Assembly: GCA_002894685.1 (NCBI GenBank)
Contig: NCRC01000021.1
Location: 1 to 62,713 of the forward strand
Direction: 5' to 3'
DNA from: Salinivenus lutea
GTDB lineage: Bacteria > Bacteroidota > Rhodothermia > Rhodothermales > Salinibacteraceae
DNA length: 62,713 nucleotides
Made by a program: the position numbers and the translations under genes. Numbering within the stretch: the stretch's first letter is position 1; each line of letters begins with the position of its first letter. This document shows positions 1 through 62,713 of this stretch, piece after piece. The notes under the pieces were generated by a model, which made no database searches, had not been told where the DNA came from, and worked only from the letters and a program-made list of their open reading frames with translations.

Positions 1-136
1 GGCGACGATGCCGTTTGAGACGTTGGAGAAGCTGTTGGAGCATCCGCTGACGGACCGGGGGCTGGAGCGGTTCCTGGCGGACTGGGAGGAGTACAAGGAG
101 GCGCAGAAGGCGGAGGCGGCGTCTGCCACCGGATAG
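1..136 (+). CDS. Transaldolase / fructose-6-phosphate aldolase-like protein, 3' end only
   Basis: Only the last 44 codons are in the window (frame begins at base 2, TAG at 134-136). The visible tail has the pattern ATMPF, then [18 protein letters not shown], which is the typical C-terminal helix of small transaldolases of the TalC/FSA/YwjH type. Those enzymes are cytoplasmic and move dihydroxyacetone units in the pentose phosphate pathway through a Schiff-base lysine; the lysine lies upstream of the window. The last residues are an acidic/alanine extension. Identification rests on this short tail alone, so the choice between transaldolase and fructose-6-phosphate aldolase is open. Confidence 0.75.
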
Positions 137-459
137 CCCCGGAGGGGCACGGCGCGCCGCTGCCCTCAGCCCGTGAGCGGGCGAGCGACCGGTCCAATGC
201 CGCGGCCCAGGGGAAAATCGAGCACGAGGCCCGCAACAGCGTGGGGCCCGCCGTGACGAAAGCGGACGGCATCATCCGGTGGGGGCCGGAACGCGGCCGG
301 ATCTCCCTTCGACGTGCGACATCCCGCATGCCCCGACCCGGCCCCCTCCCCGGTGGGAGGCGGCACGTTTTGCGGAACCGCGGCCCACTGAGAAGTAGAC
401 AGACCCGGCCCCGTTCGCCGATCGAGTTTCTTCTGCCCTCTTCCAATTCTGCTCCTTGT
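137..459. other. Intergenic stretch, no gene seen
   Basis: These 323 bases separate the transaldolase end from the DUF89 gene. Open frames cross it on both strands, but their translations are Arg/Pro/Gly-rich and look like GC-driven noise. No convincing terminator, promoter or repeat was recognised; the promoter of the downstream gene presumably lies in its right half. Confidence 0.5.
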
Positions 460-1617
460 ATGGCCCCATCCCGCCCCGCGCCCATTCGCACCGACGGGAG
501 CAACGACTTTGCCCACCGCTCCATGGTGGAGCGCGTCCCGTCGATCATCGACGACGTGATCGCCCGCAACCCGCACTACGCCGACGGCATCAAGGCGGAC
601 CTGCGGGCGCTCCGCGACGCCATCGTCAACGACGCCCCCCTGACGCTCTTCGACCCGCCCGCACCCGACCACGACGTGTGGCGCGAGCGGTTTGCGGCGC
701 ACGAGGGCGAGACGTGGCTCGGGACGGAGTGGTTCTTCGCGGAAGTGCTGGCGTACCGGCACGTGGTGGCGGCGGGGCAGTACTGGACCACGCGCCGCGA
801 CCCCTTTCGGCCCTTCAAGGAGGACGAGCTCCGCTCCGATGCCCTGCGGTCGCGGGTCGGAGAGGCGCTGGAGGCAGACGCCCCCCTGCGAGAAACGCTG
901 GGCCGTCGGCTCCTCCATTGCCTCTGGGGCAACCGGATGGACCTGAGCATGGGCGACGTGCTGGCGCAGGGAACCGACGCGGCCGACGAGCACCTCCTCC
1001 GCAACGACGCCCCCGCCGCCGCGGACCACCTGCTGGAGCACGAGCCGGGGCCGGTGCACCTCCTCATGGACAACGCCGGGACGGAGGAGGCCTTTGATCT
1101 TGCCCTGGCCGACCTGCTCCTGTCACAGGACGTGGCGTCGTCGGTCACCCTGCACGTCAAAATGATGCCGGTGCTGGTGAGCGACGTGATCGGCGACGAC
1201 ATTTTTCGCCTCCTCGACGTGCTGGAGCGGCACGGGGACGCGCTGGAAGACATGGCCCGGTCGATCCACCGCCACATCCGCGACGGGCGGCTCCGCATCG
1301 TCCCGGACGTGTTCTGGAACACCGACGGCCGCCTCTGGGAACTGCCGCCCCGCCTGGAGACGCCGTTTCGGGACGCCACCCTCGTCGTGGCGAAGGGGGA
1401 CGCGCACTACCGGCGCATCGGCAACGACGCCGTGTGGCCGCCCGAGGCGACGCTCGCCGACGCCGTGCCCGAGTTTCCGGCGCCCCTCCTCGCCCTGCGC
1501 ACCATCAAGAGCGACACGCTGGTGGGCGTGGACGCCGACACGGTGCGTCGCCTCGACGACGAGGAGCCGGCGTGGCGGACGACGGGCACCTACGGCGTGG
1601 CGCAGTTTCGGGCGTAG
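460..1617 (+). CDS. DUF89 / ARMT1-like damage-control phosphatase family protein
   Basis: A 385-residue protein of the DUF89 family, ARMT1-like branch. Family members are metal-dependent phosphatases thought to remove damaged phosphometabolites; human ARMT1 was also reported as a carboxyl methyltransferase. Seen here: an N-terminal helical region with the FAHRSMVERVP pattern, the metal-binding motif DNAGTE at residues 204-209, KGDAHYRR around 312-319 with Asp314, and a late LRTIKSD motif with Asp352. These motifs occur in the expected order and spacing. The ATG at 460 is chosen because the FAHRSMVERVP region, conserved in the family, follows it closely; the frame is open further upstream but that part looks non-coding. 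The substrate is unknown. Confidence 0.8.
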   Translation: MAPSRPAPIRTDGSNDFAHRSMVERVPSIIDDVIARNPHYADGIKADLRALRDAIVNDAPLTLFDPPAPDHDVWRERFAAHEGETWLGTEWFFAEVLAYRHVVAAGQYWTTRRDPFRPFKEDELRSDALRSRVGEALEADAPLRETLGRRLLHCLWGNRMDLSMGDVLAQGTDAADEHLLRNDAPAAADHLLEHEPGPVHLLMDNAGTEEAFDLALADLLLSQDVASSVTLHVKMMPVLVSDVIGDDIFRLLDVLERHGDALEDMARSIHRHIRDGRLRIVPDVFWNTDGRLWELPPRLETPFRDATLVVAKGDAHYRRIGNDAVWPPEATLADAVPEFPAPLLALRTIKSDTLVGVDADTVRRLDDEEPAWRTTGTYGVAQFRA

Positions 1618-1623
1618 AGGGGG

Positions 1624-3132
1624 CTACGTCTGCATCGAGCGGGGAAGGAGCGCCCGCTCGATCCCTTCAAGCACCCCCAGCAGCAGAATCGTAAGCACGG
1701 CCGCGGGCACGGTCCCCTCCAGGATGAGGCCGAGGTTGGCCCGCCGGATGCCGGTGAGGATGGGCTGCCCGTAGCCGCCCGCGCCGATGAGCGCCCCCAG
1801 CGTGCCCGCCCCGATGTTGATGATGACCGCAATCTTGATGCCGGCCAGGATGGACCGGGCGGCCAGGGGCAGCTCCACGCGCCACAGCGTGGCCGCGGGC
1901 GAGAGCCCCAGCGCCTCGGCCGATTCCATGAGGGGGCCCGGCAGGTCCTGCAGCCCCGTGTACGTGGTCCACACGATGGGGAGCAGGCTGTACAGGGTGA
2001 GGGCCGTGATGGCGGGCACGCGGCCCAGCCCCAGCAGGGGCACCATCAGGGCGAGCAGGGCCAGCGCGGGAATCGTGTAGATGATGCCCACCACGGCCAG
2101 GATGCCCGGGCCCAGGAGGCGCCGCTTCGCGGCCACGATGCCGAGGGGGAGCCCCAGCAGGACCGCAAGGGCCAGCGACACGCCCACCAGCACGAGGTGG
2201 TCGGCGGTGTAGCGCCGGAGACGCTCGGCGCGCGTGTCGGGGGTAAACGTTGTGGTGAGGCCCAGCGTGCGGTTCACGAAGTTGGCGGCCACCTGGGCCT
2301 CGTCCACCTGATCGATCGCGGAGCGGGCGTTCAGGGCCTGCATCGTGTCGGCCGGGAGCTGCCCCTCCAGGCGCGTAAGGGCGTCGACCGCCGCGGGCGC
2401 CCGGGTTTGCAGGTCGCGCCGGTACAAGAACACCGCCTGGTAGCTGGGAAAGTGGTCCTTCGTATCCTCCAGGACGCGCAGGTCGTAGCGCTCGATCTCG
2501 GCGTCGGTCGAATACAGGTCGATGACGTCCAGTTGGCCGCTCTGGAGGCCCCGGTAGGCAATGTCGTGGTCAATGCCGCGGGCCGACTGCGGAAGGTCGT
2601 AGGCGGCGCGTAGGGAGGGCCACCCGTCGCCGCGATCCATAAACTCGTTCGTGAAGCCGAACGTCAGGTCGGGGTGGCTGCGCAGGTCGCCAATGGTGCG
2701 GATGCCGAGCGAGTCGGCGCGATCGGCGCGCATGCCCAGGGCGTAGGTGTTGTTGAAGCCAAGCGGCTGGCTCATGGCGACGCCGTAGCGGGCCAGCGTA
2801 TCGGCGAGGGTCTCGCGAGTGGCGTCGGTGTCGGCCAGGATTTCGCGGAGGAGGGTGCCCGTGTATTCGGGGTACGCATCGATGTCGCCGCGCCGGAGCG
2901 CCTCCCACAGAAACCGGGAGCCGCCCAGCTCCTCCCGGTGCGTGGCCGGAAGCTCCTCGCTCCGGAGCAGGTGCGTGCCCATCCAGCCCAGGATGACGTT
3001 CTCGGTGAACTTCTTGGAGCCGACGGTGAGGGTGGAGTCCGTCTGTTGGCCGTGGGCCGGGAAAGAGGAACAGAAGATCCCGGCGACGGCGAGGACGAAC
3101 AGGAGTAGACCAAAACCAGAGGACCGGCGCAT
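1624..3132 (-). CDS. OpuC/EgtU-type ABC transporter, substrate-binding and permease domains fused
   Basis: 502 residues. Residues 1-28 are a signal peptide ending near AHGQQ. Residues about 34-295 are an OpuCC/QAT-type substrate-binding domain (VGSKKFTENVILG near the start, then DIDAYPEYTGT). From about 315 to the end is a BPD permease domain with five or six membrane segments and an EAA loop (EALGLSPAATLWRVELPLA). Such systems import quaternary amines such as betaine, choline or carnitine, or ergothioneine. The binding domain precedes the permease, the reverse of well-known fusions such as OpuABC and EgtU, where it follows. It lies 13 bases after its ATPase gene and surely forms one operon with it. 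The substrate cannot be read with certainty. Confidence 0.88.
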   Translation of the reverse strand: MRRSSGFGLLLFVLAVAGIFCSSFPAHGQQTDSTLTVGSKKFTENVILGWMGTHLLRSEELPATHREELGGSRFLWEALRRGDIDAYPEYTGTLLREILADTDATRETLADTLARYGVAMSQPLGFNNTYALGMRADRADSLGIRTIGDLRSHPDLTFGFTNEFMDRGDGWPSLRAAYDLPQSARGIDHDIAYRGLQSGQLDVIDLYSTDAEIERYDLRVLEDTKDHFPSYQAVFLYRRDLQTRAPAAVDALTRLEGQLPADTMQALNARSAIDQVDEAQVAANFVNRTLGLTTTFTPDTRAERLRRYTADHLVLVGVSLALAVLLGLPLGIVAAKRRLLGPGILAVVGIIYTIPALALLALMVPLLGLGRVPAITALTLYSLLPIVWTTYTGLQDLPGPLMESAEALGLSPAATLWRVELPLAARSILAGIKIAVIINIGAGTLGALIGAGGYGQPILTGIRRANLGLILEGTVPAAVLTILLLGVLEGIERALLPRSMQT

Positions 3133-3145
3133 GGAGGCGAAGGGG

Positions 3146-3898
3146 CTATGATCGATCCTCGTGCAAATGCTGCAGCGGGGCCCGCTGCGCCTGGATGAAG
3201 TCGGCGACGAAGGGGGAGGCCGGCTCGTTGACGAGCGTCGCCATCGTGCCGCGCTGCTCTACCTGTCCGCCTCGGAGGAGGACAACGCGATCGCCGAAGA
3301 AGCCCGCCTCGCCAATGTCGTGTGTAACGAAGACCACTGTTTTGCCGAGGCGGCGAAAGATGGCGCGGAGGTCGTCCTGCAGGTCGGCCCGGATCATCGG
3401 GTCGAGGGCGCCGAGGGGCTCGTCGAGCAGCAGCACGTCGGGGTCGAGCATGAGGGCCCGCATGAGGCTTACGCGCTGCCGTTGGCCGCCGGAGAGCTCG
3501 GGCGGGTACTGTTCGAGGCGGTCCGGGTCGAGCTGGACGAGGTCGGTCAGGTCCGCGATGCGGTCGTCAATCCGGTCGGCGGCCCAGCCCAGGTGGCGGG
3601 CCATGAGGGCGACGTTGCCCCGGCCGGTGAGGTGGGGGAAGAGGCCGCCCTCCTGGATCACGTAGCCCATGCGGCGGCGGAGGGAGGGGGCAGTGGCGGC
3701 GGTAAGCGTCGTGTCGCCTACGACGACCGTGCCCGCATCCGGACGGGTGAGCCCGATCATGAGACGGAGCAGGGTGGACTTGCCGCTGCCGGAGGGGCCG
3801 ATGAGTACGGTTGTTTCCTCGGCGGGCACGGACAGAGAGAGGTCCTGCACCGCCACCGCGTCGCCGTAGCGTTTGGAGACGGCGTCGAGGGTGATCAT
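3146..3898 (-). CDS. OpuCA/ProV-like ABC transporter ATP-binding protein
   Basis: 250 residues with all nucleotide-binding motifs: Walker [10 protein letters not shown] at 34-42, Q-loop near 82, signature LSGGQ at 135-139, Walker B ending in DE at 159-160, and a switch histidine in VFVTHD. It powers the fused binding-protein/permease encoded immediately downstream (13-base gap, same strand). It has no C-terminal CBS pair, unlike classical OpuCA/ProV proteins of 360-400 residues, so ionic-strength sensing through CBS domains is not expected. It is first in the operon, divergent from the tRNA gene. Confidence 0.9.
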   Translation of the reverse strand: MITLDAVSKRYGDAVAVQDLSLSVPAEETTVLIGPSGSGKSTLLRLMIGLTRPDAGTVVVGDTTLTAATAPSLRRRMGYVIQEGGLFPHLTGRGNVALMARHLGWAADRIDDRIADLTDLVQLDPDRLEQYPPELSGGQRQRVSLMRALMLDPDVLLLDEPLGALDPMIRADLQDDLRAIFRRLGKTVVFVTHDIGEAGFFGDRVVLLRGGQVEQRGTMATLVNEPASPFVADFIQAQRAPLQHLHEDRS

Positions 3899-4009
3899 TG
3901 GGCGGACGGGGAAACCGGGGGGAAGCCGTTAATCGACCGTGAAAGTGCTGGGGCGCGGGATCTTCAATTGAGGATCAGCCGTGAGTGTCTATCGACATTT
4001 CCGCTTTAT

Positions 4010-4085
4010 GCCAACGTAGCTCAGCTGGTAGAGCAGTCCCCTCGTAAGGGACAGGTCACCGGTTCGAGTCCGGTCGTTGGCTCCA
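4010..4085 (+). tRNA. tRNA-Thr (anticodon CGT)
   Basis: A 76-base cloverleaf. The acceptor stem GCCAACG (4010-4016) pairs with CGTTGGC (4075-4081), followed by discriminator T and an encoded CCA (4083-4085). The anticodon stem GTCCC/GGGAC encloses the loop CTCGTAA with anticodon CGT at 4043-4045, which reads ACG (Thr). The T-loop GGTTCGAGTCC is intact. It stands alone, followed directly by a terminator. Confidence 0.97.
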
Positions 4086-4118
4086 AGGCGCCTCACCGCT
4101 GGTGGGGCGCCTTTTTGT
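4085..4118 (+). terminator. Rho-independent terminator of tRNA-Thr
   Basis: A near-perfect hairpin, AAGGCGCC-T-CACC, loop GCT, GGTG-G-GGCGCCTT, begins at the last base of the tRNA and runs into a T tract (about 4111-4116). It ends the tRNA transcript. Confidence 0.9.
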
Positions 4119-4138
4119 TTGGTATGGGTGCTCCCCCG

Positions 4139-4387
4139 CTACTGCTGGGTGCGGGCGCGGTCGTCCCCGGCCGGGGTACACGACACGCGCCGCCCCTGGT
4201 CGGAGACGACAACGAGGTGGTCGTCCGCCAGGGTGCGGATGGCCTCCTGCACGGCCCGCGGCCCGGTGCCCACGGCCTGGGCCAGGTCGTAGAGGTCGAC
4301 CGTCCCTTCGGCGTGAACCGTTTGCAGGACGGCGGCTTCGGTGTCGGAGAGGCTGGGGGTGCCCATGGGGCCGGGGCTATTCGTCAT
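4139..4387 (-). CDS. Small winged helix-turn-helix protein
   Basis: 82 residues. About residues 12-75 read as one winged helix domain: LSDTEAAVLQTV, a recognition-helix region TGPRAVQEAIRTLADD, then a wing with HLVVVSDQGRRV. It is probably a small DNA-binding regulator, though such mini-wHTH proteins can also be subunits of larger regulators. Its ATG overlaps the end of the upstream STAS gene by 11 bases on the same strand, so the two are probably translationally coupled. An internal ATG at residue 8 is a possible alternative start. No effector domain is visible. Confidence 0.6.
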   Translation of the reverse strand: MTNSPGPMGTPSLSDTEAAVLQTVHAEGTVDLYDLAQAVGTGPRAVQEAIRTLADDHLVVVSDQGRRVSCTPAGDDRARTQQ

Positions 4388-4808
4388 CTTCTTCCTGCGC
4401 GCCGGCCTCCGGGTCGGGCACGCTCCCGGGACCGATGCCCGGCACGTCCATGTCGCCGCGGAGCCAGTCCCAGGCGTCCTCGCGGGCGTCCGCCTCGAAC
4501 GTGCGGATCTGGGAGGAGGGAAAGAGGAGCTCTACCTTGTCCGTCCACGGCTCCCACAGATCGTCGCCCACAACCGTGACCTTGTCGACGGTGCGCACGT
4601 GGCGGATGTCAAAGGCCAAGTCTTCCCACTTCTCTTCGGGCTCCCATCCCTCCACGTCGTCGAGGAAGAAGAAGGCCCGGGAGGTTGTGTGGGCCTCCAT
4701 CGTGTTCTCCAGGTGCGGGACGATCGCCTCGTAGTCGTCTTCGGTCAGCGTGCCGCTGAGCTCGATGCCGACGATGTTGGAGTCTGGGATGTCGAGAATC
4801 TCGTGCAT
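4377..4808 (-). CDS. SpoIIAA-like STAS domain protein
   Basis: 143 residues. Residues 1-120 match the SpoIIAA-like STAS fold (alternating strands and helices, with a core pattern IVGIELSGTLTEDDYE, then FFFLDDVEGW, then VTVVGDD and FEADAREDAWDWL). In bacteria these proteins are small cytoplasmic regulators or possible lipid carriers; the role is undefined. The last 25 residues are an acidic tail, common in halophile proteins. It is first of a two-gene unit with the winged-helix gene and diverges from the DinB gene. Confidence 0.7.
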   Translation of the reverse strand: MHEILDIPDSNIVGIELSGTLTEDDYEAIVPHLENTMEAHTTSRAFFFLDDVEGWEPEEKWEDLAFDIRHVRTVDKVTVVGDDLWEPWTDKVELLFPSSQIRTFEADAREDAWDWLRGDMDVPGIGPGSVPDPEAGAQEEDDE

Positions 4809-5075
4809 AGGGGCGACGGGTGGGCGAAAGAAAGTTGCGAAAGGCGAAGGGACGCGGCCCGATCGATGCGCAGGGCCAGGAGCGGGTACGGGGCGAGGGG
4901 AGGGCTGTTCACGGACATTCGCGAAAACTCGGATGGAAGAGGCCCGAGTGGGCGCGGCCCGTCATACGAGAGCGCCCTCAGGGGCTGGTTGAGTGTTTGG
5001 CGGCTCGGGTTGACACCGTCCGCCGGGGCGGCCACGTTGGGGGCAGCGCTTCTTTTGAGTCCACCACCGCGTAAG

Positions 5076-5564
5076 ATGCCGTCTCCTCCCCCCGATGCCT
5101 CCGCAAAAGAACGCACGCTTCTGCAGTACACCCAGTGGGCCAACGGCCGCGTGCTCGACACGCTGCGCGCTGCCGATGCGGTGCCTGAGCGCATCCTGGA
5201 GCTGATGAGCCACCTGGTCCGGACCCAGGACGTGTGGTACGGGCGCGTGGCGAACACCGACCATGCCCGCCTCGACTTCTGGGCGGTAGACGACCTGGAC
5301 GTCTGCGCCGAACGGGCAAAGGCCAGCGTGGAGCGGTGGCGTTCCCTCGTTGCGGATCGCCTCAACCGCCTCGATCAATCCATCGCGTATACCAACTCCA
5401 GCGGGACGGCATTCGAGACGCCGCTCCGCGATATTCTCCGGCACGTGGTGAACCACGGCACGCACCACCGCGCCCAGATCGCCCTTCTGCTCCGGGAGGC
5501 GGGCGTGTCCCCGCCCGCCACGGACTACATCTACTTCGTGCGGGCGAACGAGCCGGCCGAATGA
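5076..5564 (+). CDS. DinB family protein
   Basis: 162 residues forming a DinB-type four-helix bundle. Seen: LLQYTQWANGRVLD near the N-terminus, a first metal-ligand His in LMSHLVRTQDVWYGRV, and the HGTHHRAQIALLLRE motif with two further ligand histidines. Family members are putative metal-dependent, often thiol-dependent, transferases; the substrate is unknown. The ATG at 5076 is preferred because the family usually begins about 15 residues before the WAN motif; the frame is open far upstream but that part is antisense to the STAS gene. Confidence 0.82.
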   Translation: MPSPPPDASAKERTLLQYTQWANGRVLDTLRAADAVPERILELMSHLVRTQDVWYGRVANTDHARLDFWAVDDLDVCAERAKASVERWRSLVADRLNRLDQSIAYTNSSGTAFETPLRDILRHVVNHGTHHRAQIALLLREAGVSPPATDYIYFVRANEPAE

Positions 5565-5578
5565 ACGGCCGGGCGCGG

Positions 5579-6748
5579 CTACTCCACGGGCTCGAGGCGG
5601 TAGAGGCCGCCCTCCGGCGCGTCGGTTAGCAGGTAGAGGTAGCCGTCGGGGCCGGTGGCAACGTCGCGAATCCGGCCGAGCTCGCCGTTCAGAAGCTCCT
5701 CCTGGTGCGTCACGTTCTGCCCGTCGAGCGTGAGGCGCATCACCTTCTGTCGGGCCAGGGCGCCCATGAAGAGGTGGTTCTGCCAGTTCGGGAATTTGTC
5801 GCCCGTGTAGAAGGTCATGCCCGAGAGGGCGGGCGAGGGGTCCCAGTACTCAACCGGGTTGGTGACGCCTTCGGCTTCCGTGCCCCCGATGGGGGTCTGA
5901 TCCGAGTAGGTGTCGCCGTAGGAGACGTCGGGCCAGCCGTAGTTGGCGCCGGCCTCCACGAGGTTGAGCTCGTCCCCGCCGTGCGGCCCGTGCTCGTGTT
6001 GCCAGATGGCGCCGGTCTCGGGGTGGATGGCCATGCCCTGCTGGTTGCGGTGGCCGTAGCTGTAGACTTCATCGAGCCCCTCGTCGGACCCCACGAACGG
6101 GTTGTCCTCGGGCACCGTGCCGTCCATGTTCAGGCGGACGGTGGCTCCCACGGACGCGGTCGGCGTGGGAATGTCGACGGTCTGCTCGCGGCGCTGGCCC
6201 CGCTCGCCCATCGACACCGCCAGCGTGCCGTCGCTGAGGAAGGCGATGCGGGAGCCGAAGTGGTAAGCGGGGCTCAGGAAGGGCGTTTGCCGGTAGACCT
6301 CCTCCACGTTCGTGAGCGAGGTGCCGTCGAGTGTTGCCCGGGCGAGGACCGTGCCGCCCGTGTCGCCCTCCTTCAGCGAGTAGGACATATAGATCCAGCC
6401 GCTCTCCTCGTAGTTCGGCGCCACGCGGATGTCGAGCATGCCGCCCTGGTTCTGAGCCCACACCTCCGGCACGTTGTCGAGGGCCGTGGCGGTGCCTCCG
6501 TCCACCAGCAGGATGCGGCCGGGCCGCTCGGTGATGAGCAGGCGGCCGTCCGGCAGCCAGTCGACCGCCCAGCCGTGCTCGATGTCATCCATCAACTGCA
6601 CGACGCGGAACGTTTCCTCCTCGGACTCCACGCGCTCCAGCACGACCTCCTCGTCCGCGGTCGTCGTGGTGGAATCCTCCGGAGAGGCATCGCTGCCAAG
6701 GGTGCAGGCGGAGAGGGCGAGGGAGAGAAAAACAACCAGAAAGCGCAT
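5579..6748 (-). CDS. PQQ-dependent sugar dehydrogenase (GSDH/Asd family) lipoprotein
   Basis: 389 residues. The N-terminus MRFLVVFLSLALSACTLG is a lipoprotein signal with lipobox LSAC, so the enzyme is periplasmic and lipid-anchored. The rest is a six-bladed propeller of the glucose/sorbosone dehydrogenase family: HGWAVDWLPDGRLLITERPG early, GSRIAFLSDGTLAVSMGERGQR in the middle, YSYGHRNQQGMAIHP, then EHGPHGGDELNLVEAGANYGWP, a conserved cofactor and calcium region. It would oxidise aldose sugars with PQQ. The start at 6748 is chosen because it yields the signal peptide. A CRP-type palindrome lies 77-92 bases upstream. Confidence 0.85.
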   Translation of the reverse strand: MRFLVVFLSLALSACTLGSDASPEDSTTTTADEEVVLERVESEEETFRVVQLMDDIEHGWAVDWLPDGRLLITERPGRILLVDGGTATALDNVPEVWAQNQGGMLDIRVAPNYEESGWIYMSYSLKEGDTGGTVLARATLDGTSLTNVEEVYRQTPFLSPAYHFGSRIAFLSDGTLAVSMGERGQRREQTVDIPTPTASVGATVRLNMDGTVPEDNPFVGSDEGLDEVYSYGHRNQQGMAIHPETGAIWQHEHGPHGGDELNLVEAGANYGWPDVSYGDTYSDQTPIGGTEAEGVTNPVEYWDPSPALSGMTFYTGDKFPNWQNHLFMGALARQKVMRLTLDGQNVTHQEELLNGELGRIRDVATGPDGYLYLLTDAPEGGLYRLEPVE

Positions 6749-6824
6749 GGGAGGGAAGTTGTGTTTGGAACCGCCGTAGAAAGAGAATACCCGCACGCCC
6801 GGCACGCAGCGCCGTTCCCCATTT

Positions 6825-6840
6825 TGTGATCGGCGTCACA
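6825..6840. promoter_or_regulatory. CRP/FNR-type palindromic operator
   Basis: TGTGA-TCGGCG-TCACA matches the CRP consensus TGTGA-N6-TCACA at every half-site base. It lies in the 197-base gap between two divergent genes, about 77 bases upstream of the sugar dehydrogenase ATG and about 105 bases upstream of the uvrA ATG. The dehydrogenase is the more likely target. No CRP-family gene is in the window. Confidence 0.55.
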
Positions 6841-6945
6841 TTGGTTACGTGGATGTCATTTCGGAGGAGGTCCGTCGGGCATCAATGGCCGGGGCTCGCC
6901 GTATAGCGATCTGGTTTGTTTTTCGTCTGATCCCCTGGCTGCCTC

Positions 6946-9879
6946 ATGCCCACCACCGAACGCCTCCCCACGCAGGACCCCGTCATCGCCAACGCGTCGG
7001 TGACCGCCCGCGAATCGGCGCAGGACCACATCGTGATCCGCGGGGCGCGGCAGCACAACCTGAAGGACGTCGACCTCGACCTGCCCCGGAACGAGCTGGT
7101 CGTGTTCACGGGCCCGTCCGGCTCCGGCAAGTCGAGCCTCTGCTTCGACACGATCTACGCCGAGGGCCAGCGCCGCTACGTGGAGAGCCTGAGCGCCTAC
7201 GCGCGCCAGTTCCTGGAGCGAATGGACAAGCCGGAGGCGGACCTCATTACGGGCCTGGCCCCTGCCATTGCCATCGAGCAGAAGACCTCGGGCAAAAACC
7301 CGCGCTCGACCGTCGCCACGCAGACGGAGATCTACGACCACCTGCGCCTGCTCTTTGCCCGCATCGGCACCACCTACTCCCCGGTGAGCGGCCAGCCCGT
7401 GAGCAAGGACGCCCCGCACGACGTGGCGGACCGGGTCGAGGAGGCGCTCGGCGACGGCGCGCGGTTCTACCTCTGCGCGCCCATCCCGGAGCGCTCGGAC
7501 CTGGCCCTTCGCGACCAGTTGAAGAGCCTGCGCGAGCGCGGCTTCTACCGCATCCTGCTTCTGCCCACGGAGCGGCAGGCGGAGAAGGGCGAGACGCCCG
7601 AGACCCTCGACCTCAACCAGCGCGAGCCCAGCAGCGTCAATAGCTACGGCCGCGATCGCCTGCTCGTCCTCATCGATCGCCTGAAGGTGAAGGCCGGCGA
7701 CGAGGACACCCGCTCCCGGATCGCCGAGTCCACCGAGCAGGCCTTCGACGAGGGCGACGGGCGGTGCACCGTCGTCCCGGCCTTCCGAGATCTCCCCGAT
7801 GACGATAGGGCCGACCGGCCGGCCGTCCCTACGCATGAATTTAGCAGCCACTTTGAACGAGACGACATCCTCTTCGAGGAGCCGACGCCGCAGCTCTTTA
7901 GCTTCAACAGCCCGGTCGGTGCGTGTCCCACGTGTCAGGGCTTTGGGCGCGTCCCGGGGCTCGACGAGGACCTCATCATCCCGAACAAGGAGCTGTCGAT
8001 CCGCGACGGGGCCCTTGCGCCCTTCCGCGGCGACAAGTGGAGCAAGCACTTCAAGGACCTGGTCGCCGTGGCCGCCAACGTGGGGCTCAACATCGATTGT
8101 CCGTACCGCGAGCTGGAGGACTGGGAGCGGGAGATTGTGTGGGAGGGCAAGGGCGACTACATCGGCCTTGAGGGCTTCTTTGCGTACCTCGAAGAGAAGT
8201 CCTACAAGCGGCACTACCGCATCTTCCGTGCCCGCTTCCGCGGCTACTCCGAATGCCCCGACTGTGAGGGCCACCGCCTCCGCGACGACGCGCTGTACGT
8301 GAAGGTGGGGGGCGAGGCCGTCGAGAAGAAGCACATCGGCGAGATCTGCGCGATGACGACCCGCGAGGCGCGCGACTACTTTGAGGCCCTTGAGCTTACG
8401 GAGTACGAGCAGGAGGTGGCCGGGCGCGTGATGGAGGAACTGCGCGAGCGCAGCCGCTACCTCGTGGACGTGGGCCTCGACTACCTGACGCTCGACCGCC
8501 TCGCACAGACCCTCTCCGGCGGCGAGACGCAGCGCATCAATCTGTCGACCTCCCTCGGGTCCTCGCTCGTCGGGTCCCTCTACGTGCTCGACGAGCCGAC
8601 GGTGGGCCTCCACCCGCGCGACAACGAGCGCCTCATCGACATCCTGCAGCGCCTGCGCGACCTGGGCAATACGGTGCTGGTGGTGGAGCACGACCCGGTA
8701 ACGATGCGGGCGGCCGACCAGCTCGTGGACATGGGGCCGGGCTCGGGGGCCTTCGGCGGCGAGGTCGTCTTTCAGGGCACCTACGACGAAATTCTGGAGG
8801 ATGCGGACTCGCTCACGGGGAAGTACCTGAGCGGCCGCAAGGAAATTTCGGTCCCCAAGGAGCGCCGGTCGGTTGACGAGAACAACGTCATCACAATCGA
8901 GAACGCCCGGCAGCACAACCTCAAGACCCTCGACGTCGACCTCCCGCTCGGCATGATCGTGTGCGTGACGGGCGTGTCGGGCTCCGGCAAGTCGACCCTC
9001 ACGAATCAGACGCTCTACGAGGGGCTGCACCGCCTCAAAGGCGGCAGCGGCGACGGCAAGGTTGGGGCCCACGACGCGATCCGCGGCCACGAGTCCGTCG
9101 AGGCCGTCGAGCTGGTCGATCAGGGCTCCATTGGGCGCTCCCCACGCTCCAACCCGGCCACGTACACGAACGCATTCGACGGCATCCGCAAGCTGTTTGC
9201 CCGGACGCGACAGGCCAACGTGCACGGCTACGACAAGGGCTTCTTCAGCTTCAACACCTCCGGCGGGCGCTGCGAGGAGTGCGAGGGGCAGGGCGTGGTG
9301 AAGGTGGAAATGCAGTTCCTTGCGGACCTGTACCTGGAGTGCGAGGCCTGCAACGGGCGGCGCTACAAGAAGGAGGCGCTGGATGTGACCTACGAGGGGA
9401 AGAACATCGCCGAGGTGCTGGACATGACCGTCGACGAGGCCGCTGCGTTCTTTGAGGGAGAGCGGGCGGTCACCAACAAACTGGAGACGCTGCAGGAGAT
9501 TGGGCTCGGCTACCTCACGCTTGGCCAGCCGTCCACCACGCTCAGCGGAGGGGAGGCGCAGCGCATCAAGCTCGCCAGTCACCTCAACAGCCGCTCCTCC
9601 GATCCCACCCTCTACATTTTTGACGAGCCCACGACGGGCCTGCACTTCGATGACATCAAGCAACTCCTCAACGCGTTTGAACAGCTGGTCGAGGCCGGGC
9701 ACTCGGTGGTCATCATCGAGCACAACCTCGACGTGATTAAGGCGGCCGACTACGTGATCGATCTGGGGCCGGAAGGGGGCGACGCGGGCGGGGAGGTGGT
9801 GGTGTCGGGGACGCCCGAGGAGGTGGCGGCGTGCGAGGAGAGCCACACCGGTCGTTTCCTGAAGGAGGTTCTGGAGTAG
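6946..9879 (+). CDS. uvrA: Excinuclease ABC subunit A
   Basis: 977 residues, the DNA damage-recognition ATPase of nucleotide excision repair. Two ABC modules are complete: Walker A at 56-64 (GPSGSGKSS) and 676-684 (GVSGSGKST), with signature motifs LSGGE at about 523 and 866. The C-terminal zinc finger has Cys776, 779, 799 and 802. Cys327/330 (CPTC) and Cys437/440 (CPDC) are present, but the CxxC pair that normally precedes the FSFN-x-P motif in the first finger is missing (residues about 295-310 read FSSHFERDD). The region corresponding to the UvrB-binding part is present. It may be a UvrA paralogue rather than the only UvrA of the cell. Confidence 0.93.
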
Positions 9880-10273
9880 GCGCCGATTCGTCGAGACAGA
9901 ACCAGCGCCACAATCCCTCCATTCGTCCGTCACGTCCGGTCGGCACGCAGTTGTTAGCGGAGACGTCATTGGGGCCTCCGCGTTATCGATGGAGGCGCGT
10001 CGCCGCCTGCCGGAACGGTTGTGTGCGGCGGGACTGCCGTGTGCATCGTGAGGTGGGGACTGGGCGTGTTCGTCTGGTGAGCAGAGGCGGAACGACGCAT
10101 CTCGCTCGGGAGCGGTGGGGGCGGGGTTCACGAAAAACCCACGTGCGGAGCGTTACTCCCCCGCGGGTGTGTGCGACTACACAGAGTGACGGCAAGACGT
10201 ATTTGACGGACGCCCGGTGCTTCGGCGTCGCGTCCCTGTTTGGTCTCTGACTCATTACGACGGGCATTTTCGC
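9880..10273. other. Intergenic stretch, no gene seen
   Basis: 394 bases between uvrA and the first glycosyltransferase. Frames that cross it are Arg-rich and share no motif with known proteins. No intrinsic terminator follows uvrA. A TTGACG hexamer at about 10203 might be part of a promoter for the glycosyltransferase, but I see no convincing partner element. Confidence 0.45.
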
Positions 10274-11497
10274 ATGGCCCCCACTGTTACCACCCCGACG
10301 TCCCCGGCACGTACGGACCGGCCCGCCCGCCGGTCGGACAAGCGCGTGGCCCTCTTCGCCGGGGCGTACAACCACATCGCCGATGGGGTCTCCCTGACCC
10401 TCAATCGGCTGGTCGACTATCTCGAACGGCAGGGCGTGTCGGTGCGCGTCTTCGCGCCGACGGTCGACGATCCCCCGATCGACCACGCGGGGACGCTGGT
10501 GCCGGTGCCGTCCGTGCCGCTGCCCGGCCGGTCGGAATACCGGGCGGCCCTGGGACTTACGCCGTCCGTGCGGCGTCGGCTGGAGGCGTTTAACCCGACG
10601 CTCTACCACATTGCGACCCCGGACCTGCTCGGTCGTCACGCGCTCCACGCGGCGCAGTCGAGCGGCACGCCCGTCGTGTCGTCCTATCACACCCACTTCA
10701 GTTCGTACCTGAAGTACTACTACCTCGACGCGCTAGAGCCGGCGCTGTGGGGCTACCTGCGCCGCTTCTACCGGCAGTGCGAGCAGGTGTACGTTCCCTC
10801 CCGGGCCGTGGCCGAGATCCTGAGAGAGAACGGCATCACCGACGGCCTGCGGCTGTGGCAGCGCGGCGTCGATGCCGACCGGTTTTCGCCCAAGCAGCGA
10901 TCGGCGGAATGGCGCCAGGCCCACGGCATCGGCACGAGCGAGGTGGTCGTTTCGTTTGTCAGCCGACTCGTGTGGGAAAAGGGCCTCGACGTGTACGCCG
11001 ATGTGATCGAGCGGCTGGAGGCGCAGGGCGTGCCGCACCGAAGCCTCGTCGTGGGCGACGGCCCGGCCCGCCAGGAGCTGGAGGAGCGCCTCCCGAACAC
11101 AACATTCACCGGCTTCCTGGAGGGGGACGAGCTGGCCCACGCCTACGCCTCCTCCGACCTCTTTCTGTTTCCGAGCGACACCGAAACCTTTGGGAACGTG
11201 ACCCTGGAGGCCATGGCCTCGGGCCTGCCCACCATCTGCGCGAATGCGGTCGGCAGCCGCGACCTCGTGGACGACGGCCGCACCGGGCGTCTCTGCCCGC
11301 CGGGCGACACCGAGGCGTTCACGGAGGCCACGCGCCGCCTCATCCTCAACAGGGATCGTCGCGAGGAGATGAGTGCGGCCGCCCATGACCGCGCCCAAAC
11401 CTTGACGTGGGACGCCGTGCTGGGCCGCATGAACGAGTACTACGACGAGGTTCTTTCTGCCCATGGGTCGACCGCCGCCGGTGCCACTGTCCGATAG
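10274..11497 (+). CDS. GT4 family glycosyltransferase (SqdX/diacylglycerol glucosyltransferase-like)
   Basis: 407 residues, GT-B fold, no signal peptide. Seen: the N-terminal donor-loop pattern GAYNHIADGVSLTLNRLVDYLE, a YHTHFSSYLKYYY segment typical of lipid-acting GT4 enzymes, SRLVWEKGLDVYADV at the start of the second domain, GDGPARQELE, and the C-terminal nucleotide-binding EX7E-like region SDTETFGNVTLEAMASGLP. Relatives include SqdX and enzymes that add a sugar to diacylglycerol or phosphatidylinositol at the membrane face. The exact donor and acceptor cannot be read. The ATG at 10274 fits the family start. The next GT4 gene begins within 10 bases, so the two form an operon. Confidence 0.82.
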   Translation: MAPTVTTPTSPARTDRPARRSDKRVALFAGAYNHIADGVSLTLNRLVDYLERQGVSVRVFAPTVDDPPIDHAGTLVPVPSVPLPGRSEYRAALGLTPSVRRRLEAFNPTLYHIATPDLLGRHALHAAQSSGTPVVSSYHTHFSSYLKYYYLDALEPALWGYLRRFYRQCEQVYVPSRAVAEILRENGITDGLRLWQRGVDADRFSPKQRSAEWRQAHGIGTSEVVVSFVSRLVWEKGLDVYADVIERLEAQGVPHRSLVVGDGPARQELEERLPNTTFTGFLEGDELAHAYASSDLFLFPSDTETFGNVTLEAMASGLPTICANAVGSRDLVDDGRTGRLCPPGDTEAFTEATRRLILNRDRREEMSAAAHDRAQTLTWDAVLGRMNEYYDEVLSAHGSTAAGATVR

Positions 11498-11504
11498 CTC
11501 TGGT

Positions 11505-12731
11505 GTGTCTGTGCGTGTCCTCTTTGTTTCTCACTCCATGCCCCCGGCGGGCCGTCCCCTGGAAAACCTGGGGGGCATGCAGCGCGTGGCCCTGAAACTC
11601 CACGAGGCGCTGGAGGAACGGGCGGACGACGGAGCGTCCCTCGAGTACGAGGCGCTCGTGCTCCGGAGTTCCTGGCGCTGGGTGCACGTCCGGACGCCCT
11701 TCTTTCTCCTGCGTGTCCTGTGGCGCCTCTTCTGGGCCGCCCGCCGCGACACCGTCGATGTGGTGCTCTTCTCCTCCATGGTGACGGCCGCCCTTGCCGT
11801 GCCCCTGCGGGGCGTGTTGCGGCGCCACGGCGTGCGGACGGCGGCCATTGTGCACGGGCTGGACGTGACAACGCCGTTTCCGCCGTACCAGTGGTTTGTG
11901 CCGCGGGTGTTCGACGCCCTCGATGCGGTCCTGCCGGTGAGCCGAGCCACCAAGCAGGCCTGTCGGGAGCGGGGGGCGCACGAAGAGCAATTATGCGTTG
12001 TCCCCAACGGAATTGATGTCGACCGCTTCCAGCGGCCCCAGGACCGGACGGACGCGCGGGTGCGGCTGGGGCAGGGGCTGAACGTCTCGCCTCTGCCGCC
12101 GCCCCCGGACGCCTTCTTGCTCTGCAGCGTGGGGCGGCATGTGAAGCGCAAGGGGTTCCAGTGGTTTGTGGACACCGTCATGCCTCGCCTCCCGGAGAAT
12201 GTGCACTACTGGATCGCGGGCGACGGTCCCCATACCGAGGCGATTCGGGACGTGGTGGAGGCCCACCAGTTGCATCCGCGCGTCCGGCTTTTGGGGCGCA
12301 TCTCGAACGACAACCTCGCCCGCCTCTATCGCGGATCGGATTTGTTCATCATGCCGAACGTGCCGGTTCAGGGCGACATGGAAGGGTTCGGCGTGGTGCT
12401 CCTGGAGGCGGCGCAGTGCGGCACGCCGGCCATTGCCGCCCGCCTGGAGGGAATCCAGGACGTCATTGCGGAGGGCAAAAATGGGCACCTCGTGGAGCCG
12501 GAAAATGCCGAGGCGTTTGTGACGGCCATTCGCCGCTACTACGACCACCCGGAGCAGTTGGCCCCCGCGGCCCGACGGGCCGCCACGTACACCGCGGGGC
12601 GGTTCGGGTGGGCGTCGGTCGCGAACACCTATCTCTCTGCGCTGCGGACGCTGGACGAGGACGGGCGTCCGCCGGCCCAGGTCGAAAACGCCCCGTCCGA
12701 GCCTCTTCCCTCCCAGGTGAGCACCGCCTAG
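11505..12731 (+). CDS. GT4 family glycosyltransferase
   Basis: 408 residues from a GTG at 11505, 7 bases after the previous stop; an in-frame ATG at 11463 would overlap the upstream gene by 35 bases and add 14 residues before the first strand (RVLFVSH). GT-B features: GGMQRVALKLHEAL in the N-terminal domain, VLPVSRATKQACRERG, PNGIDVDRFQ at the domain junction, SVGRHVKRKGFQWFVD, and the nucleotide-sugar region EGFGVVLLEAAQCGTPAIA. It probably acts after the preceding glycosyltransferase in building a glycolipid or surface glycan; donor and acceptor are unknown. Confidence 0.82.
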   Translation: MSVRVLFVSHSMPPAGRPLENLGGMQRVALKLHEALEERADDGASLEYEALVLRSSWRWVHVRTPFFLLRVLWRLFWAARRDTVDVVLFSSMVTAALAVPLRGVLRRHGVRTAAIVHGLDVTTPFPPYQWFVPRVFDALDAVLPVSRATKQACRERGAHEEQLCVVPNGIDVDRFQRPQDRTDARVRLGQGLNVSPLPPPPDAFLLCSVGRHVKRKGFQWFVDTVMPRLPENVHYWIAGDGPHTEAIRDVVEAHQLHPRVRLLGRISNDNLARLYRGSDLFIMPNVPVQGDMEGFGVVLLEAAQCGTPAIAARLEGIQDVIAEGKNGHLVEPENAEAFVTAIRRYYDHPEQLAPAARRAATYTAGRFGWASVANTYLSALRTLDEDGRPPAQVENAPSEPLPSQVSTA

Positions 12732-12808
12732 CATCCGGGGCGGCACAATCGGGGCGCGTCGGCATATGAAGCCGTCAATTTGTCCTCGAACCACCGCCCT
12801 CCAATCGG

Positions 12809-13501
12809 ATGCCCAATCGCCTCGCCCGCGAACTCGCCGAACTGCGCGGTCGGCTGCTCGACATGGCCACCATCGTGGCGGAGCAGTTTACCGATGCCGT
12901 CGATGCGCTCCTGGACCGCGACCTTGAACGGGCGGAGGCCGTGATGGCCCGCGACCAGGAGGTGGATGCCATTGAGCTGGAGGTCGACAAGTACTGTGAG
13001 CGCATCCTGGCCCGTCACCAGCCCGTCGCGACGGACCTCCGCACACTGCTCACGGTGGAGAAGATCAACACCGACCTTGAGCGCATCGGCGACCACTGCC
13101 GCAATCTCGCCCGCAACACCGAGCACGTGACCGAGGCGCCCGGCGTGCTCGACTCCATCAAGCTCCGCGAGATGAGTGCCACGGCCCGCCGCATGCTCGA
13201 CGACGCGAAGCAGGCCTTTCTGGATCGCGACGTGGAGCTGGCCCGCCGCATCCCGGAGCTCGACGACGAAGTGGATCGTCTCCACCACGAAAACTTCCGG
13301 ACACTCGTCGACTACATCCGCGCCCACCCGGAGCACGCCGAGGCCGCCGCGCACCTCATCACGGCCAGCAAGGCGCTGGAGCGGATCTCGGACCATTCGA
13401 CCAACATTGCCAAGAGCGTCGTCTTCCTCATCGAAGGGGTCGACCTCCGGCACCCTGACGTTCAGTCCCAGGCGGCCGGCGACGGCCAAAATGCCGAGTA
13501 G
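12809..13501 (+). CDS. phoU: PhoU-like phosphate signalling protein
   Basis: 230 residues with two PhoU repeats of three helices each; the metal-binding signatures are EKINTDLERIGDHCRNLA in the first and KALERISDHSTNIAKSVVF in the second. PhoU is a cytoplasmic negative regulator that links the phosphate importer Pst to the PhoR-PhoB two-component system. No pst or pho genes are adjacent; it follows two glycosyltransferase genes by 77 bases on the same strand. The protein ends in a short polar tail. Confidence 0.92.
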   Translation: MPNRLARELAELRGRLLDMATIVAEQFTDAVDALLDRDLERAEAVMARDQEVDAIELEVDKYCERILARHQPVATDLRTLLTVEKINTDLERIGDHCRNLARNTEHVTEAPGVLDSIKLREMSATARRMLDDAKQAFLDRDVELARRIPELDDEVDRLHHENFRTLVDYIRAHPEHAEAAAHLITASKALERISDHSTNIAKSVVFLIEGVDLRHPDVQSQAAGDGQNAE

Positions 13502-13507
13502 CGCCCG

Positions 13508-14617
13508 TCACTCCGGGGGCGGCGTGCGCCACTGCAGGGTGGCCACCACCGGCCGATGATCCGAGAGGCCGTCGTATGCGTCGAGCGACGGCACGCGGGC
13601 CGAGTGAACCCGCCAGTCCGGCCCCGCCAGCACGTGGTCGATGCGCACCAGCGGGCGCCCCGCCGGGAAGGTCGCCGTCCAGCCGCGCCCCCGGCCCCCG
13701 ATGGCGTCCTGCAATCCCTTCGCGATGTGGCGGTAGGCCCACTGGTGCCGCGTGCTGTTGAAGTCGCCCGTGACCAGCACAGGGGTCGTCGCACGCTCGA
13801 TGGCGCGACGCACGATGCGGGCCTGTTCCGCCCGGTGCCGCACGCCCGCCCGGTACGTGCGCAGAAACGTCCGCCACCGGTCCCAGTCGGTCCAGGCGCC
13901 CGGCTCGTCCCACGGCCGCGTGCGGCCCACGGTGTGCAGGTGGAGGTTAAAGAGCACCACGGGACGGTTCGCCCACCGAAAGTACGTTTGGGTGAAGCGG
14001 GAGCGCGCCGACGAGTCGCCGTCGGGGGGAAGCGGGAACACCCGAAGCGAATCGAGCGGAATGCGCCCGAAGACCGGTTGCTGGATGACCGTGCGGTACG
14101 GAAGAGACTGGGGGAGGGCGTATCCCGCGCGGCCCCGAAAGACGCTCTGGAGCGAGGGAGAGACCGATATGTTTCGGTCGGCGGAGGCCGGCATGTGGAC
14201 CCGTGATTCCTGGAGGGCCAAGACGGCGGGCCGCTCGCGCTCCAGGAGGGCGGCAAGGTCCCGGGAGGTCTCTTGGTTTGCGTAGCTTCCGGGGACGTTG
14301 AAGGACATCACGCGGAGGCCGTTGGAGGACGACGGCGACCCGCCCCCGACGGACGGCCCGAAGCGGCCCAGGATCAGGGTCGCCAGCAGGAGCGCGACGG
14401 CACCGGGGCCCCATCGTCGCCGATAGACGGCGGTGGCCGCCAGCGCGACGGCGACGACCGCGGTGCCGAGAGCCAGAGGCCAGAGGCCGACGGCAAGGAG
14501 GTTGGCCCACCAGAACGAGTCGGGGGGCAAGTAGGGGGCCGCGTACCCAATCACAAAACCGGCAACGAGCAGGCCCGCACATCCCTGGACAACAGCCCAC
14601 AGACCGCGTGTAAGCAT
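13508..14617 (-). CDS. Membrane-anchored endonuclease/exonuclease/phosphatase (EEP) family protein
   Basis: 369 residues. Residues 1-90 hold about three membrane helices; the rest is an EEP domain, probably extracytoplasmic. Catalytic motifs are present in order: RVMSFNVPGSY, the metal-ligand Glu in LALQESRVH, VTGDFNSTRHQ, and the C-terminal SDHRPVVATL with the Asp-His pair. EEP proteins cleave phosphodiesters in DNA, phospholipids or sugar phosphates; the membrane anchor suggests an envelope substrate. It converges with phoU, ending 6 bases after the phoU stop. Confidence 0.82.
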   Translation of the reverse strand: MLTRGLWAVVQGCAGLLVAGFVIGYAAPYLPPDSFWWANLLAVGLWPLALGTAVVAVALAATAVYRRRWGPGAVALLLATLILGRFGPSVGGGSPSSSNGLRVMSFNVPGSYANQETSRDLAALLERERPAVLALQESRVHMPASADRNISVSPSLQSVFRGRAGYALPQSLPYRTVIQQPVFGRIPLDSLRVFPLPPDGDSSARSRFTQTYFRWANRPVVLFNLHLHTVGRTRPWDEPGAWTDWDRWRTFLRTYRAGVRHRAEQARIVRRAIERATTPVLVTGDFNSTRHQWAYRHIAKGLQDAIGGRGRGWTATFPAGRPLVRIDHVLAGPDWRVHSARVPSLDAYDGLSDHRPVVATLQWRTPPPE

Positions 14618-14689
14618 GGGGAGGAGGGGAAAGGCTGAACGAGAGATGGGCGCCGTCGGGGGATTGGGGGCCGCCGGGCGGCGATGGGG

Positions 14690-15853
14690 CTACCGGATGG
14701 GGTCGGGCAGGGAGGCCCCGGACTGCGCAGAGGGAGACGGGGCGCGGGTTGGGGCGCGGGCCCCGGCCGCCGCCTCGATCTCCTGAACGAACCGCGACTG
14801 GGCGTGGTGCACCCATCGTCGGAAGCGGTCGGTCTGGGGGGTGTACTGCGACACAAAGGCCCGAAGCTCGTCCATGTCGAACCGAGTGCTACGAATGCCG
14901 GCGCCGGCCCGGACGGTGTCGAAGGCGTTGCAGAGCTGTTCGAAGTGGCCCCCCACCGGGACCACCTGCACCGGGGTGCCCAGGTACATCGCCTCCGCCA
15001 CCGATTCGAAGCCGGCGGTTGAGACGAAGCCCCGGCAGCGGGCCATGAGGCGCAGGAATTTGGTGTCGTCGAGCTGGTGAAACGTGAGCGTGTCGTCGTA
15101 CGACTCCACGGCGGCTGCGTCCGGCCGGTCCCAGAAGCAGTGAAGCGGCACGTGGGGGTTCTGCTCGTGCCACCGGATGACCTCCTCGGCGTATCCGCTG
15201 TTGAGGATGTAGACGAGGAAAAAAGGCTCGTTCTGATCCCGCGGTTGTTGGAAGAGCTGGGGGCGGAGCAGGGGCGGCAGAACATGCAGGCGGTGGGCCG
15301 GACGATTGGGCGCGGGGTAGAGCGAGAGGGCGAGTCGGCGATCGGCCCCCCACGCCGTCATTCGGGCAAAGGCGCGGGTCATCCACCGCTCGGCCCACCG
15401 GCCGGGGGGGAACTGGTACGCCGGATGGTGAAACATGTACTGGTGGCCGACCGCCACGAGGGCCGCCTCGGGCCGGTAGCGGAGGGCGTAGAATCCGCCC
15501 AGCGGCTCAAAAAAATTCACGATCACGTCCGGCTCGTGCTGGCGGACCGCCCGGTCAATTGCGTTGAGGCTCTGCATGAACGACGGCGTGCGTCCCAGTT
15601 CGTGCCAGAGCGTTCTCCAGGGGCGCACGGATCGGTCGGCCCCGTCGGACACGAAGCTGGGGCTCTTTACGAACGACACCGGCGCCTCGAACCCGTCCGC
15701 AAAGAACGACGGAACGGCCCGTCGCTGGCTCTGGCCCACCACGACCCGCTCCACGGAATGCCCCGCGCCGCGGAGGAGGCGACGGAGCGAGAGGGCCTGT
15801 GTGAGGTGGCCCCGGCCCTCTCCCTGAACGAGAAAGAGACAGCGAAGCGACAT
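14690..15853 (-). CDS. MurG/GT28-like glycosyltransferase
   Basis: 387 residues, GT-B fold. The N-terminal LFLVQGEGRGHLTQALSLRRLL loop is the MurG/GT28 glycine-rich acceptor loop; the C-terminal CRGFVSTAGFESVAEAMYLGTP followed by VPVGGHFEQ is the nucleotide-sugar pocket. It resembles the MJ1255-type family of uncharacterised glycosyltransferases. It precedes the EEP gene on the same strand (72-base gap). It may belong with the glycolipid genes encoded to its left; the substrate is unknown. The C-terminal 30 residues are low-complexity Ala/Pro. Confidence 0.72.
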   Translation of the reverse strand: MSLRCLFLVQGEGRGHLTQALSLRRLLRGAGHSVERVVVGQSQRRAVPSFFADGFEAPVSFVKSPSFVSDGADRSVRPWRTLWHELGRTPSFMQSLNAIDRAVRQHEPDVIVNFFEPLGGFYALRYRPEAALVAVGHQYMFHHPAYQFPPGRWAERWMTRAFARMTAWGADRRLALSLYPAPNRPAHRLHVLPPLLRPQLFQQPRDQNEPFFLVYILNSGYAEEVIRWHEQNPHVPLHCFWDRPDAAAVESYDDTLTFHQLDDTKFLRLMARCRGFVSTAGFESVAEAMYLGTPVQVVPVGGHFEQLCNAFDTVRAGAGIRSTRFDMDELRAFVSQYTPQTDRFRRWVHHAQSRFVQEIEAAAGARAPTRAPSPSAQSGASLPDPIR

Positions 15854-15977
15854 GCGGTGTGGGGCCGCGTGGGGACAAGTGCGCGCGATCTCCTAACGTA
15901 CAAAACACGTGTCGGATCTGCAGATGGGGAGCCGCTGGTCCGCCGAGGGGCCCGGAGCGACCGCGAACGCCAGGCAC

Positions 15978-16012
15978 AAAAAAACGCCGGACCCCGAGGA
16001 GGGGCCCGGCGT
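15978..16012 (-). terminator. Intrinsic terminator after the surface lipoprotein gene
   Basis: On the minus strand, ACGCCGG-GCCCC and its complement form a GC-rich stem with a 5-base loop (bases 15984-16012), followed by seven U (plus-strand A7 at 15978-15984). It ends the TonB receptor/lipoprotein transcript 54 bases after the stop codon. Confidence 0.85.
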
Positions 16013-16065
16013 GGGAAAGAGTTCTCGGCGGAAACGGGGTCCGCCACGAAAAAGACGGGCGTAGA

Positions 16066-17706
16066 TTACTGAATTGTCCCGTCCTGAGCAATCAGTGCCC
16101 AGTCCGCGAGAGCCCACTCTGCGCCCGACCCAAAGGCCCCGCGGAAGCTCACCGGCGTCCAGTTGCTGTTCACGCCCCCGTTCCCGAACGCGTCGGGCGC
16201 GTTGGCACCGGACGTGGCGGGCCCGGCCGGCGTCGGGTCAAAGCTCTGCACCGCGCCGTCCGGACCGCGCGCCCCTTCGGCCCGCGTGATGCTCGCGATC
16301 GGCGACTGGTCCGTGTTCAGCACCTCGTTTCCGTTGGTGCGGAGGTACTCCGCCAGGTTGGTGCGCATGGCCTCGCCCCGGTCCCCGGAGACGGTCCCGT
16401 TATCGTCCGTGGTCAACTGAATGAGATCCTCGAACTCGGTCGCATCGCTGAAGTCCGGACCGATGTTAAACCAGAGGTTGTCCTGGTGCGTGAGGTCGCC
16501 ATTGGCCCACCGGTTCGCCGCGTCCTCGCTTCCATCCAGGTCCTCGATCTGCAGGCCGGCGTTCGTCCGCCCGTCCATAAAGATCGTGTTGTAGTAGGAC
16601 GTCGCGTTGTTGTCCCGCTGCATCAGGAAAGGATTTTCCCCGTCGCCCGATACGGCATCGGTGGACACCCCGGGCCCAATGCCAATGTAGGTGGCGTTCG
16701 AGACCACCGAGGTGGCGAAGGGCGCTCCGGATTCCGGGTCCGTGCCGCCGTCGTGCTCGCCGATGCGCCCGGCGTTATCGGCCCCGTGAACGGCCAGCCA
16801 GAACTGGTTGCTGCCCGTCCAGCCCTCGTCGATGTCGAAGGAATCGTCCGACGCGAAGGCGGAGATCAGGTACTTCGTATTCACCGTGCCGCCGAACCAC
16901 TCGAAGCCGTCGTCGTCGCTGGCGTAGGATTCGACGTACTCGATGGTCGATCCGTTGCCGACGCCCCCGAGCGTGAGGCCCTGGATCTCGTCGCCGCCCT
17001 GGAGCTGGGTGCCCGTGTGACGGATGGAGATGTACCGGAAGGTGCCGACGTTGTGGTTCGGGTCAAAGTCGCCGTTCTCCGCGCCGTAGCGGATGCGGTC
17101 CCCGCCCACCTCGTCGGGAATGCCCTCGATCTGGGTCGTGGGCGGCTGCGAGTTGATGGGCGCGTCGCCGAGGAGGATGACCCCGCCCCAGCGGCCCTTC
17201 ACGTCGCGGCCCAGCCCGCTGCCGTCGTCCCCCTCCGCGGTGAAGAGGATGGGATCGATGGTGCCGTCGTCCCGCTCACCGTCGGCCTGAATGGTGCCCC
17301 CGCGAGTGACAATCAGGGCCGCGGCGTCGCCGCCATTGCCGGGCAGTCCCTGAATCACCGTGCCGGGCTCAATGGTGAGGGTCTGTCCGTCGTTCACGAA
17401 GACGAAGTTGTCGAGCTTGTAGACGAAGTCGTTCGTCCACGTGATGTCGGTCACCTCGTTGCCGTTCGCGTCGACGTAGCCAATCCCGCCTTCGTTCACG
17501 TCGCTCACCGTGATCTCATCGGGGCCGCCGTCGACCGCGGTGGTGTCGTACGCCGCAACGGAAAACTCGGGCGGCGGGTCGTTCCCGTCGTCCATGCCGC
17601 CGTTCGAGTCACATCCGGTGACAAGGAAGAGGGCGAGGGTCAGAACAAGAAGCCCGGCCTGGGCTCCGAATCTTCGAATCGCAGTCATCGTAGTGGAAGA
17701 ATGCAT
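16066..17706 (-). CDS. Surface lipoprotein, probable beta-helix/adhesin type, partner of TonB receptor
   Basis: 546 residues from the ATG at 17706 (another ATG at 17688 is possible). The N-terminus has a charged start, a hydrophobic stretch and lipobox LVTGC, so it is a lipoprotein. The mature protein is very acidic, Gly/Asp/Asn-rich, with short repeating strand-turn units (FVNDGQTLTIEPGTVIQG, IEYVESYASDDDGFEWFGG, SAFASDDSFDIDEGW) resembling a right-handed beta-helix. No enzyme motif is seen. It directly follows the TonB receptor gene on the same strand, the position a SusD-like partner lipoprotein would take, but it shows no SusD helices. I infer a surface ligand-binding role; the ligand is unknown. 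Confidence 0.7.
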   Translation of the reverse strand: MHSSTTMTAIRRFGAQAGLLVLTLALFLVTGCDSNGGMDDGNDPPPEFSVAAYDTTAVDGGPDEITVSDVNEGGIGYVDANGNEVTDITWTNDFVYKLDNFVFVNDGQTLTIEPGTVIQGLPGNGGDAAALIVTRGGTIQADGERDDGTIDPILFTAEGDDGSGLGRDVKGRWGGVILLGDAPINSQPPTTQIEGIPDEVGGDRIRYGAENGDFDPNHNVGTFRYISIRHTGTQLQGGDEIQGLTLGGVGNGSTIEYVESYASDDDGFEWFGGTVNTKYLISAFASDDSFDIDEGWTGSNQFWLAVHGADNAGRIGEHDGGTDPESGAPFATSVVSNATYIGIGPGVSTDAVSGDGENPFLMQRDNNATSYYNTIFMDGRTNAGLQIEDLDGSEDAANRWANGDLTHQDNLWFNIGPDFSDATEFEDLIQLTTDDNGTVSGDRGEAMRTNLAEYLRTNGNEVLNTDQSPIASITRAEGARGPDGAVQSFDPTPAGPATSGANAPDAFGNGGVNSNWTPVSFRGAFGSGAEWALADWALIAQDGTIQ

Positions 17707-17790
17707 AAGTGCGTGTGCCTTTGAGTGAAAAGGGCGCGCTGCCGCGGGCGGTGTCGGATGATGATTCGGTAACACCGTCCCGCAAACCAC

Positions 17791-17827
17791 CGAAGGGGGA
17801 AGCCGTCGTCGCGGCTTTCCCCCTTCG
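17791..17827 (-). terminator. Hairpin between TonB receptor and lipoprotein genes
   Basis: CGAAGGGGGAA-GCC and GGC-TTTCCCCCTTCG form a long stem with one bulge and an 8-base loop. On the minus strand it is followed only by a weak U-poor stretch, so it may be an attenuator or mRNA-stabilising structure that lowers expression of the lipoprotein relative to the receptor, rather than a full stop. Confidence 0.55.
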
Positions 17828-17935
17828 CATTTTCGGTGGATGGGTCGTTGATGTCCGTTGTCACGTTGAGCTCAACGTTTGGGGGTGGGTCTGTAGGGAA
17901 GCTGCCGGAGACAGGGCCGCTGTTCGCAGGGGGAC

Positions 17936-20779
17936 CTAGAGGGAGTAGGAGACGCCGACGGAGACCGTGCGGCCCAGAGGACGGAGGTCGTTGATGAACT
18001 CCGTGCCCCGGAAGGACTGAGAGACGACCTCCTCGCTCCCAAGGACGTTTTTGACAGATACGGTGGCTTCGATCCCGCCGAGGAGCTGCTGGGAGGCGTT
18101 TACGTCGAGTATGCTTCGGCCCTGCTCGTAGAGGTCGACGCCGTTTCGGGTGACCGTGTCGAGCCGGTCGCCGAAGCGGTTGAAGAACACGTTGATGCTC
18201 GTTCCGGTGGAGGGGTTTTCGTAGCCGGCGTTCAGGTTCAGGATGTAGGGGGACTGGCCCTGGAGGGGGCGGGTGTCGCTCGCATCTGCGTCAAACGCCC
18301 GAAGGGCCTGGAGCACATCGTCGGGGCGGGAGACCTGCGACTCCGTAAGCGTCAGGTTGCCGCCCACCTGCACGTGGCGCAGCCAGGAGGCCAGGTCGTC
18401 GAGCTGCTTCTGGACTTCCAACTCCAGCCCGTAGACCTGCGCACGGCTCCGGTTGACGTACGTGATCTCTTGGTTGGCCGCCGCCTCGGGATCGATCGTC
18501 CGCTCGATCGGATCGGCAAAGTCCTTGTAGAACACGCTGGCCGAGAGCAGCTCGCCGGGCCGCACGAACCACTCCCACCGAAGGTCGACGTTGTCGACGC
18601 GTGTCCGGTTGAGGTCCGGATTGCCGCGCTCGATGTAATCGCCGACGAACTGAAAGGACTCGAACGGTGCGAACTCCCGAAACGTGGGGCGCGCGATGGT
18701 GCGGCCGTAGGCGAGCCGCAGGTTCATGTTGTCGCGAAGGGCCCACCGCAGATTGGCCGATGGGAGGAGGTCGGTTTCGGTGAAGGAGCCTTGCTGGCGC
18801 GTCTCGCCACGGGTGGCGATGGACATGTCGGTGTACTCCATCCGCGCCCCGCCAATGAACATCAGCGAGGGGACCCCAGGCACCGGCAGCTCGGCCATCA
18901 GATAGCCGGCGCCAATCGTCTGGTCCCCGTCGTAGTTGTTGCGGGGGTCCGTGAAGTCGCGCACGTAGGTGCCAAACCGGGTGCGGCCCTGCGCATCCTC
19001 TCCGTCGATGCCCGCCTGCTCGTTGACGTATGCGTTCGGGGAGCCGAGGAAGGAGGCCCGGTCGGAGATGTGCTGGAAGGTGCGCTCCCGAAACTGGCGA
19101 TTCTTCGTCTCGAAGCGTCCGCCGGTTTCGAGGGTCACGGCGCCGAGGGGGACCTCCACGGAGGCGTCCCCGGTCCACGTCCGCTCCGTGAGGTTGCGGA
19201 AGTACCGGGCCGGGGGGAGAAAGATGGAGGGGGAAATGGCGTACGACGTGTCGCCCTCGGCCACGGAGAACTGGTTGGAGAAGAAGCGATAGTCCGGCTC
19301 ATCGCGTGTCGCTTCCGAGCCGGACGCCGACCACTCGACGCGGAGGCCTTCGGGGCCCGCCTCCAGGCGATGCGTGCCCTTCAGCTCTGCGGACGCGACC
19401 GATCGGGTCGTGACGCGCGAGACGCGCGTCTGAAACCGGGAGTCCCCGGCCAGGTCGCGCGGCAGGCTTCCGGTCTCGGTCCGGGCCTCCTCCTCGTGGT
19501 CCCGAGTGTAGAGCAGCCGCCCCGTAAGCTCGTGTTGCGGATGCGGCTGGAACGAGAGGCCGAGAAGGCCGCTCGCGAGCATTTCCTCGATGCCCCGCTG
19601 TGTGGTGTACTGCGCGTTGGGGGTCAGGGTCTCAGACTCCAGGCCCGTTTGGTTGTAGCGGGCCGTCGTGCCGTCGTCGTACCCGGAGAAGGACCGCTCG
19701 TACGAGGCCGACGCAATGACGCCGAGGGGACGATCGCCAAGCACCTGGAACTGGTCGCCGTACGCCAGATCGGCGCTTCGGTTGCCCATGATTTCTTGGG
19801 TGCGCGGCGCCATGGGCGTCCGGAAGGCCTCCGTCACCGTCGACAGGGCCGCCACATTCTGCTCGGTGTTCGAGAAGAAGGGCGGTGGGGAGTCCGGGAG
19901 GTCGACGTTCTGCACGGCGCTCGGGACGGACGAAAGCCCGCTGCGGGGCCGAAGCACGGGGCCGCCCATCCCGACCTCGCTGTTAAACGAGGACGACACG
20001 GACAGCGACGCGAATCGCTCGTTCGGGAACGAGGTTGTCGTGATGTCGATGGAGCCCCCCGTGAAGTTGCCCGGCCGATCCGGCGTGAAGGTTTTGGTCG
20101 TGACGACGTTGTCGATGAGGCTGGAGGGAAAGACGTCCAGCGCCACGCTGTTGCCGTCCGGGTCGGTGCTCGGCAGGTCGCTCCCGTTCAGCTGCGTGTT
20201 CACGTAGCGCCCCTGTAGGCCGCGGACGTTCACGTATTTGCCCTCCACCACCGAGGCCCCGGTCACCATGCTCATGGCGTCCGCGGCGGTGCCCGCCCCG
20301 GCCCGCCCAATCATCTCGGCGCTGATGGCGTTGCTCACCCCGGCGGCCTTGGCCCGCTTCAGGAGCAGCCCCGCCTCCGTGTTGCCCGCCGCCTGGGCAG
20401 ACACCACAACCTCGTCCAGCTGTTCGGTCTGCTCGGCCAGCGTCACGTCGACCGTGGTCGTTTGGCCGGCGGCCACCTCCACCCCCGTCACGGTCTTCTG
20501 CTGGAAGCCGACGAACGAAAAGACAAGCGCGTACGTCCCCGACGGCAGCCGCCGAAGGCGGTAGCGGCCGTTCACGTCGGTGGACGTGCCGGTCGACGTT
20601 CCGCGTATCGAGACGTTGGCGCCGGGGAGCGCCTTGCCCTGCGCGTCATCGACCACAATCCCGGCGATGGTGCCGGTGGAGTCGGCGCGGCCCTGTGCAT
20701 GGGCCGGGACGCTCAGCGGGAGGAGCAGGAGAAGGGGCAGCGCAGCCCCGAGAAGGCGACAAAAAATCCCGTGTGCCAT
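17936..20779 (-). CDS. TonB-dependent outer-membrane receptor
   Basis: 947 residues. Start at 20779 gives a clean signal peptide (MAHGIFCRLLG to AHAQG). Domains: carboxypeptidase-regulatory-like domain at about 35-125 (GTIAGIVVDDAQGKALPGANVSIRGT), TonB box region LDEVVVSA, plug at about 150-260 (GTAADAMSMVTGASVVEGKYVNVRGL), then a 22-strand barrel ending in the C-terminal strand SVGVSYSL. It imports a ligand across the outer membrane using TonB-ExbBD energy. The plug pattern with VFPSSLIDNVVTTKTFTPD is that of the TonB-Xanth-Caul/SusC-like large receptors. The downstream lipoprotein is a likely partner. Nothing nearby identifies the ligand. Confidence 0.9.
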   Translation of the reverse strand: MAHGIFCRLLGAALPLLLLLPLSVPAHAQGRADSTGTIAGIVVDDAQGKALPGANVSIRGTSTGTSTDVNGRYRLRRLPSGTYALVFSFVGFQQKTVTGVEVAAGQTTTVDVTLAEQTEQLDEVVVSAQAAGNTEAGLLLKRAKAAGVSNAISAEMIGRAGAGTAADAMSMVTGASVVEGKYVNVRGLQGRYVNTQLNGSDLPSTDPDGNSVALDVFPSSLIDNVVTTKTFTPDRPGNFTGGSIDITTTSFPNERFASLSVSSSFNSEVGMGGPVLRPRSGLSSVPSAVQNVDLPDSPPPFFSNTEQNVAALSTVTEAFRTPMAPRTQEIMGNRSADLAYGDQFQVLGDRPLGVIASASYERSFSGYDDGTTARYNQTGLESETLTPNAQYTTQRGIEEMLASGLLGLSFQPHPQHELTGRLLYTRDHEEEARTETGSLPRDLAGDSRFQTRVSRVTTRSVASAELKGTHRLEAGPEGLRVEWSASGSEATRDEPDYRFFSNQFSVAEGDTSYAISPSIFLPPARYFRNLTERTWTGDASVEVPLGAVTLETGGRFETKNRQFRERTFQHISDRASFLGSPNAYVNEQAGIDGEDAQGRTRFGTYVRDFTDPRNNYDGDQTIGAGYLMAELPVPGVPSLMFIGGARMEYTDMSIATRGETRQQGSFTETDLLPSANLRWALRDNMNLRLAYGRTIARPTFREFAPFESFQFVGDYIERGNPDLNRTRVDNVDLRWEWFVRPGELLSASVFYKDFADPIERTIDPEAAANQEITYVNRSRAQVYGLELEVQKQLDDLASWLRHVQVGGNLTLTESQVSRPDDVLQALRAFDADASDTRPLQGQSPYILNLNAGYENPSTGTSINVFFNRFGDRLDTVTRNGVDLYEQGRSILDVNASQQLLGGIEATVSVKNVLGSEEVVSQSFRGTEFINDLRPLGRTVSVGVSYSL

Positions 20780-21144
20780 AAACAGCCGGTGGGGGTATGC
20801 AGAAGGAAGGCGCGATTGCTCGCCGGACTGGAGAGGATCAACAACTCCCTTCGGGTCCCGCACCCCCATGATACGTGACGGCTGTTATGCCGCCATTACC
20901 GACCCGTTATGCTTGGGTAAAGGTCCGAGAGGCCGCGTCCGCCCGTGGACGCTCCCAGGTCCCTCGGGTCCGCTGTCTGGCGTGCGGGGGACGTCCCAAT
21001 GGGGAGGGGGTTTTCGCCGAATATTTGGGCCAGGAATCTGCATGTCGTCGACCTGCTGGTCAACTTTGACCGCTTGTTGGAAGCAACGCTGCTTGGCAGC
21101 GTACACCGGGCGTCCACTCCCTTTTTCATCATCGGCTGTAGCAC
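20780..21144. other. Divergent promoter region between TonB receptor and MFS genes
   Basis: 365 bases without a gene. On the minus strand, TTTACC and TAATGG spaced by 17 bases (about 20903-20931) could be a sigma-70-like promoter for the receptor. On the plus strand a TTGACC hexamer near 21066 could serve the MFS gene. Both are weak guesses; no riboswitch fold or clear operator was recognised. Confidence 0.35.
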
Positions 21145-22419
21145 GTGCCCGACTCGAAATCGGCAAATTCCTACCTGATCCTGGCGGCGCTTTGGCTGAT
21201 GATGTTCTCGGCCAGCAGCCAGCTGATCATCATGGTGCCGATTCTGCCGGAGATTGGCGAGACGCTGGGCGTAAATGCGTTCTGGCGCGGCATGCTACTG
21301 ACATCGTACGCGCTGTCGCTGGGCGTCTCGGCGCTCCTCACGGGCCCGGCCTCCGACCGCATCGGGCGCCAGAAAATCTTGCTGTACGGCACGGGGCTCA
21401 TGGCCGTCACGCTGGCCCTGCACACCGTGGCGGCCAACTACGTGCTGCTGCTGGGCATGCGTCTGCTGGCGGGCGTGGCCGGGGGGATGCTGAGCGGCGG
21501 CTCGGTGGCGTACGTGGGCGACTACTTTCCCTACGACAAGCGCGGGTGGGCGAACGGCTGGGTAATGAGCGGGACGGCCTTCGGACAGGTGGCCGGCATT
21601 CCGATTGGAAAGGTGCTGGCGACGAGCTTCGGCTACCGGTGGCCCTTCCTCATGTTTGCCGTCACGATGGGCGGGGCGGCCGTTCTGATCTGGCGGTACG
21701 TCCCGCGGGCCAACGCCCACCTCGACGACGAGCCCCTCACGCCCCGCCGGGTCGTTCGGAAGTACCGTCGCGTGATGGCGGGGTCGGCGGTGATGGGGGC
21801 GGTGGGGGCCTACTTTCTCATGTTTGGGGGACTCGGGCTCTTTACGGCGTTTCTGCCCACGTGGCTCGAAACCGACATTGGGATCTCGGGCTACGAGGTG
21901 GCCTTGCTTTTTGCCATCGGCGGAACGGCCAACGTGTTGGCGTCCCCGCTGGCCGGCACCATCTCCGACCGCATGGGACGAAAACCGCTGGTGGTGGGGG
22001 CGTGCCTGGCCCTGAGCCTGTGCATCTTCATCGCCCCGTTTGTCATCACGGGCTTTACCGAGGCGGCCGTGCTGTTTTTTCTGGCCATGGTGACGGTCGG
22101 CGTGCGGATCAGCCCCTTGCAGTCGCTCCTCACGGCCCTCGTGCCGGCCCGGCGGCGCGGCCTGCTGATGGGGCTCGCCATTAGCATTGGGCAGGCCGGC
22201 TTTGGAATTGGCAGCTTCGTGGCCAGCGCGACGTACGCCCCCTACGGGTTTACGAGCAACGCCATTGCGGGCGGGGTGGCCACGGTCGCCATGGCGGCGC
22301 TCGTGCATTGGGGCCTTCCCGAGCCGCACTCGCAGGCCGGCCCGTCGGAGAGCGCGGGGCCGGACTCCCCGGAGGCGCGATCCGGGCCCGCGTCGCCCCG
22401 CGTGGCCGAGGCCCCGTAG
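21145..22419 (+). CDS. Major facilitator superfamily transporter, DHA1-like drug/metabolite exporter
   Basis: 424 residues with twelve predicted membrane helices in two halves. MFS motif A occurs after helix 2 (GPASDRIGRQKILL) and again after helix 8 (GTISDRMGRKPLVV), and the helix-4/5 region has RLLAGVAGGMLSGGSVAYVGDYFP. These are typical of proton-driven exporters and sugar or drug transporters in the inner membrane. The start is a GTG at 21145; the next in-frame ATG would cut into helix 1. The C-terminal 35 residues are a low-complexity polar tail. Nothing nearby names the substrate. Confidence 0.82.
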   Translation: MPDSKSANSYLILAALWLMMFSASSQLIIMVPILPEIGETLGVNAFWRGMLLTSYALSLGVSALLTGPASDRIGRQKILLYGTGLMAVTLALHTVAANYVLLLGMRLLAGVAGGMLSGGSVAYVGDYFPYDKRGWANGWVMSGTAFGQVAGIPIGKVLATSFGYRWPFLMFAVTMGGAAVLIWRYVPRANAHLDDEPLTPRRVVRKYRRVMAGSAVMGAVGAYFLMFGGLGLFTAFLPTWLETDIGISGYEVALLFAIGGTANVLASPLAGTISDRMGRKPLVVGACLALSLCIFIAPFVITGFTEAAVLFFLAMVTVGVRISPLQSLLTALVPARRRGLLMGLAISIGQAGFGIGSFVASATYAPYGFTSNAIAGGVATVAMAALVHWGLPEPHSQAGPSESAGPDSPEARSGPASPRVAEAP

Positions 22420-22437
22420 TGCACAGGCGGGACGGGC

Positions 22438-23439
22438 CTAACTCGCCCACCAGAGGGCGGCAATCAACACCCCGAGCAGCGCGATCCACAGGGCCAGGGC
22501 GGCGCGGATGGAGGTGCGGGCCTTTTCCACGTCGCGCCAGTCCCGGGGCCGCACGCCCTGCGCGAGAAAGGTGCACACGGCCGCCAGGTTGACGGCCGCG
22601 ACGTTGGTGATGGTTAGCAGGCCGGCGGCCCCGGCGGCCCCGGCGTAGCCCGCCCCCAGGAGCAGCCCGACGGCGACGATGGGGGGCAGAAGGGCCACGG
22701 CGACCATGACGCCCACGAGGGCCGTGGCGCCATCGCGCGTGACGGACAGGGCGCCCGCCGCGCCGGCGGCGCTCGCCAGCGCCACGTCGGCGATGCCGAT
22801 GACGGTGCGGGCCGCCAGCTCGCCGGTCTCGGGCGAGACGGGGAGCACCACGCCCATGGCCAGTGCGGCAACGAAGGCGAGTCCCACCCCCGCGATTGTT
22901 GCCTGCACCGAGCGCCCCAGCAGGTCCGCGTCGCCAAGGGTGGTGCCGAGGGCCAGGGCGATGTTGGGGCCGATGAGGGGGGCGATAACCATTGCCCCGA
23001 TGACGACGGCCACCTGATTGCGGAGCATGCCCCCTGCGGCCACGACCGTCGAGAGCAGGACGAGGGCGTAGTAGATCGAATCGACGTCTGTGGCGGTGCG
23101 GGCGTACTCGTAGAGCTCCTCCCGCCCCACGCGTCCACTGCTGGAGGAGGCGGGCTCCTCTTCCTCCTCGTCCGACGACGCCTCGTCGTCTTCGTCCGAT
23201 TCGGGGCGAGGAAGGGTGGCCTCCACCGACTGCAGGGTGACGCGGTAGTCCGTCGCGACGACCTGGTCGACCCAGTCGATGAGGGCCTCCGTCTCGTCCA
23301 CGTCGACCAGCACGCGATCGACCCGCTGGTCGTCGTCGAGGGCGTGCGTCCAGTGGCCCAGCAGGTCGTACGTGTTGTCGGGGAAGGTGAGGGCCTGCCC
23401 GTCGTCGGGCCGGTAAATCTCGACGAGTCGGAGCGCCAT
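22438..23439 (-). CDS. TIGR00341/DUF389 family membrane protein
   Basis: 333 residues. Residues 1-75 are a small alpha/beta cytoplasmic domain, residues about 76-110 an acidic Ser/Glu/Asp linker, and from about 115 onward six or seven membrane helices carrying the family's conserved segments (GAMVIAPLIGPNIALALG and VALLPPIVAVGLLLG). Function of the family is unknown. It starts 30 bases after the ZIP transporter gene on the same strand, so the two are co-transcribed, which hints at a link with metal or ion homeostasis. Confidence 0.82.
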   Translation of the reverse strand: MALRLVEIYRPDDGQALTFPDNTYDLLGHWTHALDDDQRVDRVLVDVDETEALIDWVDQVVATDYRVTLQSVEATLPRPESDEDDEASSDEEEEEPASSSSGRVGREELYEYARTATDVDSIYYALVLLSTVVAAGGMLRNQVAVVIGAMVIAPLIGPNIALALGTTLGDADLLGRSVQATIAGVGLAFVAALAMGVVLPVSPETGELAARTVIGIADVALASAAGAAGALSVTRDGATALVGVMVAVALLPPIVAVGLLLGAGYAGAAGAAGLLTITNVAAVNLAAVCTFLAQGVRPRDWRDVEKARTSIRAALALWIALLGVLIAALWWAS

Positions 23440-23469
23440 TGGGGAAGGGGGGAGAGGAGGAGAACAGGA

Positions 23470-24210
23470 CTATCCCTTGAGAAGGATCTGGAAGATAAGC
23501 ATCGCGACCGCAGCGAGTCCAGCGACGACGGCCACGGGGCGGGCGGGGCTGTCCTCCAGGGCATCCGGAATTAGTTCGACGGCGACCATCCACAGCATGG
23601 CCCCGGCCGCAAAGCCGAGGCCAACGGGGAGGAAGGGGCGAAAGACCTGCACGAACAGGAAGGCCGGCACAGCCATCAGCGGCTGCGGCAGGCTCGACAC
23701 GATGCTCCACCCACCGGCCGCCCACACCGACACGCCGCGTGGCACCAGCACCAGGCTAATGGCGAGGCCTTCGGGGATGTTGTGAATCGCGATGGCGGTG
23801 GTAATGAAAGTGCCCAGGGCGTCTCCGCCGCCGTAGGAGACGCCCACGCCGACCCCTTCACTGAAGGAGTGCGCCGTCATAATGCCCACCACCATCAGGG
23901 CCTGCAGGGCGTCGGCCCCCCGCAGCTTCCCGACCGTGAACTCGGACTGTCCGCCGAGCAGGTGTCGACTGAGGGCAATGCCGGCCACGCCGACGGCGGC
24001 GCCCACGGCCGTCCGTCCGATGCTTTCAAGGCCGCCCTCATACAGCAGCATCAGGCTGGCGGCCGTCATGAGGCCCGCCGCGGCGCCGTTGGCGAGGCCC
24101 AGGTTGCGGCGCGAGATGCTCGAGACGAACAAAAAGGGGAGGGCCCCCAGGCCGGTGGCCAGGGCGGTGATGGTGGCGGCGACAAAGACGGTGAGGAGAG
24201 GAGAAAGCAT
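23470..24210 (-). CDS. ZIP family metal ion transporter
   Basis: 246 residues from the ATG at 24210 (a GTG at 24231 is an alternative). Eight membrane helices. The metal-binding signatures are on helices 4 and 5: AHSFSEGVGVGV, and AIHNIPEGLAISL with the HNIPEG motif. ZIP proteins move zinc, iron or manganese into the cytoplasm. It leads a two-gene operon with the DUF389 gene and has a Bacteroidota-type -7 box upstream. Confidence 0.88.
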   Translation of the reverse strand: MLSPLLTVFVAATITALATGLGALPFLFVSSISRRNLGLANGAAAGLMTAASLMLLYEGGLESIGRTAVGAAVGVAGIALSRHLLGGQSEFTVGKLRGADALQALMVVGIMTAHSFSEGVGVGVSYGGGDALGTFITTAIAIHNIPEGLAISLVLVPRGVSVWAAGGWSIVSSLPQPLMAVPAFLFVQVFRPFLPVGLGFAAGAMLWMVAVELIPDALEDSPARPVAVVAGLAAVAMLIFQILLKG

Positions 24211-24280
24211 AGGCCGGGAGGTAGAAGGCACAACGTCCTCCCTGCTACCTGTACCGGCAAAGGTGTGTTTAACCGGACAC

Positions 24281-24288
24281 CAAATTTA
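24281..24288 (-). promoter_or_regulatory. Bacteroidota-type -7 promoter box of the ZIP operon
   Basis: On the minus strand TAAATTTG fits the Bacteroidota sigma-factor -7 consensus TANNTTTG exactly and lies about 70 bases upstream of the ZIP ATG. No clear -33 TTTG box is visible at the usual 19-21 base spacing, so it rests on one element. Confidence 0.45.
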
Positions 24289-24320
24289 GAACCGGTCTCT
24301 TTCCACGGGACGGAAGAGGC

Positions 24321-24364
24321 AAACAAAAAAACGGGAGCAGAGGCCATCTGGCCCCTGCTCCCGT
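24321..24364 (-). terminator. Intrinsic terminator after the porin gene
   Basis: On the minus strand ACGGGAGCAG-GGGCC pairs with GGCCT-CTGCTCCCGT around the loop AGAT, followed by U6 (plus-strand A run 24325-24331). It ends the porin transcript 46 bases past the stop codon. Confidence 0.9.
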
Positions 24365-24409
24365 GTGGAGTTGTGGTAGGCGGAGGCGTCCCGCCCCGGC
24401 ACGTCCTTG

Positions 24410-25726
24410 TTAGAAGTAGATTCCGATGTTCACGTTAAAGGCCGTGCGCCACTCGTTGTCTTCGTTCTCCGCCATCACGCTCGGGAAGGTTGTGTCAAAC
24501 GGCTGATTGAACGGGTGGCCCTTGCTGATATTCAGGTCCGTGTAGATGAACAGCGGACCGGCCGTCGTGAGGAAGCCGATGTCGTGGGAGACGTTGTCAT
24601 TCCAATTCTCCTGGTCAACCTTCGTCACTTGGCTGAAGTCGTAGTACGGCTTGATCTCCGAGATTGGCCCGGCATCGACAGGAATGTGGTATGCCAGGCT
24701 GGATGAGTACACGTCGTGCCGGCTTGCCACGCGGTTAGGCGACGCGTAGGCACCCATTACAACGTAGCTGTCGTCTTGCACCCCCGGAGGATTCAGTTCC
24801 TGCTGGGCAAACTGGAGCTTGGCTTCAAAACCGCCGTAGCGTCCCTGAAGGTGGGCAGCGTACGCGGCGTGCCAGTCCGTTTCACCTGTGGTCCGGTTCA
24901 GAAGCTGACCACGCTGGGCGGAGACACCAAGCTTCGTGAAGCCGAGAGCGCCGTGGTCGAAGGAGTACGCGACCTTGGCATTGAACTGATTCGCCTCAGC
25001 AATATTACGTGTCTCGGCGAGGACACTGCCTCCACCGCCGGTAGGCACGACGTCGTACGAATAACGGGCAGCGTCATTGCCGGCAAAGAAAGTGGTCTGC
25101 TCCGAGTTCATATAGTAGGCCCCCTGAATGTCCCAGCCGTTGGCCTGGTACAGAGCCTTGATGCCGGCGTCGTAGTCGTCCTCGAGACCTACGTAATAGG
25201 TGTTGTTGAAGAACCAGCTGCTGGAGGCATAGGGCTGGATGCCGAAGGGCACCTGGCTCACGCCGACCTGTATCTGTCGGGCGTCGCTGAATTCGTAGCC
25301 GACCCAGCCGTGATGGATGTAGTTGCCACCAAAGGACTCGGGATAAAAGGCCCACTCGGCGTCAAAGATCAGGCTTCCGTAGGAGCCGCTGGCCCCGATT
25401 CGGAACGTGTCAAAGGTAAAGCCCCCGTCTTGTAGCTCATTGTTGATGGTAGGTCCTTCAGAAGGCTTTCCGTAGTCACGGAAAAGCACATTGAAGCGGA
25501 GCGAGCCGTTGATGCTCACGTCGAGCGTGGGCTCATCCTGCTGCGCCGACGCCGCGTCGGACGAGTTCAGCGCGTCGGACAGGTCGAGGCCGGTGTCGTT
25601 GCGGTCCTCGAGGGTAACCGTGTCGGTGCTATCGTCGGCCGGCTCATCGTCGGCCAGGGCCGGGCCGGGGAGAACCAGGCCGGCAGTGAGAAGGAGGGCA
25701 AAGAATGCGGTGTAGTACCGATTCAT
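24410..25726 (-). CDS. Outer-membrane porin (OprO/OprP-like)
   Basis: 438 residues. The start at 25726 gives a signal peptide ending in ALADDE. After a Asp/Ser-rich segment (about 25-65) the chain is a beta-barrel with alternating strands (SINGSLRFNVLFRDYG, IQVGVSQVPFGIQ, LQGRYGGFEAKLQFAQQE) and a C-terminal strand ending in Phe (FNVNIGIYF). It resembles phosphate-selective porin O/P-type 16-strand porins. It lies behind the proVWX genes on the same strand but separated by 246 bases and a hairpin, so it may have its own promoter. I infer possible outer-membrane passage for compatible solutes. Confidence 0.72.
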   Translation of the reverse strand: MNRYYTAFFALLLTAGLVLPGPALADDEPADDSTDTVTLEDRNDTGLDLSDALNSSDAASAQQDEPTLDVSINGSLRFNVLFRDYGKPSEGPTINNELQDGGFTFDTFRIGASGSYGSLIFDAEWAFYPESFGGNYIHHGWVGYEFSDARQIQVGVSQVPFGIQPYASSSWFFNNTYYVGLEDDYDAGIKALYQANGWDIQGAYYMNSEQTTFFAGNDAARYSYDVVPTGGGGSVLAETRNIAEANQFNAKVAYSFDHGALGFTKLGVSAQRGQLLNRTTGETDWHAAYAAHLQGRYGGFEAKLQFAQQELNPPGVQDDSYVVMGAYASPNRVASRHDVYSSSLAYHIPVDAGPISEIKPYYDFSQVTKVDQENWNDNVSHDIGFLTTAGPLFIYTDLNISKGHPFNQPFDTTFPSVMAENEDNEWRTAFNVNIGIYF

Positions 25727-25898
25727 ATGGGCAAAAAGGGGGTTGTGGGAAAGAGTGTACAAGGGATGGCGTAGTGCTACAGACTAGACGGAAGGTGATC
25801 CGTCTGGGCGTGTAGATCAGAGGAAGAGATCGCAACAATGTCGTTGAAGGCCAACGACGTATGCGCAGTACACAAAACAGTCACAGGCGCCCATAACA

Positions 25899-25930
25899 CA
25901 CCCCCGATTGCAGTTGAGCAATCGGGGGTG
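25899..25930 (-). terminator. Hairpin after proX copy 1
   Basis: CACCCCCGATTGC and GCAATCGGGGGTG form a perfect 13-bp stem with a 6-base loop, 43 bases past the proX stop. The following minus-strand bases (TGTTATG) are not a good U tract, so termination may be partial or the hairpin may protect the mRNA 3' end. Confidence 0.65.
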
Positions 25931-25972
25931 GTTCAGAGCGTCAAGCGTTCCCGATCTGTCCGGGGGCGCTGG

Positions 25973-26965
25973 TTAGTTGGCCTGGTCGGACGAGTACGTG
26001 GCGTCATCCGGGAGGTACTCAAGCTCCTCTCCCGAGTTGGCGCATTCCTCGGCCTGGTTCATCCACTGCTCCACGTCGTCCTGGTTGTTTTCAATCCACT
26101 GGGCCGCCGCTTCTTCCTTACTCAGGTCGCCCCGGTCGTTGAAGGCGGTCATGAGCGTTCCCACCTGCTCGTCGTTGGCCTCGAACTCCTGGAGGAAGCA
26201 GACGACCTCGCGGGGAAACTTCTCGATGAAGTCGTCGCCCACGATGGTGAAGATGTCCTCGGGCTGGCCCCAGATGTCGACGTTGTCCCCGGTGGTGGCC
26301 CCGGAGACGTACTTGATGTCGAACTGATTCCATTTCCAGTGCGGCTTCCAGGCCGCCACGGCAATCGGCTCCTCATTCTCAATGGCGCCTTCGAGGGCCT
26401 GCCAGTTGGCCGGGCCGCTGGCAGACGAGACGGAGAACGCGTCGTCCATGTCGTAGAGCTCCAGCGTCCGCTGCATCTGGCCGTTGATTGCGGCCCCGGA
26501 CTCGATGCCGTTGAGTGTGCCGTCCAGTCCGTCCCGGTAGTCCATGAGGTCGGGGAAGGTGTCGGCCTCCACGTACGTGGGCACGGCCACGCCAACGGAG
26601 GTGCCACGGTAGGTGTAGCCGAGCTTGTTTGACTGGTCCTTGTTCTCCTCCCACGGCTGCTCGTGGGTCGTGGGGAGCCAGGCTTCGTTGAAGAAGTCGC
26701 GGTCGCCGGAGGCCACCGAGGAGAAGGCGAGCCCGCCGCCCTGCACCTCCCGGACGTCGACCTCCATGTCATAGCGGTTCTCCAGGATTTGCTCCTGCAT
26801 GTAGGTCATGGCGAGGCCTTCAATCCAGTTGACGGTGACCATGTCCATCTGTCGGGAGGTGCCCTGGTCGCCGGAGCCGCCGCAGCCCGCGAGACCCACG
26901 ACTAGAAGGGCGAGGGCCGCGAGGCCGGCGACAAACGAGCGATGCGATGAGGAGTGGGTAATCAT
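25973..26965 (-). CDS. proX: Glycine betaine ABC transporter substrate-binding lipoprotein, copy 1
   Basis: 330 residues. Lipoprotein signal with lipobox LAGC (about residues 25-28), then an OpuAC-type binding domain. Ligand-box aromatic residues are visible in VNWIEGLA, NEAWLPTTH and KPHWKW. It captures glycine betaine or proline betaine in the periplasm and delivers it to ProW. It lies 92 bases downstream of a second proX. The first 80 residues after the signal are almost identical to copy 2 while the rest is only about 60% identical by eye. An acidic C-terminal tail follows the domain. Confidence 0.88.
   Translation of the reverse strand: MITHSSSHRSFVAGLAALALLVVGLAGCGGSGDQGTSRQMDMVTVNWIEGLAMTYMQEQILENRYDMEVDVREVQGGGLAFSSVASGDRDFFNEAWLPTTHEQPWEENKDQSNKLGYTYRGTSVGVAVPTYVEADTFPDLMDYRDGLDGTLNGIESGAAINGQMQRTLELYDMDDAFSVSSASGPANWQALEGAIENEEPIAVAAWKPHWKWNQFDIKYVSGATTGDNVDIWGQPEDIFTIVGDDFIEKFPREVVCFLQEFEANDEQVGTLMTAFNDRGDLSKEEAAAQWIENNQDDVEQWMNQAEECANSGEELEYLPDDATYSSDQAN
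26660..26887 (-). repeat. Near-identical segment shared with second proX (copy A)
   Basis: These 228 bases align without gaps to 27739-27966 with 8 mismatches by my count (about 96% identity). They encode the lipobox Cys to the start of the ligand-box region of the two ProX proteins. Identity falls sharply on the side that encodes the C-terminal two thirds. Confidence 0.85.
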
Positions 26966-27057
26966 AAAGCGTGGAAGGTTGAGTGTAGGAATGCAGTCGA
27001 GAAGGCAGTGCGAGGGGCGGGGGGCGCGCCTGATGGCGCTCCGGCCCCGCGTGGGGG

Positions 27058-28044
27058 CTACGCATCGGAGGACGCCGAGTGCGTAGCGTCGTCCGGCAGG
27101 TATTCAAGGGGGGCGTCGGAGGCAGCGCACTCCTCGGCCTGGCTGATCCACTGGTCCACGTGATCCGGATTGTTGTCGATCCACTGCTGCATGGCCTCCT
27201 CCTGGCTCATGTCGCCCCGGTCCTTAAAGGCGAACATGAGGCTGCCGACCTGCTCGTCGTTGGCTTCAAACTCCTGCAGGAAGCACACGACCTCCCGAGG
27301 GTATCGCTCGATGAAGTCGTTGCCGACAATGGTGAACACATCTTCCGGCGCGCCGAACACGTCGGTCTGGCCGGTCTGGGCCCCTTCGAGGTACTTGAGG
27401 TCGAACTCGCTCCACTTCCAGTGCGGCTGCCAGCCGGTGACGACGATCGGCTCTTCATTGTCGATGGCGGTCTGGAGGGCCTGCCACGTCGCCGGGCCGC
27501 TGGAGGCCACCACCGAAAAGCCCTCGACGTCGTTGTTTTTAAGGATCTGGCGGGCCTGATCGTTCACGTTGGCGCCGGACTCGATGCCGTTGATTTCGCC
27601 GTCAAGCGCCTCGCGAAAGTTGCCGAGCTCCGAAACGTGCTCGATGTCCATGTAGGCGGGCACGGCGAGGCCGGCGGTGGTGCCGCGGTAGGTGTATCCC
27701 AGCTTCTGGAGCTGGTCCTTCTGCTCGCCCCACGGGCCCTCGTGGGTGGTGGGGAGCCAGGCTTCGTTGAAGAAGTCGCGGTCGCCGGAGGCCACCGAGG
27801 AGAAGGCAATGCCGCCGCCCTGCACCTCTCGGACGTCGACCTCCATGTCGTAGCGGTTCTCCAGGATCTGCTCCTGCATGTAGGTCATGGCGAGGCCTTC
27901 GATCCAGTTGACGGTGACCATGTCCATCTGTCGGGAGGTGCCCTGGTCGCCGGAGCCGCCGCAGCCGGCAAGGAGGCCGGTACCGAGAACGGCGAGGGTA
28001 CAGACCGCAACGGCGGTCGAGAGAGAGTTTGTCATTCGTTCCAT
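27058..28044 (-). CDS. proX: Glycine betaine ABC transporter substrate-binding lipoprotein, copy 2
   Basis: 328 residues from the ATG at 28044 (a second ATG at 28035 is possible). Signal with lipobox LAGC, then an OpuAC-type binding domain with the same aromatic ligand-box motifs as copy 1 (VNWIEGLA, NEAWLPTTH, QPHWKW). It is the first proX after proW (142-base gap). The longer frame upstream of 28044 is Arg/Pro-rich and overlaps the end of proW, so it is not used. The two paralogues may differ in affinity or ligand, since residues outside the shared segment have diverged. Confidence 0.88.
   Translation of the reverse strand: MERMTNSLSTAVAVCTLAVLGTGLLAGCGGSGDQGTSRQMDMVTVNWIEGLAMTYMQEQILENRYDMEVDVREVQGGGIAFSSVASGDRDFFNEAWLPTTHEGPWGEQKDQLQKLGYTYRGTTAGLAVPAYMDIEHVSELGNFREALDGEINGIESGANVNDQARQILKNNDVEGFSVVASSGPATWQALQTAIDNEEPIVVTGWQPHWKWSEFDLKYLEGAQTGQTDVFGAPEDVFTIVGNDFIERYPREVVCFLQEFEANDEQVGSLMFAFKDRGDMSQEEAMQQWIDNNPDHVDQWISQAEECAASDAPLEYLPDDATHSASSDA
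27739..27966 (-). repeat. Near-identical segment shared with first proX (copy B)
   Basis: Partner of 26660-26887 at an offset of 1079 bases in direct orientation. A direct repeat of this length could also promote deletion of one proX gene by recombination. Confidence 0.85.
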
Positions 28045-28186
28045 ATGAGTAGGAAAGTCGGTGGAAGATAGACTACGGAAAAAGTGCAAGGGGGGCGAGG
28101 GAGGGGTTCGACAAAGACCAGTCCCTCTGGGGGGGCGGAGGCGTGAGGCAGACCGCGGGCGGGCCGAACCTCGGAAGGCGTCCGGT

Positions 28187-29071
28187 TTAGGTGGTTGCCT
28201 GCGACGTCGACGAGCCGGCTTTCTCGCCGGCCGCCTGTGTGATGCGGTCGAGGAAGATGGCCAGGATGACGATGGCGAGGCCGCCCTCAAAGCCGACGCC
28301 GATCCGCAGCTGCTGAATTCCCTCGACGACCGGATCGCCCAGGCCGCCGGCCCCGATGAGCGCGGCAATCACGACCATCGACAGGGCGAGGAGGACCGTC
28401 TGGTTCACGCCCGCCAGGATGGTGGGCAGCGCCATCGGCAGCTCGACCTTAAAGAGCATCTGGCTCGGGGTGGACCCGAAGGACTTCGCCGCCTCGATGG
28501 CTTCCTCCGACACCTGCCGGATGCCGAGGTTGGTCAGGCGCACGCAGGGGGGCGTGGCAAAGATGAAGGTGGCGATGACGCCCGGCACCTGGCCCAGCCC
28601 GAAGAGCACGACGGCGGGGATGAGGTACACGAAGGCCGGCATCGTCTGCATGAAGTCGAGGATGGGGCGCACGATTGCGTCCACCACGTCGTTCTTGGCG
28701 GCCCAGATGCCGACGGGAATCCCGATCAGCAGAGAGAGCAGGGTCGCCGTGGCGACGAGGGCCAGGGTCTGCATGGTGAAGTCCCACAGCCCCATGCCGA
28801 AGGCGATCTCTAGCCCAAAAAGGGCAAATTCGACGTCCTCAAGCAGGGTGAGCCCGATAAGCGAAAAGGTGGCCACGCCCCGGGAGGCCACCCACCACGC
28901 CAGCACGGTAAAGAGGCCAATCATCACCCAGCTGGGAAAGAACAGAAGGGCCTCCTCAAGGCCGGTGATCGTCGCTCCGATGGTGACGGTGATCGCATCG
29001 AACAGCGGCTCGAAGTTGTTCTGGAGCCATTCGATGAGGGCCGCGAAAGCATCGCCAAGGTCCAGTCGCAT
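28187..29071 (-). CDS. proW: Glycine betaine ABC transporter permease
   Basis: 294 residues from the ATG at 29071 (a GTG two codons earlier is possible). Cytoplasmic/periplasmic N-terminal stretch, then about seven membrane helices with the BPD permease EAA loop (EEAIEAAKSFGSTPSQMLFKVELP, read as EA-A-x3-G). It forms the membrane channel of the ProVWX importer. It sits 61 bases after proV and before the two proX genes. The last 20 residues are a Ser/Thr/Ala tail. Confidence 0.92.
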   Translation of the reverse strand: MRLDLGDAFAALIEWLQNNFEPLFDAITVTIGATITGLEEALLFFPSWVMIGLFTVLAWWVASRGVATFSLIGLTLLEDVEFALFGLEIAFGMGLWDFTMQTLALVATATLLSLLIGIPVGIWAAKNDVVDAIVRPILDFMQTMPAFVYLIPAVVLFGLGQVPGVIATFIFATPPCVRLTNLGIRQVSEEAIEAAKSFGSTPSQMLFKVELPMALPTILAGVNQTVLLALSMVVIAALIGAGGLGDPVVEGIQQLRIGVGFEGGLAIVILAIFLDRITQAAGEKAGSSTSQATT

Positions 29072-29132
29072 AGGCACTCAGGCGTCGTCGTTCGAAACGA
29101 TGAGCGTAAGGGGGGAGACGTGCCGGCACCGA

Positions 29133-30233
29133 CTAGGCCACCGCCGCTTCGGGGTCTTCGTCGGCTCGGCCGGCGCGGGCGTCCCGGCGCCGGGCCCCAT
29201 CGGCGTTCTCTACGACCTCCTCCATCACGGCGTCCTGGCTCACAACGCCCTGGAGGGTGCCCTTCGAGTCGCGCACGGCCAGGAGGCCGTCGGTGTCGAG
29301 CAGGATGGGCAGCAACTCGGCGATGGGCGTGTGGGGCGACACCGACGGGCCGTCGGCGGCCACCGTCTCGTCGTCGCGAAGGTCGCGCATGACGGTGCGG
29401 GCGGGGACGATCTTCGTGCGGTCCACGTTCTCGACGAAAGAGCGGACGTACTCGTCGGCGGGCTTGGTGAGAATCTCGGTGGGCGTGCCAATCTGGGCAA
29501 TCTTGCCGTCCTTCATGATGGCAATGCGGTCGCCCATCTTCAGCGCCTCGTCGAGGTCGTGGGTAATGAAGAGGATCGTGCAGGCTGGGTCCCACTGTTC
29601 CTGCAGCTCCAACAGCTCATTCTGCATGTCGGCCCGGATGAGGGGGTCGAGGGCGCTGAAGGCCTCGTCCATCAGCAGGATTTCGGGGTCGTTGACGAGG
29701 GCACGGGCCAGTCCCACGCGCTGCTGCATCCCGCCGCTCAACTCGCTGGTCTGGCTCTCTTCATAGCCGTCGAGCCCCACGAGCTCGAGCGACCGGCGGG
29801 CCTTCTCGCGCCGCTCCGCCTTTTCGATGCCCGCCACCTCCAGGCCGTACTCCACGTTGCCGATGACGCTCCGGTGGGGGAAGAGCCCGAAGTTCTGGAA
29901 GACCATCGACATCTTGGTCCGGCGCAGCTGACGGAGGCGATCATCGTCGAACGCCGTCACCTCCTCGTCGTGCACGCGGACGGTCCCGAAGGTTGGCTCA
30001 ATGAGCCGGTTGATGCAACGCAGCAGGGTCGACTTGCCGCTGCCCGACAGGCCCATCACCACGAAGATTTCTTGCTCCTTCACCTCGAAGGAGGCATCAT
30101 TCACTGCGATGACCGAGCCGGTCTCTTCCTTGACCTCGGCCTTCGACAGGCCCTCCTCGACCGCCAGCCGACGGGCTCGTTCGGGGTCGCCGCCGAAAAT
30201 TTTCCAAACTCCATCTGCCTCGATGACCGCCAT
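29133..30233 (-). CDS. proV: Glycine betaine/proline betaine ABC transporter ATP-binding protein
   Basis: 366 residues. ABC motifs: Walker A GLSGSGKST at 61-69, signature LSGGM at 165-169, Walker B ending in DE at 189-190. Residues about 1-50 have the ProV-type N-terminal extension (KIFGGDPERARRLAVEEGLSK, shortened here). Residues about 285-345 are a CBS-like region (VMRDLRDDE, then TDGLLAVRDSKGTLQGVVS), which in related transporters senses ionic strength or cyclic-di-AMP; only about one and a half CBS units are seen. It is the first gene of proV-proW-proX-proX. A -7-like TAGATTTT lies close to the ATG, too close to be sure. Confidence 0.92.
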   Translation of the reverse strand: MAVIEADGVWKIFGGDPERARRLAVEEGLSKAEVKEETGSVIAVNDASFEVKEQEIFVVMGLSGSGKSTLLRCINRLIEPTFGTVRVHDEEVTAFDDDRLRQLRRTKMSMVFQNFGLFPHRSVIGNVEYGLEVAGIEKAERREKARRSLELVGLDGYEESQTSELSGGMQQRVGLARALVNDPEILLMDEAFSALDPLIRADMQNELLELQEQWDPACTILFITHDLDEALKMGDRIAIMKDGKIAQIGTPTEILTKPADEYVRSFVENVDRTKIVPARTVMRDLRDDETVAADGPSVSPHTPIAELLPILLDTDGLLAVRDSKGTLQGVVSQDAVMEEVVENADGARRRDARAGRADEDPEAAVA

Positions 30234-30668
30234 AGACCTAAAAATCTATTCGACGTATGAATGTCGTTGATGTCGTCCACGGGGGCGCGCACCGGGGTGG
30301 AGCCGTTGTCCGGTCCGCAGCATTGATCAAAGCAGACAACCCAACCCAGGGGAAGATGTTTATTTGCAAGCGGGGTGTCTGACCCGTTTTTTGATCTTTC
30401 ATCCAACCTTGGCGAAAATAGACTAGGATAGGGTCCCAAACCGGCTCCGATTGACAGTTGCGCGAGGCTCGAATGGCCAGCGCCCGCATCACGCCCCCCG
30501 GGTTGGGCGGACGGGAGAGAATAGGGAATTCCCCCACATTCGGGCTCGAAAAATTCCCGCATCTCATTCGCTCCTCACCGAACATCTTTTTGGCGCGATC
30601 CTTAGGTTAGGGAGCCGATGGGTTCGGTTCCACGACATCAGTTTTCTGAACAACCACATCTCGACAGT
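30234..30668. other. Divergent control region between proVWX and the cytochrome oxidase operon
   Basis: 435 bases without a gene between two strongly regulated, divergent operons. It is visibly more AT-rich in its middle (about 30350-30430, with T and A runs) than its surroundings, as expected for promoters. I cannot assign exact promoter elements, and no riboswitch fold was recognised. Confidence 0.5.
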
Positions 30669-31235
30669 ATGGGTGACTCCACGAAGTCCGACAACACGCA
30701 ATCCGTGACACGTCGTCGTTTCCTTCGCTCTCTCGGCATGGCCGGTGCCGTTGGGGCCGGGGCGTCTCTACTCGCGGCCTGTGGCGGCGGGTCCGATTCC
30801 TCCTCCGGCTCATCGTCCGGCGGCTCCGGAGAAACCTCGGGGTCCAGCGTTTCGGACGGCACGGTGACCCTGCACCCGCAGGGAAACCAGATGAAGTACA
30901 AGGAGACGGAGTTCACCGTCCCTCCGGGAGAAGAAATCGAGCTCGTCTTTGAGAACACGGCGACGAGCCCGTCGATGCAGCACAACGTCGTGATCCTCAA
31001 CTCGACCGAAGACGCGGTCTTTCAGCGCGTGGGACAGGCCGGCGCGAAGGCGGGGGCCGACAACGACTACGTGCCGGACGACGACGCAATCATTGCCCAC
31101 ACGCCCATGTCGGGGCCGGGAGAAACGGTGTCGGTCACGTTTACGACGCCGGAGGAGACCGGCGATTACGGGTATGTGTGCACGTACCCGGGGCACTGGT
31201 CCACCATGCGGGGCACGATGCGCGTCCGATCCTAG
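30669..31235 (+). CDS. Tat-exported blue copper lipoprotein (azurin/auracyanin-like)
   Basis: 188 residues. The N-terminus has a twin-arginine motif (TRRRFLRS) and a lipobox LAAC, so it is exported folded and lipid-anchored. A Ser/Gly linker (about 42-62) precedes a cupredoxin domain. Copper ligands are His105 (SMQHNVV), Cys171, His176 and Met180 (CTYPGHWSTM), the spacing of type 1 copper sites. It begins a four- or five-gene run with ba3 oxidase subunits, so it is the likely electron donor to the CuA site in place of cytochrome c. Start at 30669 yields the Tat signal. Confidence 0.88.
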   Translation: MGDSTKSDNTQSVTRRRFLRSLGMAGAVGAGASLLAACGGGSDSSSGSSSGGSGETSGSSVSDGTVTLHPQGNQMKYKETEFTVPPGEEIELVFENTATSPSMQHNVVILNSTEDAVFQRVGQAGAKAGADNDYVPDDDAIIAHTPMSGPGETVSVTFTTPEETGDYGYVCTYPGHWSTMRGTMRVRS

Positions 31236-31283
31236 GGGTTTTCCGCACCGCTCGCCCTCCCTGTACAGTTCCCGCTGCTCCTC

Positions 31284-31496
31284 ATGTCGACTGACCCTTC
31301 CGCCTCGTCGGACCCGGCCGCTTCGTCCTCTGAGGCGGCCGGAGGGGACGAGGCGGCCCACACCCGCTCGATAGACGACTTCGACCCGTATGGGACGCTG
31401 GCCGTCACGGGTCTGTACTTTGTGCTTCTGCTCGTGCTCTACGCCCTGATGTACTTCGTCGAATTTGCGGGTCGCGGGGCGTCCATCATCGAATAA
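31284..31496 (+). CDS. Small single-helix oxidase subunit (ba3 subunit IIa-like)
   Basis: 70 residues: an acidic Ser/Ala/Asp-rich N-terminal half and one membrane helix at about 38-62 (GTLAVTGLYFVLLLVLYALMYF). In ba3 oxidases a small subunit IIa with one helix of similar pattern (GxLAV...) supplies the helix missing from subunit II. The position directly before subunit II supports this. No cofactor ligand is seen. Confidence 0.7.
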   Translation: MSTDPSASSDPAASSSEAAGGDEAAHTRSIDDFDPYGTLAVTGLYFVLLLVLYALMYFVEFAGRGASIIE

Positions 31497-31509
31497 GTCC
31501 GTTGCCCCT

Positions 31510-32031
31510 ATGCATATTCACCGATTCGAAAAGCTCTGGATCGGCCTCTCCCTCTTCCTCATCGCGGCGTTTATCAGCATCGTGATGTATGGCTTTACCG
31601 TGCTGGACCTCACCGTGCCGGGGTCCGATCGAGGGGGCGGGACCGTTGACGCGATGAACTTGGCCGAGACGCCCTTTGCCACCCCGGGCGTTCGGAAGAC
31701 CGAGGACGGAGAGTACGAGGTCTATATGCTGGCCCGCCAGTACTTCTTTCAGCCGGGCTCGGGCCAGTCGCTCACGTTGCCCGCGGAGACGCGCGTGACG
31801 TTTAAGGTGACGAGCCCCGACGTCATCCACGGCTTTCAGGTGGCGGGCACCAACATCAACTCCATGGTGATCCCCGGCCAAATCTCCCGGTTTACGACGG
31901 TCTTTTCGGACCCGGGCGAGTACGGCATCCTGTGCAACGAGTACTGCGGGGCGGCCCATCATACGATGGAAGGCCTCATTGAGGTCGTTCCTCCCTCCGA
32001 GTTTGACGAGAGCAATCTGATCGAGCAATGA
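31510..32031 (+). CDS. cbaB: ba3-type cytochrome c oxidase subunit II
   Basis: 173 residues with one N-terminal membrane helix (about 7-30) and a periplasmic CuA cupredoxin domain. CuA ligands: His107 (DVIHGF), Cys142, Cys146, His150 and Met153 in CNEYCGAAHHTM. It takes electrons from the soluble or lipid-bound donor and passes them to subunit I. The single helix, instead of two, is the ba3 (B-type) form and fits with the small subunit encoded before it. Its stop overlaps the ATG of subunit I by four bases (ATGA). Confidence 0.92.
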   Translation: MHIHRFEKLWIGLSLFLIAAFISIVMYGFTVLDLTVPGSDRGGGTVDAMNLAETPFATPGVRKTEDGEYEVYMLARQYFFQPGSGQSLTLPAETRVTFKVTSPDVIHGFQVAGTNINSMVIPGQISRFTTVFSDPGEYGILCNEYCGAAHHTMEGLIEVVPPSEFDESNLIEQ

Positions 32032-33701
32032 CATTTGTCGACACGTATCCCAAGGCAACCCGCATCGTGAAGGCGACGTTTATCGTCGCGTTCGTGGCCC
32101 TCGGCCTCGGGGGACTGTTCGGGTTTATCCAGGCGCTGCACCGGACGGACACGTTTCGGGGCATCATCGACTCGACGCAGTACTACGACCTGCTCACGGG
32201 GCACGGCGTCCTGCTGGCCCTGGTCTTCACGACGTTCTTTATTGCGGGCCTTTACCAGTGGGGCATTTCGCGAAGCCTGGATCGGGAGCCGGAAGACCTG
32301 CGGTTTTCGTGGGGCTGGTTCTGGACGATGACGGTGGGGACCATCCTTGCGTCCATCGCCATCCTTGGGGGGCTGGTGCCGGGGGACGGGATCAGCGCGG
32401 CCGTCCTGTTTACGTTCTACCCGCCGCTGCAGGCCCACCCGCTGTTCTACATTGGGGCGGCGCTGCTCGTGGTCGGCTCGTGGGGGGCGACGCTCGACTG
32501 GTTCTTTTCGTTCTGGAAGTGGCGGGAGGACCATCCGGACGATCACATTCCGCTGCAGGTCCACATGGTGCTCTTTACGATGCTCATGTGGGTGCTCGCT
32601 TCCCTCGGCATTGCGATTGAGGTGGTCGCCCTTCTCATTCCGTGGTCGCTCGGCCTGATCACCAACATCGACCCCCTGCTGCCCCGCACGCTGTTCTGGT
32701 ACACGGGCCACGCCATTGTCTACTTCTGGCTGTTGCCGGCGTACTTTGTCTGGTACACCATCCTGCCGAAGCTGTCGGGGGGCCGCCTCTTTAGCGACTC
32801 GCTGGCCCGGATCGTGTTCGTCATCTTCCTGCTGATGTCGACGCCCATCGGCTTTCACCATCAGTACCTCGATCCGGGCATCGGGATGGGGTACAAGCTG
32901 TGGGCCGTCGTGGCGACGCTCCTGATCCTGCTCCCCAGCCTGATGACGGCGTTCACGGTGGTGGCCAGCATGGAGCACGGCGCCCGCCAGCGGGGCGGGT
33001 CCGGCTATTTTGCCTGGATGGGGGCCCTTCCCTGGGGGCAGCCCGCCTTCGCGGGGTGTGCCCTGGCCGGGATTATGTTCGCCGCGGGCGGCTTTAGCGG
33101 CATGATCAACGCGTCGCTCAACATCGACACGCTCGTCCACAACACCATCTGGATTCCGGGCCACTTTCACCTGACGGTGGGGACGGCCGTGGCGCTCACC
33201 TTCATGGCCATCACGTTCTGGCTGCTGCCGCAGCTCACGGGCCGCAAGCTCAAGTTCCCGAAAATGGCCCTCGCCCAGCCCTACTCCTGGTTCATCGGCA
33301 TGGTGCTCATGTCGAATGGCATGCACCGGGCGGGCCTGGCCGGCATCCCGCGGCGCACGGCGGAGCCGGGCTACAGCGGGTTCTCGTTCGAGGCGCCCTT
33401 CGGGAGCATCATGGAGATGAAAATCCAGATCGCGCTCGGCGGGACGATTCTTTTCGTGTCCCTCCTCCTGTTCCTCATTGTGGTCGTCGGCACGTGGTGG
33501 GCCGGGGCGCCGGCCGAGACGGTCGACGACGCCATTCCGCCCGCCCTGAGCGGGCCGGAGCACACGCCGAAGATTCTGGACAACATCAAGCTGTGGCTCG
33601 GAATCGCCGTCGTGCTGGTCATCCTTGCCTACACGCTGCCGCTGGCCGACATGCTTGCGGACGGCATCTTCCAGCCGGGGGTGCCGCCGTCGCCGATGTA
33701 G
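32028..33701 (+). CDS. cbaA: ba3-type cytochrome c oxidase subunit I
   Basis: 557 residues with 12-13 membrane helices. Ligands seen: His59 (GHGVLLAL) and His381 for the low-spin heme, His379 (PGHFHLTVG) for the high-spin heme, and His228, His277 and His278 for CuB, with Tyr232 spaced four residues after His228 as in the cross-linked His-Tyr pair. The enzyme reduces O2 to water and pumps protons with a single K-type channel in this B family. It overlaps subunit II by four bases. Confidence 0.94.
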   Translation: MTFVDTYPKATRIVKATFIVAFVALGLGGLFGFIQALHRTDTFRGIIDSTQYYDLLTGHGVLLALVFTTFFIAGLYQWGISRSLDREPEDLRFSWGWFWTMTVGTILASIAILGGLVPGDGISAAVLFTFYPPLQAHPLFYIGAALLVVGSWGATLDWFFSFWKWREDHPDDHIPLQVHMVLFTMLMWVLASLGIAIEVVALLIPWSLGLITNIDPLLPRTLFWYTGHAIVYFWLLPAYFVWYTILPKLSGGRLFSDSLARIVFVIFLLMSTPIGFHHQYLDPGIGMGYKLWAVVATLLILLPSLMTAFTVVASMEHGARQRGGSGYFAWMGALPWGQPAFAGCALAGIMFAAGGFSGMINASLNIDTLVHNTIWIPGHFHLTVGTAVALTFMAITFWLLPQLTGRKLKFPKMALAQPYSWFIGMVLMSNGMHRAGLAGIPRRTAEPGYSGFSFEAPFGSIMEMKIQIALGGTILFVSLLLFLIVVVGTWWAGAPAETVDDAIPPALSGPEHTPKILDNIKLWLGIAVVLVILAYTLPLADMLADGIFQPGVPPSPM

Positions 33702-33743
33702 TCTGTAGGGGGCCAGGGCGCTGTCCGAGGGAGCTTCGGGCGT

Positions 33744-34355
33744 GTGCCCTCCCCACCTCTCTGCTCGGCTCGTTTTGCGAACGTGGATCTTGTGCCTGTG
33801 GATGACCCCTCCCCGCCGGAGTCGGTGCCGGACGCCGGCTCGGCGTCGGACAAGTGGCTGGTGCGCATCCTTCTTGCGCTCGCCTTCGGGCTGGCGTTCG
33901 GCATCGAGGGGATGACGCTGGTGCGCTCGTACGTGCTGGACCGGGACATGGGTCAGACGTCGGAGGCGGCGGAGAGGGCGTCGCTTCGGGAAGGCGACGT
34001 GCTCGTGCCGGGCATCGGCGATTCCGTTCGGGTGCGTCAACTTCATGTGCGGGCCGGCGGCGATGCCTGGACCTTCTTCCTGCGGGCGCGGCCGGACTCG
34101 GCGCTGCAGACGTCGTACACGCTCTCGCTCGACCGGGTGACGACCGGCGACGGCACCGTGTACGATGAGCCGGTGCGCCACACGTGGACGCCCCCCGACA
34201 CCGCGTCGTTCGAGGCGTCGTGGGCCCTTCCCGTCGGCCAGCGCCCCGCCACGCTCACCATGACGGCGACGGCCCCCCGGGCACGCGACTCCACGGCCTC
34301 CGCGACCCGCACGGTCCAGGTGGGGCACGTCCCCATTCAGCAGGGGCCGAGCTGA
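33744..34355 (+). CDS. Hypothetical membrane-anchored protein downstream of oxidase subunit I
   Basis: Up to 203 residues from a GTG at 33744; other GTG codons at 33783 or 33792 are equally possible. One membrane helix at about 39-60 (WLVRILLALAFGLAFGIEG), then a soluble, probably periplasmic, domain of about 140 residues with beta-rich sequence (VRQLHVRAGGDAWTFFLRAR, YTLSLDRVTTGDG, ATLTMTATAPR). I do not recognise the family. It begins about 40 bases after the oxidase subunit I stop on the same strand, so an assembly or accessory role for the oxidase is plausible. Confidence 0.6.
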   Translation: MPSPPLCSARFANVDLVPVDDPSPPESVPDAGSASDKWLVRILLALAFGLAFGIEGMTLVRSYVLDRDMGQTSEAAERASLREGDVLVPGIGDSVRVRQLHVRAGGDAWTFFLRARPDSALQTSYTLSLDRVTTGDGTVYDEPVRHTWTPPDTASFEASWALPVGQRPATLTMTATAPRARDSTASATRTVQVGHVPIQQGPS

Positions 34356-34405
34356 CCTGATTCGGGGCGGGCGCCCGAGCGGACGCGGGACCGATCGACC
34401 GGGAG

Positions 34406-35131
34406 CTACACCGGCCATTCCTGGCGGGTCCAGGCCTGCTCCCAGAACATCCACTCGTAGCGCACGCTGGTGAGGAAGGCGGTCCGGGCCCGCTCGCGGG
34501 CGTCTGCGTCGGCCGCCTCCGCAAACCGTTGAAGCCGCTCCAGCAGGTTGTCCATGTACTCGTAAAAGTCCGGGTCGCGGTACATCGCCAGCCAGTCGGC
34601 GTACGGGTGGTCGGCGGGGATGTCGCCCATCTCGCGTTCCAGGCGCAGCCCCAGCTCAATGTAGAGCCAGGGGCAGGGCGTGAGCGCCGCCACGCCCTCC
34701 ACGAGCGTTCCGGTCTGGGCCTGCCGGATCATGTGGTCCTGGTAGGCGCGGTTGTTGGGGGTCAGCTCCAGGGTGCGGAGGTCCTCCGGGCCGTAGCCGA
34801 GTGCCTCGCCGTAGCCCTCGTGCAGCTCGCCCTCCACCACGAGCGCCAGCCGCGCGGCGTCGATGAACCAGAGGGTGTCGTCGGGGGCCGAGCAGCGCGT
34901 GGAGAGGAGGGACGCGGCGTCGGCGAACGCCTCCAGGTAGCGCGCGTCCTGCATCTGGTAGAATGTGAAGAGGTCCGTGTCCAGCGTGCCCTCGGCGAGG
35001 GCGTGCACGAACGGGTGGTCGACGGCCTCCCGCCACGCCTCGCGGGCATGCTCGAGGCACGCCTCGGCGAACGGAGGGACGGGGAAGGGGCGGGTGTCGA
35101 GGGGATCGGTGAGCGTCAGAGAAGGGGGCAT
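34406..35131 (-). CDS. tenA: TenA family thiaminase II / aminopyrimidine aminohydrolase
   Basis: 241 residues, all-helical TenA fold. Seen: HPFVHALAEGTLD early, FTFYQMQDARYL, the catalytic Cys in LTPCPWLYIELG, and a late EW-x-FWEQAW segment. TenA salvages the pyrimidine of degraded thiamine by hydrolysing aminopyrimidine. The ATG at 35131 is the natural start; the longer upstream frame runs through the riboswitch. A TPP riboswitch lies 75-165 bases upstream. It is flanked by oxidase and copper-ATPase genes with no other thiamine gene in view. Confidence 0.88.
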   Translation of the reverse strand: MPPSLTLTDPLDTRPFPVPPFAEACLEHAREAWREAVDHPFVHALAEGTLDTDLFTFYQMQDARYLEAFADAASLLSTRCSAPDDTLWFIDAARLALVVEGELHEGYGEALGYGPEDLRTLELTPNNRAYQDHMIRQAQTGTLVEGVAALTPCPWLYIELGLRLEREMGDIPADHPYADWLAMYRDPDFYEYMDNLLERLQRFAEAADADARERARTAFLTSVRYEWMFWEQAWTRQEWPV

Positions 35132-35171
35132 GGCTTCGCGAACTCGGTGCGAGAACAAACGAGGCGAAGCC
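35132..35171 (-). promoter_or_regulatory. Inverted repeat directly before the tenA start codon
   Basis: GGCTTCGC (35164-35171 on the minus strand) and GCGAAGCC (35132-35139) form a perfect 8-bp stem whose 3' arm touches the ATG. It lies between the TPP aptamer and tenA and could be the translational on/off platform that hides the start region. Confidence 0.5.
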
Positions 35172-35205
35172 AGAGGTGGGGCGCCCACGCAGACACGAGG
35201 CGCGA

Positions 35206-35293
35206 TGCTTTCCTTCGCCGGTGTGAGCCGGATCAGGTTCGAGGGGACTTTCTCAGCCCGGCCGCCGTGCGGTGCCGAACATCCCCAGCTTCG
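35206..35293 (-). promoter_or_regulatory. TPP riboswitch (THI element)
   Basis: On the minus strand the conserved blocks occur in order: GGGGAT near the 5' end, GGGCTGAGA (about 35259-35251), GAACCTGATC followed by CGG (about 35241-35229), and ACACCGGCGAAGG (about 35224-35212). The intervening GGCACCGCACGGCGGCC is the variable P3 arm. These match the thiamine pyrophosphate aptamer. It lies in the leader of tenA and should repress it when thiamine pyrophosphate is plentiful. Confidence 0.93.
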
Positions 35294-35352
35294 TCGAAAA
35301 AGGTAGGGAGGGGACGGAAAAGGATCAACGCCTCGCCGACCATGGCTCCTTC

Positions 35353-37746
35353 CTAGTCGGAGAGGGAGAGCGGGCGGGCCGAGTTGCCCACGACGAGCAG
35401 GCTGCTGGCGGCCATGGCGAGGGCGGCGGCCAGCGGGTTGAGCCAGCCGACGATGGCGAGCGGGATGGCGACGGCGTTGTAGCCAAAGGCCCAGCCCAGG
35501 TTTTGGCGGATGCGGCGGCGCGTGGCGTGGGCCAGGGCGAGGGCGTCGGGGACGCGGCTGAGGTCGTCGTCGAGCAGCACGAGGTCGGCGGAGTCGGCGG
35601 CCAGAGCGGTGGGGCCGAACGCGATGCCCAGGTCGGCGTCGGCGAGGGCGGGAGCGTCGTTGCTGCCGTCGCCCACCATGGCCACGGGGCCGTGCTCGGC
35701 CCGCCAGCGGCGCAGCAGGGCGCGCTTGGCCTCGGGGCGCACGTCGGCAAACACCTCGGCGAGGCGATTGTCGGCGCGGAGGGGCGCGGCGGCGGCCTCG
35801 TGATCGCCGGTGCACACGACCAGGCGCGCCTCGTCCGTCAGCCGGTCGAGGACGGCGTCGGCCTCGGGGCGGAGTGTGTCACCCACCGCAAAGAGGCCGC
35901 GGGCCTCTCCGTCCCACCCGACGACCACCGGCACCTGCGCGGCCTCGACGATCGATTGGGTCCGTTCGGCCAGGGGGGCGGGCAGCCTCCCGCCGCGATT
36001 CTGATACGCCTCCGGGTGGCCCACGAAGACGCGGGTGCCGTCCACCGTCGCGCTTACGCCCCGCGGGTGATTTTCGACGTCGGTCACGGAGGCCTCGGCG
36101 GCGGGACCGGACGCGACGACGGCCTCGGCCACGGGGTGCGACGCCCACTGCTCCACAGCCCGTGCCACGCGGAGGGCCTCCGGGGCGCCCGCCGAATCCA
36201 ACGCCTCCATTTTGCCGGTGGTGAGGGTTCCGGTCTTGTCGAACGCGATCACGCTCAGGGTCGCGGCGGTCTCAAAGGCGCCGGCGTGCTTCGCCACGAT
36301 GCGGTGGCGGAGCCCGGCCCGCATGCCGGCGGTCACGGCCAGCGGGGTGGCCAGTCCCAGCGCACAGGGGCACGACACGATGAGCACGGTGAGGCCCGTT
36401 AGGAGCGCCGGCCCCGCGGCCACGCCCATCAGGAGCTGGACGACAACCGTCCCGGCGCCCAGCACCAGCACGAGCGGGACAAAGACGGCCGCCAGGCGGT
36501 CGGCCACCTGTTGCGTGCCGGGCGTGGAGGCCTGAATCTGCCACATGAGGCGCACGAGGCGGTCGAGCGTGCTTTCGGCATCGGGGCCCACCGTCACGTC
36601 GAGGGCCCGGGTTTGCACCACGCTGCCCCCAATCACGTCGTCGCCCGGGGCCTTCGACACGGGGCGGGCCTCGCCCGTCACGAGCGCCTCGTCGACGGTC
36701 GCCTCGCCCTGGGCGACGGTCCCATCCACCGGCACGCGCTCGCCCTGCCGCACCCGCACCCGGTCGCCCGGCGCGAGGGCGTCGACGTCCACCGGCTCCA
36801 CCGATCCGTCGTCGGTCACGCGGTGGGCCGAGGCGGCCTGCTCGTGCGTCAGGTCGGCCAGCAGGCCCGCGGCCCGGTCCCGCACGCGCCCCTCCACCCA
36901 GCGGCCCAGTGTCACAACGAAGACGATCACGACGGCCACGTCGAAATACACTTCCGTCTCGCCCATCAGGAGGGCCCCGACGCTGTAGGCGTAGGCGCTG
37001 CCGGCGGCCAGCGTCACCAGCAGGTCCATGTTCGGCTCCAGAACGCGCAGGCTCACCCCCGCACTGCGAATGAGCGGCCAGCCCGTCACGGCGAGCACCA
37101 CGGTGGTGGCGACCCCCACGTTGCCGAGGGCGTACCGCGCGAAGTCGCCCTCCAACGCGACGACGCCCCCGCCCCCGGCGTAGACGGGGTACAGGAAGAC
37201 GATGTACCACAGCATCACCATCATCGTAAAGAACCCGCCCACGAGCAGGCGCGCAACGGCGTCGGAGGCCGACTCCGGGTCGGGGCGGTCGAGGGAGGCC
37301 GTGTAGCCGCCGCGGGTGAGGAGGGGCGGCAGGGACTCTTCGGCGTGGCGTTCCGGGTCGTAGTGCAGGCGCACCATCTCGGAGGCGTAGCTGGCCTCCG
37401 CACGGTGGACGCCCTCCGCGCGCTCGGCCACCGTTTCGAGAAAGGCCTCGCACGCCGTGCAGTGCATCCCGTCGACGTGCAGAAACGCCTCGCGGGCGTC
37501 GTCGGGGACGGAGGCCGACGAGCGGCCCCCGCCGTCCACCCGGTCGCGCACCGCCGCCGCGGCCTCCGTATCGAGCTCGCCCAGCGTCTGGTGGATCTCG
37601 CGGCAGCCCGTGCAGCAAAACGGGGCGCCGTCCTCGCCCCGAATGGGCGGATCGGGCGTCGGCAGGTCGCAGAGCGTACAGGTTGTGGTCGACGCGTCCA
37701 CAGCCGACGAGTCGGCCGTCGACAGCGCTCCGGAAGAGGAAGGCAT
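35353..37746 (-). CDS. Heavy-metal (copper) translocating P1B-type ATPase, FixI/CopA2-like
   Basis: 797 residues. Order: an N-terminal Cys-rich module (CTLCDLPTP and FCCTGCREIHQTL), typical of FixI/CcoI-type ATPases; an HMA domain at about 90-155 with GMHCTACEAF; eight membrane helices with the CPC metal motif in SCPCALGLATP; phosphorylation site DKTGTLTTGK; GDGSNDAPAL hinge. Such CopA2/FixI pumps move copper to the periplasm for cytochrome oxidase maturation rather than detoxification, which fits the ba3 oxidase genes 2 kb away. The ATG at 37746 is chosen; the frame runs open much further, but only as an antisense frame over other genes. Confidence 0.9.
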   Translation of the reverse strand: MPSSSGALSTADSSAVDASTTTCTLCDLPTPDPPIRGEDGAPFCCTGCREIHQTLGELDTEAAAAVRDRVDGGGRSSASVPDDAREAFLHVDGMHCTACEAFLETVAERAEGVHRAEASYASEMVRLHYDPERHAEESLPPLLTRGGYTASLDRPDPESASDAVARLLVGGFFTMMVMLWYIVFLYPVYAGGGGVVALEGDFARYALGNVGVATTVVLAVTGWPLIRSAGVSLRVLEPNMDLLVTLAAGSAYAYSVGALLMGETEVYFDVAVVIVFVVTLGRWVEGRVRDRAAGLLADLTHEQAASAHRVTDDGSVEPVDVDALAPGDRVRVRQGERVPVDGTVAQGEATVDEALVTGEARPVSKAPGDDVIGGSVVQTRALDVTVGPDAESTLDRLVRLMWQIQASTPGTQQVADRLAAVFVPLVLVLGAGTVVVQLLMGVAAGPALLTGLTVLIVSCPCALGLATPLAVTAGMRAGLRHRIVAKHAGAFETAATLSVIAFDKTGTLTTGKMEALDSAGAPEALRVARAVEQWASHPVAEAVVASGPAAEASVTDVENHPRGVSATVDGTRVFVGHPEAYQNRGGRLPAPLAERTQSIVEAAQVPVVVGWDGEARGLFAVGDTLRPEADAVLDRLTDEARLVVCTGDHEAAAAPLRADNRLAEVFADVRPEAKRALLRRWRAEHGPVAMVGDGSNDAPALADADLGIAFGPTALAADSADLVLLDDDLSRVPDALALAHATRRRIRQNLGWAFGYNAVAIPLAIVGWLNPLAAALAMAASSLLVVGNSARPLSLSD

Positions 37747-37917
37747 TGCGGGGGAGGGCCGGATCAAGAGGGTGCCGCAGAAATCAACGGGCCAGTTCCG
37801 TAGAGTGTCCATTTGGGCGGGAGGGCGGAACGGCCCCGCGTCCCGGGTGAACGCCGCGGGCGAGTGGCCGTTGATACTCCGGATCGATGTTCTTCCCCAC
37901 GGTTTTTTCCTGTCTCT

Positions 37918-38313
37918 ATGCCCGACGACGAACACGCCATCGAAACGGTTGCCGACGGCCTGCGCCTCCAGGTGGGCGACCTGCCCGGCGACTACGCCCC
38001 CACGCTGCTCAAGGCGCGCCCCGCCGCCTACGTGGTCGGCTTCGCCGTGGGGGTGAGCCGGGCGCTCGACGTGCCGGTCGGGAACCACACGGTGCGCACC
38101 ATCGAGCGCGGCACCCGGCAGGGCCTGCCCCGCGAAGGGGACCTGGGCCAGCGGCTGGCCGACATTGCGACGGGCATTCTTCTCGACGGGGCGGTGGCCG
38201 AGGAAGAGGACCTCATCGAGTTGCGCGAGCAGGGAGAAGCAGAGGGGCGGGCGTTTGTGGAGGACCGAACGCCGCCGTCGGGGCTGAAGGATCTGGTGTA
38301 CGAGGACGCATAA
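37918..38313 (+). CDS. Hypothetical acidic protein
   Basis: 131 residues, soluble, acidic, no signal peptide. It reads as a compact alpha/beta domain (TVADGLRLQVGDLPGDY, RPAAYVVGFAVGVSRALDV) followed by a helical, Glu-rich C-terminal half. I do not recognise the family. It is divergent from the copper ATPase and precedes the PorT-like gene on the same strand. Codon use and composition match its neighbours, so it looks like a real gene. Confidence 0.6.
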   Translation: MPDDEHAIETVADGLRLQVGDLPGDYAPTLLKARPAAYVVGFAVGVSRALDVPVGNHTVRTIERGTRQGLPREGDLGQRLADIATGILLDGAVAEEEDLIELREQGEAEGRAFVEDRTPPSGLKDLVYEDA

Positions 38314-38364
38314 GCAGGACGCCCCCATCGCCCGTCGGTTTTCACGAAGCCGTTTGTCGCCCCC

Positions 38365-39039
38365 ATGCCCATGCTCCGCCCCATTGGTCTCGCCCTGTGC
38401 TGTCTGCTTCTCGCTGGGGGACTGCAGGCCACCCAGGGGCAGGACGACACCCCGCGCTTCGGGTTTACGCTCGGCCTCAACCGGGCCACGCTGTCCGCGT
38501 CGGACGCGACGGTTGCGCCGTCGGCCCGAAATGCATTCACGGGGGGCATCGTGGCGCGGGTGTGGGAGCACGGGCCTGTGTCGCTGCGGCCGGAATTGTT
38601 GCTGTCGCAGAAGGGGACCGTCCTCGACACCGAGCAGAGCACCGGCATCCAGTACGGGGCCGGGTACATCGAATTGCCGGTCCTTCTGAACGCCGAGGCC
38701 CCGTCGCTGGGCCCGGTGACGCCGTACGGACTCGCGGGCGGCTTCGGGGGCCTTAAGGTGTTTGAGCGACAGCAGCCCAGCGAGAGCGAGATCAACGTTT
38801 CGTTCGACACGGACGCCTCCTTCTTTCGCCGGTTTGACGCCGGCGTGGTGGCGGGCCTGGGCGGACACGTTCAGTTTGGGGAGCAGCGCCTCAACCTCGT
38901 CGTGCGCCGGTCCTGGGGAGTCGTGGACGTGGCGGACCCTCCCAACACGATCGAGGACCCCATCTTTTCCGAATCGCCCCCGTTCCCCTCGTCGGCCACC
39001 ACGCGCACCTGGACGTTCCTGCTGCGACTCGGCATTTAG
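38365..39039 (+). CDS. PorT-like outer-membrane beta-barrel protein
   Basis: 224 residues with a signal peptide (to about LQATQGQ) and an eight-strand barrel of the PorT/OMP_b-brl_2 type: FGFTLGLNRATLS, GGIVARVWEHGPVSLRPELLLSQKG, YIELPVLLNAEAP, TPYGLAGGFGGLKV, VVAGLGGHVQFG, ending in TWTFLLRLGI. Such proteins are common in Bacteroidota and mostly of unknown role. A second in-frame ATG lies two codons on. It precedes smc by 156 bases. Confidence 0.75.
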   Translation: MPMLRPIGLALCCLLLAGGLQATQGQDDTPRFGFTLGLNRATLSASDATVAPSARNAFTGGIVARVWEHGPVSLRPELLLSQKGTVLDTEQSTGIQYGAGYIELPVLLNAEAPSLGPVTPYGLAGGFGGLKVFERQQPSESEINVSFDTDASFFRRFDAGVVAGLGGHVQFGEQRLNLVVRRSWGVVDVADPPNTIEDPIFSESPPFPSSATTRTWTFLLRLGI

Positions 39040-39195
39040 GGCCGCGGGCCCCACCCCCGCAAGGACCACGGCCTCCCAACGGGCCGCGGCGGGGTTGCAA
39101 AATGACGAGGCCCCTCTTTTCTTACACCAATCTGTCGGCACCGTCCCACCGGAGCCAGGGCCTTGCGTTTTTTCTACTGACGAAGTACCGGGTGC

Positions 39196-42100
39196 ATGTA
39201 TCTGAGCAAGTTGGAGCTTCAAGGCTTCAAGAGCTTTGCCGACGAGACCGTCCTCACCTTCGATCCCGGCGTCACCACCATTGTGGGGCCCAACGGGTGC
39301 GGCAAGTCCAACATCGTCGACGCCATTCGCTGGGTGATTGGGGAGCAGCGGCCCACCGTGCTGCGCTCCAACACGATGGAGAACCTCATCTTTAACGGCA
39401 CGGCCGACCGCCGGCCGCTCGGCATGGCCGAGGTGGCGCTTACGATCGAGAACACCGACGGGGTGCTGCCCACCGAGTACGCCGAAGTCACCATCGGGCG
39501 GCGCCTCTTCCGCGACGGCACGTCGGAGTACCTGATGAACGGGACCCAGTGCCGCCTGAAGGACATCACGGACCTGTTCATGGACACCGGGATGGCGGCG
39601 GACGCCTACTCGGTGATTGAGCTCAAGATGGTCGACGAGCTCGTCTCGGGCTCCACCGAGGACCGGCGGCGCATGTTCGAGGAGGCGGCCGGCATTACGC
39701 GCTACAAGATGCGCCGCCGCCAGGCCCTCCGCAAGCTCGACAACACGCAGTCCGACCTGGAGCGCATCCGCGACCTGACCGACGAGGTGGGGACGCAGGT
39801 GGAGCGCCTGGAGCGGCAGGCCGATAAGGCGCAGCAGTACCGCGAGGCTCAGGAGACGCTCGAGCGCCTGGAGCTGCTGCTCTCGCAGGTGGAGTACAAC
39901 CAGCTCGTGGAGAAGAAGGAGCGCCTGGAGGGGGCGCGCGACGAGCACGCCGAGCGGGCCGAGGCGATGGCCGATGCAGTGGACGAGGCGGAGGGCGCGC
40001 TGGAGTCGTTGCGCGCCACGCTGGAGGAGCAGGAGGACACGCTGCAGGACCGCCGGGACGCCCTGCAGTCCCACCAGGCGCGCCTGCAGGAGCTGGAGGC
40101 GGAGCAGCGCCTGCAACACGAGCGCCTGGAGCGCGCCCGCGAGGACCGGTCGGAGGCCCGCGAGGCCCAGGCCGAGGCCCGCGACCAGCGCGACGCCCTG
40201 ACCGACGAGGTGGAGCGCCTCGAAGGGACGCTCGAACAGGCGCGCCCAGCCCTCGAGGAGGCGGAGGCGGCCCTCGACGAGGCCCGCGAGGAGCGGGACG
40301 CCGCCAGTGCTGCGGCGGAGGACCTCCGGGAGCGCGTCCGGCGGCTGCGGTCGAAGGCGGAGGCGGCCGAGGACGAGCAGGCCGACCGCCGGCGGCGCCT
40401 CGACCGCGTCACGAACCGGCGCGAGCTCCTGGTGGAGGAGCGCGACCGGGCCCGCACGCAGCTGGACGAGCTCGACGAAAAGGCCGAGGGGCTCGACGAC
40501 CGCATCCGCGAGGCGGAGGCCGCCCTCGAGGAGGCCGAGGCCGAGCACCGGGCGGCCCGCGAGAATCGGGCGGCGGCACGGACGGAGCGCGACGAAAAGG
40601 AGGAGGCCCTCCGCGAGGCCGAAGACCGGCTCCAGGACCTGGAGCGCAGGCGCGACGCGGCGGCCGCCGAGGTTGATCTACTGGAGGGGCTCGTGTCCAG
40701 CTACGACGAGCTGTCGGACGCCGTGCAGTTTCTGGCGACGGAGGGGCCGCTGGACGACCTCCAGACTGTGGCCGACCTCCTGGCGTGCGACGACGACGAT
40801 CGGGTGGCGCTCGACGCCGCGCTGGGCGATTTGGCCTCGTGCATCGTCGTGGCGACGCCCCCGGAGGCCCGGGCCGCCGTGGCCCGTCTCCGCGAGGCCG
40901 AGGAGGGCCAGGCGTCGTTCATCGTGCTCGACCGCCTCCCCGACCCGCCCGCCACCGGATCGTCCCCGCCGGGCGCCACGTCCCTCCGCTCGGTCGTCCG
41001 CGTGCCCGATGCCTCCTACGCCCCCCTCGCGGACACCCTGCTCCACGACTGCTACCTCACCGACACGCTCGACGAGGCGGAGGCCGCGGCCGAGGCGACG
41101 GAGGGGCCGGTGCGCGTGTTTGCCCGCACGGGCGAATGGGTCGACGCCCGCGGGGTGCTCCGGGGCGGCAGCCGAACGGAGAGCGTCTCGCCCGCCGCCA
41201 GCCGACTGGGGCGCCGCGAGCAACTGGCCCGCGCCCGTCGCGAGCTAGAAGAGCTGCGTACGGCCTGCACCGAACAGGAAGCGGCCGTCGCCGAGGCCCG
41301 GGCGGCCGTTGAGGCCGTCGACCTCTCGGCCCACGAGGCCGCGGTGGACGAGGCCGCGGCGGCCCGTGACGAGGCCGAGAAAGAACTCGAACGATTGCGC
41401 TACGAGCGCGAATCGCTCGACGACCGGCGCCGCGAGCTCCGCGATCGGCTGGAGGAGGTGACGACGGAGCTCGACGACATGCAGGGGACCGTGGACGCCC
41501 TTCGCGACGAGGTCGACGAGGGCGAGGCCACCGTCGCGGCCCTGCGCGAGAAGCGCGCCGACGCCGAGGATGAACTCGAGACCGCCGAAGAACGAGAGCG
41601 CCGCGCCGCCAACGCCTACGGGGACGCAAACGTGGCGGCGGTGGAGGCCCGCAACCGGGTCGAAAACCTGGAGGGCGAACTGGAACGCACCCGCGACCGC
41701 ATCGAGGAGCTGGACCGGCAAATCGACCGCCGGAGCGACGAGATCGACGAGCTCGCGGACGCGATTGCGGAGGCCCAGAAGGAGCAGGACGAGCTAGGGG
41801 ACACGCTGTCCGATCTCCGCGAGGAACGAACGCAGTACGACGCGTCTGTGGAGGAGGCCGAGACGGCGCTTCAGGCGACGAAAGAGGAGGTGGCCTCGGT
41901 GGAAGACCGACTGCGGACCCTGCGGCAGGAGCGCGAGGCCGCCCTGGACAAGAAGAACGAGGCGGCCGTGCAATTGGCCGAAACCGAAACGCGCCTGCAG
42001 GACCTCCGCGAGACGGTGAAGGAGGACTTCGAGCGCAACCTGGAGGCCGAGCCCGTCGACGTGCCCGATGACTTTGACGCGGAGGAGGCCCGTTCCGAGG

Positions 42101-42747
42101 TGCGGAGCCTGCGCGGGACGATCAATGCCCTGGGCGACGTGAATCCGCTCGCCCTGGAGGAGTACCAGGAAGAGAAGGAGCGCCTCGATTTTCTGCGGGA
42201 GCAGAAGGCGGACCTGGAGGAGGCCGAAGACACCCTCCTCGACACCATCACGGAAATCAACGAGACCGCCTCCGAGCGCTTCCTCGACACGTTCAACGAG
42301 ATCCGCGAGAGCTTCGGGGCCATCTTCACGGAGCTGTTCGGCGAGGGGGCCTCGGCGGAGCTTCAACTCGAAGACCCGGACGACCCGATCGACTCCGACA
42401 TCGAAATCATCGCCAAGCCGAAGGGCAAGCGACCCGTGACGCTCGACCAGCTGTCCAGTGGCGAAAAGGCACTGACCGCCACGGCGCTTCTCTTTGCGAT
42501 CTATCTGGTGAAGCCGAGTCCCTTCTGCGTCCTCGACGAGGTGGACGCCCCGCTCGACGACGCCAACGTGGAACGGTTCATGAACCTCGTCCGCCGCTTC
42601 GAGGACGATACCCAGTTTATTCTCGTCACGCACAACCAGCGCACCATGGCCCTCTCGGACCGAATGTACGGGGTGACGATGGAAGAGCAGGGGGTATCGA
42701 CGCTCGTGGGGGTCGAGTTCGACGAGGCCGTGGAAATCACGGAGTAG
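39196..42747 (+). CDS. smc: Chromosome segregation protein SMC
   Basis: 1183 residues. N-terminal ATPase half with Walker A GPNGCGKSN (31-39); long coiled coil at about 170-500; hinge at about 505-660 (SYDELSDAVQFLATEGPLDDL to RGVLRGG); second coiled coil at about 670-1010; C-terminal half with signature LSSGEKALTATAL and Walker B FCVLDEVDAPLDDAN. The coiled coil is extremely Glu/Asp/Arg-rich, as in halophiles. With ScpA and ScpB it forms the condensin that compacts and separates chromosomes. No scpA or scpB is in view. Stands alone between the PorT-like gene and the convergent rtcB. Confidence 0.95.
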   Translation: MYLSKLELQGFKSFADETVLTFDPGVTTIVGPNGCGKSNIVDAIRWVIGEQRPTVLRSNTMENLIFNGTADRRPLGMAEVALTIENTDGVLPTEYAEVTIGRRLFRDGTSEYLMNGTQCRLKDITDLFMDTGMAADAYSVIELKMVDELVSGSTEDRRRMFEEAAGITRYKMRRRQALRKLDNTQSDLERIRDLTDEVGTQVERLERQADKAQQYREAQETLERLELLLSQVEYNQLVEKKERLEGARDEHAERAEAMADAVDEAEGALESLRATLEEQEDTLQDRRDALQSHQARLQELEAEQRLQHERLERAREDRSEAREAQAEARDQRDALTDEVERLEGTLEQARPALEEAEAALDEAREERDAASAAAEDLRERVRRLRSKAEAAEDEQADRRRRLDRVTNRRELLVEERDRARTQLDELDEKAEGLDDRIREAEAALEEAEAEHRAARENRAAARTERDEKEEALREAEDRLQDLERRRDAAAAEVDLLEGLVSSYDELSDAVQFLATEGPLDDLQTVADLLACDDDDRVALDAALGDLASCIVVATPPEARAAVARLREAEEGQASFIVLDRLPDPPATGSSPPGATSLRSVVRVPDASYAPLADTLLHDCYLTDTLDEAEAAAEATEGPVRVFARTGEWVDARGVLRGGSRTESVSPAASRLGRREQLARARRELEELRTACTEQEAAVAEARAAVEAVDLSAHEAAVDEAAAARDEAEKELERLRYERESLDDRRRELRDRLEEVTTELDDMQGTVDALRDEVDEGEATVAALREKRADAEDELETAEERERRAANAYGDANVAAVEARNRVENLEGELERTRDRIEELDRQIDRRSDEIDELADAIAEAQKEQDELGDTLSDLREERTQYDASVEEAETALQATKEEVASVEDRLRTLRQEREAALDKKNEAAVQLAETETRLQDLRETVKEDFERNLEAEPVDVPDDFDAEEARSEVRSLRGTINALGDVNPLALEEYQEEKERLDFLREQKADLEEAEDTLLDTITEINETASERFLDTFNEIRESFGAIFTELFGEGASAELQLEDPDDPIDSDIEIIAKPKGKRPVTLDQLSSGEKALTATALLFAIYLVKPSPFCVLDEVDAPLDDANVERFMNLVRRFEDDTQFILVTHNQRTMALSDRMYGVTMEEQGVSTLVGVEFDEAVEITE

Positions 42748-42873
42748 GGCCGCGCGGCTTCGTCGGCGCCCTCCGTGCCGGCCTCCCGGTCGCCCTCACG
42801 CAGCCGAGCCGCGCCGACGACCTGCGCCGCGACCTCCGGGGCATCGTGGAGGCCGCCGGGCACGGGAACGGCG

Positions 42874-44319
42874 CTATCCCTTGATGACGCCGAGGGGACG
42901 GAGGCGGGCCACCCGCTTCGAAATCCCGGCGCCCTCCACGGCCTCCACCACGTCGGCCACGTCCTTGTAGGCCTCCGGAATCTCCTCGCGGACCGTGCGC
43001 CCGCTTTCGCCCCGCACGATGATGCCCTCATTGGCGAGCTCCGCGGTTACGTTGCGCCGGCCGGCCGTCTTGCGGGCCTGGCGGCGGCTCATCTTGCGCC
43101 CGGCGCCGTGGCACGTGCTGCCGAACGTTTCCTCCATCGCCCGGTCGGTGCCCACCAGGACGTAGGAGTAGCGGCCCATGTCGCCGGGGATGAGCACCGG
43201 CTGGCCCACCTTCTGGTAACGGCCCGGCACGAGGGGATGGCCCGCCGGCAGGGCCCGCGTCGCGCCCTTGCGGTGCACGCACACCTCCTGGGGGCGCCCG
43301 TCCACCCGATGCTGCTCGAACTTCGCGATGTTGTGCGCCACCTCGTAGACCGTGCGCAGGCCGTGCTCGCGGGGCGTCAGGTCGAGGGCATTCTCGAACG
43401 CGAGGCGCGTGTTGTGGGCCATCACCTGCCGGTTGGCAAAGGCGTAGTTGATGGCGCAGCGCATGCCGCGAATGTATTGTTGCCCCTCCGGCGAGTCGAT
43501 GGGCGTGCAGGCGAGCTGGCGGTCGGGCAGCTCGATGTTGTACTTGTTCATGGCCCGGTCCATGTCCTGCAGCGCGTCGTCGCACACCTGGTAGCCGAAG
43601 CCGCGCGAGCCGGAGTGGATGATGGCGGTGACCGTGCCCTCGTCGAGCCCCATCACGCGGGCGGCCCGTTCGTCGTAAATGTCGGCGACGTAGCCCACCT
43701 CCAGGAAGTGGTTGCCGGAGCCGAGCGTGCCGATCTGGTCGAGCCCCCGCTCCCGCGCCCGGCCCGACACCGCGTCCGGGTCGGCGCCGTCGACCTGCCC
43801 GCCCTCCTCAATCACGTTGAGGTCGGCGTCGGAGCCGTAGCCCTGCTGTACGGCCCAGGGCGCGCCCTTTCGCAGCACGTGCGGGAGCGTGGAGGCGTCC
43901 ACGCGGAGGGCGCCGGAGGAGCCCACGCCGGTGGGCACGCGGTGGAAGAGGGCGTCCACGAGGCGCTCCTGATCCTGGCGGTCGAGGTCGTCCTTCTGGA
44001 GCTTCGACGCCATCAGCCGCACGCCGCAGTTGATGTCATAGCCCACACCGCCGGGCGAGATCACGCCGTCGTCGGGGTCGAATGCGGCCACGCCCCCGAT
44101 GGGAAAGCCGTAGCCCCAGTGGATGTCGGGCATGGCCAGGGAGGCGCCCACGATGCCGGGCATGTGCGCGACGTTGATGGCCTGCTGGGGCGCGTCGTCC
44201 GAGCGGATCTCCTCCAGCATGGGCTCGGTGGCGTAGAGGCGGGCCGGCACGCGCATGCCGCCAGTCTTGGGAATCTGCCAGCGGTAGTCGTCGAGCTTTT
44301 CGAACGTGTAGCTGGGCAT
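42874..44319 (-). CDS. rtcB: tRNA-splicing/RNA repair ligase RtcB
   Basis: 481 residues. Metal-binding Cys98 in GGVGYDINCGVRLM, GSGNHFLEV, HSGSRGFGYQ, and the guanylylated His in TCHGAGRKMSR. RtcB joins RNA ends carrying 2',3'-cyclic phosphate or 3'-phosphate to 5'-OH, using GTP and Mn2+. The start at 44319 (MPSYTF) fits the family; an upstream frame is open but Arg-rich. It is the last gene of a same-strand group: sulfurtransferase, archease, Uma2 nuclease, rtcB, with gaps of -1, 85 and 62 bases. Archease is the known RtcB activator, which supports a functional unit. Confidence 0.95.
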   Translation of the reverse strand: MPSYTFEKLDDYRWQIPKTGGMRVPARLYATEPMLEEIRSDDAPQQAINVAHMPGIVGASLAMPDIHWGYGFPIGGVAAFDPDDGVISPGGVGYDINCGVRLMASKLQKDDLDRQDQERLVDALFHRVPTGVGSSGALRVDASTLPHVLRKGAPWAVQQGYGSDADLNVIEEGGQVDGADPDAVSGRARERGLDQIGTLGSGNHFLEVGYVADIYDERAARVMGLDEGTVTAIIHSGSRGFGYQVCDDALQDMDRAMNKYNIELPDRQLACTPIDSPEGQQYIRGMRCAINYAFANRQVMAHNTRLAFENALDLTPREHGLRTVYEVAHNIAKFEQHRVDGRPQEVCVHRKGATRALPAGHPLVPGRYQKVGQPVLIPGDMGRYSYVLVGTDRAMEETFGSTCHGAGRKMSRRQARKTAGRRNVTAELANEGIIVRGESGRTVREEIPEAYKDVADVVEAVEGAGISKRVARLRPLGVIKG

Positions 44320-44381
44320 GGACAAATGGGAGCGATGGACGAGAATGCGGTCGTCGGGGTAGGCCCGAGGGGCCGGTGGAG

Positions 44382-44990
44382 CTACGCGTCCGAGGCGCCG
44401 AGAATGTCGGCGACCGGAAGGGGCTTGCCGTCGAGGGTCGACGGAAGCGGGACGTGGTCGCCGCGGCCGTAGCGGCGGCGTTCGGTGTAGGTGTCGCCCG
44501 AGGGGCCCCACGCCGCCTCGACCGATTCTCGTTCCAGGTCCACCAGCCAGTAGACCGGAATGTCGGCTCGCGCGTAGCGCGGCTGCTTCACGGTGCGGTC
44601 GTAGTCGGCGCTCGTCTCGGCGACCTCCACCACGAGGAGCACGTCGTCGGGGTCCGGGATGTCGTCCTGCGGGGCGTCGGGGCGGAGAAGCGTGAGGTCC
44701 GGTTCCGGTTCGCTCGTGTCGTCGAGGCGGATCGGGTTCTGTACGCTGAGTCGTGCTGGCCGGGGATCGGCTGCGTATAGTTGCTCTGCGAACAGGTCGA
44801 CGAGGCGGTTGACGCAGTGGAGGTGTGCGGGGCCGATGGGGGACATGGCGACGAGGCGGCCGTCGAGCAGTTCAACGCGGTCGTCTTCCCCAAGAATCCC
44901 GGCCTCGGCCATGCGGTGGTACTCCTCGACCGTGAGGGGCCGCTGGCGGGCCGAGAGTAGATCGGGCGGGGCAGGGGAGGCAGTGGGCAT
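44382..44990 (-). CDS. Uma2 family (DUF820) restriction-endonuclease-fold protein
   Basis: 202 residues from the ATG at 44990 (the frame opens at 45086, overlapping archease). Uma2 features: TVEEYHRMAEAGIL near the N-terminus, DDRVELLDGRLVAMSPIGPAH, then the PD-(D/E)XK-like core EPDLTLLRP and VLLVVEVAETSADYDRTVKQPRYA with catalytic Asp, Glu and Lys-like positions. Uma2 genes are abundant in cyanobacteria and a few other groups, often mobile, and of unknown role. Here it lies between archease and rtcB on the same strand, so an RNA- or DNA-end-making role is a possible but untested idea. Confidence 0.82.
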   Translation of the reverse strand: MPTASPAPPDLLSARQRPLTVEEYHRMAEAGILGEDDRVELLDGRLVAMSPIGPAHLHCVNRLVDLFAEQLYAADPRPARLSVQNPIRLDDTSEPEPDLTLLRPDAPQDDIPDPDDVLLVVEVAETSADYDRTVKQPRYARADIPVYWLVDLERESVEAAWGPSGDTYTERRRYGRGDHVPLPSTLDGKPLPVADILGASDA

Positions 44991-45075
44991 GGCGCTCCGT
45001 GCGGATCGGATGCGGGTTGTCTCATCTTCTAAAATGCGCCGGCCCGTCTCCAGGTTGCAGGAGAAGATCAGCCCG

Positions 45076-45519
45076 CTACATGTCAAAGACGATCTGTACG
45101 GTCCATCCGTCGGGCGTCTCGCGGATCTCCATGCCGTGAAAGGTGATGGCCTTGATCTCGGTGTGGACGGTGTGGCGGGCCGGGTCGAGCGCCTCGCCGG
45201 TGGCCGTGGCCGAGAGCCGCAGGCCGTCCGCGGTGGGGGCGATGTCGTCCACCGAAAACGCGTAGAAGAGCCGGTCGTGGACCGTGTGGTGGTAGTTGAG
45301 CTCCGAGAGCCAGCGCACCATGAGCGCTTCCCGGTCGCGCCCTTCCACGGGGACGGCCGTCGCGTCGGTGGGGCGCACGGCGTCGAGGTCGGTCAACACC
45401 GAGAACATGCCCGTCGCGGCCCGCTCGAACAGCTGAGGCAACGTGTCGGCCGTGATCCGCAGGCCCACGTCGCCCGTGTGGTCGATTTCCCGAAGCCAGT
45501 CGGGCGTGGACGGGGCCAT
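45076..45519 (-). CDS. Archease, RtcB activator
   Basis: 147 residues. The archease signature DHTGDVGLRI lies near the N-terminus, with LFERAATGMFSVLTD, EALMVRWLSELNYHH, and the C-terminal ITFHGMEIRETPDGWTVQIVFDM typical of the family; acidic residues bind a metal. Archease drives repeated guanylylation of RtcB. Its ATG shares one base with the TAA stop of the upstream sulfurtransferase (TAATG), so translation is coupled. rtcB lies one gene downstream. Confidence 0.9.
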   Translation of the reverse strand: MAPSTPDWLREIDHTGDVGLRITADTLPQLFERAATGMFSVLTDLDAVRPTDATAVPVEGRDREALMVRWLSELNYHHTVHDRLFYAFSVDDIAPTADGLRLSATATGEALDPARHTVHTEIKAITFHGMEIRETPDGWTVQIVFDM

Positions 45520-46847
45520 TATATGCGCGGGTCCACCGTGGTGGTGTCGTCGGGCGGGCCGGTCTCGTAGGGACGGCCCGAGTTGCACCACTCGTACCAG
45601 CCGCCGTCGTACACCGAGATGCGGGGCCAGCCCATCAGGTAGGCGTTCATGAAGGCCTCGCTGCCGCGCCAGCCGGTGCCGCAATAGAACCCGATGTGCT
45701 TGGAGGGAACGACGGCCGCCTCGCCCCACTTGCGGGCCACTTCTTCGAAGGCGCGGGTGGTGTAGTCGAAGTTGCGGTAGTTTTCCATGTGATAGGCGTC
45801 GCTCCCGCAGTTTCCAAACACCGCGCCGGGGATGCGGCCCGTCTGCTCGATGTAGTGGTAGCCGCTGCGCTCGCCAGTGAACTCGCTCCAGCTGCGCACG
45901 CTCACGAGCGCGCCGTCGTCGGCCGCCAGCAGGGCCTCGGCGTCTTCGAGGTCGAGCATAAACTCCGGCCGTTCAGGCACGTCGAGCCCCGTCTCGTTGA
46001 CCGGCGTGGGGGCGGCGTCGTCCGTCGACAGCTCGTAGCCGGCCTCCGTCCATGTGTTGAGGCCGCCGTTGAGGATCTTCACGTCCTCGACGCCGGCGTA
46101 GAGCAGGATCGCCGCGCACCGCATGGCGCCGAGGTGGCCGGCGCTCTGGGCAGGGTGTTCCTGCTCGTAGGTCGGGTGCGAGAAGCGGCCGTAGAGCACG
46201 ACGGTGGTGTCGCGCTGAATGCCGAGGCGGCAGAGGGCGTCCTCCAGCTCGGCGGGCGAGCGGCGGTTCCAGGTCTCGGGCGACTCCAGCCAGTTCGTGT
46301 TCAGCGGGAGGGCACCGGGAATGTGGCCGTCCTCGTAGTCGGCCCGGTGGTCGAAGTGGGCGTGGCAGATGACCGTATCGGTGCCGTTGACGGCGGGGGC
46401 GTCGCCGCCGTGCAGGAGGCCGTGCAGCCAGTCGGGGGACACCAGCTGCTGATAGCGGTCGAGGCGGGAGACCGGGCGGCGCGGGTCGGCGGCCCAGTCG
46501 TCCGCAAAGCCATCGTAGATCCAGAGGTCGTCGAACCCCAGGCGCGACAGCTTGGCGGCCATGGTTTCAGCCGTGTCGGCGTCGTCGCCGTAGATCGTCA
46601 CGGGCTGGTCGGGCGACAGCTGCTTTTCTTCTACGACCTCCACCCAGTCCATGTACCGCGTCCACTCGGCGGGCAGGTGCTTGGCCCCCGGCACGTGCCC
46701 GCCGCGGGGCTCGTTTTGGAGGGGCCAGCCGTTGTACGCCGCCGTGGGGCGCACGTCGAGGATGGCGTGGGCGGGGTCGGCCCAGTGAGAAACGAAGGTC
46801 TCGGGGGCGATCGACGTGAGAGAGTCGATCGTCGATTCGCGAAACAT
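45519..46847 (-). CDS. Three-domain rhodanese sulfurtransferase, YnjE-like
   Basis: 442 residues with three rhodanese-like domains at about 5-130, 140-275 and 285-430. Only the third has the active-site Cys, in the loop FYCGTGWRGS; the corresponding loops of domains 1 and 2 read IYGDDADTAE and LYGRFSHPTY. This layout and the CGTGWRxS loop are those of E. coli YnjE, a sulfurtransferase that works with IscS. No signal peptide is seen here. It leads the cluster with archease, the Uma2 gene and rtcB, coupled to archease by a one-base stop-start overlap. A link to tRNA thiolation or RNA repair is speculative. Confidence 0.88.
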   Translation of the reverse strand: MFRESTIDSLTSIAPETFVSHWADPAHAILDVRPTAAYNGWPLQNEPRGGHVPGAKHLPAEWTRYMDWVEVVEEKQLSPDQPVTIYGDDADTAETMAAKLSRLGFDDLWIYDGFADDWAADPRRPVSRLDRYQQLVSPDWLHGLLHGGDAPAVNGTDTVICHAHFDHRADYEDGHIPGALPLNTNWLESPETWNRRSPAELEDALCRLGIQRDTTVVLYGRFSHPTYEQEHPAQSAGHLGAMRCAAILLYAGVEDVKILNGGLNTWTEAGYELSTDDAAPTPVNETGLDVPERPEFMLDLEDAEALLAADDGALVSVRSWSEFTGERSGYHYIEQTGRIPGAVFGNCGSDAYHMENYRNFDYTTRAFEEVARKWGEAAVVPSKHIGFYCGTGWRGSEAFMNAYLMGWPRISVYDGGWYEWCNSGRPYETGPPDDTTTVDPRI

Positions 46848-46935
46848 AGAACGGGCAGGCAGTGAGAAAAAGGGCGGGGGGCGGGCGTGCCCCGGAGGAG
46901 GGGCGCCGCTCGGCGGCGCCGGACGGCGGACCGGG

Positions 46936-49548
46936 CTAGTCGGTAGCGGTGGCGGTGTCGATGAGGTGCAGCACGTGATTGGTATGGGCGCGGGTCTCGG
47001 CGTTCACGCCGCGCTTGCGGTCCAGCATCTGCTCAATCTGCCGGAGGCTCTGTAGGGCGGCCGACTGGGCCACATTGTCGTACTGCGCGTCGCCCTCTTC
47101 GCCGACGACCGTCGCCAGCGACTCGACGTAGGCGATCTGCAGGTTCTGCCGGAACGTGTTCACGTTGCCCTGCGCGTCGGCCGCAAAGACCGTGTCCGTC
47201 AGGTCCTGCATGTAGTCCGCCAGCGCGTACTCGTTTCCGTAGAGTCGCGTGTCGGTCATGCGCTCCAGCACGTCGGGGTGCAGGAGGTGGGCGAGCACGC
47301 TCTCCTGAATGCCGAGGACGCGGGCGTGCACCTTCGGGTCTTCCGACTGCCCAAAGAAGTTAAATCCGCGCCGCTGCGGCTGCAGGTGGCGGTAGAGGTC
47401 CTCCGGCACGATGTTGAAGGCATAGGGCGCAAAGAGGTGCTGGTCGAGCAGGTCGAGGGCGCGCTGCTGTTTTTCAAGAGAGACGGGCCGGTAGGGCTCC
47501 GTGGCGCCCTCCTGGCCAATCAGCGCCCGATCGACGTACACGCCGCCCACGTAGCGCGAGGCGACGGCGGCCATCTGGGCGTGCTGGCCGGTGACGCTGA
47601 GAAAGGCGTTGCGCAGCTCCTGGTACGACTGCCCGGGGTCCTCGTACTTCTCCAGGAGGTCGTCCATGAGGTCGCCCACGAGGTCCATGCGGTCCGCGGC
47701 GTAGTCGAGCGCCTCGTCCGACATGTCGCCGACCATCACCTCGGGGTCGATGGCCTTGCCCGGCGCGCGCATGTCGTCCGCGTCGTTGCCGAAGGCGAGG
47801 TCGGGGTCGGTGGAGCGCGACAGAATCTCGTCGAGTTCCGCCTCGGAGGCGTCGGGCGTGTAGCCGTACTCCACGGCCCACTCGTCGTAGGGGCCAGGGC
47901 GGGTGGTGTAGTACTGCCCCTGTTCCACGCCGGGGGGAGCCACGTTGACCGCCGGGTAGTCCATCACCGAGCCGACGAGCCCCTCCTCCCGCGTCACGGA
48001 GGGATTGTGCACCTCATCGGCCGAGTGCAGCTGCGAGGACTTCATGTTGTGCTGCAGGCCGAGGGTGTGGCCCACCTCGTGGAGCGCGAGGAAGTGGAGC
48101 GCCTCCTCCATGAGCTGCGTCATCTCGCCCTCCAGGTCCGAGGGCCCGCTCTGTTCGGGGCGCGGGTCGGCCGTCTCGGTGTCCAGGGCGGCCCGGCCGA
48201 ACAGGGTGTTCATGTGCAGGAAGCCGGGCAGCGTGCAGGCGTGCGGCGGCAGCTCGGCGGGCACCTGGCTGGAGGCGTCCAGGGGCAGCCCCGCCTCCTC
48301 GAACAGCTTGTTCTGCGCCACCTGGTTGGTGAGGAAGGCGTACTCCAGCATCACGTCGGCGCCCAGGATTTGCCCGGTGTGCGGGTTCACGAAGCTGGGC
48401 CCGTAGCCGCTGAAGGGCGGATTGGGCGAGGAGGTCCAGCGCAGCACGTTGTAGCGGATGTCGCCCGCGTCCCACGAGGCGGTGTCGGGCTGCACCTTCA
48501 CCTCGATGGCGTTTTTGAAGCCGGCCTCGCGGAAGGCGTCGTTCCACCCCAGCACCGCGTCGCGGATGATGGGCCGGATGCGCTCGGGCGTCGTGTTTTC
48601 GATCCACCACGTAATCGGCTCCACCGGCTCAGACAGCTCCGCGTCCGGATTTTTCTTTTTCAGGTGCCAGCGGTTGATGAGGTCGTGGTAGGGCGTGGCG
48701 CTGGTGGACGTGAGGTCGTCCTTCTGCTGGGTAAAGAACCCGATGCGCGGGTCCGAAAAGCGCGGCTCAAAGTCGTTGTCGGGCACCTCGATGAGGCTGT
48801 GCCGCAGCGTGATCGTGACGTTGCGGGGGTTGGTGACGGCGTCGGAGCCGGGGCTGGTGGGGTACGGGTTCTCGAAGACGTAGTCGACGACCACGTCCGT
48901 GTTTTTCGGGTAGTTGTGAACGTCCTGAATCTTCGACTTCTTCTGGCTCTGGCGCCCCAACTCGAAGCCACCCGGCGACTGGCCGGGAGAGGGCGACGGC
49001 TTTACCTGCGTAAGTGACTCGGTGAGAAACAGATTGTCGGCTTCGATGAGCAGGCGGCCGGTGTCGTCGTCCTCCGCCACGATCGACTCGACGTGCAGGA
49101 CCGACGGGCTCGTGTTGGCGTCTGCGGCGCGGGAGAGGGTGCTTTCCTCGTTAAAGTGGAAGTTCGTGTTCAGCTGCACGAACTCGACCTCGTCGTAGTG
49201 GCGCCGGACGGCGAAGACAGTGTTGTCGCGGTAGTTGCCGCGGAAGGTGCCGGCCTCGGTCACGCCGTCGACCGTGTGCGTGAAGTAGATGTACTCCTCG
49301 CCGATCTGGCTGGAGTCGAGGGCCATGTGCAGCGAGCCGTCCGTCGTGTCGCGGTAGACGGTGAAGAGGCCGTCGAGGGTGTCGCTTTCGGCGATGGCCT
49401 TGGCGAAGTCGCTTTTCTCGTCGGCGGCTTCGGCGGACGGATCGCCGTTCGACGAGGCGGAGGGGTCGGTCGTTTCGCCGGTGCTCGTACAGCCGGCGAG
49501 GAGGAGCAGGGCGAGGGCACTGGCGCCCAGGAGGGAACGAAGACGCAT
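46936..49548 (-). CDS. Zinc-dependent metalloprotease lipoprotein (DUF5117/DUF4953 type)
   Basis: 870 residues from the ATG at 49548. Signal with lipobox LLAGC, Ser/Asp-rich linker, then the DUF5118-like (FAKAIAESDTLDGLFTVYRD) and DUF5117-like (VFAVRRHYDEVEF, LLIEADNLFL) N-terminal modules. The zincin catalytic motif is HEVGHTLGLQHN at about 490-501 (ligands His490, His494, His500; Glu491 catalytic), followed by a Met-turn-like SVMDYPAVN. A helical C-terminal half of about 340 residues follows. It is probably on the outer-membrane surface or in the periplasm and degrades proteins. It is divergent from the AsmA gene. Confidence 0.85.
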   Translation of the reverse strand: MRLRSLLGASALALLLLAGCTSTGETTDPSASSNGDPSAEAADEKSDFAKAIAESDTLDGLFTVYRDTTDGSLHMALDSSQIGEEYIYFTHTVDGVTEAGTFRGNYRDNTVFAVRRHYDEVEFVQLNTNFHFNEESTLSRAADANTSPSVLHVESIVAEDDDTGRLLIEADNLFLTESLTQVKPSPSPGQSPGGFELGRQSQKKSKIQDVHNYPKNTDVVVDYVFENPYPTSPGSDAVTNPRNVTITLRHSLIEVPDNDFEPRFSDPRIGFFTQQKDDLTSTSATPYHDLINRWHLKKKNPDAELSEPVEPITWWIENTTPERIRPIIRDAVLGWNDAFREAGFKNAIEVKVQPDTASWDAGDIRYNVLRWTSSPNPPFSGYGPSFVNPHTGQILGADVMLEYAFLTNQVAQNKLFEEAGLPLDASSQVPAELPPHACTLPGFLHMNTLFGRAALDTETADPRPEQSGPSDLEGEMTQLMEEALHFLALHEVGHTLGLQHNMKSSQLHSADEVHNPSVTREEGLVGSVMDYPAVNVAPPGVEQGQYYTTRPGPYDEWAVEYGYTPDASEAELDEILSRSTDPDLAFGNDADDMRAPGKAIDPEVMVGDMSDEALDYAADRMDLVGDLMDDLLEKYEDPGQSYQELRNAFLSVTGQHAQMAAVASRYVGGVYVDRALIGQEGATEPYRPVSLEKQQRALDLLDQHLFAPYAFNIVPEDLYRHLQPQRRGFNFFGQSEDPKVHARVLGIQESVLAHLLHPDVLERMTDTRLYGNEYALADYMQDLTDTVFAADAQGNVNTFRQNLQIAYVESLATVVGEEGDAQYDNVAQSAALQSLRQIEQMLDRKRGVNAETRAHTNHVLHLIDTATATD

Positions 49549-49971
49549 GAACAGGCGGGCGGGTTGCGGAAACGAGAGTGAGCGTCCCCGGCGAAGAACC
49601 GATTGCCCCGGGGCCGGGCCAACGACGACGAGCGCGCGGCCATTGTTACGGGCGCCACTATGCGCCCGCCCACAACGTATGCGTGCGGGGACTAAAATGC
49701 CACCCGTCCCCCTCGGGGCGGGCGGGCCCCGAACGCTCCGTTTCAAACCAGCGGGTCCCCAGGTCTCGAGTCGCCTGAGGGGGAGGAAGGCGTCCCAGTC
49801 CTTGGGGAGGGGCGACTCGCCGCCGCGCATCGAGTGAGGAGTGTGGGGCCACTCACGGGCGGGCTCAGAGGACGGCATGGAGGGGCGGGCTGTGCGTACG
49901 GATCGGTTGGGGAGCTTGAAGGTTCATGGGGGTCCGTTCCTTCTTTTTCTGGCTGGCCCCTCTTCCCCGTC
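49549..49971. other. Divergent region between metalloprotease and AsmA genes
   Basis: 423 bases without a recognisable gene. It holds a perfect 9-bp inverted repeat, CGAGTCGCC (49767-49775) and GGCGACTCG (49811-49819), with a 35-base spacer. Frames across it do not resemble proteins. Promoters for both flanking genes are presumably here, but no clear element was seen. Confidence 0.45.
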
Positions 49972-52968
49972 ATGTCCGATGTCCCGTCCGATGCCCCAGA
50001 GGCGGATGCCTCCGCCGCTCGTCCCCTCCGCACCCGCCTCGCGATCTGGGGCGGCAGCCTGCTCGGGGGGCTCGCCGTCCTGGTCCTCGTCGCCGCCCTC
50101 GTGCTGCCGCGCCTCTTTACGTCCGAGCAGCTGAAGGGCTACGTCGTGCCGCCGCTGGAGGAGGCCACCGGCCGCGCCGTCGAGATCGACGACATCGGCC
50201 TGCGGGTGCTGTGGACGCCCGCCGTGCGCGTCTCCGGCTTCCGCCTCGCCAACGACGAGCGGTTTGGCCCCCAGCCGGCCGTGGCGGCCCGCACCCTGAG
50301 CGTCGACGTGGCGCTCTGGCCCCTGTTCACCGGCCGCATCGAGCCGACCGCCGTGGGGCTCGACGGCCTGCGCGTCCGCTACACGGTGGCCACGGACGGC
50401 GTCACCAACTTCGACACGCTCGGCGGCCCGGCGGACACGACCGAGGCGGAGGCGGACGACCCGCCCCTCGGCGGCATCCCGCTGTCCGACGTGCGCGTGA
50501 CCGACGCCCGGCTGCACTACGACGATCAGGGCACGGGGCAGGCCGCCCGCCTCGGCTTCGACGCCCGGATGAGCGCGGGGCCGGACGGCGACGCGATGGA
50601 GAGTACGGGCACGGTGGACCTCCGGACGGTGCGCGCCCTGCTGCCCGACGTGCGCGCCGACACGCTCGCCGTGCAGGACGCGTCGCTCTCCTACGACGTG
50701 CGGGCGGCGCTGGCGGAGGGGCGGATCGACGTGCGCGCGCTCGACCTCACGACGGCGCCCCTCTCGCTCACGGCCTCCGGGGCCCTCACGCACCTCAACA
50801 CGCGGCCCGCGGTCGACCTTTCGGTGGAAACCGGGGACACCGACCTGGCAGAGATTGCGGGCTTCGTGCCGGCCGCGGCGGTGGAGGGGCTCAACCCGCG
50901 CGGCGCCCTCTCGCTAAACGCGACGATTGCCGGCCCGCTCCCGGACAGCACCGGCGCTACGGATTCCCTGCGGGTCGACGGCACCGGGCGGCTCACGGAG
51001 TTCGGGGCCGACTACCAGGGCACGGCCCTCGTCCGCGACCTCGCGGCCGACCTGGCGCTCTCGCTCGACTCGGTGTCCGTGCGCAACGTGGAGGGCACCC
51101 TGCTCGACGCCTCCCTCGCCGGACACGCGGCCGTGCAGAACCTGCGCGGCGACACGCCCACGACGGACCTTCGCCTCACCACGGGCGCGCTCGACCTGGC
51201 CACGCTCGCGGCCTTCGCGCCCGAGGGGGAGGCCGACGCCTACAATCCGCAGGGCACGCTGCGCCTCGACGTGGCCGCGGCGGGGCCGCTGGGGGACGAG
51301 GACCCGCTGGGCGCGCTCACCTACGACGGCACCGGGCAGCTGGCCGGGCTGGGGCTCGACTATGACGGCGCGGCGCTGCTGCGCGACCTGGGGGCCGACC
51401 TGTCCTTTTCCGAAACGGCCGTGACCGTCGCGTCGATCGACGGGCAGTTCTTCGAGGAGCCGCTCTCGGGCGAGGTGACGATCCGGGAGCCAATGGGCGA
51501 TGCGCAGGTGAAGGGGCGTCTGGCGGGCGGCGCGGACCTGGGCCGCCTGGCGTCGATGGCCGCGGACACGAGCGGCGTCGAGGGGCGGGCCACCTACGAC
51601 GTGGGCTTTTCGGGGCCGCTTGCCGACCCGAACGCCCTCCGTCCGACCGGCACCGTCGACCTGGCCGACGTCCGGTATCCCTACGAGTCGTTCCGCGCCC
51701 CGATCGAGATCCCCGAGGCCACCGTCGAGCTGACCGGCACGGGCCTGTCGATGGACCGCTTCTCGCTCCGGACGGGCGAGCAGACGATGGAGCTGGAGGC
51801 GACGGCTCAGAACCTCTTTCCGATGTCGGAGGGACTGGCGGAGACGGATCCGGCCCTTGCGGCCACGTTTGCGCTCACGGCCGACCGCCTCGACTTCGTT
51901 GCGCTGTACCCCGAGGCGGAGGACACCGACGTGTACTACTCGCAGCTCTTCGCGGCGTCGCTCTCGGGCAGCCGGGTGAAGGGGCAGGACCCCGAGGCGG
52001 TGGCGGAGGCGCTCTACGGCGGGACGGAGATTCCGCCCTACGCGGTGGACGGGCGCGTGGAGATCGGCACCTTCCTCAACGACCCGCAGCGCATCGACGA
52101 TCTTGCGTTTGACGTGACGATGGACGGCCGTCGCCTCCAGCTCCAAAACCTGAAGGGCACGACCTATGAGGGCACGCTGGCCGGGTCGGTGACGCTCGAT
52201 CAGCGCGGGACCGCGTCCACGTCGGCCCGGCGGGGGAGCTCCTCGGTGCTGATGGCCAGTGCCGGGGCGGCGGCTGTTCCCCCGGCCCCGGCCCTCGCGC
52301 TCGACTACGACGTCACCCTCACGGGTGCCCGGGCGGGCGCCTTCCTGGAAGACTGGACCACCATCGGGCGCATCGTGGACGGGACGCTCGACCTGACGAT
52401 TGACGGGGCCACGCCACTCAGCGAGGGCTTCCTGCCACAGCTCAATGCCTTCTCGGCTACCGGCACGTCCCTCGTGGCCGACGGCGGACTGGTCGCGGAG
52501 ACCGGGCTCGCGAACGCCCTCACCAACGCGCTCGGCCTCGACCTCTCGTCCCTGACCGATTTTCGGCGCTTCGGGGGACCGTTCTCTATTCAGAACGGCC
52601 AGATCGAGATGGAGACGTGGTCGATCGGGGGCTCGCAGTTTAGTGGCGAGGTGGGCGGGCAGCTCGGGCTCGGCGGCAGTGTCGACCTCGCCCTCACGCT
52701 CAACCTGCCGCTGTCGCGGCTGCAGAACTCGAAGATTCCGGGCCTGGCGGGCGGGGGCGACGGCACCCTCGCGGGCCTCGTGAAGAAGCTGGCCGGGGGC
52801 GAGGCGGGAAGCGAGACGGTGCCGGTGAAGGTGGGCATCGGGGGCACGATTCGGGAGCCCTCGGTGTCGGTGGGCAACCGCGACGCCATTCAGGAGCGGC
52901 TGCGGGCGCTGGCAAAAGAAGAAGGCCTGGGGCGTCTCCGCAACCTGCTGCCGGGCGGCGGCAACTAA
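49972..52968 (+). CDS. AsmA family protein
   Basis: 998 residues from the ATG at 49972 (the frame is open 46 codons further, but without family features). One N-terminal membrane helix (about 22-45), then a very long beta-rich chain with AsmA/chorein-like pattern (LKGYVVPPLEEATGRAVEIDDIGL near the start, repeated short strands such as VDLSVETGDTDLAEIAGF), and the C-terminal AsmA_2 segment (DGTLDLTIDGATPLSEGFLPQLNAF to IGGTIREPSVSVGN). AsmA-like proteins are anchored in the inner membrane and span the periplasm as lipid-transfer bridges. Three internal units with the N-P-x-G motif (LNPRG, YNPQG) repeat. Confidence 0.85.
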   Translation: MSDVPSDAPEADASAARPLRTRLAIWGGSLLGGLAVLVLVAALVLPRLFTSEQLKGYVVPPLEEATGRAVEIDDIGLRVLWTPAVRVSGFRLANDERFGPQPAVAARTLSVDVALWPLFTGRIEPTAVGLDGLRVRYTVATDGVTNFDTLGGPADTTEAEADDPPLGGIPLSDVRVTDARLHYDDQGTGQAARLGFDARMSAGPDGDAMESTGTVDLRTVRALLPDVRADTLAVQDASLSYDVRAALAEGRIDVRALDLTTAPLSLTASGALTHLNTRPAVDLSVETGDTDLAEIAGFVPAAAVEGLNPRGALSLNATIAGPLPDSTGATDSLRVDGTGRLTEFGADYQGTALVRDLAADLALSLDSVSVRNVEGTLLDASLAGHAAVQNLRGDTPTTDLRLTTGALDLATLAAFAPEGEADAYNPQGTLRLDVAAAGPLGDEDPLGALTYDGTGQLAGLGLDYDGAALLRDLGADLSFSETAVTVASIDGQFFEEPLSGEVTIREPMGDAQVKGRLAGGADLGRLASMAADTSGVEGRATYDVGFSGPLADPNALRPTGTVDLADVRYPYESFRAPIEIPEATVELTGTGLSMDRFSLRTGEQTMELEATAQNLFPMSEGLAETDPALAATFALTADRLDFVALYPEAEDTDVYYSQLFAASLSGSRVKGQDPEAVAEALYGGTEIPPYAVDGRVEIGTFLNDPQRIDDLAFDVTMDGRRLQLQNLKGTTYEGTLAGSVTLDQRGTASTSARRGSSSVLMASAGAAAVPPAPALALDYDVTLTGARAGAFLEDWTTIGRIVDGTLDLTIDGATPLSEGFLPQLNAFSATGTSLVADGGLVAETGLANALTNALGLDLSSLTDFRRFGGPFSIQNGQIEMETWSIGGSQFSGEVGGQLGLGGSVDLALTLNLPLSRLQNSKIPGLAGGGDGTLAGLVKKLAGGEAGSETVPVKVGIGGTIREPSVSVGNRDAIQERLRALAKEEGLGRLRNLLPGGGN

Positions 52969-53195
52969 CCGGCCGCGGGCGCCCGGTCGCCCGTCGATGC
53001 AGGGGGCGTCGCGTTCGCCCTCGTCGTCCCGCCCGCGTCAGTTCGTCGCGCGCACCCCCCGGCTCATCGCACCCCCCGAATCGGTTCTGCGGGTCAGGGG
53101 TCTAAGCCCCCGGACACAGGACGAGGGGCGCTTTCGGCGCTGCCGCGAGGCCCCTCTGCCTCTCGATCTCTCTCATTGATCCGCCCGATCTGACC

Positions 53196-53300
53196 ATGCA
53201 GGCGTCCTATTCCCTTCGACCCCGCGACGCGTCGAACTTTGACGACTACCTCCTGGGCCTCTTTTTCGTCCTCCTCATCGGTACGCTTGTGGTTCTGTAA
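53196..53300 (+). CDS. Single-helix membrane microprotein (34 residues)
   Basis: ATG at 53196, TAA at 53298. The N-terminal half is polar (MQASYSLRPRDASNFDD) and the C-terminal half is one hydrophobic helix (YLLGLFFVLLIGTLVVL) ending at the stop. A clean alternation of polar and apolar halves with an in-frame stop is unlikely by chance in this GC-rich DNA, but the frame is short. No known family is recognised; small oxidase or transporter subunits have this shape. It lies 227 bases after asmA on the same strand. Confidence 0.5.
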   Translation: MQASYSLRPRDASNFDDYLLGLFFVLLIGTLVVL

Positions 53301-53317
53301 GTGCGTCCGGGACCGAT

Positions 53318-53352
53318 AAAAAAACGGGCCGTCCTCGTGAGAAGACGGCCCG
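53318..53352 (-). terminator. Intrinsic terminator after the outer-membrane barrel gene
   Basis: On the minus strand CGGGCCGTC and GACGGCCCG form a 9-bp stem with a 10-base loop (53325-53352), followed by U7 (plus-strand A7 at 53318-53324). It ends transcription 49 bases beyond the stop of the barrel gene. Confidence 0.9.
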
Positions 53353-53400
53353 CTGGATGGAGGCAATGATGGGGGAGGCGCCGAGCGGCGCAGGGGCGCG

Positions 53401-55032
53401 TTAGAACGTAACCCAGGTCATCAGCTCGACCCCGAACTGCGCGTTGTTCTCCGTAAAGCCGGCCCCCTCCGCGTAGTCGCTGTCGGTGTGGCTCAGGTAC
53501 ACGACCGGGCCGAGGGCCACCATCGTGCCGCCGATGTTCAGGCGCGGCTTGGCGCTCAGGCGGCCGGCCAGCGACAGGTTGGTGTTGCCGCTGTCCTGCA
53601 CGTAGCCCCACGACTGGTTGACGCCCCCGCCCACGGTGAGGAGGGTCGGGATGCGGGTGTTGACCACGCGGCTAAAGACGCCGTCGACGGTGTACCCGAG
53701 TTGGCGGGCCGTGCCGCGGGTTTCCCAGATGCCGTTTCGGTCCACGAAGTACGTGGGGCCGGCGCTCAGGCGCCAGTGGGTGCGGCCCGTGATGAGGGAG
53801 CCGCGGTCCAGGCCGAGCAGGAAACGAACGCGCTGGTCGCCGCTCGACAGGGTGTTGCGCTGGAACGGGTCGTCCTCGTAGCTCCCTTCGAGCCGGAGCT
53901 CCACGCCGACCTTCTGGGGGGCGCCGAAGCGGGCGGCCACGCTTGCGCCGTAGGGCACGTCGTGGTGGTCGCCCACTTCCTGGGAGGAGAACGTGGGCTG
54001 CGTGCTGCCAAACAGGCTCAGCTCGTAGCGCTGCTCGGGGGTCGCGTTCCACCGCACCGTGGTGGTGAGGTCGCCCTTGAGGCGGGTGGCCTGGTACCGA
54101 GGGGCCGCGAGGCCGGGCAGGTCGCTGCGGTTCGGTCCGCCGAGGGCGGCCGCCGTCGTAATCCACTCGAACCCGGAGGTGGAGACCCGATTGATCCGGA
54201 ACTCACCGTCAATGGTCGCAAGTGTGGGGCCGAGGATGGTGGTGTCGCGGCGCGTGGTAACCATGGTGGGGCGCTCGACGGTCGGCCCCGTCGCCACGAG
54301 CACGAAGCGAACCTGCTCGCCGCCGGGGGCCAGGCTGCGCAGCCATCCGCGCAGCTCGCGGGCGTTGTGGGACGAGCCGGCCGCCGTGCGGATGCCCGAG
54401 AGGCTGTTCGTAAGGGACACGTCGTACCAGGACGCGACGTCCACGACCGTCTCTACGCCGCGGACCTGCTTGCAGGGGCGGTCGTCAAAGAGGCGGCCGC
54501 GCGATCCGCGGTCCTCGTCGGAGCCGGGCTCCAGCCGGGCACACTCCAGGCCGTCCGGCACCGTCACGTCGAAGGCGTCGTCGGCGGGCGGGCGAATGAT
54601 GAGCAGTTCGTGGGCAACGGCGGAGGCAGAGGCCGCTCCGCGGGCCGCCCGGTCGCTCACCTGCACGTCCACGATCTGGCCGTCGGCCACAATCATGGCG
54701 TGCTGCAGGTTCACCGCAAAGCCGCGGCTGCGGTCGGTGTACTGGATGGCGTCGAGGTCCGAGGGACGCGGGATGCGGAGCACGCCGAGGGACTTGTCGG
54801 CCACGTCGTCGAAGGACTGGCCGGCGTTGACGCGCTTGTAGAAGACGGTGGGGGGCTGCACGATGTCGGCGCCGCGCCGGATTTCAATCTCCGACTGTGG
54901 AATGGTTGGGGCAACCGGGTCCTGGGCGACGGCGAGGGGCGCCCACAGCAGGGCGGCGAACACAAGAAGCGGGGCGATCCACAGCATACGGATCGAGCCG
55001 GCGCCCTTGCGGGAGCAAGTACGGGTCGTCAT
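53401..55032 (-). CDS. Outer-membrane beta-barrel protein, function unknown
   Basis: 543 residues from the ATG at 55032. A signal peptide (about 15-38, ending in AVAQDP), then a soluble N-terminal region of about 300 residues (SEIEIRRGADIVQPPTVFYKRV, and a region FRINRVSTSGFEW), and a C-terminal barrel with alternating strands (ELSLFGSTQPTFSSQ, GVELRLEGSYEDDPFQ, RTHWRLSAGPTYFVD) ending in the strand VELMTWVTF with C-terminal Phe. I do not recognise a precise family. The upstream minus-strand TATGTTTT resembles a -7 box but is not exact. Confidence 0.7.
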   Translation of the reverse strand: MTTRTCSRKGAGSIRMLWIAPLLVFAALLWAPLAVAQDPVAPTIPQSEIEIRRGADIVQPPTVFYKRVNAGQSFDDVADKSLGVLRIPRPSDLDAIQYTDRSRGFAVNLQHAMIVADGQIVDVQVSDRAARGAASASAVAHELLIIRPPADDAFDVTVPDGLECARLEPGSDEDRGSRGRLFDDRPCKQVRGVETVVDVASWYDVSLTNSLSGIRTAAGSSHNARELRGWLRSLAPGGEQVRFVLVATGPTVERPTMVTTRRDTTILGPTLATIDGEFRINRVSTSGFEWITTAAALGGPNRSDLPGLAAPRYQATRLKGDLTTTVRWNATPEQRYELSLFGSTQPTFSSQEVGDHHDVPYGASVAARFGAPQKVGVELRLEGSYEDDPFQRNTLSSGDQRVRFLLGLDRGSLITGRTHWRLSAGPTYFVDRNGIWETRGTARQLGYTVDGVFSRVVNTRIPTLLTVGGGVNQSWGYVQDSGNTNLSLAGRLSAKPRLNIGGTMVALGPVVYLSHTDSDYAEGAGFTENNAQFGVELMTWVTF

Positions 55033-55224
55033 TGGAACGTAGGAAAAGGGGGGAAGGGGGCACAGGGGAATCACCAACGAAAACATACGACCCCCTCAGC
55101 ATTGGCCCGGTCCGGTTCGGCGCATCGTGGGGAGATCTTCCCGACGTGTGGATGGGGTTTTTGCCCTTGCGGGCGTGTCGCTTTTGGCGCATCCCCGGCC
55201 AAGAGGGGCACGGTTTCCCGCCGG

Positions 55225-56445
55225 TTACCACCCGACAAAGGACCCGGGCGGGGCCCACAGTGCGCCCCGTCCCGCCCCCTGCGCTGCGGGAATGATGTGC
55301 TCGGACAGCAGGCGGACGAGGCGTCGGTTGTGCCCGTCGCTGCCCGCCGGTCGGTTCGACAGGGAGGAGGTCATGGCCACCACCAGGTCGAGCGCCGGCA
55401 CCACGAACACGTACTGCCCGCCGTGCCCCCAGGCAAAGGCGACCGCCTCGCCGCCGAAGGTGTGCGTGAACCAGAGATAGCCGTACTGGTGGTCGCGGTA
55501 GGTGGAGCGGACGTAGGTGCGCCAGGAGAGGTCGACCCAGTCGGCCGGGAGCACGCGCTGCCCGTCGAAGGTGCCGCGGTTCAGATAGAGTTGGCCAAAG
55601 CGGAGCAGGCCGCGCGGCGTGAGGGCCATGTTGTTGCCGCCGAAGTAGTAGCCCTGCGGGTCCTGCTGCCAGCTGCGAATCGTGGTGCCGAGCGGGTCGA
55701 AGAGCTCCTCCTGGGCGAAGGTGCGGAGCGGTTGGCCGGTGGCGTTGGCGAGGATGACGCCCAGGAGGTGCGTGTTGCCGGTGCTGTAGATCATCTCTCC
55801 GCCGGGATGGTCCTCCATGGGCCGCTGTAGGGCGTTTGCCACCCAGTTCGTGCTCGTCACCCACGCGCCGTAGTTGCCGAAGCTGGTGGATTCGAGGCCG
55901 GCCTGCTGCGTGAGCAGGTTGCGGATCGTGATCCGCTGCTTGCGCGGTTGGTCGGCCAGGAGGTCGGGGAAGAACGCGCCGATGGGCTGGTGGAGGCCGT
56001 CGAGGTGCCCCTGTTCAATTGCGATGCCCGTGAGGGCGCTCAGCACGCTCTTGCTGGCGGACTTCAGGTTCGCTCCCTGCGTGGGCGTCATGCCGCCGAA
56101 GTAGATCTCCGCGACCGTCGTGTCCCCACGGGCCACGAGCAGGCTGGTGAGGGGCGGCGCCAGGGCGTCGGCCCGGGCCACCGCATCGGCGAGTGCGATG
56201 GAATCGAAGCCGTGTGCCGTGGGCGGATGGGCGCGCCACGTGACGGTCTGCTGGCCGTGGGCGGCGAGGGGCATGAGGAGGGCGGCGGCGAGGATCGTCG
56301 CCCCCACGAGGGCCACAATGAGCGTGCGGGGAAATGTCGTTCGGCGGCGGGGAGGCACAGCGGGAAGGGGATCGGGAGGTGGGGCTTGAAGGGCGGGTAC
56401 CCCGAAGAAGAGGGCGTGTTCGGGGTGGGGAAGAGGCTCGGCCAC
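55225..56445 (-). CDS. Beta-lactamase/serine hydrolase family protein
   Basis: Up to 406 residues from a GTG at 56445; a GTG at 56358 would give a better signal peptide (PPRRRTTFPRTLIVALVG), so the first 29 residues are doubtful. Class C-type serine hydrolase motifs: nucleophile SASK (SxxK), YSTGN (YxN-like), and WGHGGQ (HxG). It is exported and probably acts on peptidoglycan-like or ester substrates as an esterase or D-aminopeptidase rather than a true antibiotic resistance enzyme. It is divergent from ggt. Confidence 0.8.
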   Translation of the reverse strand: MAEPLPHPEHALFFGVPALQAPPPDPLPAVPPRRRTTFPRTLIVALVGATILAAALLMPLAAHGQQTVTWRAHPPTAHGFDSIALADAVARADALAPPLTSLLVARGDTTVAEIYFGGMTPTQGANLKSASKSVLSALTGIAIEQGHLDGLHQPIGAFFPDLLADQPRKQRITIRNLLTQQAGLESTSFGNYGAWVTSTNWVANALQRPMEDHPGGEMIYSTGNTHLLGVILANATGQPLRTFAQEELFDPLGTTIRSWQQDPQGYYFGGNNMALTPRGLLRFGQLYLNRGTFDGQRVLPADWVDLSWRTYVRSTYRDHQYGYLWFTHTFGGEAVAFAWGHGGQYVFVVPALDLVVAMTSSLSNRPAGSDGHNRRLVRLLSEHIIPAAQGAGRGALWAPPGSFVGW

Positions 56446-56534
56446 GGTCCTTACGGCGGAGGCAGATTGCTATTTGGGCGGGGCGCGCCTACGTTGGACA
56501 TCTCTCGTCTTCTCCCTGATCCTCTGGTTTTGGT

Positions 56535-58319
56535 ATGCCGTCCGTCTCGTCCGTTCGTGCTTTCGGCCTCGCACTCCTCCTTGCGCTCAGCGGCCTCGCG
56601 GTTGCGTCCGGGACCGGGGCGTCTCCGCCTCGTTCCGCCCCCGCGCCTGCGTCCGTCGCGCCCGCCCCCGAGTACGCCGAGAACGGGATGGTGGTCTCGG
56701 CCAAGCGCCGCGCCTCCGCGGCCGGCGTGGCGATGCTGGAACAGGGCGGCAACGCCGTCGACGCGGCGGTGGCGACGGGCTTTGCGCTGGCCGTGGTGCA
56801 CCCCTACGCGGGCAACTTGGGCGGGGGCGGCTTCATGGTCATTCGCCAGTCCGACGGCTCGGTCACGACGATCGACCACCGCGAGGATGCGCCCGCCGGC
56901 GCCACGCAGGACGTGTACCTCGACGCTGAGGGCAATGCCGTGCGCGAGCGGAGCCGGCGCGGCTACCTCGCCTCCGGCGTGCCCGGCACCGTGGCGGGCC
57001 TCCTCAAGGCGCTCGACGAACACGGCACGCTCGACCGCGAAACGGTGATGGCCCCCGCCATTCGGCTGGCCGCGGAGGGCTTCCCGCTCCCGCACTCCCT
57101 GGCGGAGGACCTGAACAGCCGCTACGAGACGTTCGCTGAGTTTTCGGCCACGAAGAAGTACTTCACGAAAGGCCGTGCGGACCGGCAGTACCGCGCCGGG
57201 GAACTGTTTGTGCAGGAGGACCTCGCCGCCACGCTCCGCCGCATCCGCGACCGGGGGCGCGACGAGTTCTACGAGGGGCACACCGCCGACCTCATCGCCG
57301 ATCAGTTTGAGGAGCACGACGGGCTGATCGACCGGGAGGACCTGGCCGAGTATCGCGCCGTGGAGCGCGAGCCGGTGACGGCCACCTACCGCGGCTACGA
57401 GGTGCACTCGATGGGGCCGCCCTCCTCCGGCGGCGTGGCGATTGCACAGCTCCTGAACGCGGCGGAGAGGAAGGACATCGACCGGATGGGCTTCAACTCC
57501 AGCGCCACGGTGCACTACCTGGGCGAGGCCATGCGCCGCGTCTTTGCCGATCGTGCCAAGTGGCTTGGCGATCCGGACCACGTGGAGGTGCCCACCGAGG
57601 GGCTCATCCAGAAAGACTACATGCAGGACCGGATGGCGTCGTTCGATTCCACGCGCATCACGCCCAGCGATTCGGTGAAGGCGGGGCAGCCCGCGCTGGC
57701 GGGCGAGTCGATGGAGACGACGCACTACTCGGTCGCTGACAGCAGCGGCATGGCGGTGAGCGTGACGACCACCATCAACAGCGGCTACGGCTCGAAGGTG
57801 GTGGTGGACGGCGCGGGCTTCTTCATGAACAACGAGATGAACGACTTTGTGCTGAAGCCGGGCGTGCCGAATCAGTTCGGCCTCTCGGGCACGAAGCGGA
57901 ACCTGGTGGCGCCGGACCGCCGCATGGTGTCGTCGATGTCACCCACCATCGTGGAGGATCCGGAGGGGCGGCTCGACCTCGTGGTGGGCGCGCCGGGTGG
58001 CTCGACGATCATCACGACCACGGCGCAGGTGATCATGAACGTAATCGACCACGGGATGGACATCGAGGAGGCCGTGACGGCCGGACGGATCCACCACCAG
58101 TGGAAGCCGCGCGACCTCAGCTACGAGGAGTACGCCCTGTCGAAGGACGCCATCCGCAACCTGGAGGCGCGCGGCTGGCCGGTTACGAAGGGGGTGTTCG
58201 GGTCGTACGTGCGGTGGGGCCGTGCGCAGGGCCTGCACGTGCAGCATCCGTCCGACTCGGCCCGCGTCTTTTACGGCGGGTCGGACCCGCGGGGGACGGG
58301 CGCGGCGGTGGGGTTTTAG
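56535..58319 (+). CDS. ggt: Gamma-glutamyltranspeptidase
   Basis: 594 residues with an N-terminal signal peptide (to about ASGTG). The proenzyme cleaves itself at Thr395 in the motif TTHYSVAD, which becomes the nucleophile of the small subunit. Also seen: GGNAVDAAVA at about 71-80, GGGGFMV, and the small-subunit SSMSPTIVED and GAPGGSTI. It transfers or hydrolyses gamma-glutamyl groups of glutathione and related peptides in the periplasm. It stands alone on the plus strand; a heptamer repeat follows its stop codon directly. Confidence 0.93.
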   Translation: MPSVSSVRAFGLALLLALSGLAVASGTGASPPRSAPAPASVAPAPEYAENGMVVSAKRRASAAGVAMLEQGGNAVDAAVATGFALAVVHPYAGNLGGGGFMVIRQSDGSVTTIDHREDAPAGATQDVYLDAEGNAVRERSRRGYLASGVPGTVAGLLKALDEHGTLDRETVMAPAIRLAAEGFPLPHSLAEDLNSRYETFAEFSATKKYFTKGRADRQYRAGELFVQEDLAATLRRIRDRGRDEFYEGHTADLIADQFEEHDGLIDREDLAEYRAVEREPVTATYRGYEVHSMGPPSSGGVAIAQLLNAAERKDIDRMGFNSSATVHYLGEAMRRVFADRAKWLGDPDHVEVPTEGLIQKDYMQDRMASFDSTRITPSDSVKAGQPALAGESMETTHYSVADSSGMAVSVTTTINSGYGSKVVVDGAGFFMNNEMNDFVLKPGVPNQFGLSGTKRNLVAPDRRMVSSMSPTIVEDPEGRLDLVVGAPGGSTIITTTAQVIMNVIDHGMDIEEAVTAGRIHHQWKPRDLSYEEYALSKDAIRNLEARGWPVTKGVFGSYVRWGRAQGLHVQHPSDSARVFYGGSDPRGTGAAVGF

Positions 58320-58354
58320 CGTATTGCGTAGGGCGTAGGGCGTATTGCGTAGGG
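58320..58354. repeat. Heptanucleotide tandem repeat
   Basis: Five 7-base units, CGTATTG-CGTAGGG-CGTAGGG-CGTATTG-CGTAGGG, begin at the base after the ggt stop codon. The units share CGTA and alternate between TTG and GGG. The copy number is likely to vary between strains. Confidence 0.85.
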
Positions 58355-58526
58355 GGCACGAAACGGGAGGCCCAACCGTCCGCCGTGCGCAACCAGTGCG
58401 GCGACTGAGTGACGCCGGGCCGGGACGCTGCTCCCGTCTGCGTGTCTACCGACATACATCCTGCCGATGCCCCCGGCACAGCCCAGAGGCGACGTCGTTG
58501 CGGAGCCCTATTCGCCTCCCGTTGCC

Positions 58527-60059
58527 TCACCGCGTTCGTGGGGCCGGGGCCGGGCGGTCGAAGTCGTGCTTGCTCATGTCCTTGTCCACCGGCACCGGGT
58601 AGTTGCCCGTAAAGCAGGCGTTGCAGTAGCCGAGGTCGCTGTCGTTGGCGCGGGTGACGGCCGTCATGAGGCCCTCCACGGACAGGTACGCCAGCGAGTC
58701 GACGCCTAGGTAGTCGCGCATGGCGTCGATGTCGTCGAATTTGTTTGCCAGCAGCTCGTCGGCGTCGGGGAAGTCCATGCCGTAGAAGCACGGGCTGATG
58801 ACCGGCGGGGAGGAGACGCGGAAGTGGACGCTCTTGGCGCCGGACTCGCGCAGCATGTCGACGAGGTAGCGTGCCGTGGTGCCGCGCACGATCGAGTCGT
58901 CAATCACCACCACCGTACGGTCTTCGAGCAGGCCCTGCACGGTGTTAAACTTGCAGCGCACCTTCATTTCGCGGCGATCCTGGCCGGGGGCGATGAAGGT
59001 GCGGCCGACGTAGTGGTTGCGGATGAGGCCGAGATCGAACCGGCAGCGATGCCCCATGTCCTGGCACTCCTCCGCGAACCCGAGCGTGGAGGTGTTGGCG
59101 GAGTCGGGCACCGGCACCACGATGGGCGTCTTCTCGTCGTCCGACGCCTCCTCGGGGATGGGGGCCTCGTGGGCCAGCTGCACGCCCGTCTGGCGGCGCA
59201 CCTTGTCCACCATTTCGCCGAAGATCTGCGAGTCGGGCCGCGAGAAGTAGACGTACTCGAAGACGCACTGGTTGACCCCGTGCTTCGTGGGGATCTCGTG
59301 GCTCTCAAAGTCGCCGCCGTTGGCGCACCCCTCGCGGTCGATCACCAAAATCTCGCCGGGCTCGATGTCGCGCACGTACTCGGCGTCGATCATGTCGAAG
59401 GCGCAGGTCTCGCTCGCCACGCAGTACGCATCGCCCTCGCGGGCGCCGGGCGAGTCCATCCGGCCCAGCGCCAGGGGCCGAAAGCCGTTCGGGTCGCGAA
59501 CGGCAATCATGTGCTCGTCGGTGAGCAGGAGCAGCGAGTAGGCGCCCTCGATCTGCATGAGGGCGTCGATGATCTGGTCGAGGTGGTTCTGGCGACGGCT
59601 TTGTGCCGCCAGGTGCAGGATGAGCTCGCTGTCGCTGGTGGTCTGGAAGAGGGTGCCGCGCTCGCTGAAGCTCTTGCGGAGCTCGCGGGCGTTGGACAGG
59701 TTGCCGTTGTGCGACAGGGCGAGGTTCCCGTTGCGGTGGTGCACCACGAAGGGCTGGATGTTGGCCCGATTCGAGGCGGCCCCGCTCGTGGAGTAGCGGT
59801 TGTGCCCGATCCCGGCGTCCCCCAGCAGCTGCTTGTCGAAGATGTCCGGGTCGTCGAACGCGTCGAGCACGAGGCCGAAGTCCTTGTGGACCGGCATCAC
59901 CGGTGCCTGCTCCTGTTCGTCGTAGGTGGAGGTGACGATGCCGGCCGACTCCTGCCCGCGATGCTGCAGGGCGTGCAGGCCGTAGTAGGTGTGCCGGGCG
60001 GCCTGGGGGTGATTGAAGATGCCGAAGATGCCGCAGTGGTCGTGGACGGCGGAGCTCAT
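58527..60059 (-). CDS. purF: Amidophosphoribosyltransferase (purine synthesis)
   Basis: 510 residues from the ATG at 60059. The first eight residues (MSSAVHDH) look like a propeptide; cleavage would expose Cys9 in HCGIFGIF as the N-terminal nucleophile of the glutaminase domain (about 9-250). The phosphoribosyltransferase domain follows, with the PRPP loop VVVIDDSIVRGTTAR. Conserved Cys residues of the iron-sulfur type (CVFEYVYF, CF, CNACF) are present, as in B. subtilis-type PurF. It makes 5-phosphoribosylamine, the first step of purine synthesis. The longer frame to 60098 is Pro-rich and unlikely. Confidence 0.94.
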   Translation of the reverse strand: MSSAVHDHCGIFGIFNHPQAARHTYYGLHALQHRGQESAGIVTSTYDEQEQAPVMPVHKDFGLVLDAFDDPDIFDKQLLGDAGIGHNRYSTSGAASNRANIQPFVVHHRNGNLALSHNGNLSNARELRKSFSERGTLFQTTSDSELILHLAAQSRRQNHLDQIIDALMQIEGAYSLLLLTDEHMIAVRDPNGFRPLALGRMDSPGAREGDAYCVASETCAFDMIDAEYVRDIEPGEILVIDREGCANGGDFESHEIPTKHGVNQCVFEYVYFSRPDSQIFGEMVDKVRRQTGVQLAHEAPIPEEASDDEKTPIVVPVPDSANTSTLGFAEECQDMGHRCRFDLGLIRNHYVGRTFIAPGQDRREMKVRCKFNTVQGLLEDRTVVVIDDSIVRGTTARYLVDMLRESGAKSVHFRVSSPPVISPCFYGMDFPDADELLANKFDDIDAMRDYLGVDSLAYLSVEGLMTAVTRANDSDLGYCNACFTGNYPVPVDKDMSKHDFDRPAPAPRTR

Positions 60060-60248
60060 GGGCAAAGGGGGCGGCGGCAAGTGGGGCCGCCGGTTCATGG
60101 GACAAGTGCGGAAGAAGGGTGTCCGCAGCGACCGGGGTGGGCAACCTCTTCACCGGTCGTACGAGACCGAAACTAGACGATCGGACGGATGATCCCGAGC
60201 CGATTCCGGAGGGGGACGCCCCCCGTGCAACGCCGGCTCGCGATGGGA

Positions 60249-60258
60249 CGAACGTTCG
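60249..60258. promoter_or_regulatory. Ten-base palindrome in the purF upstream region
   Basis: CGAACGTTCG is a perfect palindrome and overlaps a second TTCGAA palindrome at its right end (60255-60260). It lies about 190 bases upstream of purF and just after the sugar-kinase stop, so it might be an operator. A single short palindrome in GC-rich DNA can be chance. Confidence 0.25.
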
Positions 60259-60282
60259 AACGAAGGGACGCGGGAGCCGTCG

Positions 60283-61194
60283 TCAGTCGGAGGAGCAGGG
60301 GGCGGAAAGGGGAAGGCGGCCGATGTCGTCGAGCCCGTTCACCTCGTAGTCCGGTAGGGCCCCGGAGTGCGACGCGACGAACGCCCCGAGCCGATTGGCG
60401 AGGTCCAGCAGGGGCGCGCCGCCGCGCCCGTCGAGGAGCCCGGACAGGAGGGCGGACAGGAAGGCGTCGCCCGCCCCCACCGTGTCCTGCACCTGGACGG
60501 CGTACCCGGCCTGGTGCGAGCACGCGCCGTCCTCCCACAGCCACGCGCCTGCCTCGCCCGTCGTCACACACACGGCCCGGCACCCGAACGTCGTGCCCAG
60601 GTCGTCCATCGCCGCCTCGGGGGCCGCCGCGAGGCCAAACCAGTCTCGCAGCCGCGACAGTTCCGCCTCGTTCAGCTTGACTACGTCGGCTGCCCGCAGC
60701 GAGTGCTCGACGACGGCGCGATCGACGTAGGGCGGCCGCAAGTTGATGTCGAAGACCCGCAGGGCGTCGGTTTTGCACAGGCGCTGGATGGTGTTGCGGG
60801 AGGGGGCGGCCCGTTGGGCGAGGCTGCCGAACACGAGCGCGGCGGCCCCCTCTGCGTGCTGCTGGAGGGCGTCCGTGAAGGCGATGGCGTCCCAGGCGGC
60901 CGGCTCCACGATTTCGTAGTCAGGCTCGCCGGTGGCGTCGTCCAGGGCCACCCGCACGAAGCCGGTGGGCAGGGAATCGTCGATTTGCACGAGGGTGTCG
61001 GCGAGACCCTGTGCCCGCAGGCGCCGGCGCGCCTCCGCTCCGAGCGTGTCGTCCCCCACCCGGCTCACGACGGCCACCTCTTCGCCGAGGACGTGCAGGT
61101 GCCGCGCCACGTTGAGGGGGGCGCCGCCCAAGAAGAGCCCCTCGGGGAGCGCGTCCCAGAGAATTTCACCGACACACAGAATTTCGTCGCTCAT
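60283..61194 (-). CDS. PfkB family carbohydrate kinase, probable fructokinase
   Basis: 303 residues. PfkB fold with the N-terminal GEILWDALPEG and GGAPLNVARHLHVLG sugar-binding signature, VFDINLRPPYVD, and the C-terminal signature DTVGAGDAFLSALLSGLL with catalytic Asp. The pattern is that of bacterial fructokinases. It lies 36 bases after the GH32 fructanase gene on the same strand, so it would phosphorylate the released fructose with ATP. It ends 223 bases before purF starts; no phosphotransferase-system gene is in view. Confidence 0.88.
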   Translation of the reverse strand: MSDEILCVGEILWDALPEGLFLGGAPLNVARHLHVLGEEVAVVSRVGDDTLGAEARRRLRAQGLADTLVQIDDSLPTGFVRVALDDATGEPDYEIVEPAAWDAIAFTDALQQHAEGAAALVFGSLAQRAAPSRNTIQRLCKTDALRVFDINLRPPYVDRAVVEHSLRAADVVKLNEAELSRLRDWFGLAAAPEAAMDDLGTTFGCRAVCVTTGEAGAWLWEDGACSHQAGYAVQVQDTVGAGDAFLSALLSGLLDGRGGAPLLDLANRLGAFVASHSGALPDYEVNGLDDIGRLPLSAPCSSD

Positions 61195-61230
61195 GGGAAA
61201 ACGAATCGGGTGCGCGAGAGGGACAGACGA

Positions 61231-62713
61231 CTACTGGTTTGACCAGATCGAGCGGAGCGACCAGGCGTCGAGGGAGACGAGCCGGGCCGAGCCGCCCGAG
61301 GCGAAGGCGGCCACCCCGTCACTGCCCGGGTCAGGAAAAATGCAATGTGTGAGGACCCGTGCCCCCTCGTTGGCGAACACCTCGACCGACGATCGGTCCA
61401 CCAGCACCCGCAGCGTCACGCGGCCGTCGATGGGCGAGAGGGGGGCGGCGGTCCGGGACGCAAAGCCGTCGGCGAAGTCGATGGCCCCCGAGCGCGTACG
61501 GTCGACAAAGACGGCATTGTTCGTCGCGTCGTACCCGACGACGGTTCGTTCGTCTGCTCCGGCGCGAACGTGGAGCCCCACCGTGTCGGCGTCGCGGGGA
61601 GCAAAGTCGGCGATGAGCTCACGCGTCCGTCCGGAACGGCCGTCCGCCGTGAGAGGCACGGTCTCGTCGTCGAGCGTCCGCCCCTCCAGGTGGACCGGAT
61701 GCGTGCGAAGGGACTCCAGTTCGGCGACGGGGCGCTGCGTCAGCCGCAGGCGTCCGTCGATCGGGCGCAGGGAGAGGGAGCGGGCCACGGTTTGCGCGCT
61801 CCGCCACGGGGCGGTCGGGAGGGCCTCCGCGTAGGTCCAGTTGTTCATCCAGCCCAGCCACAGGGCGCGGCCGTCCGAGGGCGGCACGTTATTCCAGGGG
61901 ATGGCCGCGTAGAAGTCCGGGCCGTAGTCCGCCCAGTGGGGCGCGTCGTCGAGAGACGTGTCGTCCGGCCTGAACGTTGTGCCGTCGAAGCGGCCCACGA
62001 AGTACTGGCTGCCGGATCCGCCCGCCACGGCGCCCGACCCCACGTCCACCGAGAGCACCCAGCGCGTGCGGTCCGGCTGTCCGTCCACCGGCACTTGGAG
62101 GAGCGCCGGGCACTCCCAGATGCCCGCCGTGCTCCCGGCGGGGCCAAAGTCGCTGCGATACGTCCAGTTCTTAAGGTCCGATGACGCGTAGAACTGGATG
62201 ATTCGCTGTTCCGGGAGCGCCACGGCCATTATCCACTTGCCCTCCGGCTCGTACCAGAACACATTGGGGTCCCGAAACTCCGGGTCGGGATGGTCGAGCA
62301 CCGGATTGTCCTCGTACTTTGTCCAGGTCTGCCCCCCATCGACGCTGTAGGCCAGCGACTGGGCCTGGTTCACCGAGTCGTCCGGTCGGGTGTAGTGGCT
62401 CGTGTACACGGCCACCAGGGGCGAGGGGCCGTGTTCGACGCCGAAGCCGGCGGTGTGGTGGCGGTCCACCACCGCGCTCCCCGAAAAGATCATCTCGTTG
62501 TCCTCTTCCGCGAGGGCCACGCCCTGGTGCGTCCAGTGCACGAGGTCGGGGCTCGTGGCGTGGTACCAGCTCATGTGGCCCCACTGGTTTCCCTCCGGAT
62601 TGTACTGATGGAAGAGGTGGTACGTCCCCTCGTGGTAGACGAGCCCGTTGGGGTCGTTCATCCAGTGCCGAGGGGGCGTGTAGTGGAAGTGGGGGCGGTA
62701 GGGGTCGTCGAAG
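61231..62713 (-). CDS. GH32 family fructanase (levanase/invertase), 5' end outside the window
   Basis: At least 494 residues are in view; the frame runs through the window's right end. The five-bladed propeller begins with YRPHFHYTPPRHWMNDPNG, in which the Asp of MNDPNG is the nucleophile; FRDPNVFW holds the RDP transition-state Asp, and WECPALL holds the acid/base Glu. The C-terminal beta-sandwich ends in VLVDRSSVEVFANEGARVLTH. It releases fructose from levan, inulin or sucrose. The few missing residues should include the signal peptide, so export cannot be judged. It forms a unit with the downstream kinase. Confidence 0.92.
   Translation of the reverse strand, partial: FDDPYRPHFHYTPPRHWMNDPNGLVYHEGTYHLFHQYNPEGNQWGHMSWYHATSPDLVHWTHQGVALAEEDNEMIFSGSAVVDRHHTAGFGVEHGPSPLVAVYTSHYTRPDDSVNQAQSLAYSVDGGQTWTKYEDNPVLDHPDPEFRDPNVFWYEPEGKWIMAVALPEQRIIQFYASSDLKNWTYRSDFGPAGSTAGIWECPALLQVPVDGQPDRTRWVLSVDVGSGAVAGGSGSQYFVGRFDGTTFRPDDTSLDDAPHWADYGPDFYAAIPWNNVPPSDGRALWLGWMNNWTYAEALPTAPWRSAQTVARSLSLRPIDGRLRLTQRPVAELESLRTHPVHLEGRTLDDETVPLTADGRSGRTRELIADFAPRDADTVGLHVRAGADERTVVGYDATNNAVFVDRTRSGAIDFADGFASRTAAPLSPIDGRVTLRVLVDRSSVEVFANEGARVLTHCIFPDPGSDGVAAFASGGSARLVSLDAWSLRSIWSNQ

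Follow-up and report, generated by a model that had tools for sequence, protein, structure and literature searches.

Among the described systems closest to ours are the bacterial release factors RF1 and RF2. According to the excerpted text of PMC4530459, maximum-likelihood methods gave two independent cases in which conversion was confined to nearly all of domain 3 and ran in opposite directions, while the domains that recognise stop codons stay apart. The duplicate tuf genes of Salmonella are another example, and the excerpt of PMC5485169 describes their conversion as starting effectively anywhere and being bounded by the gene. On the protein side, the precedent is OpuAC of L. lactis (3l6g/3l6h), presented in the excerpted text of PMC2861598 as a class II binding protein with hinge strands centred on Lys404 and Ser508, two in all.

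Here, we describe gene conversion between proX1 and proX2, two tandem genes for substrate-binding lipoproteins in a window of 62,713 nucleotides of Salinivenus lutea (the whole stretch of DNA analysed, contig NCRC01000021.1). That conversion took place, as a first-pass annotation of this DNA had proposed, is to us nearly certain, since it is backed by silent sites, by controls with relatives and by conflicting regional trees. Like RF1 and RF2, these are ancient paralogues in which conversion is limited to a domain of shared function. Unlike these two indispensable release factors, they are tandem binding proteins of a single importer, their homogenised unit is a lobe made of two separate segments, and one direction of conversion is suggested, in one lineage (compared with the excerpted PMC4530459). 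As in tuf, conversion joins bacterial duplicate genes, but the proX tracts end inside the gene (compared with the excerpted PMC5485169). The proteins share PF04069 with L. lactis OpuAC and align with it at the Trp prism, the contact His and both hinges, yet they occur in two or three tandem copies per operon (compared with the excerpted PMC2861598). Our search of the open-licence literature, by title and abstract opening, found no report of lobe-limited conversion in binding proteins. Gene conversion as such is well known, and what is modestly new here is that it affects binding proteins lobe by lobe.

The genes belong to a minus-strand operon for an osmoprotectant importer, in the order proV, proW, proX2, proX1 and a gene for a 450-residue protein. 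The features are, with the limits of the lobes taken from the aligned hinges of L. lactis OpuAC:

29133..30233, minus strand: proV, ATPase of the transporter (TIGR01186, 363 bits against a cut-off of 326.6)
28187..29077, minus strand: proW, permease of the same transporter (PF00528)
27058..28044, minus strand: proX2, proximal copy, open reading frame for the X2-type OpuAC substrate-binding lipoprotein (328 residues; PF04069)
27739..27966, minus strand: conversion patch of proX2, codons 27-102, 8/228 differences from proX1
27346..27678, minus strand: lobe II of proX2, codons 123-233, type-specific, with W205
27136..27345, minus strand: C-terminal part of lobe I of proX2, codons 234-303 (from the C-terminal tree)
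25973..26965, minus strand: proX1, distal copy, open reading frame for the X1-type OpuAC substrate-binding lipoprotein (330 residues; PF04069)
26660..26887, minus strand: conversion patch of proX1, codons 27-102, 8/228 differences from proX2, with the lipobox Gly-Cys, W47, W96 and H101
26261..26599, minus strand: lobe II of proX1, codons 123-235, type-specific, with the third cage Trp, W206
26051..26260, minus strand: C-terminal part of lobe I of proX1, codons 236-305, with an older homogenisation (from the C-terminal tree)
24410..25762, minus strand: open reading frame for the 450-residue protein adjoining the last proX

Both lipoproteins carry a lipobox, seen in the sequence, and both pass the curated cut-off of PF04069 (OpuAC) at 21.2 bits, with 148 bits for proX1 and 163.3 for proX2, the start of the latter being set at MERMTNSL. 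The best subfamily models fell far under their cut-offs: proX1 and proX2 scored 90.5 and 119.6 bits with the choline-binding TIGR03414 (cut-off 379.05) and 31.9 and 26.7 bits with NF008334, the glycine betaine/proline ProX (cut-off 215). The best NCBIfam models of proW are choline and betaine permeases, with scores under cut-off, and proV has a weak CBS match, also under cut-off. The 450-residue protein, which we labelled 'porin', has no Pfam or NCBIfam match. It was matched in 15 of the 17 fetched regions (13 on the contig of the operon, 2 on a separate contig) and is perhaps an outer-membrane channel for the same solutes as the importer. A putative second system of osmoprotectant type lies elsewhere in the window, on the minus strand: a 502-residue frame (1624-3132) matches PF04069 at 2272-3033 and by eye has a permease-like second half, and the frame beside it (3146-3898) reads by eye as a putative ABC ATPase.

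The two patches, of 228 bases each, differ at exactly 8 positions, and these differences are mostly silent, with 7 silent changes and 1 amino-acid change in codons 27-101 by the Nei-Gojobori method. The proteins are identical at 74 of 75 residues of codons 27-101, at 141 of 227 (62%) downstream, which agrees with the roughly 60% first estimated by eye, and at 9 of 25 in the signal peptide. Maximum-likelihood segmentation of the codon alignment returned codons 27-102 as the low-divergence segment, exactly the patch as it was first delimited; in the model with two breakpoints the flanks differ at 40/75 sites before it and 198/678 after it. The description of its contents has to be amended. The lipobox Gly-Cys does start the patch, but the signal peptide (codons 1-26), which had been included, lies outside and is not homogenised. 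Its description as reaching the first ligand loop is too narrow: the patch makes up the N-terminal portion of lobe I and contains two of the three predicted cage Trp together with the contact His.

Silent divergence between the copies is far from uniform along the genes. We call this genome G000, and G013 the genome that we take to be that of Salinivenus iranica CB7, the closest named relative (proX1 99% identical), with X1 and X2 for the two types of proX. The G000 copies differ at 7/50 silent sites in the patch against 85/160 outside, a count that covers the codons after 10 (about 53% elsewhere), and the S. iranica pair at 13/50 against 83/159. Fisher tests of patch against rest gave 1.7e-6 in this genome, 0.0012 in S. 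iranica and 0.0005 for the tandem copies a and b of genome G021. When silent codons were shuffled, none of 3000 replicates reached the best run of this genome (codons 27-163, 12/101 differing); the corresponding result was 13/3000 in G021 and, weakly, 68/3000 in S. iranica. A shuffle of all polymorphic sites gave 0/3000 for the three pairs. We do not rely on it, because it gave 0/3000 also for the orthologue pairs G000_X1/G018_X and G000_X2/G021_b and responds to uneven conservation.

The hinge residues Lys404 and Ser508 of L. lactis OpuAC align with S123 and P235 of proX1, so that lobe I comprises codons 28-122 and 236-305 and lobe II codons 123-235; these limits were fixed before the segmentation result was seen. 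They rest on the alignment to L. lactis OpuAC because the AlphaFold model is of middling quality: its mean pLDDT is 63.9, and most of lobe II stays below 60. The best fold matches of the model are betaine and choline binding proteins (Z 18.7 with 3tmg_B, rmsd 3.9, 211 residues aligned). In G021, the breakpoints between copies a and b fall at 122/123 and 235/236 in every model with at least two breakpoints, and the best-fit breakpoints coincide with both aligned hinge residues. With four breakpoints, the copies differ at 18/249 sites in codons 40-122, at 135/333 in codons 123-235 and at 0/147 in codons 236-284, with a high silent difference (7/10) in codons 102-120. G021, a second species, has its own homogenised tracts in both parts of lobe I. 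Protein identity in the N-terminal part of lobe I, in lobe II and in the C-terminal part of lobe I (lobe I-C) is 94%, 51% and 76% in this genome, and 90%, 50% and 86% in G021. The proposal that the remainder of the two genes evolves apart is thus correct for lobe II, which stays type-specific, but not for lobe I-C, which was homogenised as well, earlier here and recently in G021. Silent divergence between the G000 copies amounts to 0.14 for the patch but reaches 0.62 for lobe I-C and 0.70 for the signal peptide, and the value for lobe I-C indicates that no recent homogenisation occurred there in this genome. Over whole lobes it is 0.36 for lobe I and 0.46 for lobe II, a silent-site pattern that in this genome arises from the N-terminal part of lobe I alone.

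Residues fixed by type occupy 28 of the 111 columns of lobe II, the first and last being codons 123 and 232. The N-terminal part of lobe I has none in its 94 columns and lobe I-C has 1 in 70, which makes 1 of 164 for lobe I as a whole (Fisher 1.8e-11). Because the types had themselves been taken from the lobe II tree, the enrichment there is partly by definition, and it is the near absence from lobe I that is informative. Among all four G000 and G013 sequences, 5 of 226 type-fixed sites fall in the patch.

By alignment, the predicted ligand cage is formed by W47, W96 and W206 (W205 in X2), with H101 as the contact His; W47, W96 and H101 are inside the converted patch. The aligned residues of L. 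lactis OpuAC are Trp 330, 377 and 484 and His 382, where 330 and 377 are numbered from the alignment. The excerpted text of PMC2861598 prints W484 and H392 as ligand residues, the aligned His being chain residue 382 by our count. The backbone contacts G437-V438 of OpuAC (same excerpt) align with A159-I160 in X1 and with N159-V160 in X2, a type-specific difference, and so are A204/T and K207/Q beside the third cage Trp. The conversion, limited as it is to one domain, would locate the difference between tandem osmoprotectant-binding proteins in lobe II, and there in residues 159-160, aligned with contacts of the ligand carboxylate, and in the neighbours of the third cage Trp. That the X1 and X2 proteins prefer different solutes, as the first-pass annotation had suggested, is a fair inference.

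One might argue that the conversion is real and that the lobe pattern is a by-product of homology, lobe II having drifted first by chance without any selection by ligands. On this view recombination works only between stretches that are still alike, and low homology could be enough to halt conversion at lobe II: the longest identical runs between the G000 copies are of 65, 59, 32, 20 and 19 bases, the first three are inside the patch, and no run outside it exceeds 20 bases. Runs of 20 bases are short for efficient recombination. The lobe pattern is absent, moreover, from the tandem copies a and b of G014 and G015 (pN ratios of 0.88, rank 91, and 0.86, rank 85, among 186 pairs; all-site shuffles 91/3000 for G014 and 16/3000 for G015, silent shuffles 809/3000 and 699/3000), and the pattern rests on effectively two independent lineages. 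Chance drift is at odds with three observations. Lobe I is in general little more conserved than lobe II (median pN ratio of lobe I to lobe II 0.89 over the 186 pairs), the lobe II types stay conserved from species to species (pN in codons 121-239 is 0.09-0.13 between orthologues against 0.28-0.31 between types), and the G021 breakpoints fall on both hinges. We regard the by-product of homology as a serious contender, though the less probable one, and we lean slightly towards lobe II being guarded by selection for ligand choice and not by low homology alone.

The reading that we prefer, and consider quite probable as a whole, is that lobe I is made alike by conversion and lobe II stays distinct, probably for the sake of ligand choice. 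On this reading, proX1 and proX2 are long-diverged tandem copies encoding the substrate-binding lipoprotein of one ProVW importer, and homologous recombination between these neighbours has more than once replaced a stretch of one copy by that of the other. Both proteins presumably have to be anchored and to dock on a single permease, and both would need the half of the ligand cage that lobe I provides, so homogenising lobe I might be harmless or useful. In lobe II, conversion would wipe out whatever separates the two in ligand preference or affinity, and might be either selected against or blocked by low homology. The pair can be pictured as a common frame beneath two different lids. It is possible, but rather doubtful, that the tandem class II binding proteins of the whole genus evolve as such a two-part system, with lobe I as the common chassis that repeated conversion keeps alike, lobe II as a set of distinct, long-lived modules choosing ligands, and recombination limits at the two hinge crossings. 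Were this general, natural lobe exchange could alter or preserve the specificity of this fold lobe by lobe. From domain-limited conversion one can read which part of a protein is interchangeable in evolution.

Trees of the different regions, in which we included two pieces of a third G021 copy, conflict. In the patch tree, the four G000 and G013 copies form one clade (96/88), followed by the X1-type gene of G018 (90/85). In the middle tree (codons 121-236) such a clade is rejected (p-AU 4.6e-9): X2 joins G021_b (98/96), and X1 pairs with G018_X (92/91), the two being joined in turn by copy a of G021 (82/86). Hence the patch groups by genome and the middle of the gene by paralogue type, which implies that the X1 and X2 types are older than the species and that the overwriting of their flanks came later. 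X1 and X2 split long before the conversion took place. The tract of codons 27-102 was homogenised before this species separated from S. iranica, since the X1 genes of the two genomes pair within the patch clade (99/95). In the C-terminal tree (codons 237-330) both G000 and G013 types join G018_X (93/99), which we read as an older homogenisation. The G021 copies a and b pair in the C-terminal tree (98/99) and this pair is rejected in the middle (2e-52); they form no supported clade in the patch tree, yet the pair is not rejected there (p-AU 0.487). Both the patch and the C-terminal trees place the two copies near the X1-type G018_X, in a genome that shows only one copy, and we think it reasonably likely that X1 was the donor and X2 the recipient.

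In principle, a mosaic of two trees can be read in either direction: instead of lobe I being overwritten, lobe II, or the whole remainder, could have been imported from a foreign source into one copy after a recent duplication of the entire gene. The silent divergences of the patch, of lobe I-C and of the signal peptide given above imply different ages for tracts within one G000 gene, so a single import event is insufficient, and the import of a single foreign lobe II is rejected on these grounds. Furthermore, the X1 and X2 lineages of lobe II are common to G021 (at a high silent divergence, 0.57 and 0.63 in codons 121-239), and G018_X is related to G000_X1 in both the signal region and lobe II. 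We therefore find a foreign import very unlikely, and return to successive conversions of lobe I.

Strong purifying selection, or an overlapping element, might keep the patch alike in all ProX genes, as the near identity of its residues would allow, but we reject both on the silent sites of relatives and give them next to no weight. The orthologues G000_X1 and G018_X are as diverged in the patch (24/48, 0.51) as outside (74/157, 0.47), showing that the patch is not intrinsically slow. Neither is it slow in general: 20 sequences gave 190 pairs, and for the 186 of these with a silent divergence above 0.25 outside the patch the median ratio of patch to rest is 1.00. The five lowest of these 186 ratios are those of the G000/G013 X1-X2 combinations (0.27, 0.39, 0.51 and 0.51) and of G021 a/b (0.46). 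Neither of the two outcomes that the first-pass annotation had set as refuting its proposal, a uniform silent divergence along the genes and an equally low divergence of the patch among all ProX orthologues, was thus observed. Between orthologues of G000 and G013, silent divergence is higher inside the patch (15/100 with both genes pooled) than outside it (20/321; Fisher 0.011, or 0.063 and 0.084 for the single genes), and this may hint at recombination that went on after their split. A separate later conversion of codons 27-58 in this genome was considered, but the counts are too small for it: there is no type-fixed site there, site 38 groups by genome and site 36 partly so.

An assembly artefact assigning the reads of one copy to the other is extremely improbable. 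One might invoke for it that G021 is broken in its third copy, with a 77-base overlap of contig ends suggestive of a short-read assembly graph, and that its 148-base identical run exceeds this overlap. Against it, 8 sites distinguish the two patches of this genome, and the assembly of S. iranica repeats the pattern with differences private to it; a mis-join could swap flanks but not make two tracts that are near-identical without being identical.

The genome G021 has three tandem types of proX, namely X1, X2 and the type of copy b of G014 and G015, at loci L035 (G021:C111, 8076-10850) and L045 (G021:C55, 1-633), the third copy crossing the two overlapping contigs. Its copies are in the order X1-X2, the opposite of the X2-X1 order in this window. 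The resemblance of the third copy to copy b is weak at best in codons 60-101 (6/33 silent-different codons) and absent in codons 236-270 (16/30).

The order-wide search matched 21 of 114 genomes, all in the family of the window. Among the 20 family genomes with a match, 15 were aligned, and G003, G004, G006, G009 and G010, being distant or fragmentary, were left out. Three fragments were kept from the pair table and the set of polymorphic sites, i.e. the two third-copy pieces of G021 and a 124-residue remnant in G012. One intact operon copy is found in G018, G019 and G020, where it is X1-like, and in G011, G016, G022 and G001, where it is of another type; hence, neither type is indispensable in the family. 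A decayed proX fragment lies on another contig of G020. The G012 remnant of a second proX (L039, 7298-7663) lies between the intact copy and a barrel-like gene, a case in which the number of proX copies appears to decay in place.

Across the phylum, we searched PF04069 in 394 evenly drawn genomes, of which 87 matched, and adjacent stand-alone copies, as we judged adjacency from the coordinates, occurred in G000, G014 and G015 only. By our count, 21 phylum genomes listed have the halves of OpuAC swapped in one long frame (e.g. G232:C93:3614-4465), with profile positions of about 113-257 ahead of 2-113, as in the permuted OpuAC of B. subtilis.
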